From the NCBI GenBank assembly GCA_030700025.1, contig JAUYKI010000009.1, forward strand, positions 1 through 32,203: DNA of 32,203 nt, written 5' to 3'. This document shows, one piece after another, positions 1 through 32,203 of the stretch. Below the pieces are notes generated by a model. The model worked only from the letters and a program-made list of their open reading frames with translations. It was not told the DNA's origin and searched no databases. The stretch comes from a bacterium. GTDB taxonomy: Bacteria; Patescibacteriota; Minisyncoccia; UBA6257; 02-FULL-45-10c. Position 1 is the stretch's first letter; each line of letters starts with the position of its first letter. Made by a program: the position numbers and the translations under genes.

Positions 1-264
1 AGCTACGTCTTCGACGAGTAACGAAGTTATGAAATAAAATCCGCGCATCCCTGGAAGGGTTGTTGCCAAAATAGAAATATCTTTGCGTCACTCCTCCTCG
101 ATGCGGATAAACCGCAATCTTGTCGTCGTTCCTTAACCTATCTTATTTTGGCTAACAATGCGGCGAGAGCTGATATTGGGATAGGGGTCTTAAGCGGATT
201 TTTTTATTGCGCTTTCACAAAAGTGAGGGAGGGGATTTTTGCTTGCCCCGAGCCTATCCTGAGC

Positions 265-293
265 TTGTCCTGAGTTTACCGAAGGATTATAAT
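265..293 (+). promoter_or_regulatory. Sigma70-like promoter TTGTCC-N17-TATAAT for lemA, nearly leaderless
   Basis: -35 265-270, -10 288-293, ATG at 300. Confidence 0.6.
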
Positions 294-299
294 CAAGTT

Positions 300-854
300 A
301 TGACAAAAACAAAATGGATTATCTTAGGAGTAGTGGTGTTGGCCGCGCTGTATGTATTCAGCGTTTATAACGGCCTGATTACTAAAAATGAATTGGTGGA
401 CAACCAATGGGCGCAAGTGGAGGCCCAATACCAGCGCCGGTTTGATTTGATTCCTAATTTAGTGGAATCCGTAAAAGGAATTTTCAAGCAGGAGCAGACT
501 ATTTTTACCGCTTTGGCGGAAGCCCGCACCCGTTATTCCGGAGCGAAATCAGTTGATGAAAAAGCCGCGGCCGCCACTCAAGTAGAAAGCGCGCTCGGCC
601 GTTTATTGGTAGTCGTAGAAAATTATCCCACATTAAAATCTTCGGATGATGTTCAACTTTTTATGGTTCAGCTGGAAGGAACCGAAAATCGGATTAGCGT
701 GGAAAGATTGCGGTTTAACGACGCCGTCCGCAATTTGAATTTAATCGTGAAGCGTTTCCCAAGTAATTTAATCGCCGGCATGTTCGGTTTTAGTGAACGG
801 CCCTATTTTGAATCTGTCGAAGGCGCCGAAGTTGCTCCTAAAGTCGGTTTTTAA
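300..854 (+). CDS. lemA: LemA family protein (start at ATG 300, not the ORF-track start 207)
   Basis: N-terminal TM then NELVDNQWAQVEAQYQRRFDLIPNLVESVKG and C-terminal LNLIVKRFPSNLIAGMFGF, typical of LemA; upstream extension is repeat-derived. Confidence 0.93.
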   Translation: MTKTKWIILGVVVLAALYVFSVYNGLITKNELVDNQWAQVEAQYQRRFDLIPNLVESVKGIFKQEQTIFTALAEARTRYSGAKSVDEKAAAATQVESALGRLLVVVENYPTLKSSDDVQLFMVQLEGTENRISVERLRFNDAVRNLNLIVKRFPSNLIAGMFGFSERPYFESVEGAEVAPKVGF

Positions 855-859
855 AAAAA

Positions 860-1705
860 ATGAAAAAAGTTTATTTTTTGGCAATTTTATTACTGCCAGC
901 AGTGGTTTTTGCTTATGTCAGTCCGGGCAAGCCGTCCGGCTTTGTAAATGATTTTGCCGGAATGCTGTCCCAGCAGGAAAAGTCCGCGCTGGAATTAAAA
1001 TTATCCAGTTTTTCTAAAACTTTGGGAGCGGAAATATCCGTGGTTACTATTCCGGATTTGGGAGGGGATACGATTGAAAATTTCGCGGTTCAGCTTTTTC
1101 AAGAATGGGGAATTGGAAAAAAGGGAACGGACAATGGCGCTTTGCTTTTAGTCGCGCGGGATGACCGCCAAGCGCGCATTGAAGTCGGATACGGCTTGGA
1201 GCCGGTTTTAACCGACGCGCAAAGTTATTGGATTTTGCATAACGTTATTACGCCGGCCTTTAGCGAGGGAAAGTTTTTTGAAGGAATCAATAACGGCGTA
1301 GATAAAATTATTTCCGCGGTTGGCGGGGAGCAAATCCCGGTTGAACAGGAGAGCCGGTCCGGGTCCGGCGGAGATTTCTTTTGGCTGCTTTTAGCCGGGC
1401 CGATCTGGCTGGCGAGCATTTTAGGCCGGTCCAAGTCCTGGTGGCTGGGCGGGGTATTGGGCGGAATTGGAGGATTAGTTGTCGGGTTGATTTACGGATT
1501 CATTTACACCGGAGTTTTTTCTATCGCCGGTTTGGCGGTAGTTGGGCTTATTTTTGATTATTTAGTTTCAAAATCATACACAAAGTCCCGGCTTTCGGGC
1601 CATTATCCCTGGTGGATTGGCGGTCACAATCATTTTGGCGGAGGCGGATTTGGCGGTTTTGGCGGCGGCCGTTCCGGCGGAGGCGGCTCCAGCCATCGGT
1701 GGTAG
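860..1705 (+). CDS. TPM-domain (YgcG-type) membrane protein with Gly-rich C-terminus
   Basis: VNDFAGMLSQQEKSALE, GIGKKGTDNGALLLVARDDRQARIEVGYGLE, GGGGFGGFGGGRSGGGGSSHRW; follows lemA as is common. Confidence 0.92.
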   Translation: MKKVYFLAILLLPAVVFAYVSPGKPSGFVNDFAGMLSQQEKSALELKLSSFSKTLGAEISVVTIPDLGGDTIENFAVQLFQEWGIGKKGTDNGALLLVARDDRQARIEVGYGLEPVLTDAQSYWILHNVITPAFSEGKFFEGINNGVDKIISAVGGEQIPVEQESRSGSGGDFFWLLLAGPIWLASILGRSKSWWLGGVLGGIGGLVVGLIYGFIYTGVFSIAGLAVVGLIFDYLVSKSYTKSRLSGHYPWWIGGHNHFGGGGFGGFGGGRSGGGGSSHRW

Positions 1706-1712
1706 GGGTTTG

Positions 1713-1849
1713 CCCAGTACTACAACAAAGATTGCTTGCGGTACGCGGAGCGAAAAAATCAGTTTATCGGATGTTTTATCATAAAATCCACACTATTTAT
1801 TAAAACTTTATCCGCAAGGATAGCTTCTTATCTTTGTTGTAGTACCGGG
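1713..1849. repeat. Intergenic element bounded by ~20-bp inverted arms
   Basis: cccagtactacaacaaagat / atctttgttgtagtaccggg (one mismatch), nested cttgcgg/ccgcaag. Confidence 0.7.
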
Positions 1850-1910
1850 TTGTAATTTTATATTTTTTGAATTAAGATTATCCCCGTAGCTCTTTGATTA
1901 AAAAAGGAGA

Positions 1911-2153
1911 ATGTCCATGGGCGCCATGACCGGCAGAATGACCGCCAGCAAACAGGAGGAACGCGTTGAAGATTTGATAATGAAAATTTTTGATGCCCGT
2001 TCAAGCATGGAGGATCGCAGAACGGCATCGGTGGAATTGCAAGATATTGGATATAATCAGGACCATGCGAGAGGTTGTCAGTTCTTTAAAACGGGCCCTA
2101 GCTTTCATTGTAATTGTGGCCACGAAAGGGCCGCGGCTTGGTTTATGAAATAA
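1911..2153 (+). CDS. Small hypothetical protein with C-terminal Cys/His motif
   Basis: SD-like aaaaaggaga upstream; HARGCQFF..FHCNCGHERAAAW; start may be ATG 1917. Confidence 0.65.
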   Translation: MSMGAMTGRMTASKQEERVEDLIMKIFDARSSMEDRRTASVELQDIGYNQDHARGCQFFKTGPSFHCNCGHERAAAWFMK

Positions 2154-2154
2154 A

Positions 2155-2370
2155 ATGGCTATCACGGCTCGGGAACAATATTGGCGTTACGTTAAATTAG
2201 TAAAGATAATTTCGAATACTAATTCAACCCTAGACGAAGTTGAGTCGGCAAAGAGAGAATTAAATGAAATTGCAGAAAGGAATCATGCCGAAGATTGCCA
2301 GTGTCTTTTTAGTCCGTATGCCGACTGCGTTTGCGGCCATTTTGCCGCAACCCTTGAGTTGAGGAAATAA
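2155..2370 (+). CDS. Small hypothetical protein, paralogue of the 1911-2153 product
   Basis: HAEDCQCLF..ADCVCGHFAATLE aligns with the preceding ORF; tight spacing. Confidence 0.65.
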   Translation: MAITAREQYWRYVKLVKIISNTNSTLDEVESAKRELNEIAERNHAEDCQCLFSPYADCVCGHFAATLELRK

Positions 2371-2371
2371 C

Positions 2372-2617
2372 ATGCCGACTTTCTTTGATCCCCATCCCGG
2401 ATTTGCCGGAGCGGCAATTCCTATTCCGCCTCAAGTGAAAAAAGTTGCTGACGGCCTGAACGGACAAATAATGTCTTTACAGACAGCGGTGCGGAAAATC
2501 CAATACGTTACCCAGGGAAAAGTAAAAGCCGTTCCGGATCCAAGACACGGATTTATCGGCTTAACGCTTCGATCCGGCGACACAACCCACTTTTTTAGAG
2601 TGATTAGATACAGATAA
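2372..2617 (+). CDS. Small hypothetical protein
   Basis: Starts 1 nt after the previous stop; internal DPHPGFAG / DPRHGFIG repeat. Confidence 0.55.
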   Translation: MPTFFDPHPGFAGAAIPIPPQVKKVADGLNGQIMSLQTAVRKIQYVTQGKVKAVPDPRHGFIGLTLRSGDTTHFFRVIRYR

Positions 2618-2621
2618 TCCG

Positions 2622-2690
2622 TCCCTCACTCTTGCGAAAGTTAATCCGCCATAGGCGGATTTTTTATTGCGCTTTCGCAAGAGTGAGGGA
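2622..2690. repeat. Family II TIR element containing a terminator-like inner hairpin
   Basis: tccctcactcttgcgaaag / ctttcgcaagagtgaggga perfect 19-bp arms; inner aatccgcc-ata-ggcggatttttta. Confidence 0.8.
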
Positions 2691-2708
2691 GATTTTTTAT
2701 TTCCCGAA

Positions 2709-2738
2709 CATTCCGACATTCTCAAGAATGTCGGAATG
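2709..2738. repeat. Perfect 12-bp hairpin
   Basis: cattccgacatt-ctcaag-aatgtcggaatg. Confidence 0.7.
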
Positions 2739-2752
2739 TCATTGAGGCAAAA

Positions 2753-2778
2753 TAAAAATCGCCGATTTGGCGATTATA
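2753..2778 (-). terminator. Rho-independent terminator for the minus-strand ORF
   Basis: aatcgcc/ggcgatt stem with T-rich tail on minus strand. Confidence 0.5.
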
Positions 2779-3145
2779 ATTTTTTCTTAGGGGACGACGC
2801 AAAACAGCGGTCAATGAATAAATCGGTAACGCAATATTTTCCATCCGGTCTTCGCGGTAAAAGTCTTTTGTTGAGCCAATAGAACGGAAACTTTGGATTG
2901 GTCCCAAGGCTATGAAGAACCAAATTTCTTGTACCGCCAGCTTCCGCGTAGAATTGCTCAAGATCTTCTTTAGCAAAAGCTTTCCACCCGCCCAACTTCT
3001 GGCAAAATTGCACAACGTATCGGGCGACAATTTCTACTTCAAATTGCCCAAAGGCCATATAAAAATGCCGATTAGCGTCAATGTCGTTTGGATGAATTGG
3101 ATATAAAATCAGGTCTGAATCTTCATCGATCATTCTTTCGGCCAT
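2774..3145 (-). CDS. Hypothetical protein
   Basis: Longest ORF in its interval, SD-like gggagatgag upstream, terminator downstream. Confidence 0.6.
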   Translation of the reverse strand: MAERMIDEDSDLILYPIHPNDIDANRHFYMAFGQFEVEIVARYVVQFCQKLGGWKAFAKEDLEQFYAEAGGTRNLVLHSLGTNPKFPFYWLNKRLLPRRPDGKYCVTDLFIDRCFASSPKKKL

Positions 3146-3191
3146 GGCTCATCTCCCAATAATTAAATAGCTAAAAAGATTATATCACGGC

Positions 3192-3344
3192 TTAAGATTT
3201 GCGGAAATCAGCCCAAAGGGACATTATTCCGAGAATGAGAAATAAAGCCGCGCTTAGCCAATTTTTTCTTTGAACGGCTTCTATTAAGGCTATTCCGAAA
3301 AAGATTATAAATACGGCGAAATTGGAAAATTTAATGTTTTTCAT
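3192..3344 (-). CDS. Small membrane protein (50 aa)
   Basis: MKNIKFSNFAVFIIFFGIALIEAVQRKNWLSAALFLILGIMSLWADFRKS; ORF-track extension runs through the tRNA. Confidence 0.5.
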   Translation of the reverse strand: MKNIKFSNFAVFIIFFGIALIEAVQRKNWLSAALFLILGIMSLWADFRKS

Positions 3345-3349
3345 AGATT

Positions 3350-3439
3350 TGGCGGAGGCGGGAGGATTCGAACCTCCGATACCCGTTAAGGCATGCCACC
3401 TTTCCAAGGTGGTGCACTAGACCACTATGCGACGCCTCC
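3350..3439 (-). tRNA. tRNA-Ser(GGA) with encoded CCA
   Basis: GGAGGCG acceptor stem, CACCTTGGAAAGGTG anticodon arm, variable arm, GGTTCGAATCC T-arm, CGCCTCCGCCA 3' end. Confidence 0.95.
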
Positions 3440-3535
3440 AATTTTGTCTGCCGATTGGTCAGACCACCTCTACTTTATCAGAAACTTTTTATTTAGGCAA
3501 AACAATTTTGGCCTGACGTGTTATGATTAAATCAT

Positions 3536-3952
3536 ATGAAAAACCTACTTATTATTGCTGTTATTGTCGTTGTTTTAGCGGCCGGTTATTTGTTAGTTAA
3601 CTGGAACGGTCCGGCTTCTAACGAGGCGCCAGCGCCTGGTTCAACTCCGGAAGCCCAGACCCCAAAATCAGCGGTCATTCCATCCGGATCGGTTTCTGCG
3701 CCCAAGACCTGGACAGTTACCATCCAAAATTTCTTTTTTTCCGTTCCGACCTTAGTTGTTAAAAAAGGCGATACTGTAACTTGGACCAATAAAGATTCCG
3801 CGCCTCATACCGTAACCGGAGACAATGGCGGTCCGGCCAGTCCTACGTTAAAGCAAAACGAAACCTACAGTTATACTTTTAACACTGCCGGGACTTTTAG
3901 CTATCGCTGTTCCTTTCATCCCGCTATGCTTAGCACCGTAGTGGTTCAATAG
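3536..3952 (+). CDS. Cupredoxin (plastocyanin-like) exported/anchored protein
   Basis: N-terminal TM; VTWTNKDSAPHTVTGD..AGTFSYRCSFHPAMLSTVVVQ copper-ligand pattern. Confidence 0.9.
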   Translation: MKNLLIIAVIVVVLAAGYLLVNWNGPASNEAPAPGSTPEAQTPKSAVIPSGSVSAPKTWTVTIQNFFFSVPTLVVKKGDTVTWTNKDSAPHTVTGDNGGPASPTLKQNETYSYTFNTAGTFSYRCSFHPAMLSTVVVQ

Positions 3953-3960
3953 TTTTTCCG

Positions 3961-4323
3961 ATGGTTTGGCTAAAAAGAATCCTGCTGGTTCTGGCAATTA
4001 TTTGCCTGGGCACGATTATTGATTATATTGCGCACCAAATTGACCCGAGATTTTCCGTACCCTCTTCGTATTTTCCCCATAAAATTTTGTACGGTACGCT
4101 GTGGGCTTTTGCCGGCTACTTGGTTTTTAAGAAATATCTCAATACTCCTTTTAAATTAGCCTTAGTTTTATCCGCCACACCAGCGATAATTTTGCAAATT
4201 ATTTATATTATCAATGGGCACCTGTTTCTTTGGGTATCCTTTTTGTTCATGGTTCTTCATTTCCTGATGTTTTTATTGCCGGGGTTTTATATTTGCAGAA
4301 AATACCAAAGCGTTTTTAACTAA
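3961..4323 (+). CDS. Multi-pass membrane protein, unknown function
   Basis: Several hydrophobic segments; close spacing to upstream gene. Confidence 0.7.
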   Translation: MVWLKRILLVLAIICLGTIIDYIAHQIDPRFSVPSSYFPHKILYGTLWAFAGYLVFKKYLNTPFKLALVLSATPAIILQIIYIINGHLFLWVSFLFMVLHFLMFLLPGFYICRKYQSVFN

Positions 4324-4344
4324 GCTTTATTGAAAAGCGTTAGA

Positions 4345-4373
4345 TTGACACAACTAAATTGTTGTGTTAATAT
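4345..4373 (+). promoter_or_regulatory. Promoter TTGACA-N17-TAATAT with palindromic spacer
   Basis: -35 4345-4350, -10 4368-4373; ACACAAC-TAAATT-GTTGTGT at 4348-4367. Confidence 0.7.
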
Positions 4374-4408
4374 CTTAAACAGAACTTTTAGAATCTAGGG
4401 AGGCGGTC

Positions 4409-4834
4409 ATGGAAGCTTATGAGGCGCCGGATCAATACGATCTTTTATTGAACCAGATCGCTTCTGACGAATTTGAAGAAAAGAAAGAACAAGGAGCTTT
4501 CTTGTTTATTTTCCAAGACGATTTGGATCCGCAAACCGGTTTGATCAGCGGAACCGCTCATGCCGTGCCGGAATGGGGGCAGTGGTCGGAAAAATCGCAA
4601 CAAGTGATTCAGCGGTGCGCGGATAAAGGATTGCTAGAAATTGAATATCTGAAGCCTACGGAAAAGGGTTTTCAATTGCGGTTGCTGGCGCAACAGCGTT
4701 TGGTAAACGTGCTTTTGCCGCCGGCGGATGAATTCCGTAGAGAGTACTTTGAGGAGCTCCCCAAGATTCCCATTTTACGCCTTACCCAGAAGGGGATGGA
4801 ATATTTGCGGGACTTAGTTTCAGGCCCCAGTTAA
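4409..4834 (+). CDS. Hypothetical protein
   Basis: SD gggagg upstream, consensus promoter, C-terminal EYFEELPKIPILRLTQKGMEYL. Confidence 0.75.
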   Translation: MEAYEAPDQYDLLLNQIASDEFEEKKEQGAFLFIFQDDLDPQTGLISGTAHAVPEWGQWSEKSQQVIQRCADKGLLEIEYLKPTEKGFQLRLLAQQRLVNVLLPPADEFRREYFEELPKIPILRLTQKGMEYLRDLVSGPS

Positions 4835-4905
4835 TCCCTCACTCTTGCGAAAGTTAATCCGCCTACGGCGGATTTTTTTATTGCGCTTTCGCAAGAGTGA
4901 AGGGA
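4835..4905. repeat. Family II TIR/terminator element, second copy
   Basis: tccctcactcttgcgaaagttaatccgcc..ggcggattttttta..ctttcgcaagagtgaaggga. Confidence 0.8.
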
Positions 4906-4930
4906 CGGGGGGCTTATTAGGTAGGCTTGA

Positions 4931-5064
4931 CCCCCCACATAACTGCGATTGCAAAGCTAGTTAATCCCAGGGGTTGTTCGTTGTTTATTAAGCCAATAAC
5001 TAAAAACTAAGCCTTATTGCCAGATTTCACGGCTTTGAGGATTAAATCGCAGTTATGTGTGGGG
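4931..5064. repeat. TIR element whose 3' arm abuts a promoter
   Basis: cccccacataactgcgatt / aatcgcagttatgtgtgggg. Confidence 0.7.
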
Positions 5065-5093
5065 TTGACATCTTGCCCTATTTATGCTATATT
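5065..5093 (+). promoter_or_regulatory. Promoter TTGACA-N17-TATATT
   Basis: -35 5065-5070, -10 5088-5093. Confidence 0.75.
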
Positions 5094-5129
5094 TAGCATA
5101 GTACTTAAACTTCTAATAAGGAGACGAAC

Positions 5130-5489
5130 ATGACGAATCCGACGGAAAGCGTGGATGTGTTTCTGCGGTTCCTGGAAGAAGAAACGGACATGCTGAAGGG
5201 GATTTTTCGGTCTCCGGTGGGCTTGCTTCTGAATCGCATGCCGATCTTCGGCCGGGAAAACTGGCCGGATGAAAAGGTGGCGGTTTTGGGACGGCTGATC
5301 GCGCGCAGTCTGGTTAGGCTGGCGCATTTGCCTCCGGACAAGCATGACTTCGCGCTGTGGCTACTGGCCAGAAGGTCGGGAGACACGGCCGACAAGAATC
5401 TTGCCGAGCTGAAAGACGAGTATTTTCAGATGAGCTCGGTGCCGGTTCTTTTCCTGACCGAAAGCGGCCAGCAGTTCCTCCAGAATTAG
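5130..5489 (+). CDS. Hypothetical protein
   Basis: SD aaggag upstream; C-terminal EYFQMSSVPVLFLTESGQQFL resembles the 4409-4834 product. Confidence 0.7.
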   Translation: MTNPTESVDVFLRFLEEETDMLKGIFRSPVGLLLNRMPIFGRENWPDEKVAVLGRLIARSLVRLAHLPPDKHDFALWLLARRSGDTADKNLAELKDEYFQMSSVPVLFLTESGQQFLQN

Positions 5490-5496
5490 AATTACC

Positions 5497-5552
5497 AATG
5501 GCTCCGGACAGAGTCGCTAAAAGCGATTCTGGTTCGGGGCCGTTTTTTAATT
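5497..5552 (+). terminator. Terminator-like stem with T run
   Basis: cagagtcgc-taaaa-gcgattctg nested in ggctccgg..ggggcc then gtttttt. Confidence 0.55.
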
Positions 5553-5589
5553 AAAGAAATATATTTAGACAAATAAAGTATTTTGAGGA

Positions 5590-5719
5590 AGATATTTGAG
5601 GAACACCTGCCTGCCGGTAGGCAGGTCCCGCAGGCGTATTTTGCTTGGACCACAAAATACGCCGAGGGCGAAGAAAAATTAGCCGCTGGAGCTGATTTAT
5701 TCTGTTTCCGAAAATATCT
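5590..5719 (-). repeat. Family III structured repeat, reverse orientation
   Basis: Shares gcgtattttg-tggtccaag-caaaatacgc and ggaaacagaataaatcagctccagcgg core with 11033-11154 and 30924-31045. Confidence 0.75.
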
Positions 5720-5755
5720 GCCGCAAAATTAATCAGTATGCTAAAATTAGTTAGT

Positions 5756-6403
5756 ATGAATGAAACTCTAATCTTAATTTTCCAGTTAATTGTTCTGCTT
5801 TTTTCCGTGATGGTTCACGAAGTGACGCATGGGGTAGTGGCGCATGCTTTGGGGGATAATACCGCAAAGGATGCCGGCCGGCTGAATTTGAATCCATTAA
5901 AACATTTAGACCCGTTTGGTTCGGTGATTTTGCCATTATTATTGGCATTGCCGGCGCTTTTCGGCCAGCCGACTTTTATTTTTGGCTGGGCAAAGCCGGT
6001 GCCATATGATCCTTCTCATTTAAAAAATCCCAGAATCGGCGCGGCGCTAATCGGCATTGCCGGTCCATTGAGCAATTTCGCGCTGGCGATTATTTTCGCG
6101 GTATTAATCCGTTTATTGGCCTCTTTGGTCGGATTATCCGCCGCGCCGATGCTTTTACTTTTAAATATCATTGTCTTTATTAATGTATTGTTAGGAATTT
6201 TTAATTTAGTTCCAATTCCGCCATTGGACGGCTCCAAAGTTTTATTTGCTTTGATTTCTGACCGTTATTTGGGATTAAAAATCTTTTTGGAACGGAACGG
6301 ATTGCTTTTGGTATTAATGTTTATCTTTTTCGGCTTCGGCCTTTTAATTCCGATTGTTCGATTTATTTATTCTTTATTAGTGGGGCAGTGGGCGCTTCTT
6401 TAA
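5756..6403 (+). CDS. Site-2 protease-type (M50) membrane metalloprotease
   Basis: HEVTH zinc motif, NLVPIPPLDGSKVLFAL; start chosen at ATG 5756 because extended -10 TGcTAAAAT lies at 5739-5747. Confidence 0.92.
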   Translation: MNETLILIFQLIVLLFSVMVHEVTHGVVAHALGDNTAKDAGRLNLNPLKHLDPFGSVILPLLLALPALFGQPTFIFGWAKPVPYDPSHLKNPRIGAALIGIAGPLSNFALAIIFAVLIRLLASLVGLSAAPMLLLLNIIVFINVLLGIFNLVPIPPLDGSKVLFALISDRYLGLKIFLERNGLLLVLMFIFFGFGLLIPIVRFIYSLLVGQWALL

Positions 6404-6523
6404 GCGTTCTAACTAAAGCGAGGAAACCTTTATTCTCGTAAAGCTCCGCCATGTTTCCCGCAGGCACTCTGGCAGAGTAAATATATAGGGGTAATGGGAG
6501 AAGAAAAGTTTCAGAGCGTCCAT

Positions 6524-6552
6524 TTGACAATTGAGTTTTTTTATGGTAAATT
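6524..6552 (+). promoter_or_regulatory. Promoter TTGACA-N17-TAAATT
   Basis: -35 6524-6529, -10 6547-6552. Confidence 0.7.
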
Positions 6553-6607
6553 AGCGGCAGTATCTTGAAACTTCGCAAAAGGCTAATCCCGCAAAGCGGG
6601 ACGCCCG

Positions 6608-6629
6608 ATCATTCGTTACAACGAATGAT
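6608..6629 (+). promoter_or_regulatory. 5'UTR hairpin just before the SD
   Basis: atcattcgtt-ac-aacgaatgat perfect 10-bp stem, SD gggagg from 6633. Confidence 0.6.
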
Positions 6630-6643
6630 TAAGGGAGGAAGTG

Positions 6644-7807
6644 ATGTTGATTCACTTGCCGATTCTGATTTTGAGTTTGGCGCTGACTTTGACTGGTTGC
6701 GCGAGCGCTCCCAAAGTTCGGACGGTGGATCCGGAATGGATCAAGCCTCGAGTGATCTTGAACATGCTGGAGCGCTACTACTATAAGGAGATTGACCGGA
6801 ACAAGTGCGTGGAAGCGATGCTGAAAGGCGGAGTTTCCGAATGTACTGATCCGCACAGCTACTACGCTGATGCCAAGATGGCTCGATTGGAAATGGATAA
6901 GATTTCCGGACACTTTGGCGGCATTGGCATGGGCCTTGAGGGCCGGAAGGTAAACGGCCAGTTGGAGATTTTTGTTAAGTCAGTTACGAAAAACGCGCCG
7001 GCCGAAAAAGGCGGCGTTAAGCCGGGAGATGTTTTGTTCGCGGTTTCTCCAACAAACCGGCACTCGGACATGAAGCTGGTTAAAGGATTGTCGGTTTTTG
7101 AAGTGGTTAATCTGGTTCGAGGAGAGCCCGGTACCGAACTGATTTTGACGATTTTCCGGGCGGGACACTACAAGCAAATTCGCTTGGTTCGGGAGGATAT
7201 TAAAATTGTGCTGGTGGAATCCCGGCTGATCAAGAAGGGTATCGGCTACGTTCAGCTGAAAGGATTTGATATGGAAACCGCGCATGATTTTTTTCACGCT
7301 GTTCAGGCGCTGAAGAAAAATCAAGCTCGGGCGCTGATTGTGGATGTCCGGGGCAATCCGGGCGGTGTGTTGCAGACAATTTGCCAGATTCTTAGTTTTT
7401 TCACTCCCTCCGGCAAGGTCTCCCCCCTGGTTTATACCGAGGGAAGATATGAATCAGAAAACGAAGTTCGCCTGTCTAATGGAAAGGTGAGCTACTTTTC
7501 TAACTTAAAGGTGGTGGTGTTGGCTGATCGCAACAGCGCCAGCGCGTCAGAAATTCTGACGGCGTGGTTTAGGGCGGATTACGGCGCGGTTGTGGTGGGA
7601 GAAAAAACCTTTGGCAAGGGATCGGTTCAGCAGAACTTTCCTCTGATCGACGGTTCTTATCTGCACTTAACTATCGCTCACTATTTCGTCGGAAAAAAGA
7701 AGGTTCCGGTACATGATATCGGAGTCCAGCCGACGATTATGGTGGAGGGAGATAAAGCCCAGCTTAAAAGGGCGATTGCGGAAGCGGAAAAACTTCTTAA
7801 AAATTAA
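6644..7807 (+). CDS. S41 family C-terminal processing peptidase, PDZ-containing lipoprotein
   Basis: Lipobox LTLTGC; PDZ GGVKPGDVLFAV; VDVRGNPGG; ADRNSASASEIL; GEKTFGKGSVQ. Confidence 0.95.
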   Translation: MLIHLPILILSLALTLTGCASAPKVRTVDPEWIKPRVILNMLERYYYKEIDRNKCVEAMLKGGVSECTDPHSYYADAKMARLEMDKISGHFGGIGMGLEGRKVNGQLEIFVKSVTKNAPAEKGGVKPGDVLFAVSPTNRHSDMKLVKGLSVFEVVNLVRGEPGTELILTIFRAGHYKQIRLVREDIKIVLVESRLIKKGIGYVQLKGFDMETAHDFFHAVQALKKNQARALIVDVRGNPGGVLQTICQILSFFTPSGKVSPLVYTEGRYESENEVRLSNGKVSYFSNLKVVVLADRNSASASEILTAWFRADYGAVVVGEKTFGKGSVQQNFPLIDGSYLHLTIAHYFVGKKKVPVHDIGVQPTIMVEGDKAQLKRAIAEAEKLLKN

Positions 7808-7814
7808 GAGTTCC

Positions 7815-7840
7815 AAGACGGGTTGACACCCGTCTTTTTT
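7815..7840 (+). terminator. Rho-independent terminator with TTGACA loop
   Basis: aagacggg-TTGACA-cccgtctt then tttt. Confidence 0.85.
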
Positions 7841-7852
7841 CTTGTATATACT
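7823..7852 (+). promoter_or_regulatory. rpsL promoter TTGACA-N18-TATACT
   Basis: -35 coincides with the terminator loop; -10 7847-7852; ATG 7863. Confidence 0.65.
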
Positions 7853-7862
7853 TATGTCTATT

Positions 7863-8273
7863 ATGCCTACGCTTAGACAATTGTTAAAAAAAGGCAGATC
7901 GCCAAAAGTAGTTAAAACCAAAGCCCCGGCGCTGTTGCGTTATTTTAATTTTTTGAAAAATAAGCCGTTACGGACGCCATCGCCGTTCAAGCGAGGCGTT
8001 TGTTTAAAAGTTTTTACCACTACTCCGAAAAAGCCGAACTCGGCCTTGCGGAAAGTTGCTCGAGTCCGTTTAACTAACGGAATGGAAGTTACCGCTTATA
8101 TTCCGGGAGAAGGCCATAATTTGCAGGAACACTCGGTTGTAGTAATTCGCGGCGGCCGGGTTAAAGATTTGCCGGGCGTCCGTTATCATATTGTCAGGGG
8201 AGTGTTAGACACCACTGGCGTGGAAAGAAAACAACAGCGGAGCAAATACGGCGCGAAAAGACCGAAGAAATAA
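7863..8273 (+). CDS. rpsL: 30S ribosomal protein uS12
   Basis: [49 protein letters not shown]. Confidence 0.98.
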
Positions 8274-8315
8274 AAAACTAAGAACTAAAAATCAATAGCT
8301 AATAATTGAAACGCG

Positions 8316-8436
8316 TCCCGTTAGAGACAACTAAATCAAATTATAATATGTTAATCAAAGTTCAAAATATAAAAATGTCGAATATAATTAAAACGGCCGA
8401 GCTACGGTCGCCTTTGGCAACCTGCCTCTAACGGGA
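8316..8436 (+). repeat. Family I TIR cassette (copy A) ending at the rpsG start codon
   Basis: tcccgttagag(a)ca..tgcctctaacggga; ~85-90% identical by eye to copies at 20280 and 21228. Confidence 0.9.
8348..8431 (+). CDS. Candidate leader peptide MLIKVQNIKMSNIIKTAELRSPLATCL
   Basis: Frame conserved in three cassettes without indels; TAA 4 nt before rpsG ATG. Confidence 0.4.
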   Translation: MLIKVQNIKMSNIIKTAELRSPLATCL

Positions 8437-8903
8437 TGAGAAAAAAAAGAAATTACACAAGAGAACATCGCCCAGATTATGTTTTTAACAATGTTATCAT
8501 TGGGCGGTTTATTAATTATTTAATGGAAGACGGTAAAAAGGCGGTGGCGGAGAGAGTTATGTATGACGCTTTGGAAGCGGTTAAAAAACAATCCGGCCAA
8601 AATCCTACCGAAGTTTTTGATAAAGCCATAACCAATGTTTCGCCGATGGTGGAAGTAGCGTCTAAAAGAGTTGGAGGCGCTAATTATCAGATTCCGCGAG
8701 AAGTCCGGCCAGCGAGAAGGTTTGTTTTAGCTTGCCGGTGGCTGATTGCCGCCGCCCGGTCTAAAAAGGGTAAAAATATGTCGGATCGGCTGGCGGAAGA
8801 AATTTTACTTGCTTCTAAAAACGAAGGCAACGCCATTAAAAAGAAATTAGACACTCATAGAATGGCGGAAGCGAATCGCGCCTTTGCTCACTTCGCGCGG
8901 TAA
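8436..8903 (+). CDS. rpsG: 30S ribosomal protein uS7
   Basis: uS7 family sequence incl. [12 protein letters not shown], downstream of rpsL. Confidence 0.98.
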
Positions 8904-8917
8904 AAGCAGAGATTATT

Positions 8918-11020
8918 ATGGCTAGAGAATACCCCATAGAAAAAGTGAGGGATATCGGAATTATCGCTCACATTGATGCCGGAAAAACTACGGTTTCCGA
9001 GAGGGTTCTTTTTTATACCGGCATTTCCCATAAAATCGGCGAAGTGCACGAAGGCGATACGGTTATGGATTGGATGGAGCAGGAAAGGGAGCGGGGCATT
9101 ACTATTACTGCCGCGGCCACTACTTGTTTTTGGGTTCCGACTTACCACAAGGGCGATAAGCAATTTGAACACCGCATTAACTTGATTGATACTCCGGGCC
9201 ACATTGATTTTACCGTTGAGGTAAAAAGATCATTGCGGGTGCTGGACGGCGCGGTGGTAGTTTTTGACGGCGTGGCCGGCGTGGAGCCGCAGTCGGAAAC
9301 CAATTGGCATTACGCGGACGAATACGGCGTTCCGCGAATTTGTTTTATTAATAAATTAGACCGCTTAGGCGCCAGTTTTGAAAATAGCTTGCAGGCCATT
9401 AAAGAGCGCTTGAATCCGAACGCGGTGGCAATCCAATTGCCGATCGGTATTGAAAGCGGATTTGAAGGCGTGATTGATCTTTTGAAAATGAAAGCTTACC
9501 ACTTTGAAGGAGAGCTGGGAGCTAAAATTATAGAAATAGAAATTCCGGAAAACTTAAAAGACGAGGCTAAAAAGTGGCGCCATGATTTAATAGAAAAAAT
9601 CGTGGAAAAAGACGATGAGCTGATGGCTTCTTATTTGGACGGCAAAGAGCCTTCCTTGGAAGATTTAAAGCGGGTTTTGCGGAAAGCTACCAGAGAAGTA
9701 ACTTTAATTCCGGTCTTAACCGGTTCGGCTTTGAAAAATAAAGGCGTGCAATTAATGCTGGACGCGGTAGTGGATTATTTGCCGTCGCCGATGGATTTGC
9801 CTCCGACCAAGGGCCACGACGTGAAAACCGGAGCGGAAATTTTTCGGGAGCCGAAAGATGACGCGCCGTTTTCCGGACTGGCTTTTAAAATCGCCGCCGA
9901 CCCGTTTGTCGGTTCGCTGACTTTCTTCCGGGTTTATTCCGGAACTTTAAAGCGCGGAAGTTATATTTATAATTCTACTAAAGATACCAATGAACGGGTT
10001 GGCCGGATGGTGCGAATGCATGCCAATCAGCGGGAAGAGGTGGAAGAAATTCCGGCCGGAGATTTGGGCGCCATCGTCGGTTTGAAAAATACCACTACCG
10101 GCGATACCTTGTGCGATCCGGAACAGCCGATTATTTTGGAAAAAATTATTTTTCCGGAACCGGTTATTTCTATCCGGATTGAGCCGAAAACAAAAGCTGA
10201 CCAGGAAAAAATGGGTATTGCCCTTCACCGGCTGGGCGAAGAAGACCCGACTTTCCGCGTGGCCGGCGATCCGGACACCGGCGAAACTATTATTTCCGGA
10301 ATGGGCGAATTGCACTTGGAAATTATCGTTGACCGCATGAAGCGGGAATTCGGCGTGGGTTCCAACGTCGGCCGACCGCAGGTAGCTTATAAAGAAACTG
10401 TCCGGCAGGAAGCGGAAGCGGAGGGAAAATATATCCGCCAGTCCGGCGGACGCGGACAATACGGCCATGTTTGGCTGAAGGTGGAGCCGATGGAACGCGG
10501 CGCCGGATTTGAATTTGTCAGCGCTATTAAGGGAGGAGTAATTCCGCAGGAATTTGTTCCGGCAACGGAAAAAGGCGTTAAAGAAGCCCTTTCTAAGGGC
10601 GTAGTGGCCGGTTATCCGGTAACTGACATCAAAGTTACGCTTTACGACGGCTCTTACCACGAAGTGGACTCTTCGGAATCGGCTTTCAAAATTGCCGGTT
10701 CCATGGCTTTTCAGGAAGGGGCCAAGCGCGCCCGGCCGGTTTTGCTCGAGCCGGTTATGAAAGTGCAGGTAATCGTGCCAACGGAATTCATGGGCGATAT
10801 TACCGGCGACATTAATTCCAAGCGCGGAAAAATTGAAGCCATGAATGACCGGATGAATGTAAAAATTATTGACGCAACAATTCCGCTTTCGGAAATGTTC
10901 GGTTACGCGACTAAGTTGCGTTCTATGACGCAGGGCAGGGGAAGTTTCAATATGGAATTTTCCAATTACGAAGAAGTGCCGAATAGCGTCGCGGAATTGA
11001 TTAAAGAAGGAAAAAAATAA
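8918..11020 (+). CDS. fusA: Elongation factor G
   Basis: [26 protein letters not shown], full-length 700 aa. Confidence 0.99.
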
Positions 11021-11032
11021 ATTTTTAATCTC

Positions 11033-11154
11033 GGCTATATCTCTTTTCAGAAACAGAATAATCCGGCTCCAGCGGCCGGATTTTCTTCGCCCTCGGCGTA
11101 TTTTGTGGTCCAAGCAAAATACGCCTGCGGGATGTTCCTCAAAAAGATATAGCC
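11033..11154 (+). repeat. Family III structured repeat
   Basis: ggctatatctcttt..aaaaagatatagcc arms; inner aatccggc/gccggatt and gcgtattttg/caaaatacgc hairpins. Confidence 0.8.
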
Positions 11155-11189
11155 TTGGTTTGGTTGGGTTGCAGAAATATTGAACAAAA

Positions 11190-11216
11190 AACCCTCGTAT
11201 TGCGAGGGTTTTTGAT
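11190..11216 (+). terminator. Rho-independent terminator
   Basis: aaccctcg-tattg-cgagggtt then ttt. Confidence 0.75.
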
Positions 11217-11273
11217 TTTTGGTAGAAGATGATGTAAGATTCAATCGCCGATCTTTTAAAAAAGGAGGTCGTC

Positions 11274-11555
11274 ATGGGAGGAGTGAATAGGCTGACTGCT
11301 TATGAAATCTATGGCAATCCTAAGGATATTATTTGTGATGCCACCGGTCCTGACTCTAACGGAAAGTTTGTCGGTTGGATTACTCGCGGTCCCGGGCATA
11401 ACTATAAGCCGCTTCTTAACTCCGAGCCGATATTTAATTCCCGCAAAGAAGCTATTTTGTACATGAAAGAATTGGTTGAAGCCGTAAGGAAATTTATAGC
11501 TGAAGAACTAAAAGAAAAGAAAGACCCGCTAAGCCTTATTTACTCAAAAAAATAA
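11274..11555 (+). CDS. Hypothetical protein
   Basis: Strong SD aaaggaggt; terminator follows. Confidence 0.7.
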   Translation: MGGVNRLTAYEIYGNPKDIICDATGPDSNGKFVGWITRGPGHNYKPLLNSEPIFNSRKEAILYMKELVEAVRKFIAEELKEKKDPLSLIYSKK

Positions 11556-11580
11556 ACCACCGCAAAACGGTGGTTTTAAA
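11556..11580 (+). terminator. Rho-independent terminator
   Basis: aaccaccg-caaaa-cggtggtt. Confidence 0.7.
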
Positions 11581-11591
11581 TTTGGGAAAAC

Positions 11592-12029
11592 TTAATAGTT
11601 TTTCAGGATAAACGCGCTGACTGCGGCAGTGCCCATACATACAACAACTCCAACCGGGAGACTGTTAGTGCCTGCGCCAATCAACGCCCCGATACATATT
11701 CCCATACTTATACAGAGAAAGGTTCCGTTGCGGGCCTCCTGCTCGCGGGTTTGGTGAGGCTGTAAGTAGAGCCACATTGAGCACCCCAGCAGAAAGATCA
11801 GGAAAAATCCGATTCCTAAGTAAAGTCTTTCTTGGGGGCTGGTTCCAATGGCTGGATTATGGAGGGCGTTGGCCCAGCCATCTATCCAGACCATAGAAAA
11901 TAGCCAAATGCCCAAAAGCATCACTGCTAACAGCAAAAATGCCGACCAGTTAGAGCCGGTGCGGATAACGCGGAAGTACAAATAACCAGCTAGTCCAAAG
12001 CAGGCAAGCATTCCCAGGAATGTCAGCAT
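11592..12029 (-). CDS. Multi-pass membrane protein, unknown function
   Basis: SD gggagg upstream on minus strand, multiple hydrophobic segments. Confidence 0.7.
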   Translation of the reverse strand: MLTFLGMLACFGLAGYLYFRVIRTGSNWSAFLLLAVMLLGIWLFSMVWIDGWANALHNPAIGTSPQERLYLGIGFFLIFLLGCSMWLYLQPHQTREQEARNGTFLCISMGICIGALIGAGTNSLPVGVVVCMGTAAVSAFILKNY

Positions 12030-12104
12030 GGTTTCCTCCCTTTGAGCCGTTTAAACAACTTTGAATATACTAGCAGAAAACTAAAGATTTGTCAAATGAT
12101 TTAC

Positions 12105-12133
12105 TTGACATCTCGCGCATTTGGGTTTATACT
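12105..12133 (+). promoter_or_regulatory. Promoter TTGACA-N17-TATACT
   Basis: -35 12105-12110, -10 12128-12133. Confidence 0.75.
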
Positions 12134-12171
12134 ACATTCGTTCATTAAAAATGTGGAAAAAGGAGATCTGA

Positions 12172-12552
12172 ATGGGCGCAATAACGGCGCAGAAACTGAC
12201 GAAGCGGACAAAAGCCAAGCTGATGAAAATGGGCATTTACACCCATGCCGGGGGCTTTGGTTATGACCCGATTATGGCAATGGGATCTCGTACGGCAGTG
12301 ATGGCGATTTGGTACGAATCCGAGGAGCCGACCGCGGAAGAGCTGGTTTTACTGAAAGAGATTTATCAGGGGCGGGTTACGAAGTGGTATCCGGACGTTG
12401 ATAAAAATTTTTTGGCCATGAGCGCCAATACGACTACTTTAAAGAAAGAAAATGGCGTGTGGACTTATCGGCGGATGACCTGGCGCGAAGGACCAACGTG
12501 GAGCCAAAAATCCGGAACTCTCCAAGAAATCCGAGTCGAAGGGAGGTTCTAA
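12172..12552 (+). CDS. Hypothetical protein
   Basis: SD aaaaggag, promoter upstream. Confidence 0.75.
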   Translation: MGAITAQKLTKRTKAKLMKMGIYTHAGGFGYDPIMAMGSRTAVMAIWYESEEPTAEELVLLKEIYQGRVTKWYPDVDKNFLAMSANTTTLKKENGVWTYRRMTWREGPTWSQKSGTLQEIRVEGRF

Positions 12553-12553
12553 A

Positions 12554-12754
12554 ATGGTCAATTTTCGAAAGACCAGTGATGGATGGGAAGTTCAGGTGGG
12601 TCCTGCTTCGGACGTTCTGACGGTCGTTGGCTATATTGATAAGGAAGGATTTTTTACCGGTTCGCTTGTCTTGAAGAAGTTTATCCGGATGAGCGTGGCT
12701 GATCTTAAAATAATTATGGACAGAACCGACGAATTTATCCGAACCAAAAATTAA
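12554..12754 (+). CDS. Hypothetical protein
   Basis: SD gggaggt, 1 nt after upstream stop, terminator downstream. Confidence 0.7.
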   Translation: MVNFRKTSDGWEVQVGPASDVLTVVGYIDKEGFFTGSLVLKKFIRMSVADLKIIMDRTDEFIRTKN

Positions 12755-12760
12755 AAAGTA

Positions 12761-12786
12761 AACCCTCTCAATGAGAGGGTTTTTTG
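12761..12786 (+). terminator. Rho-independent terminator
   Basis: aaccctctc-aat-gagagggtt then ttttt. Confidence 0.85.
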
Positions 12787-12950
12787 TTGGAAGGATTAGG
12801 GGGTCCGAGAACCAGCATCATGAGCGCGGTAAAGAAAATATATATAACCAGAAAGAACGCCACGTTCTTGGGCATTCCGGCGACCAGATAGATGACTAGA
12901 ACAATCCCGGCCAGGAGCGCTGAAAAAACAATTTTCAGCAGAGTTTTCAT
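12768..12950 (-). CDS. Small membrane protein (60 aa)
   Basis: MKTLLKIVFSALLAGIVLVIYLVAG..; G8 tract 6 nt upstream of ATG. Confidence 0.55.
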   Translation of the reverse strand: MKTLLKIVFSALLAGIVLVIYLVAGMPKNVAFFLVIYIFFTALMMLVLGPPNPSNKKPSH

Positions 12951-13031
12951 ACTTAACCCCCCCCATGTGTAAATAACTGCCTATAGTGTAACGCAAAAAT
13001 AAAAAATCCGCCAGAGGTTAAGCTCGGCGGA

Positions 13032-13655
13032 TTATTTCCAGAATCCGGGGCCGATGCGGAGAGAATAGTCTAAGAACATTCTTACTGTCGGAGCCAGAAC
13101 CGCGTGCGCCAGAGCCAGGTAATATATACTGCCTCCTTTTAAGAAGAAGCGCGCGGATAACGCGCCTCCTATAAAGGTAACCGCCATCAAAACGGGATTG
13201 GGAAAGTGCAGGGCCGCGAAAAGTAATCCAACTCCCCAGGCGGTTTTGGCAGAACTGCCGGTTAAAGCTTTTAATCGGTTGGCAAAATAGCCATTAGCGC
13301 AAACTTGCTGGAAAAGCGCCCAGGGCAGATAAAATAGGATTTTTTTTCCGTATTTTAGCCAAAAATCGGTTTGCACCAGATTGCCGATTAAATTGGGATT
13401 AACCAAAAGAGCTATTAAATATATCAGCCACCAAAAGGCAATAAAAATCATCAGCATGGAGCCGTTCGTTGCCGGATCAGATTTTTTACCCAGTAATCCC
13501 AGAGTCGCTAGGTTGTTTCCGCGCAAACGCCAGCTGACGAAAACCAGCAGTAATATAGGAATTGCTAAATATTGAAAGTCTCGCCAAATCCAAATTTGGC
13601 CCATGATTAGAAAGAAGACAACCGATAGCTCTAGAGCTATGCCGGATTTATTCAT
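13032..13655 (-). CDS. CPBP/Abi-like intramembrane protein, degenerate catalytic motif
   Basis: WALFQQVCANGYFANRL, LLFAALHFPNPVLMAVTFIGGALSARFF, YYLALAHA; SD ggagg upstream. Confidence 0.65.
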   Translation of the reverse strand: MNKSGIALELSVVFFLIMGQIWIWRDFQYLAIPILLLVFVSWRLRGNNLATLGLLGKKSDPATNGSMLMIFIAFWWLIYLIALLVNPNLIGNLVQTDFWLKYGKKILFYLPWALFQQVCANGYFANRLKALTGSSAKTAWGVGLLFAALHFPNPVLMAVTFIGGALSARFFLKGGSIYYLALAHAVLAPTVRMFLDYSLRIGPGFWK

Positions 13656-13775
13656 GCGCCCTCCGTTGTTAAGAAACTACTTATAGGGTAAATCTTAGGA
13701 CGGAGTTTGGCAACGCCCCTTGTAAAAATCAGTTTTTAGTTTAAGATATATTTGCTGTTTAAAAATTCAAAAAGA

Positions 13776-13803
13776 CCCCCTACATAACAAGTTATGTAGG
13801 GGG
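13776..13803 (+). promoter_or_regulatory. Perfect 13-bp hairpin in the 5'UTR
   Basis: ccccctacataac-aa-gttatgtaggggg, 12 nt before ATG 13816. Confidence 0.7.
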
Positions 13804-13815
13804 CAAGGACACAAA

Positions 13816-14358
13816 ATGAAACTTCAGGAAGACGGGTTTGTGATGACTATGGCTTATCCGGATTTTTTGTATCGTCCGCATGGCAGAGTTAATCTTTGCC
13901 CGTTGTTCTGGCGGTTTCTGATTATGACGTTTATTGCCCGGCCGGCGTTGATATTGGTGTTTACTCCGATTTTGAACATTATCGGATTTCTGTTTACCGC
14001 AGAATATTATATTCCCAGTTGGAAAGAATGCGATATAGAGCATAAAAAATATAAGCGGTGGTTGGAGGTTCGGGGCATGAGAATTGTGCCAGCGGTGGTG
14101 TTGATGATTGTTGGAATTGCCTGGTTATTGATTGATTTATTAATTCAGGCTGTTTCGGGTATGTCGGCTGGACAATGGATAGTAATCGGACTGGTAGCGC
14201 TGTTTGAGCTGGTGTTGTATTTCGGCTTTTCTGATTTTGACCCCGGTTCCGATAAAGCAAAAAGCCACCCAGTTCGGGAAACGCTGTCTTTAGCTCGCGC
14301 CTTTGTTTCCGCAAAATACCAGAAAGTCTGCCCGGTAGTAGAATTAATTAAAAAGTAA
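13816..14358 (+). CDS. Membrane protein, unknown function
   Basis: Several hydrophobic segments, terminator downstream. Confidence 0.75.
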   Translation: MKLQEDGFVMTMAYPDFLYRPHGRVNLCPLFWRFLIMTFIARPALILVFTPILNIIGFLFTAEYYIPSWKECDIEHKKYKRWLEVRGMRIVPAVVLMIVGIAWLLIDLLIQAVSGMSAGQWIVIGLVALFELVLYFGFSDFDPGSDKAKSHPVRETLSLARAFVSAKYQKVCPVVELIKK

Positions 14359-14382
14359 TCCGCTTATGGCGGATTTTTTATT
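14358..14382 (+). terminator. Rho-independent terminator
   Basis: aatccgc-ttat-ggcggatttttta. Confidence 0.75.
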
Positions 14383-14397
14383 CACACCCACCCCCTA

Positions 14398-14427
14398 TTG
14401 ACAGTTTTTAATGTTTTCTTATATACT
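14398..14427 (+). promoter_or_regulatory. tuf promoter TTGACA-N18-TATACT
   Basis: -35 14398-14403, -10 14422-14427. Confidence 0.75.
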
Positions 14428-14465
14428 CGTTATATTGTCGAAATTAATATTAATCATCTAAAAGT

Positions 14466-15665
14466 ATGGCAGAAAAAGCTAAATTCGAGCGGACAAAACC
14501 GCACGTAAATGTCGGTACAATCGGACACGTTGACCACGGCAAAACTACTTTGACCGCGGCTATTACGCACGTCCTTTTCTTAAAAGGTTGGGCTAAAAAA
14601 GAGGAAGGCATTGATCAAATTGACAACGCCCCTGAAGAAAAAGCCCGTGGTATTACAATTGCTTTGCACCACTCGGAATATGAATCCGAGAAGCGCCACT
14701 ACGCGCACATTGACGCGCCTGGCCACGCCGACTACATCAAAAACATGATTACCGGCGCCGCCCAGATGGATGGCGCGGTATTGGTAGTTTCCGCGGCTGA
14801 CGGCCCGATGCCTCAAACCCGGGAACACATCTTGCTTGCCCGTCAGGTAGGCGTGCCGGCTTTGGTGGTTTTCTTAAACAAAGTGGACATGGTGGATGAC
14901 CCTGAATTAATTGACTTAGTTGAATCCGAAGTCCGGGAACTTTTAAAGAAATACGACTTCCCAGGCGACACCACTCCGATTATCCGCGGTTCCGCCTTAA
15001 AAGCATTAGTTGTTAAATCCGCTGATGACGCCGATGCCAAACCAATTTTGGACTTGATCAAGGCCTTAGACGAATTTATTCCAGAACCAGTCCGCGATAT
15101 CAGCAAGCCCTTCTTGATGCCAGTAGAAGACATCTTTTCTATTGAAGGCCGCGGTACGGTGGTAACCGGCAGAATAGAAAGAGGACTAGTTAAAATTAAC
15201 GAAGAAATTGAAGTTATCGGTTTGAAGCCGACTTTTAAAACTGTTGTTACCGGCATTGAAATGTTCAACAAGCTGTTGGACGAAGGGCAAGCCGGCGATA
15301 ACGTTGGTATTTTGCTCCGCGGTTTAAAAAAAGAAGACGTAGAGCGCGGACAAGTTTTGGCCAAGCCGGGCAGCGTAACTCCGCACACCGAATTTTCCAC
15401 TGAGGTTTACGTGCTTAGCAAGGAGGAAGGCGGACGGCACACCCCATTCTTTGCCGGATACAAACCGCAGTTCTATATCCGCACTACTGATGTTACCGGC
15501 GAGGTAACTTTGCCGGCGGGCGTAGAAATGGTTATGCCTGGCGACACGATTTCCGTCACCGTTAAATTAATTGCTCCTGTGGCCCTTGAAGAAAAACAGC
15601 GCTTTGCTATCCGAGAAGGAGGCAAGACTGTGGGCGCGGGGGTAGTCACCAAGATTCTTAAATAG
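14466..15665 (+). CDS. tuf: Elongation factor Tu
   Basis: [38 protein letters not shown]. Confidence 0.99.
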
Positions 15666-15700
15666 AATCTTGTTTGCCCGCCATGAGCGGGGAAATAGCA

Positions 15701-16027
15701 ATGGCAAAACAAGACGTTGAAAAAGAAAAATTGCGGTTAAAGGTTAAGGCCTATGACCATAAGCTGATCGACAGCTCTTGCCGGCAAATTATTGATGCCG
15801 CGAAGCGCCGAGATGCTGATGTTCTGGGACCGATACCTTTACCAACCGAGATTCATCGCTACACGGTTAACCGGTCAACTTTCGTGCATAAGGACTCCCG
15901 AGAACAGTTTGAGCTCCGGGTGCACAAAAGACTGATTGAGATTTTAAATCCGAGCCAAGCGATTGTAGAATCTTTATCTGGTTTAAATTTACCTGCAGGG
16001 GTTGATGTAGAAATCAAAATGGTGTAA
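15701..16027 (+). CDS. rpsJ: 30S ribosomal protein uS10
   Basis: [55 protein letters not shown]. Confidence 0.97.
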
Positions 16028-16044
16028 CATCAACTACCATAAGG

Positions 16045-16098
16045 CCTAAGTCAAAGACAACAAAAATCGTCCTGCTTAGGTGGGACGATTTTTGTTGT
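16045..16098 (+). promoter_or_regulatory. rpsJ-rplC spacer hairpin with possible pseudoknot
   Basis: acaacaaaaatcgtcc (16057-16072)/ggacgatttttgttgt (16083-16098); loop cttagg complementary to cctaag 16045-16050. Confidence 0.65.
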
Positions 16099-16119
16099 AT
16101 TTGAGAAGATATAAAGTAT

Positions 16120-16545
16120 ATGGAAAAAATTTCCGGAATAAAATTGAAAATGACGCAAATTTGGAAAGGCAACGACGTGGTGCCGGTTTCGGTTATAAAA
16201 ATTTCCAAAAAAGAAAATTTAGATTTTTTTAAGGAAGGCGATTTGGTGAAAATTACCGGCGTTACCAAGGGCCACGGTTTTCAAGGCGTAGTTAAGCGGT
16301 ATAGTTTTGCCGGCGGTCCGAAAACCCACGGCCAGAAAAACCGTTACCGAGCTCCCGGTTCCATCGGCGCCACCGCTCCTCAGCGGGTTGTTCCGGGAAT
16401 GCGGATGGCCGGCCGAATGGGCGCGGATAACAAAACCATCCGGAACTTAAAAGTAGTTCAGATTGATATGGAGGCCAGTACGCTATTGGTGCGCGGTTCC
16501 GTTCCGGGAAATAACCGGGGTAAATTGGTTATTCAAAAAGCATAA
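16120..16545 (+). CDS. rplC: 50S ribosomal protein uL3 (short)
   Basis: KITGVTKGHGFQGVVKR..GSIGATAPQRVVPGMRMAGRMG. Confidence 0.97.
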   Translation: MEKISGIKLKMTQIWKGNDVVPVSVIKISKKENLDFFKEGDLVKITGVTKGHGFQGVVKRYSFAGGPKTHGQKNRYRAPGSIGATAPQRVVPGMRMAGRMGADNKTIRNLKVVQIDMEASTLLVRGSVPGNNRGKLVIQKA

Positions 16546-16547
16546 AT

Positions 16548-17162
16548 ATGATCAAAGTAAAAGTTTACAATTCAAACGGCGAAGCTTCCGGAGAAATGGA
16601 TTTTCCGAAAGTTTTGGAAACCGCCTGGAATCCGTCTTTGGTGCACCAGGTTGTTAACGCGCTTTTGGCGAATCGGCGCAAGCCCGTTGCTCATACTAAA
16701 GGAAGGGGCGATGTGCGGGGGGGCGGAAAAAAGCCTTGGAAGCAAAAGGGCACCGGCCGGTCTCGGCACGGCTCTATCCGATCGCCATTATGGAAGGGCG
16801 GCGGCGTTACCTTTGGCCCAAGCAATGAAAAGATTTATACCCAAAAGATTAATAAACAGATGGCTAAAAAGGCATTTTTAAGCGTGTTATCTAAAAAGGC
16901 TTCCGAGGGGGAGGTGAAGGTTTTTGAGTCATTTGAATTGGCTAATCACAAAACTAAATCTTTGGCAGCGGTATTAAGAAAAGTTATCAGCCATCACTCG
17001 GCGGCCTTAGTGGCTCCGGCGAAAAATAAAAACTTGGCGATGGCTTCCAGGAACTTAGCCCGCGTTACTTATCTTCCGCTGAATAATTTAAGCGTTCACG
17101 ATCTTTTGAACAACAAAGAAGTATTATTTGAAAGAAGCGTTTTAGAAAATTATGGTAAATAA
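16548..17162 (+). CDS. rplD: 50S ribosomal protein uL4
   Basis: uL4 core KPWKQKGTGRSRHGSIRSPLWKGGGVTFGP. Confidence 0.98.
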   Translation: MIKVKVYNSNGEASGEMDFPKVLETAWNPSLVHQVVNALLANRRKPVAHTKGRGDVRGGGKKPWKQKGTGRSRHGSIRSPLWKGGGVTFGPSNEKIYTQKINKQMAKKAFLSVLSKKASEGEVKVFESFELANHKTKSLAAVLRKVISHHSAALVAPAKNKNLAMASRNLARVTYLPLNNLSVHDLLNNKEVLFERSVLENYGK

Positions 17163-17433
17163 ATTTTTAGTAAAAAATCCGATTATTTCAGAAAAGGCCA
17201 TGTTCTTGGGCAAGGACCGGAAGTATGTTTTTTTGGTTGATCGAAAAGCCACGGTATCGGAAGTTAAAAAAATTATTGAATCTAACTATAACGTAAAAGT
17301 GATAAAAACCAATTCCATAAATGTTCATGGCAAGACCAAACGGCTGGGAGCGATTTCCGGCCAGATGGCGGGCTATAAGAAAATTATCGTCACATTGCAG
17401 GAAGGCCAAAAATTAGATATACTACCGCAATAA
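17152..17433 (+). CDS. rplW: 50S ribosomal protein uL23
   Basis: NPIISEKAMFLGKDRKYVFLVDRKATVSEVKKIIESNYNVKV. Confidence 0.97.
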   Translation: MVNKFLVKNPIISEKAMFLGKDRKYVFLVDRKATVSEVKKIIESNYNVKVIKTNSINVHGKTKRLGAISGQMAGYKKIIVTLQEGQKLDILPQ

Positions 17434-17434
17434 T

Positions 17435-18259
17435 ATGAAAAGCTACCGGCCAACAACTCCTTCCAGGAGATCAATGACTAACGTAGATTACAGCCCCTTG
17501 TCCAAGGTGGGTCCTTTTAAATCACTAGTGCATCGGCTGCAAGACTCGGCCGGACGCAATAACCAGGGCCGAATCACTCAGCGCCATCAGGGCGGAGGCA
17601 ATGTGAAATTATACCGGATGGTGGATTTCCGCCAGGATAAATTAAATGTTCCGGGACGAGTGGAAACTTTGGAATACGATCCTTGCCGGACGGCTTTTAT
17701 TGCTTTAGTGGTTTACCGAGACGGCGAACGGCGTTATATTCTCGCTCCTAAAGATTTGAAAGTAGGCGATGAAGTTATGTCTGCCGAGAACGCTCCGTTG
17801 AAAGTTGGCAATCGTTTGAGATTAAAAAACATCCCGATCGGCTATTTAGTTCATAATGTAGAATTAATGGCTGGAGCCGGCGGCAAGCTGGCGCGTTCGG
17901 CCGGTTCTTATGTGGAAGTTTTAGGCCAGGAAGGGGAATATGTCAGTTTGAAAATGGGTTCGGGAGAAGTCCGGAAAGTTAAATCAAATAATTTTGCTTC
18001 AGTGGGCCAGATGTCCAATCCGGACCACAATTTAACGGTTATCGGCAAAGCGGGACGTTCCCGCTGGATGGGTATTCGGCCGACTACTCGGGCAAAAGCT
18101 ATGAACCCCTGCGACCACAAATATGGAGGCGGCGAAGGCAGCACTCAGCGGGGAACTCGCCGGCCAAAAGATATTTGGGGCAATATTACCGGCGGCAGAA
18201 AAACCAGGAACAAAAAGAAATGGTCCAGCCGATTAATTGTGCAAAGAAGGCCAGTTTAA
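17435..18259 (+). CDS. rplB: 50S ribosomal protein uL2
   Basis: MKSYRPTTPSRRSMT..AMNPCDHKYGGGEG. Confidence 0.98.
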   Translation: MKSYRPTTPSRRSMTNVDYSPLSKVGPFKSLVHRLQDSAGRNNQGRITQRHQGGGNVKLYRMVDFRQDKLNVPGRVETLEYDPCRTAFIALVVYRDGERRYILAPKDLKVGDEVMSAENAPLKVGNRLRLKNIPIGYLVHNVELMAGAGGKLARSAGSYVEVLGQEGEYVSLKMGSGEVRKVKSNNFASVGQMSNPDHNLTVIGKAGRSRWMGIRPTTRAKAMNPCDHKYGGGEGSTQRGTRRPKDIWGNITGGRKTRNKKKWSSRLIVQRRPV

Positions 18260-18270
18260 AATAAAACACC

Positions 18271-18600
18271 ATGAGCAGAAGTTCTAAAAAAGGTCCTTAC
18301 GTGGATCCAAAATTACTGAAGAAAATTTCCAGATTAAAATCCGGCGATAAGACGGTTATTAAAACTTGGTCGCGGGATTCGGAAATTTCTCCGGAAATGG
18401 TTGGTTTTGTTTTTGGCGTCCACAACGGGAAAGATTTTATAGAAGTAAGAGTCCGGGAAGAAATGGTAGGCCATCATTTGGGCGAATTTTCTCAGACCCG
18501 TAAATTTACCAAGCATGGCGGTAAAATGCAGCGCGAATTGGAAGCTTCTACTGCTACGGCCGCCGGCGGAGCTGCCAAGCCGGAAGCGGGCAAGAAATAG
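18271..18600 (+). CDS. rpsS: 30S ribosomal protein uS19
   Basis: [37 protein letters not shown]. Confidence 0.98.
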
Positions 18601-18649
18601 TTCGACCCATTCGACTTCGCTCAGGACAAGCAAGCTCACTATAAATAAA
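18598..18649. repeat. Family IV 52-nt direct repeat, copy 1 (includes rpsS stop TAG)
   Basis: tagttcgacccattcgacttcgctcaggacaagcaagctcactataaataaa identical to 22713-22764. Confidence 0.95.
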
Positions 18650-18661
18650 ATTTAAATAAAT

Positions 18662-19165
18662 ATGATAACGGAAAAAGTAAAATTGAATCATTTGCATATT
18701 GCGCCGCGGAAAGTGCGGTTAATTGCTAATGCCATCAGGGGACTTTCGGTTAACGAAGCTGAAGCCCAGCTTTTGCTTAGGCCGCATCGCCCAAGCTTGC
18801 CGTTATTGAAATTATTGCGGTCCGCGGTAGCCAATGCTAAGAATAATCAGCGCGTAGACTCTGAAAAATTAGTAGTCGGCAGTATTTGGGTGGATCAAGG
18901 CCCGGTGTTTAAGCGTTTTATACCGCGAGCAATGGGCCGGGCAACTCCAATTCAGAAAAAAACCAGCCACGTGACTTTGATTTTGAAAGAAGTAGCAGTG
19001 AAAGCGACTCCGCGGTTTACTATCGCAGTTCAAAAAACCGAAACGGTTAAAAAAGAGAAGAGAGCCAAAAAAACTTCGGCGCCAAAAGCGGAAGCTCACA
19101 AAGAAGTTAAGCCAAAAGAAAAAGCCGGTTTCTTCAGAAAAATGTTTAATAGGAAATCGGTGTAG
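18662..19165 (+). CDS. rplV: 50S ribosomal protein uL22 with basic C-terminal extension
   Basis: HIAPRKVRLIANAIRG..PRAMGRATPIQKKTSHVTLIL. Confidence 0.97.
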   Translation: MITEKVKLNHLHIAPRKVRLIANAIRGLSVNEAEAQLLLRPHRPSLPLLKLLRSAVANAKNNQRVDSEKLVVGSIWVDQGPVFKRFIPRAMGRATPIQKKTSHVTLILKEVAVKATPRFTIAVQKTETVKKEKRAKKTSAPKAEAHKEVKPKEKAGFFRKMFNRKSV

Positions 19166-19187
19166 AGAATATTTAAATATTGTTATT

Positions 19188-19847
19188 ATGGGTAATAAAA
19201 TTCGGCCAGATTCATATAGGTTAGGCATTAATAAGGGATGGAAGCTCCGGCTTTTTGCTAAGAAAAATTTCCGGAACGAGTTAGAAGAAAGCGAAGTAAT
19301 TCGGAAAATCGTCCGAGAGCGGATTAGCGCCGCCGGAATTGATCGGATTGAAATTGAAAAGAGCAATACTAATTACCGCGTTTTAGTCAGAGTTTCTAAG
19401 CCGGGATTGGTAATCGGCCGCGGCGGAAAAGGCATTGAAGAGCTTTCTAAGGCCATTGAAAAAGGCTTGGCAAAGATTTTGCGGGACAGAAAATCAACCG
19501 GCAAGTTTGCGATCAATATCAATGTAGAAGAGTTAAAAAGAAGCGAGGTCTCGGCTTCAGTTTTGGCTCAAAGCTTTGCCACGGATTTAGAAAAGCGCAT
19601 GCCTTATCGGAGGCTTATGAAAAAATATTTGGAAGGGGTTATGCAGAATCGGGATATAAAAGGAGCTAAAATTCGTTTGTCTGGCGTGGTAGACGGCCCA
19701 AGCTCTATTGCCCGGAAAGAATGGCTGAGCAGGGGAAGTTTGCCATTGCATACTTTGAGAGCAGACATTGATTATGGAGAGGCCACGGCCTTTACGGTTG
19801 GCGGAACGGTCGGCATTAAAGTTTGGATCTATAAAGGAGAAATTTAA
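19188..19847 (+). CDS. rpsC: 30S ribosomal protein uS3
   Basis: [33 protein letters not shown] (KH domain). Confidence 0.98.
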
Positions 19848-19863
19848 ATTTTTACTAATATAT

Positions 19864-20277
19864 ATGTTAATGCCAAAAAAAGTAAAACATAGAAAGTGGC
19901 AAAGGGGCCGCGGCTTGGGCCGGAAAATAGAAACTCGGGGCGCTACTTTAGCCTACGGAAGTTTTGGATTAAAGGCGGAAACCGGCGCTTGGATAAATGG
20001 CCGGCAAATTGAAGCCGCGCGGAGAGCGATCAGTAATTTTATTAAACGGGAAGGCAAGGTTTGGATTCGGATTTTTCCGGATAAGCCGATAACTAAGAAA
20101 CCGCCGGAAGTTACCATGGGCGGCGGCAAGGGAGATGTGGAGTATTATGTTTGTCCGGTTAGGCCGGGACGGATTTTGTTTGAAATGGACGGCGTTTCCC
20201 GCGAAGTAGCGGCTGAAGCTTTAAAATTAGCGGGGCACAAGCTGCCGGTCCGGACTCGGGTAGTTATAAAGGAATGA
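19864..20277 (+). CDS. rplP: 50S ribosomal protein uL16
   Basis: [17 protein letters not shown]..; start reset from ORF-track 19768. Confidence 0.98.
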
Positions 20278-20279
20278 AA

Positions 20280-20399
20280 TCCCGTTAGAGGCAACTAAAC
20301 AAAATAAATTATGTTAATCAAAATTCAAAATATAAATATGTCGATTGTAATTAAAACGGCCGAGCTACGGTCGCCTTTGGCGACCTGCCTCTAACGGGA
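20280..20399 (+). repeat. Family I TIR cassette (copy B) ending at the rpmC start codon
   Basis: Perfect 14-bp arms tcccgttagaggca/tgcctctaacggga; internal ggtcgcc-ttt-ggcgacc hairpin. Confidence 0.95.
20311..20394 (+). CDS. Candidate leader peptide MLIKIQNINMSIVIKTAELRSPLATCL
   Basis: Conserved frame in copies A/B/C, TAA 4 nt before rpmC ATG. Confidence 0.4.
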   Translation: MLIKIQNINMSIVIKTAELRSPLATCL

Positions 20400-20596
20400 T
20401 GAAAAAGAAAGATTTAGAAAAATTAAAAAATAAGCCAGGCGTGGAATTAAAGGAAGATTTAAAAAATCATAAAGAAAAGTTATGGAAATTAAAGGTGGAT
20501 TTGGGAGCCGGAAAAGTAAAAAATGTCCGGGAAATACGGGATATCAAGCGAACCGCCGCGGTTATTAGCACAATTTTAAACCAACATGGAAAATAA
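20399..20596 (+). CDS. rpmC: 50S ribosomal protein uL29
   Basis: Position plus [37 protein letters not shown]. Confidence 0.95.
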
Positions 20597-20840
20597 TATG
20601 GATGTAAAAAAACACCGGAAACTGGAAGGCGTAGTGGTTTCCGATAAAATGCAAAAAACTGTTGTAGTAGCCGTGGAGCGGTTAAAAATGCACTCCAAGT
20701 ATCTGAAGTACTTCAAGAGGACTGCCAGATTTAAGGCCCATGATGAAAATGGCGAATACCACACCGGCGATAAAGTCGTAATTGAAGAAACTCGCCCGCT
20801 ATCCAAAGATAAGCGATGGCGAGTGGTAAGTAAGATTTAA
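20586..20840 (+). CDS. rpsQ: 30S ribosomal protein uS17
   Basis: [35 protein letters not shown]; start could be ATG 20598. Confidence 0.97.
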
Positions 20841-20844
20841 TTTT

Positions 20845-21213
20845 ATGGTACAAGAACGATCAATTTTAAAAGTGGCTGATAATAGCGGCGCTAAAACCGT
20901 TCGGTGTTTTAGGGTTCTCGGAGGCGGCCGCAAAAGGTACGCCGAGATTGGCGATATTATTATTGCTTCCGTGCAGGTGGCGGAACCAAGAAAGGCGGTA
21001 AAAAAGAAGGACATTGTAAGAGCGCTGGTTGTCCGCCAGCGGCATCCGCTTAATAGGAGAGACGGTTCCCGAATTCGTTTTGACGATAATGCCGTAGTAT
21101 TGCTTGATGATAAAAAACAGCCGCGAGGAACCCGGTTTTTCGGGCCGTTGCCTCGGGAAATCCGGGAAAAAGGTTACGAAGGAGTTTTTGCCATGGCGGA
21201 AGAAGTAGTATAG
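20845..21213 (+). CDS. rplN: 50S ribosomal protein uL14
   Basis: MVQERSILKVADNSGAKTVRCFRVLGG. Confidence 0.98.
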   Translation: MVQERSILKVADNSGAKTVRCFRVLGGGRKRYAEIGDIIIASVQVAEPRKAVKKKDIVRALVVRQRHPLNRRDGSRIRFDDNAVVLLDDKKQPRGTRFFGPLPREIREKGYEGVFAMAEEVV

Positions 21214-21227
21214 ATAATTGTTATGAA

Positions 21228-21347
21228 TCCCGTTAGAGGCAACTAAACAAAATAAATTATGTTAATCAAAATTCAAAATATAAATATGTCGATTGTAATT
21301 AAAACGGCCGAGCTATGGTCGCCTTTGGCGACCTGCCTCTAACGGGA
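21228..21347 (+). repeat. Family I TIR cassette (copy C) ending at the rplX start codon
   Basis: One substitution relative to copy B over 120 bp. Confidence 0.95.
21259..21342 (+). CDS. Candidate leader peptide MLIKIQNINMSIVIKTAELWSPLATCL
   Basis: Same frame as copies A and B; TAA 4 nt before rplX ATG. Confidence 0.4.
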   Translation: MLIKIQNINMSIVIKTAELWSPLATCL

Positions 21348-21652
21348 TGAAAATTCATAAAGGCGACAACGTTCAAATAATGGCTGGCAAGGATCGGGGC
21401 AAGCAAGGCAAAGTGTTAAGCGTGAATATAAAAGAAGGCCGGATCTTGGTGGAGGGTTTGAATCTCTTAAAAAAGCATCGCCGGCCCAAAAAGCAGGGCG
21501 AAAAAGGAGAGGTGGTAAGCATCCCGGCTTATTTTGCTTCCGCCAAAGCTATGTTAGTATGCAATTCTTGCGGCAAGCCGACTCGGGTTGGGTCCCGCCA
21601 AGAAGGAGAAACCAAGGTTCGATATTGCAAAAAATGCCAAGCGGTTATTTAG
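21347..21652 (+). CDS. rplX: 50S ribosomal protein uL24
   Basis: MKIHKGDNVQIMAGKDRGKQGKVLSV; CxxC..CxxC C-terminus. Confidence 0.97.
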   Translation: MKIHKGDNVQIMAGKDRGKQGKVLSVNIKEGRILVEGLNLLKKHRRPKKQGEKGEVVSIPAYFASAKAMLVCNSCGKPTRVGSRQEGETKVRYCKKCQAVI

Positions 21653-21656
21653 ATTT

Positions 21657-22142
21657 ATGAAATCAGAATTATATAAAAATTTAGAAAAGATCGTTGTGAA
21701 TGTCGGTGTTGGCCGGTTGTCTGGCCAGCCGAATTTTGATAAAGTTTTGCCAGAGCTGATTCAGGCAGTCGGTTTAATCACTGGCCAGAAGCCGGCAACC
21801 GCTACCGCTAAAAAATCTATCGCTGGATTTAAATTACGGATGGGCACCGTTGTCGGCTTGAAAGTTACCTTGCGCGGCCACAGAATGCGGGATTTTCTGG
21901 AAAAATTGGTTCATGTTGTTTTTCCCCGGGTTAAGGACTTTCGCGGAATTGATTGGAAGTCAGTGGATGGGGCGGGTAATCTTTCCACGGGGTTTAAAGA
22001 ATACGTGGTTTTTCCGGAAGTTTTAGCGGACGTTGCCAAAGTTAATTTTAGTTTGGAAATTACTTTGGTCCCCAGATTAAAAAATAGGGAAAAAGCCGTC
22101 GAGTTATACAAATCATTGGGAATCCCATTTAAAAAAATCTAA
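21657..22142 (+). CDS. rplE: 50S ribosomal protein uL5 (short N-terminus)
   Basis: KIVVNVGVGRLSGQPNFDK..GQKPATATAKKSIAGFKLRMG; start reset from 21588. Confidence 0.97.
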   Translation: MKSELYKNLEKIVVNVGVGRLSGQPNFDKVLPELIQAVGLITGQKPATATAKKSIAGFKLRMGTVVGLKVTLRGHRMRDFLEKLVHVVFPRVKDFRGIDWKSVDGAGNLSTGFKEYVVFPEVLADVAKVNFSLEITLVPRLKNREKAVELYKSLGIPFKKI

Positions 22143-22155
22143 TTTATAAATCATT

Positions 22156-22341
22156 ATGGCAAAAACATCAGTTATAGCGCGATCTAAAAAGAAGCCGAAA
22201 TATTCCACTCGCATCTCGTTGCGCTGTTTTCGGTGCGGGCGCAAAAGGGGTTATATGAGAAAATTCGGCGTTTGTCGGATATGCTTCAGAGAATTAGCCG
22301 GCCGCGGAGAAATTCCCGGCGTTAAAAAAGCATCATGGTAA
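22156..22341 (+). CDS. rpsN: 30S ribosomal protein uS14, zinc-binding type
   Basis: [33 protein letters not shown]. Confidence 0.98.
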
Positions 22342-22715
22342 TGAACACTTTAATAAAAATTAAAAACGCTCAAGACGCCAAAAAAGAAAACGTAAAAGTT
22401 CCTTTTTCGAATTTTTCGCTGGCAATTTTGGAACTTTTAGAAAAGCATAAATTAGTAGAGGCGGTGTCTAAGAAGGGAAGAATGCCCAAGAGGATTATTG
22501 AAATTAAATTGAAATATAATAATGGCGAAGGCGCCATCCATCAAATTAAGTTTTTGAGCCGGCCATCCCGCCGCCTATATATGGGTTATAAAGACATTAG
22601 ACCAATTCGGCAAGGTTATGGCGTTTTAATCCTCTCTACTCCCAAAGGAGTGGTAGATGGCAAGACGGCTAGAAAAGAAAAAGTCGGCGGTCAGGCGCTG
22701 TTTGAAGTTTGGTAG
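22341..22715 (+). CDS. rpsH: 30S ribosomal protein uS8
   Basis: uS8 pattern SRPSRRLYMGYKDIRPIRQGYGVLILSTPKGVVDGKTAR; TAATG overlap with rpsN (ORF track start 22335 also possible). Confidence 0.97.
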   Translation: MNTLIKIKNAQDAKKENVKVPFSNFSLAILELLEKHKLVEAVSKKGRMPKRIIEIKLKYNNGEGAIHQIKFLSRPSRRLYMGYKDIRPIRQGYGVLILSTPKGVVDGKTARKEKVGGQALFEVW

Positions 22716-22764
22716 TTCGACCCATTCGACTTCGCTCAGGACAAGCAAGCTCACTATAAATAAA
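22713..22764. repeat. Family IV 52-nt direct repeat, copy 2 (includes rpsH stop TAG)
   Basis: Identical to 18598-18649. Confidence 0.95.
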
Positions 22765-22767
22765 CAT

Positions 22768-23328
22768 ATGTCTAAGATTGGTAAAAAAATAATAGTAATT
22801 CCCAAAGGCGTTGAAGTAAGAAACGCCGACAGCGTTTTGGAATTCAAGGGAAAGGACGCCACTTTAGCTTTGCGCTTATTGCCGCATGTTGAGGCTAAAA
22901 TTGAAGGCGAGATTTTATCTTTTGCCGTAACCGAAAAGAGCCTTCAGGCCCGGGCTAATTGGGGCACCATGCGGGCGTTAGCCCAGAATGCCTTAACCGG
23001 CGTTTCCGAAGGATATAAAAAGATTTTGGAATTGCGGGGCGTTGGTTTTCGCGCCGCTATCGAAGGAAATATTTTGGTTTTAAACATCGGCTTTTCTCAT
23101 CCGATAAAATTTGAACCTCCGGCGGGAGTTAAGATTTCCGTGGAGAAAAGTTTTATTACAGTTTCGGGCGTGGATAAGGCTATGGTTGGGCAAGCGGCCG
23201 CTAAGATTAGAGCATTTAAGAAACCTAACGCGTATCGGGGAACCGGCATTCGCTATAAAGACGAAGTCGTAAAAACTAAAGCCGGTAAAAAGGTGTCCGG
23301 CGGTACGGGCGGCACCGGAAGTAAATAG
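22768..23328 (+). CDS. rplF: 50S ribosomal protein uL6
   Basis: MSKIGKKIIVIPKGVEV..; start reset from 22657. Confidence 0.97.
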   Translation: MSKIGKKIIVIPKGVEVRNADSVLEFKGKDATLALRLLPHVEAKIEGEILSFAVTEKSLQARANWGTMRALAQNALTGVSEGYKKILELRGVGFRAAIEGNILVLNIGFSHPIKFEPPAGVKISVEKSFITVSGVDKAMVGQAAAKIRAFKKPNAYRGTGIRYKDEVVKTKAGKKVSGGTGGTGSK

Positions 23329-23460
23329 TCCCTCACTCTTAAAGAACCAATAATACGTCCGAGGCAAAATTAATACTCAAAACTATGTTTTCAACAATAA
23401 AAAGTCATTTAATTAAAATCAAGAATTGCGATAGCGTCGCAGTTCTTTAAAAGTGAGGGA
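23329..23460 (+). repeat. TIR cassette (copy D) ending at the rplR start codon
   Basis: tccctcactcttaaagaac / gttctttaaaagtgaggga (19 bp, one mismatch); outer arm shared with Family II; inner tgcga/tcgca hairpin. Confidence 0.9.
23385..23450 (+). CDS. Candidate leader peptide MFSTIKSHLIKIKNCDSVAVL
   Basis: TAA 9 nt before rplR ATG, analogous position to mini-ORFs in copies A-C. Confidence 0.3.
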   Translation: MFSTIKSHLIKIKNCDSVAVL

Positions 23461-23813
23461 TGAAAAACCCAGATAAAATAAAAAATGTAAAAAGAGATCA
23501 GCGGCGGAAACGGAATCGGGCCAAAATTTATGGCACCGTTGAAAAGCCGCGGCTATCGGTTTTCCGAAGTAACCGTTATACTTATGCTCAGTTGATTGAT
23601 GACTCTAAAGGCGTTACATTAGCATCCGCTTCCACCCATAGCGTTAAGGGGAAGGGCAAGGCGGCTCAGGCTAAGGCTTTGGGAGCATTGATTGCCGAAA
23701 AAGCCCAGAAAGCCGGCATTAAGCAGGCGGTATTCAATAAAGGCCCGTATTTATTTCACGGAAGAGTTAAAGCTGTCGCCGAGGGCGCCCGGGAAGCCGG
23801 TTTAAAGTTATAA
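23460..23813 (+). CDS. rplR: 50S ribosomal protein uL18
   Basis: RPRLSVFRSNRYTYAQLIDD-type uL18 sequence. Confidence 0.97.
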   Translation: MKNPDKIKNVKRDQRRKRNRAKIYGTVEKPRLSVFRSNRYTYAQLIDDSKGVTLASASTHSVKGKGKAAQAKALGALIAEKAQKAGIKQAVFNKGPYLFHGRVKAVAEGAREAGLKL

Positions 23814-23817
23814 AATT

Positions 23818-24282
23818 ATGCGACCACAACATTTTGTAAGAAAACCAGAAGAGTTTAAGGAAAAGGTGCTGGATTTGCGCCGGGTTACCCGCGTGGTAGC
23901 TGGCGGAAAGCGGTTCCGTTTTCGCGCTACTTTAATTATCGGTGATGAAAAAGGACAGGTGGGCGTAGGTTTAGGCAAGGGCCTGGATGTTCAGCAATCA
24001 GTTGGTAAGGCGAAGGTTAACGCGAAGAAAAATTTGTTTAGAATCCATCTCAAGGATCGGACTATTGCCCACGAAGTAGAGGCGAAGTTTAGCGCGGCTC
24101 ACGTTAAAATAAAACCAGCGGTTAACGGACACGGATTAAAAGCCGGCGGCGCGGTTCGGGTAGTGTTGGCATTGGCTGGCGTTAAAGACGCTACGGCAAA
24201 ATGTTTGGGACGGACCCCAAATAAATTAACCAATGCTTTGGCCACCATTGAAGCGTTAAAGCAATTAAGAGGAACAAAATAG
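23818..24282 (+). CDS. rpsE: 30S ribosomal protein uS5
   Basis: LRRVTRVVAGGKRFRFRATLIIGDEKGQVGVGLGKG. Confidence 0.98.
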   Translation: MRPQHFVRKPEEFKEKVLDLRRVTRVVAGGKRFRFRATLIIGDEKGQVGVGLGKGLDVQQSVGKAKVNAKKNLFRIHLKDRTIAHEVEAKFSAAHVKIKPAVNGHGLKAGGAVRVVLALAGVKDATAKCLGRTPNKLTNALATIEALKQLRGTK

Positions 24283-24283
24283 T

Positions 24284-24721
24284 ATGCAATTACATGATTT
24301 AAGATCGGGCAAAGATTTTTCCGAAAAAAAACGAATTGGCCGCGGGGGCAAGCGGGGAACCACTTCCGGCCGGGGACAGAAGGGACAAAAATCCCGTTCC
24401 GGACACCGAATGCGCCCAGCGATACGCGATTTAATAATCCGCACGCCGAAACTGCGCGGTTATCAGAATAAATCCATTATGCCCCTTAGAAGGGCGGTAA
24501 ATGTGGGAGATTTGGAAAAATTAGTATCTGGAGATTTAATCAATAGGAAAACTCTAGGATTTAATTTTAAGATATTAGGAGGCGGTGAAGTTAAAAAAGC
24601 CTTTACCGTAGAGGGCGTGAAAATGTCTAAATCAGCTAAGGTTAAAATAGAAAAAGCCGGAGGAAAAATAACTTTCACCGACAAAGCCAAGCCGGTTAAA
24701 AACAAGAGACGTAATAAATAG
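24284..24721 (+). CDS. rplO: 50S ribosomal protein uL15
   Basis: KRIGRGGKRGTTSGRGQKGQKSRSGHRMRPA. Confidence 0.97.
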   Translation: MQLHDLRSGKDFSEKKRIGRGGKRGTTSGRGQKGQKSRSGHRMRPAIRDLIIRTPKLRGYQNKSIMPLRRAVNVGDLEKLVSGDLINRKTLGFNFKILGGGEVKKAFTVEGVKMSKSAKVKIEKAGGKITFTDKAKPVKNKRRNK

Positions 24722-24723
24722 TA

Positions 24724-25986
24724 ATGGAAAAGTTATTGCAAATTTTTAAAACACCGGAATTAAGAAAAAAAATCTTAATTGTCGCCGGATTGCTTCTGGC
24801 CTTCCGGGTTTTATCGGTAATTCCAATACCGGGCATTGACGCTGAACGGCTTCAGGCATTTTTGCAGGCCAACCAGTTAATCGGCTTTTTTAACGTATTT
24901 TCGGGAGGCGCCTTGTCTAACCTTTCTATTGTTATGTTGGGCGTCGGGCCGTATATTACCGCCACGATTATCATGCAGCTTCTAACCATGATTTTCCCGA
25001 ATTTAAAGGAAATGTATTATGAACAGGGGGAGATTGGCAGGGCGAAGTTTAATCGCTGGTCCCGCTATATTACGGTTCCGCTTGGATTTTTACAGGCCTA
25101 TGGTTTCTTGAATTTATTGATTTCCCAGCAAGTGCTATCTCCGCTGGACCTGAACAGCACTATTCAAAACGTAGTTTTAGTTACTGCCGGAACCATGCTG
25201 TTGGTTTGGATTGGAGAATTAATCAGCGAGCAGAAAATTGGCAATGGAGTTTCTTTATTGATTTTTGCCGGTATTGTCAGCCAATTGCCCGGGGTAGTCC
25301 GCAACGCTATTTTTAATTACAATCCGAGCCTGGTGCCGACCTATGTCGCCTTTATTGTTTTAAGTATTGTGGTAATCGCCGGAGTAGTTTTTGTAAATGA
25401 AGCGGAGCGAAAAGTTCCGATATCCTATGCCAAAAGAGTGGTGGGCAACAGGGTTTACGGCGGATCGGCCAGTTATTTGCCGCTGAAAGTTAACCAGGCC
25501 GGCGTTATCCCGATTATCTTCGCGATATCTATTTTGCTTTTTCCGCAGTTCGCGGCGCAAATTTCCGCTATTTTTTCTCCGGACTTATCTATTACTTTGA
25601 ATAATTTTGTGAATAAATTTTTAGGCAACCAGTCTATTTACGCCGCTCTTTATTTCGGGCTGGTAGTAATCTTTACTTATTTTTATACCGCTATTACTTT
25701 TGATCCGGCGGAAATTTCCAAAAATCTTCAGAGAAGCGGGGGATTTATTCCTGGCATCCGTCCGGGCGAGCCATCCGGCGATTTTCTTAGAAAAGTAATT
25801 AATCGGATAACTTTATTCGGCGCGGTATTTTTGGGCCTTATCGCGGTCCTTCCGACGCTGACCCAGATATTTACTGGCATTCAATTCTTAAGCATTGGCG
25901 GTACCGCGCTTTTAATCGTGGTTTCAGTAGCTTTAGAAGTCAGGCGCCAGGTGGAATCCCAACTGGTAATGAGAGAGTACGAATAA
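24724..25986 (+). CDS. secY: Preprotein translocase subunit SecY
   Basis: SVIPIPGIDAERLQAF, SGGALSNLSIVMLGVGPYITATIIMQLL, 10-TM pattern. Confidence 0.99.
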   Translation: MEKLLQIFKTPELRKKILIVAGLLLAFRVLSVIPIPGIDAERLQAFLQANQLIGFFNVFSGGALSNLSIVMLGVGPYITATIIMQLLTMIFPNLKEMYYEQGEIGRAKFNRWSRYITVPLGFLQAYGFLNLLISQQVLSPLDLNSTIQNVVLVTAGTMLLVWIGELISEQKIGNGVSLLIFAGIVSQLPGVVRNAIFNYNPSLVPTYVAFIVLSIVVIAGVVFVNEAERKVPISYAKRVVGNRVYGGSASYLPLKVNQAGVIPIIFAISILLFPQFAAQISAIFSPDLSITLNNFVNKFLGNQSIYAALYFGLVVIFTYFYTAITFDPAEISKNLQRSGGFIPGIRPGEPSGDFLRKVINRITLFGAVFLGLIAVLPTLTQIFTGIQFLSIGGTALLIVVSVALEVRRQVESQLVMREYE

Positions 25987-25993
25987 AAAAAAT

Positions 25994-26020
25994 CCACCGA
26001 GCTTAGCTCGGTGGTTTTTT
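25994..26020. terminator. Rho-independent terminator, possibly bidirectional
   Basis: ccaccgagc-tta-gctcggtgg flanked by A run and T run. Confidence 0.85.
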
Positions 26021-26022
26021 GA

Positions 26023-26721
26023 TTAATTTTTCTTAGGAAGCGCGTCCGCCAGCACTTGGACAGTATCCCGCAATACCTTATCCAGGACTGCCGGATCTTT
26101 TCCGATGCGGGGATCGGTTCCGGGACCCACCAACTTAATTTGTTCGCGGTGTTCCACGGCCATTAGCACGTGGCCAGTTTTGGGTTGAACTAAAATCATA
26201 TTCAGGTGGCATTCGTGATACCAATGGGTTTTTCCGAATCGGAATTGCTTGCTTCCGGTAAAGATCGTCTGCAATTTGGTCTGTCCGTCCCAGGTGCCAT
26301 AAAACCTTACCCCGACAATTAGTACGGCTTCGTGAGCTTCTTGATCTGATGGAAGCGGGTCAACGTTTAGGGGTATTCTGCTCTTGGCTAATTCCACGCC
26401 AATTTTTTTCAGCCAAGCGTCCGTCATTGGATTTGTCGGCGTCAGGACAGTAACCTTGGACTTCAGAGCGTCCGCCAGAGCATTAGTAATGGTTTCTTGA
26501 ACCGTTGCCAGATTTCCGGGAAGCATTTCTTGAAAATCCCAGTCCGGCTGCTGGCGTTTCATCTTCGGATTCGTCTGGGGCGTGGCAATAAAAATCGTGG
26601 TGACCGGACTTTCCCTCAAGTCTTTGCTTACCGATACGTCGTGCACCGGCATCAGCGAGCAACCGCTCAAAAGAAGGCCAGCAAACACGCCAAACAGCGA
26701 TAATCCCATCAACTTTTTCAT
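26023..26721 (-). CDS. Lipoprotein, unknown function
   Basis: MKKLMGLSLFGVFAGLLLSGC lipobox; SD aggagg; start reset from 26766. Confidence 0.8.
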   Translation of the reverse strand: MKKLMGLSLFGVFAGLLLSGCSLMPVHDVSVSKDLRESPVTTIFIATPQTNPKMKRQQPDWDFQEMLPGNLATVQETITNALADALKSKVTVLTPTNPMTDAWLKKIGVELAKSRIPLNVDPLPSDQEAHEAVLIVGVRFYGTWDGQTKLQTIFTGSKQFRFGKTHWYHECHLNMILVQPKTGHVLMAVEHREQIKLVGPGTDPRIGKDPAVLDKVLRDTVQVLADALPKKN

Positions 26722-26735
26722 TACAGACCTCCTAG

Positions 26736-26758
26736 AGCGCTCCGTCATCGGGAGCGCT
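26736..26758 (-). promoter_or_regulatory. 5'UTR hairpin immediately upstream of the SD
   Basis: agcgctcc/ggagcgct 8-bp stem; SD at 26728-26733. Confidence 0.5.
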
Positions 26759-26856
26759 GGGTTCAAAGAACAGCTTTGATATATTATCAGAAAAATAGCC
26801 TGCTCGGCAAGTCCCGATGTTAAGCTGTGTTATAATCAATTGAGATATCAATTAAT

Positions 26857-27543
26857 ATGGCAAAAGTAGTAATGATTTATGGTCAGCCGGGATCCGGCAA
26901 GGGAACCCAAGCTTACTTATTGGAAGCGGTTAGGGGCTTTTTTCATTTTGATACCGGCATGCATTTGGAACAGGTAGTGCGCGATCCGGCCAATAAAAAT
27001 AATAAAAAAATCCAGCACGAACGGAAGCTTTTTGATTCCGGAATTTTGCTGACTCCTTCCTGGGTTTTGGGCATTGTTCAGAAGAAGGCCGGTGAATTAG
27101 CGGCGGCCGGTTCCGATTTGGTTTTTAGCGGATCGCCCCGGACTTTATTTGAAGCTTTTGGAGATTCTAAAAATCAGGGCCTAATCGCGTTTTTGAAAAA
27201 AGCTTATGGCCGAAAAAATATGCATTTTTTTGTTTTACGGGTTTCCGAAAAAACTTCCATCTGGCGGAACAGCCATCGGCTGGTTTGTTCCACCTGCGGA
27301 GCGCCGGTGCTATATCATAAAAATCGGACCCAGCATTGCCCGTTTTGCGCTTCGCCTTTGCGCCAGCGGTCTTTGGATAAACCGGACATTATCCGGAAGC
27401 GGTTAAGGGAATACGAAGAACGGACGGCGCCGATTTTATCTAAATTAAAAAATCAGGGTTTTAAGATAAATTATCTTAATGGCGAACCCGCGCCGTATAA
27501 GGTGTTTAAAAATGTTTTAAAGAAGTTAGAATCTAGAAACTAA
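26857..27543 (+). CDS. adk: Adenylate kinase with Cys4 zinc LID
   Basis: YGQPGSGKGTQ; CSTCGAPVLYHKNRTQHCPFC. Confidence 0.93.
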   Translation: MAKVVMIYGQPGSGKGTQAYLLEAVRGFFHFDTGMHLEQVVRDPANKNNKKIQHERKLFDSGILLTPSWVLGIVQKKAGELAAAGSDLVFSGSPRTLFEAFGDSKNQGLIAFLKKAYGRKNMHFFVLRVSEKTSIWRNSHRLVCSTCGAPVLYHKNRTQHCPFCASPLRQRSLDKPDIIRKRLREYEERTAPILSKLKNQGFKINYLNGEPAPYKVFKNVLKKLESRN

Positions 27544-27581
27544 AATCTAGAATAAAAATTAAACATCCGTAGGCTTGCGCT

Positions 27582-28337
27582 ATGTTGATAAAAAATCAGG
27601 AACAAATTAAAAAAATCCGCATTGCCGGAAAAATTTTGGCAAGCGCGTCTAAAAAGGTGGAAGCATTTATTAAAGAAGGAGTTCTGCTGGAAGAAATAGA
27701 TAAGCTGGCGGAAAAGTTGATCCGGGAAGCAGGCGCGGAACCGGCCTTTTTAAATTATCAGCCGGAAGGCGCCACCCACCCGTATCCGGCTACGGTTTGC
27801 ACTTCGCTGAACGAAGTAGTGGTGCATGGATTGCCGACCGACTATAAATTAAAATCCGGCGATATTTTGAAAGTGGATTTTGGGGTTGCTTACCAGGGAC
27901 TTATCGCGGATGGCGCGTTTACTGTCGGCATCGGCAAGATTTCTAAAGAAGCTAAATTGCTGATGGAAGCGACTAAGAATTCGTTAGCTGTCGGAATTAA
28001 AGAATGCAGGCCTAATAAAACAGTGGGAGATATTGGCTGGGCAATTAATAATTATATTTCCAAGCATGGCTTTAAAGTTGTAAAAGGGCTTTGCGGGCAT
28101 GGCGTTGGCGAAGAATTGCATGAAGAACCGGCGGTTTTTAATGAAGGGAATAAAAATACCGGCTTAACTTTAAAGCCGGGCATGGTCTTAGCGATTGAGC
28201 CGATGGTCAGCGCCGGCGATCCTTATATCCGCCATTTGCCGGACGATAGCTACGCCACCCGCGATAAAAGCTTAACCGCCCATTTTGAGCACACGGTTTT
28301 GATAACTGCCAAAGGGGCAGAGATATTGACTAAGTAG
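27582..28337 (+). CDS. map: Methionine aminopeptidase type I
   Basis: GDILKVDFGVAYQGLIADGAFT, GHGVGEELHEEP, AIEPM. Confidence 0.98.
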   Translation: MLIKNQEQIKKIRIAGKILASASKKVEAFIKEGVLLEEIDKLAEKLIREAGAEPAFLNYQPEGATHPYPATVCTSLNEVVVHGLPTDYKLKSGDILKVDFGVAYQGLIADGAFTVGIGKISKEAKLLMEATKNSLAVGIKECRPNKTVGDIGWAINNYISKHGFKVVKGLCGHGVGEELHEEPAVFNEGNKNTGLTLKPGMVLAIEPMVSAGDPYIRHLPDDSYATRDKSLTAHFEHTVLITAKGAEILTK

Positions 28338-28428
28338 TTTTTCCCTAGAGCATTTTCTATCCCACCTGCTTATTTCTCGGAAACAGAATAACTGCTTCGC
28401 CGAATCTCTTTCCTCAACCTAACGCTCA

Positions 28429-28561
28429 GAAACCTTATTCTCCCGCTACCGCTCAAACTCCCAGCGTGAGTTTTCGCTGGCTTTCGGATTTCGCTCGGTC
28501 GCCCTTTGGCGACCACCCTGCCCGCTCAATCCTCGGCCGCGCTACGGAGAATAAAGGTTTC
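28429..28561. repeat. TIR element (Family V) downstream of map
   Basis: gaaacc-ttattctcc / ggagaataaaggtttc; inner ggtcgcc-cttt-ggcgacc; arm fragments also at 28622-28650 and 6416-6439. Confidence 0.7.
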
Positions 28562-28762
28562 CTCGCTTAAACAAATTTAGTTTCGGAGAAGAGATATCGG
28601 CTTTCGCTTTAAATAGGATTAGCGGGAGAATAAAGGCTTCCTCGCTTAAATACTATTATAGAAGAGGCGTCAGCTTCGCTAGTTAAACTTTGAAACTTGA
28701 TAAGATTTAAAAAATATGCTAATATAGCCACGTACTTTGAAAGCTGGAGAAGGAGAAAATCC

Positions 28763-28894
28763 ATGGGAAGTGCTATGGTCGTATTCTCACTACTCCTTTT
28801 GTCTTTTCTCGTGGCTGCTATGTTTTACCCATTGTCGATCCTGGCATTTTGGCCTATTTTTGTGGCCTGGGCGGCGCTATTTTTCCTTTGTTAG
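28763..28894 (+). CDS. Small membrane protein (43 aa)
   Basis: SD gagaaggag; MGSAMVVFSLLLLSFLVAAMFYPLSILAFWPIFVAWAALFFLC. Confidence 0.55.
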   Translation: MGSAMVVFSLLLLSFLVAAMFYPLSILAFWPIFVAWAALFFLC

Positions 28895-28919
28895 TTGCTA
28901 TGAATTTTAAGAGGCCACA

Positions 28920-29144
28920 ATGGCGAAAAAGCGGATAATCGGAAATTCGATGGAATTCTTTATGAAGTCTTTATTGAATCTCGCAGGATTGATCTTTGGA
29001 TTATTCTTGACGATGGCGGGCGCCAGATCAACTCCGCCCGGGTCCTGGATTGGCGTAATCTTGGGAATATTTCTAATGCTGGGAGCGGCCCGAGAATTAA
29101 AAACAGACCTTGTGGAATTTCGTTCTAAACTTAACCGGCAATAA
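28920..29144 (+). CDS. Small membrane protein
   Basis: SD-like aagagg upstream, two hydrophobic stretches, terminator downstream. Confidence 0.6.
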   Translation: MAKKRIIGNSMEFFMKSLLNLAGLIFGLFLTMAGARSTPPGSWIGVILGIFLMLGAARELKTDLVEFRSKLNRQ

Positions 29145-29156
29145 AGCCGGTTTTTT
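29135..29156 (+). terminator. Rho-independent terminator overlapping the next promoter region
   Basis: ccggc-aataaa-gccgg-tttttt. Confidence 0.75.
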
Positions 29157-29164
29157 GTTATAAT
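29156..29164 (+). promoter_or_regulatory. Extended -10 promoter TGtTATAAT
   Basis: -10 29159-29164; ATG 29173, nearly leaderless. Confidence 0.55.
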
Positions 29165-29172
29165 ATAAACAC

Positions 29173-29910
29173 ATGGCAAAACCCTTTTTATCAGTTATTA
29201 TTCCTGCTTATAACGAAGCCAAGCGCTTGCCGCTAACGCTTATTGACGTTGATAGGCACTTGCAGGAGCAGGAGTATTCTTACGAAATTTTAGTGGTTAA
29301 TGACGGCTCCACGGACGCTACCGCGGAAATTGTCCGGCGATTTTCTGCCTTAATGGATAATTTGAAAGTAGTGGATAATCCGGAAAATCACGGCAAGGGC
29401 TGGGTGGTCCGGCAGGGGATGCTGGCGGCTAAAGGCACCTGGCGGCTTTTTATGGATGCGGACAATTCCACCGCCATTGTGGAGTTTAATAAAATGATTC
29501 CTTATTTTAAGCAGGGCTATGAAGTGGTAATCGGTTCGCGGGACGTTAAGGGAGCAAAAATGTCTCCGCCCCAGCCGTTTTATAAGCGCATTATGGGCGA
29601 CATGGGAAATTTATTTATTCAGGCGCTGGTTTTGCCCGGGCTTTGGGATACCCAATGCGGTTTTAAATGTTTTTCTGATGAAGTGGCGGAAAAAGTATTT
29701 CCTTTGGCGAAAATTGACCGCTGGGGCTTTGATGTCGAATCTTTGGCGATCGCCAAGGAGCTGGGCTATAAAATAAAAGAAATGCCGGTTTTTTGGGTTA
29801 ACGATATCCGGTCTCACGTATCCCCAGGGGCTTATTTGCAAGTTTTATGGGAAGTTGTTAAAGTTCGCTGGTGGCTTTTCCGCAACGCCTATGGCCTTAA
29901 AAACAATTAA
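29173..29910 (+). CDS. Family 2 glycosyltransferase (dolichyl-phosphate-sugar synthase-like)
   Basis: LSVIIPAYNEAKRLPLTL, VVNDGSTDAT, FMDADNST, IGSRD, DTQCGFKCF. Confidence 0.93.
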   Translation: MAKPFLSVIIPAYNEAKRLPLTLIDVDRHLQEQEYSYEILVVNDGSTDATAEIVRRFSALMDNLKVVDNPENHGKGWVVRQGMLAAKGTWRLFMDADNSTAIVEFNKMIPYFKQGYEVVIGSRDVKGAKMSPPQPFYKRIMGDMGNLFIQALVLPGLWDTQCGFKCFSDEVAEKVFPLAKIDRWGFDVESLAIAKELGYKIKEMPVFWVNDIRSHVSPGAYLQVLWEVVKVRWWLFRNAYGLKNN

Positions 29911-29974
29911 CCCCCCCCTAACGATTAACAATTTACAGTTAATCGTTAATAGTTATTAAGTTAAAAGTTAACTC

Positions 29975-30433
29975 ATGAGTAAACAATACGTAACTAAAGA
30001 AAAACTAGAGGAATTAAAAGCCGAATTACAGCACTTAAAAACCGTCCGCCGGCTGGAAGTGGCAGAGCGGTTGAAGCGCGCCAAAGAATTGGGCGATCTT
30101 TCGGAAAACTCCGAATATTTTGAAGCCCGCGAAGAGCAGGCAGTAGTGGAGGGCCGGATTTTAGAACTGGACGAAACCATGAAAAACGCGGAGCTAATTG
30201 AAAAAACCCCCAGCACGGGCATTGTAAAAGTTGGTTCTACCGTTGTGGTGTCCAAGGGCGGCCAGCAAAGCAAATATTTGATTGTCGGTTCTAATGAGGC
30301 GAATCCGGCGACCGGTTTAATTTCTAACGAATCGCCAATGGGCAAGGCATTTTTAGATAGAAAAGTTGGGGAAATGACAACCGTAACGACCCCGAAAGGG
30401 AAGATAGAGTTTAAGATTGTGGCTATTGAATAG
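29975..30433 (+). CDS. greA: Transcription elongation factor GreA
   Basis: YVTKEKLEELKAELQHLKTVRR..GDLSENSEYFEAREEQ. Confidence 0.97.
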   Translation: MSKQYVTKEKLEELKAELQHLKTVRRLEVAERLKRAKELGDLSENSEYFEAREEQAVVEGRILELDETMKNAELIEKTPSTGIVKVGSTVVVSKGGQQSKYLIVGSNEANPATGLISNESPMGKAFLDRKVGEMTTVTTPKGKIEFKIVAIE

Positions 30434-30464
30434 CCATTTGCTCTGGTTATTTTAGAAAAAAAAT

Positions 30465-30489
30465 AAGACCTCGCTTTTAGCGAGGTCTT
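30465..30489. terminator. Bidirectional terminator
   Basis: aagacctcgc-tttta-gcgaggtctt between A run and T-rich tail. Confidence 0.75.
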
Positions 30490-30659
30490 TGATTTTGATT
30501 GTTGGATGCGAGTTGCAGGGGCCGGAATTCAATGATGAGCAAGATCGCGTACCAAAGGATATAAATCAACGCACAGAGAATCGCGAGCTGGTTAAATCCT
30601 TTTATCCAACAAACCAATGCGAGAACTCCGAAAATTGGGGCCATGTGAAGCATTAGCAT
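30477..30659 (-). CDS. Small membrane protein (60 aa)
   Basis: SD aaggagg; hydrophobic. Confidence 0.65.
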   Translation of the reverse strand: MLMLHMAPIFGVLALVCWIKGFNQLAILCALIYILWYAILLIIEFRPLQLASNNQNQRPR

Positions 30660-30690
30660 TTCTTGGGCCTCCTTTCTGGCGTTTTTGGGC

Positions 30691-30849
30691 TTACTTCGGG
30701 ATCAGGGGCTTTCTGATTTCGTAGGCGAATTGGATTGTCATTAAACTTAAAAATATCCCCGCGCAAATCAGCCCATATTTGCTATATCCGGCGGTCACGC
30801 AAGCTCCTGTTCCGAGCGCTAAGATCCACATCAAGCTCCTTAGAATCAT
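30691..30849 (-). CDS. Small membrane protein (52 aa), absent from ORF track
   Basis: SD aaaaggaggtt; MILRSLMWILALGTGACVTAGYSKYGLICAGIFLSLMTIQFAYEIRKPLIPK. Confidence 0.65.
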   Translation of the reverse strand: MILRSLMWILALGTGACVTAGYSKYGLICAGIFLSLMTIQFAYEIRKPLIPK

Positions 30850-30923
30850 TGGAACCTCCTTTTTGGGAGCTTCAAACTACTAGGCGTAGTTTAGGTTATT
30901 TTAATTATTTTGTCAAGGGTCTC

Positions 30924-31045
30924 GGCTATATCTCTTTAAGGAAACAGAATAAATCAGCTCCAGCGGCTGATTTTTCTTCGCCCTCGGCGTATTTTGTGGT
31001 CCAAGCAAAATACGCCTGCGGGATGTTCCTTAAAGAGGAATAGCC
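30924..31045 (+). repeat. Family III structured repeat
   Basis: ggctatatctctttaaggaa / ttccttaaagaggaatagcc; same core as 11033-11154. Confidence 0.8.
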
Positions 31046-31085
31046 TCGACTTTGGGATTTAAAGCGCGGGGGTCAATGGGTAAGA

Positions 31086-31110
31086 AAAAGCCCAGTCATT
31101 AAGACTGGGC
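31086..31110 (-). terminator. Rho-independent terminator for the 29-aa ORF
   Basis: agcccagtc-ttaat-gactgggct then tttttc on minus strand. Confidence 0.8.
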
Positions 31111-31120
31111 TGGAAATTGA

Positions 31121-31210
31121 TTACTCCGCTGCCGGATCGTAACGGGCGATACAAAATACCGCTCCGCCAGCCAGAACGCACCCTACCATTACAAGCATCA
31201 GTAGCCACAT
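31121..31210 (-). CDS. Candidate 29-aa membrane peptide MWLLMLVMVGCVLAGGAVFCIARYDPAAE
   Basis: Strong SD aaaggagg 9 nt upstream of ATG, hydrophobic, followed by terminator. Confidence 0.6.
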   Translation of the reverse strand: MWLLMLVMVGCVLAGGAVFCIARYDPAAE

Positions 31211-31227
31211 GTTTTGCTTCCTCCTTT

Positions 31228-31499
31228 AGCACTCTCTGCATCAGTGTTTCTACCAGCTGAAATCATTGATTTTGTATCAATTTCAAGGCTTTTCTCCGAA
31301 GCTGTGTAGAATCCACAGCGAGGAGAAGTAACGCCGAAATTGAACAAAATCAAGATTCCCTTTCGGGTAAGCGCAGTTTGGCTAAGTTCGTTGTTGCTCG
31401 GGTTCGACGTAGCTGAAGCTACAATCTCACCCTCGCGCCTAGAACTTAGTTTCAAACTGCGCTTATCAGTTCTGGTGAAATACTGATACAGAGAGTGCT
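31228..31499 (-). ncRNA. Candidate structured RNA / leader, multi-branched
   Basis: P1 ~27 bp, P2 12+8 bp, P3 CCC-GAAA-GGG, P4 10+8+3 bp with nested stems; see findings. Confidence 0.6.
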
Positions 31500-31526
31500 T
31501 GTTTTTGATTTCAAACTGCCAGACAT

Positions 31527-31556
31527 ATTTTAGTCTATTTTGGTAAGTTTGTCCAA
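31527..31556 (-). promoter_or_regulatory. Promoter TTGGAC-N18-TAAAAT for the structured RNA
   Basis: -35 complement of 31551-31556, -10 complement of 31527-31532. Confidence 0.5.
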
Positions 31557-31578
31557 CCGCTTATTTTTTTGGTATTAT
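31549..31578 (+). promoter_or_regulatory. lysS promoter TTGTCC-N18-TATTAT
   Basis: -35 31549-31554, -10 31573-31578, ATG 31592. Confidence 0.5.
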
Positions 31579-31591
31579 TTAATGTAAGAAC

Positions 31592-32203
31592 ATGCTGGAA
31601 GACATAATCAAAGAACGCCTGAAAAAGCGCGACAATTTGGTCAAGGCGGGCCTGAATCCCTATCCTGCCAGGGCCAGCCGGACTCATTTAGTTAAAGAGG
31701 TTTTGAGCCGGTTTTTTTGGCTGTCTTTATTTAAAAAATCCGTTTCAGTAGCCGGGCGAGTAATGGGCCAGCGCAATCAAGGCGGTGTGTTCTTTTTGGA
31801 CTTGCAGGACGAAACCGGAAAAATTCAAATCGTGGGTAATGAACAAAATTTAAAGGACTTTAAGCTTTTTCGGGAAAATCTGGACCTCGGCGATTTTATT
31901 GAAGTAGAAGGAACGGCCTTTAAAACGAAAAAAGGCCAGTCGAGCATTTTAGCGAAAAAACTGGCTCCGCTGGTAAAAAGCCTGCGCCCGTTGCCGTCCG
32001 TTTGGCATGGATTAAAAGACGTTGAGGAAAGATTCCGGAAGCGGTATTTAGATTTTATTTTAAATTCGGAGACTAAAGATAAAATTGTTGAGCGGTCGGA
32101 ATTAGTGGCCGGATTGCGGTCTACTTTAGCCCAGGCTGGATTTTTAGAAGTGGAAACCCCGATGCTTCAATCGGTTCCGGGCGGCGCCAGGGCTAAGCCG
32201 TTT
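31592..32203 (+). CDS. lysS: Lysyl-tRNA synthetase class II, truncated by window end
   Basis: OB-fold VAGRVMGQRNQGGVFFLDLQDETGKIQIV; EERFRKRYLDFILN; FLEVETPMLQSVPGGARAKPF. Confidence 0.95.
   Translation, partial: MLEDIIKERLKKRDNLVKAGLNPYPARASRTHLVKEVLSRFFWLSLFKKSVSVAGRVMGQRNQGGVFFLDLQDETGKIQIVGNEQNLKDFKLFRENLDLGDFIEVEGTAFKTKKGQSSILAKKLAPLVKSLRPLPSVWHGLKDVEERFRKRYLDFILNSETKDKIVERSELVAGLRSTLAQAGFLEVETPMLQSVPGGARAKPF

Follow-up and report, generated by a model that had tools for sequence, protein, structure and literature searches.

The minus-strand element at positions 31228-31499 of the window (the whole 32,203-nt stretch of DNA that was analysed), hereafter E1, is probably a non-autonomous, quasi-palindromic mobile repeat of ~268 bp, MITE-like or hairpin-element-like in character, which is widespread in one order of Patescibacteria and whose transcript folds on itself. 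Direct support comes from dispersed copies, a conserved size and fold, strict upkeep of Watson-Crick pairing, empty sites, and copies within rRNA and tmRNA genes. The initial annotation of this DNA had suggested a novel structured ncRNA or cis-regulatory leader; its structural part is borne out, in that the multi-branched fold is real and conserved, reaches the threshold of no Rfam family, lies between a promoter-like site and a Shine-Dalgarno (SD) sequence, and has its best relatives in front of co-directional starts. However, E1 is not a unique ncRNA, because several copies occupy unrelated sites, including 16S, 23S, and tmRNA genes; rather, it is a dispersed, insertion-polymorphic repeat in which Watson-Crick pairing is kept on both strands. 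A single-copy ncRNA is ruled out by the copies in its own genome together with matches of a covariance model, R1, across the family.

The end points and the four helices (P1, P2, P3, and P4) had been outlined correctly from the letters alone. The minus strand of the element folds at -139.9 kcal/mol (z = -15.5), compared with a mean of -67.4 kcal/mol for 200 shuffles, none of which (0/200) folds as well. The plus strand is near-equal in stability (-135.7 kcal/mol, z -13.4), so that folding energy does not pick out the minus strand. The base stem P1 measures about 27-28 bp, and over 102 nt P4 is 72.5% identical (E 1e-7) to the reverse complement of P2, which renders the whole of E1 quasi-palindromic and lets model R1 (P2 plus P3, 119 positions) match elements on both strands. 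The consensus sequence allows the inner part of P2 to be interpreted as tandem G.A steps (C-GA-C-GA-C-GA-G). The GAAA loop of P3, described at first as a GNRA loop, is indeed present on the minus strand but is private to the window copy; relatives carry CTCCG, TTC, GAA, GAC, AAG, or TTT instead, and this variety rules out a GNRA tetraloop as a family feature. Taken as a unit, E1 is short and non-coding, with terminal inverted repeats (28-bp P1, ~268 bp, no gene of its own), as is characteristic of a MITE. The features discussed here are collected in Table 1.

Table 1. Positions of E1, its helices, and associated features in the window, and of further E1 copies in the same genome (contigs C1, C4, and C8).
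Feature	Position	Strand	Basis
E1 element, 272 nt, quasi-palindromic repeat, P1-P2-P3-P4	31228..31499	-	Fold z, own-genome copies, homologue alignment
P1 5' arm, terminal inverted repeat	31472..31499	-	Fold; homologue pair changes
P1 3' arm, terminal inverted repeat, ends at SD	31228..31256	-	Fold; homologue pair changes
P2 arm	31368..31469	-	Fold, homologue alignment
P3 mini-hairpin CCC-GAAA-GGG, loop not conserved	31358..31367	-	Sequence, homologue alignment
P4 arm, approximate reverse complement of P2	31257..31357	-	Self-comparison; R1 matches on both strands
-35-like TTGGAC	31551..31556	-	By eye, consensus match only
-10-like TAAAAT, 27 nt before E1	31527..31532	-	By eye, consensus match only
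Shine-Dalgarno AAAGGAGG abutting P1	31220..31227	-	Sequence
29-codon ORF, translation MWLLMLVMVGCVLAGGAVFCIARYDPAAE*	31121..31210	-	Translation
Terminator-like hairpin AGCCCAGTC/GACTGGGCT plus T run after ORF	31083..31112	-	By eye
E2, second, unrelated three-way-junction repeat	30919..31050		Fold z -8.2
Partial or rearranged E1-type element, window left end	26..210		R1 match 35-157 (-), 56 bits
E1 copy, own genome	C1:19241-19518		90% identity
E1 copy, own genome	C4:1717-1997		86% identity
E1 copy, own genome	C8:20981-21202		71% identity

In the window, E1 makes up most of the 5' UTR between the promoter-like site and the SD of a gene for a 29-codon peptide, and the contact of this SD with the base of P1, as well as the reading frame behind it, are as originally described. 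The SD is only partly unpaired in the predicted folds, which therefore do not in themselves reveal a regulatory effect. The peptide probably carries one membrane segment, as judged by eye from its hydrophobicity. The region 30477-31210 (minus strand) holds three small hydrophobic ORFs (29, 52, and 60 codons), each with a strong SD. The absence of a recognisable known RNA, asserted from the outset, agrees with the Rfam scan: over the window only a distant tRNA exceeds its threshold, and the weak matches that overlap E1 stay below theirs (RtT, 19.7 bits vs 45; MIR7807, 18.3 vs 90). Known families, such as RNase P, tmRNA, 6S, introns, and riboswitches, were accordingly rejected, with none above the gathering threshold over the element.

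The covariance check on homologues that had been proposed turned out in favour of the fold. Eighteen homologues of 261-296 nt, with the length held near 268 nt, can be aligned end to end, and they show changes on both sides in 74 of the 107 pairs of the window copy's own MFE structure (25/31 for P1). The covariation score reaches 0.401, compared with 0.09-0.11 after the partners are displaced by 1-3 columns and 0.16 after shuffling; together with 82.5% pairing in the homologues, this indicates that the fold is conserved and does not arise by chance. In the stems of a sense-strand RNA, G-U pairs are expected to be far commoner than A-C appositions. With pairs chosen symmetrically on both strands, the stem cells of E1 comprise 1109 Watson-Crick, 19 G-U, and 24 A-C combinations, so that the signature of a strand-specific RNA constraint, in which G-U is tolerated and A-C is not, fails to appear; a tRNA acceptor-stem control gave G-U 10 vs A-C 4, a small sample that carries little weight. 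Since the stems are Watson-Crick on both strands with no G-U excess, the covariation is strong evidence for structure and weak evidence for an RNA function; the constraint on E1 is strand-symmetric and DNA-like, and bears no clean mark of RNA function.

The host genome (830 kb in 18 contigs, 98.7% complete) contains three further E1 copies of ~270 bp beyond the window, 71% to 90% identical (Table 1), as well as short remnants and about 20 more distant copies; R1 finds 50 matches in it, with most elements matched once per strand. BLAST-level matches occur in 13 of 61 related genomes. With R1, matches extend to 16/17 genomes of the same family and 60/200 of the order, and become sporadic elsewhere in the phylum (6/384 genomes, including the own one), some of them in other classes with several copies. 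A conserved motif is also present in named genomes, e.g., Candidatus Harrisonbacteria and other Patescibacteria MAGs. A match in an alphaproteobacterial MAG (L063) was set aside because its fold is unlike that of E1. Phage records gave no match and viral contigs lack the exact motif, on which grounds a phage origin was rejected. In the open-access literature text searched, no description of an E1-type family was found.

The copies reside at non-homologous places, namely 5' leaders, gaps of ribosomal-protein operons, the interior of 23S, 16S, and tmRNA genes, and the position directly 5' of 23S (e.g., L004). In L002 and L003, for instance, E1 separates a promoter-like site from the SD of a gene that is aminotransferase-like in the former and glycosyltransferase-like in the latter. 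The 23S gene of the own genome, 4295 bp long (L112 4365-8659, C8), harbours two E1-type elements and has a third directly upstream. Similarly, E1 interrupts the 16S gene of L025 and the tmRNA gene of a relative (L026 1471-1740); this tmRNA was recognised by eye from its gene ends and tag start; ARAGORN made no tmRNA call in the interrupted gene of L026 and Rfam none in the overlapping locus L016. Other copies precede rpmC, rplT (two genomes), rpsN, and gatB, and further targets comprise dnaE, glycosyltransferase, aspartokinase-like, and ornithine-aminotransferase-like genes, all names being assigned by eye (for the former group, from translated starts). Mixed protein and RNA genes of this kind do not form a coherent regulated gene set. 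Empty counterparts of occupied sites are found in relatives, as would be expected of a MITE: of 16 family genomes, 14 lack the element in the rpmI-rplT gap, which is only 3 nt in several, including G007, whereas 267 nt are held in G008 and in G012, a member of the same genus as G007. The tmRNA genes of G003, G014, and G016 and the 16S genes of several relatives are likewise empty at the same place.

Some observations weigh against the mobile repeat. There is no clear target-site duplication: inspection by eye revealed none that was obvious at rpmI-rplT and nothing consistent among the own copies, the nearest case being a possible diverged 10-bp repeat, GAAGTGCGAA/GAAGTCGCAA, that flanks the tmRNA insertion of L026. 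Nor was a partner transposase found in a search for the Y1 (RAYT) family; this transposase, PF01797, is absent from the own genome and from 13/17 family genomes, and a REP/RAYT system was rejected for its absence from the former. No transposase-coding element sharing the P1 ends was seen in the own genome, where everything that matches E1 or the P1 tip is an E1 copy, a hairpin remnant, or a short leader. Moreover, several copies could be old insertions that were vertically inherited, and the best-scoring subset is biased towards the sense strand and start codons to a degree that neutral insertion does not need.

With a mobile repeat as the preferred reading, its toleration may be pictured as follows. 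Once transcribed, E1 would fold at once into a self-contained four-helix domain closed by the ~27-bp base stem, and the neighbouring RNA (rRNA, tmRNA, SD, start codon) would still fold or work around it; such independent folding, with the neighbours unharmed, would let insertions survive in RNA genes and leaders. By analogy with the Coxiella IVS, whose 28-bp stem (-143 kcal/mol) contains a single mismatch and a single bulge and which is cut by RNase III (PMC4990558), the base stem would be a likely RNase III substrate. E1 in the window would thus probably either remain in place, as a 5' leader that insulates and stabilises, or be removed by cleavage, in which event the mRNA would begin near the SD of the 29-codon peptide.

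An alternative in keeping with the regulatory half of the first proposal is that E1 is a leader RNA with a cis-regulatory role, resembling a riboswitch or bound by a protein (autogenous control included), which was copied to several genes and whose mobility is incidental. In a survey of 75 distinct elements with genes called as greedy ORFs, 11 of 12 well-oriented, high-scoring E1-proper elements stand in a sense-strand 5'-UTR position before a same-strand gene (p=0.006, a guide only, as the score cut-offs for this set were chosen while viewing the data), while the upstream gene is random (5/9); one locus, L014, was miscalled by the greedy ORFs against the trend. E1-proper copies nearly all reach up to the SD or start codon of the co-directional gene, the distance to the start codon being 0-20 nt in many cases (gatB, rpmC, rplT, rpsN, and others), several targets are translation genes, and the covariation is strong. 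However, the bias weakens to 20/29 (p=0.06) among all scored elements and vanishes among lower-scoring relatives (9/18), and the mixture of targets, extending to dnaE, the other protein genes listed above with it, tmRNA, 16S, and 23S, the lack of a G-U excess with equally stable strands, and the presence of the same gene in sister species without the element make a leader RNA unlikely. A further reading is given somewhat more credence, although it too is only tentative: E1-proper would be a 5' leader of a portable kind, a mobile cloverleaf inserted or retained sense-wise at translation starts and RNA genes, and repeatedly domesticated in Patescibacteria for the processing or insulation of translation-machinery transcripts.

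Less is to be said for two other accounts. A 23-nt palindrome, GCRCTCWCTG-TAT-CRGNGNGYGC, which equals the P1 tip without the E1 core, lies between promoter and SD of three own-genome genes (C10:218, C7:84568, and C18:11685), and collapsed P1-tip hairpins occur at C7:86028 and C1:50187; this short 5'-UTR hairpin or operator might be the functional unit in its own genome, with E1 inserted in its loop, since E1 would then equal the palindrome opened between two CAG. The short forms are equally explicable as remnants of E1 deletion across CAG...CAG, and P1 tips elsewhere differ in sequence, so that this account appears improbable. Scarcely credible, in our estimate, is the notion that fold and covariation are by-products of template switching that corrects DNA palindromes in an inert repeat, the structure being functionless in RNA and DNA alike. 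Template switching in replication can both generate stems and repair them (PMC8794818), and the double changes, which show hardly any G-U or A-C intermediates, fit such a process; yet correction would erase the mismatched or unpaired core motifs of P2 (GGCGCGA...GAGCAACGAAG), which are kept across genera, and the stable length near 268 nt and the biased positions of E1 speak against it as well. The conserved P2 motifs therefore argue that palindrome correction is not the whole story.

E1 is not the only repeat in this genome. The unrelated repeat E2 has 33 matches there and further places in the window at 11029-11155 and 5626-5709; its outer stems vary between copies with the pairing kept, and several copies end at the -35-like TTGACA of a downstream promoter. 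E1-like pieces sit in the apical loop of an E2 arm at L036, L047, and L049 (own genome, C18 and C15), which amounts to a nesting of structured repeats. Separately, the 16S gene of G005 (L025:1096-1495) carries part of another dispersed repeat with ~30 matching places in the G005 genome.

E1 offers a caution, in that strong covariation and a 5'-UTR position alone are no proof of a regulatory RNA; its significance otherwise emerges from comparison with known systems. The rRNA genes of CPR bacteria carry an unusual number of insertions, of which many are short and lack an explanation, and the CPR survey, as far as consulted, does not link the unclassified insertions to genomic repeats (PMC11270868). 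Some such insertions are here shown to belong to a family of structured, probably mobile repeats that is spread genome-wide and also enters the 5' leaders and tmRNA of streamlined genomes. Like the rRNA IVSs, which are 23S or 16S insertions closed by a long terminal stem, the sister copies within rRNA genes (although not the window copy) are closed in this way, and the 28-bp stem of Coxiella is similar to P1 (PMC4990558); however, E1 has no ORF, is dispersed genome-wide, and lies mostly outside rRNA.

The Rickettsia palindromic elements (RPEs) are likewise small palindromic repeats dispersed in a reduced bacterial genome, and they have been reported inside tmRNA and RNase P RNA genes as well as elsewhere (PMC2229807). 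They are long stem-loops of 105-146 bp that are also found in reading frames, whereas E1, in Patescibacteria, has ~268 bp, four helices, and a quasi-two-fold symmetry, and in the cases examined sits at non-coding or RNA positions. Terminal inverted repeats, intergenic location, and co-transcription are shared by ERIC, NEMIS/Correia, and other bacterial MITEs, for which effects on mRNA stability or on cleavage by RNase III that depend on orientation have been described (PMC2229807); E1 departs from them in length, sequence, and fold, and in having no identified target-site duplication or partner transposase. Finally, the GC clusters, double-hairpin elements, and repetitive hairpin-forming elements of mitochondria are protein-less palindromic mobile hairpins that spread in a small genome and whose units merge (PMC4478555, PMC2800124), comparable to the E1-like pieces in the E2 loop. 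Whereas the mitochondrial GC42 has 42 nt, E1 is a bacterial unit of fixed size with four helices, and would represent a bacterial counterpart of these hairpin elements.
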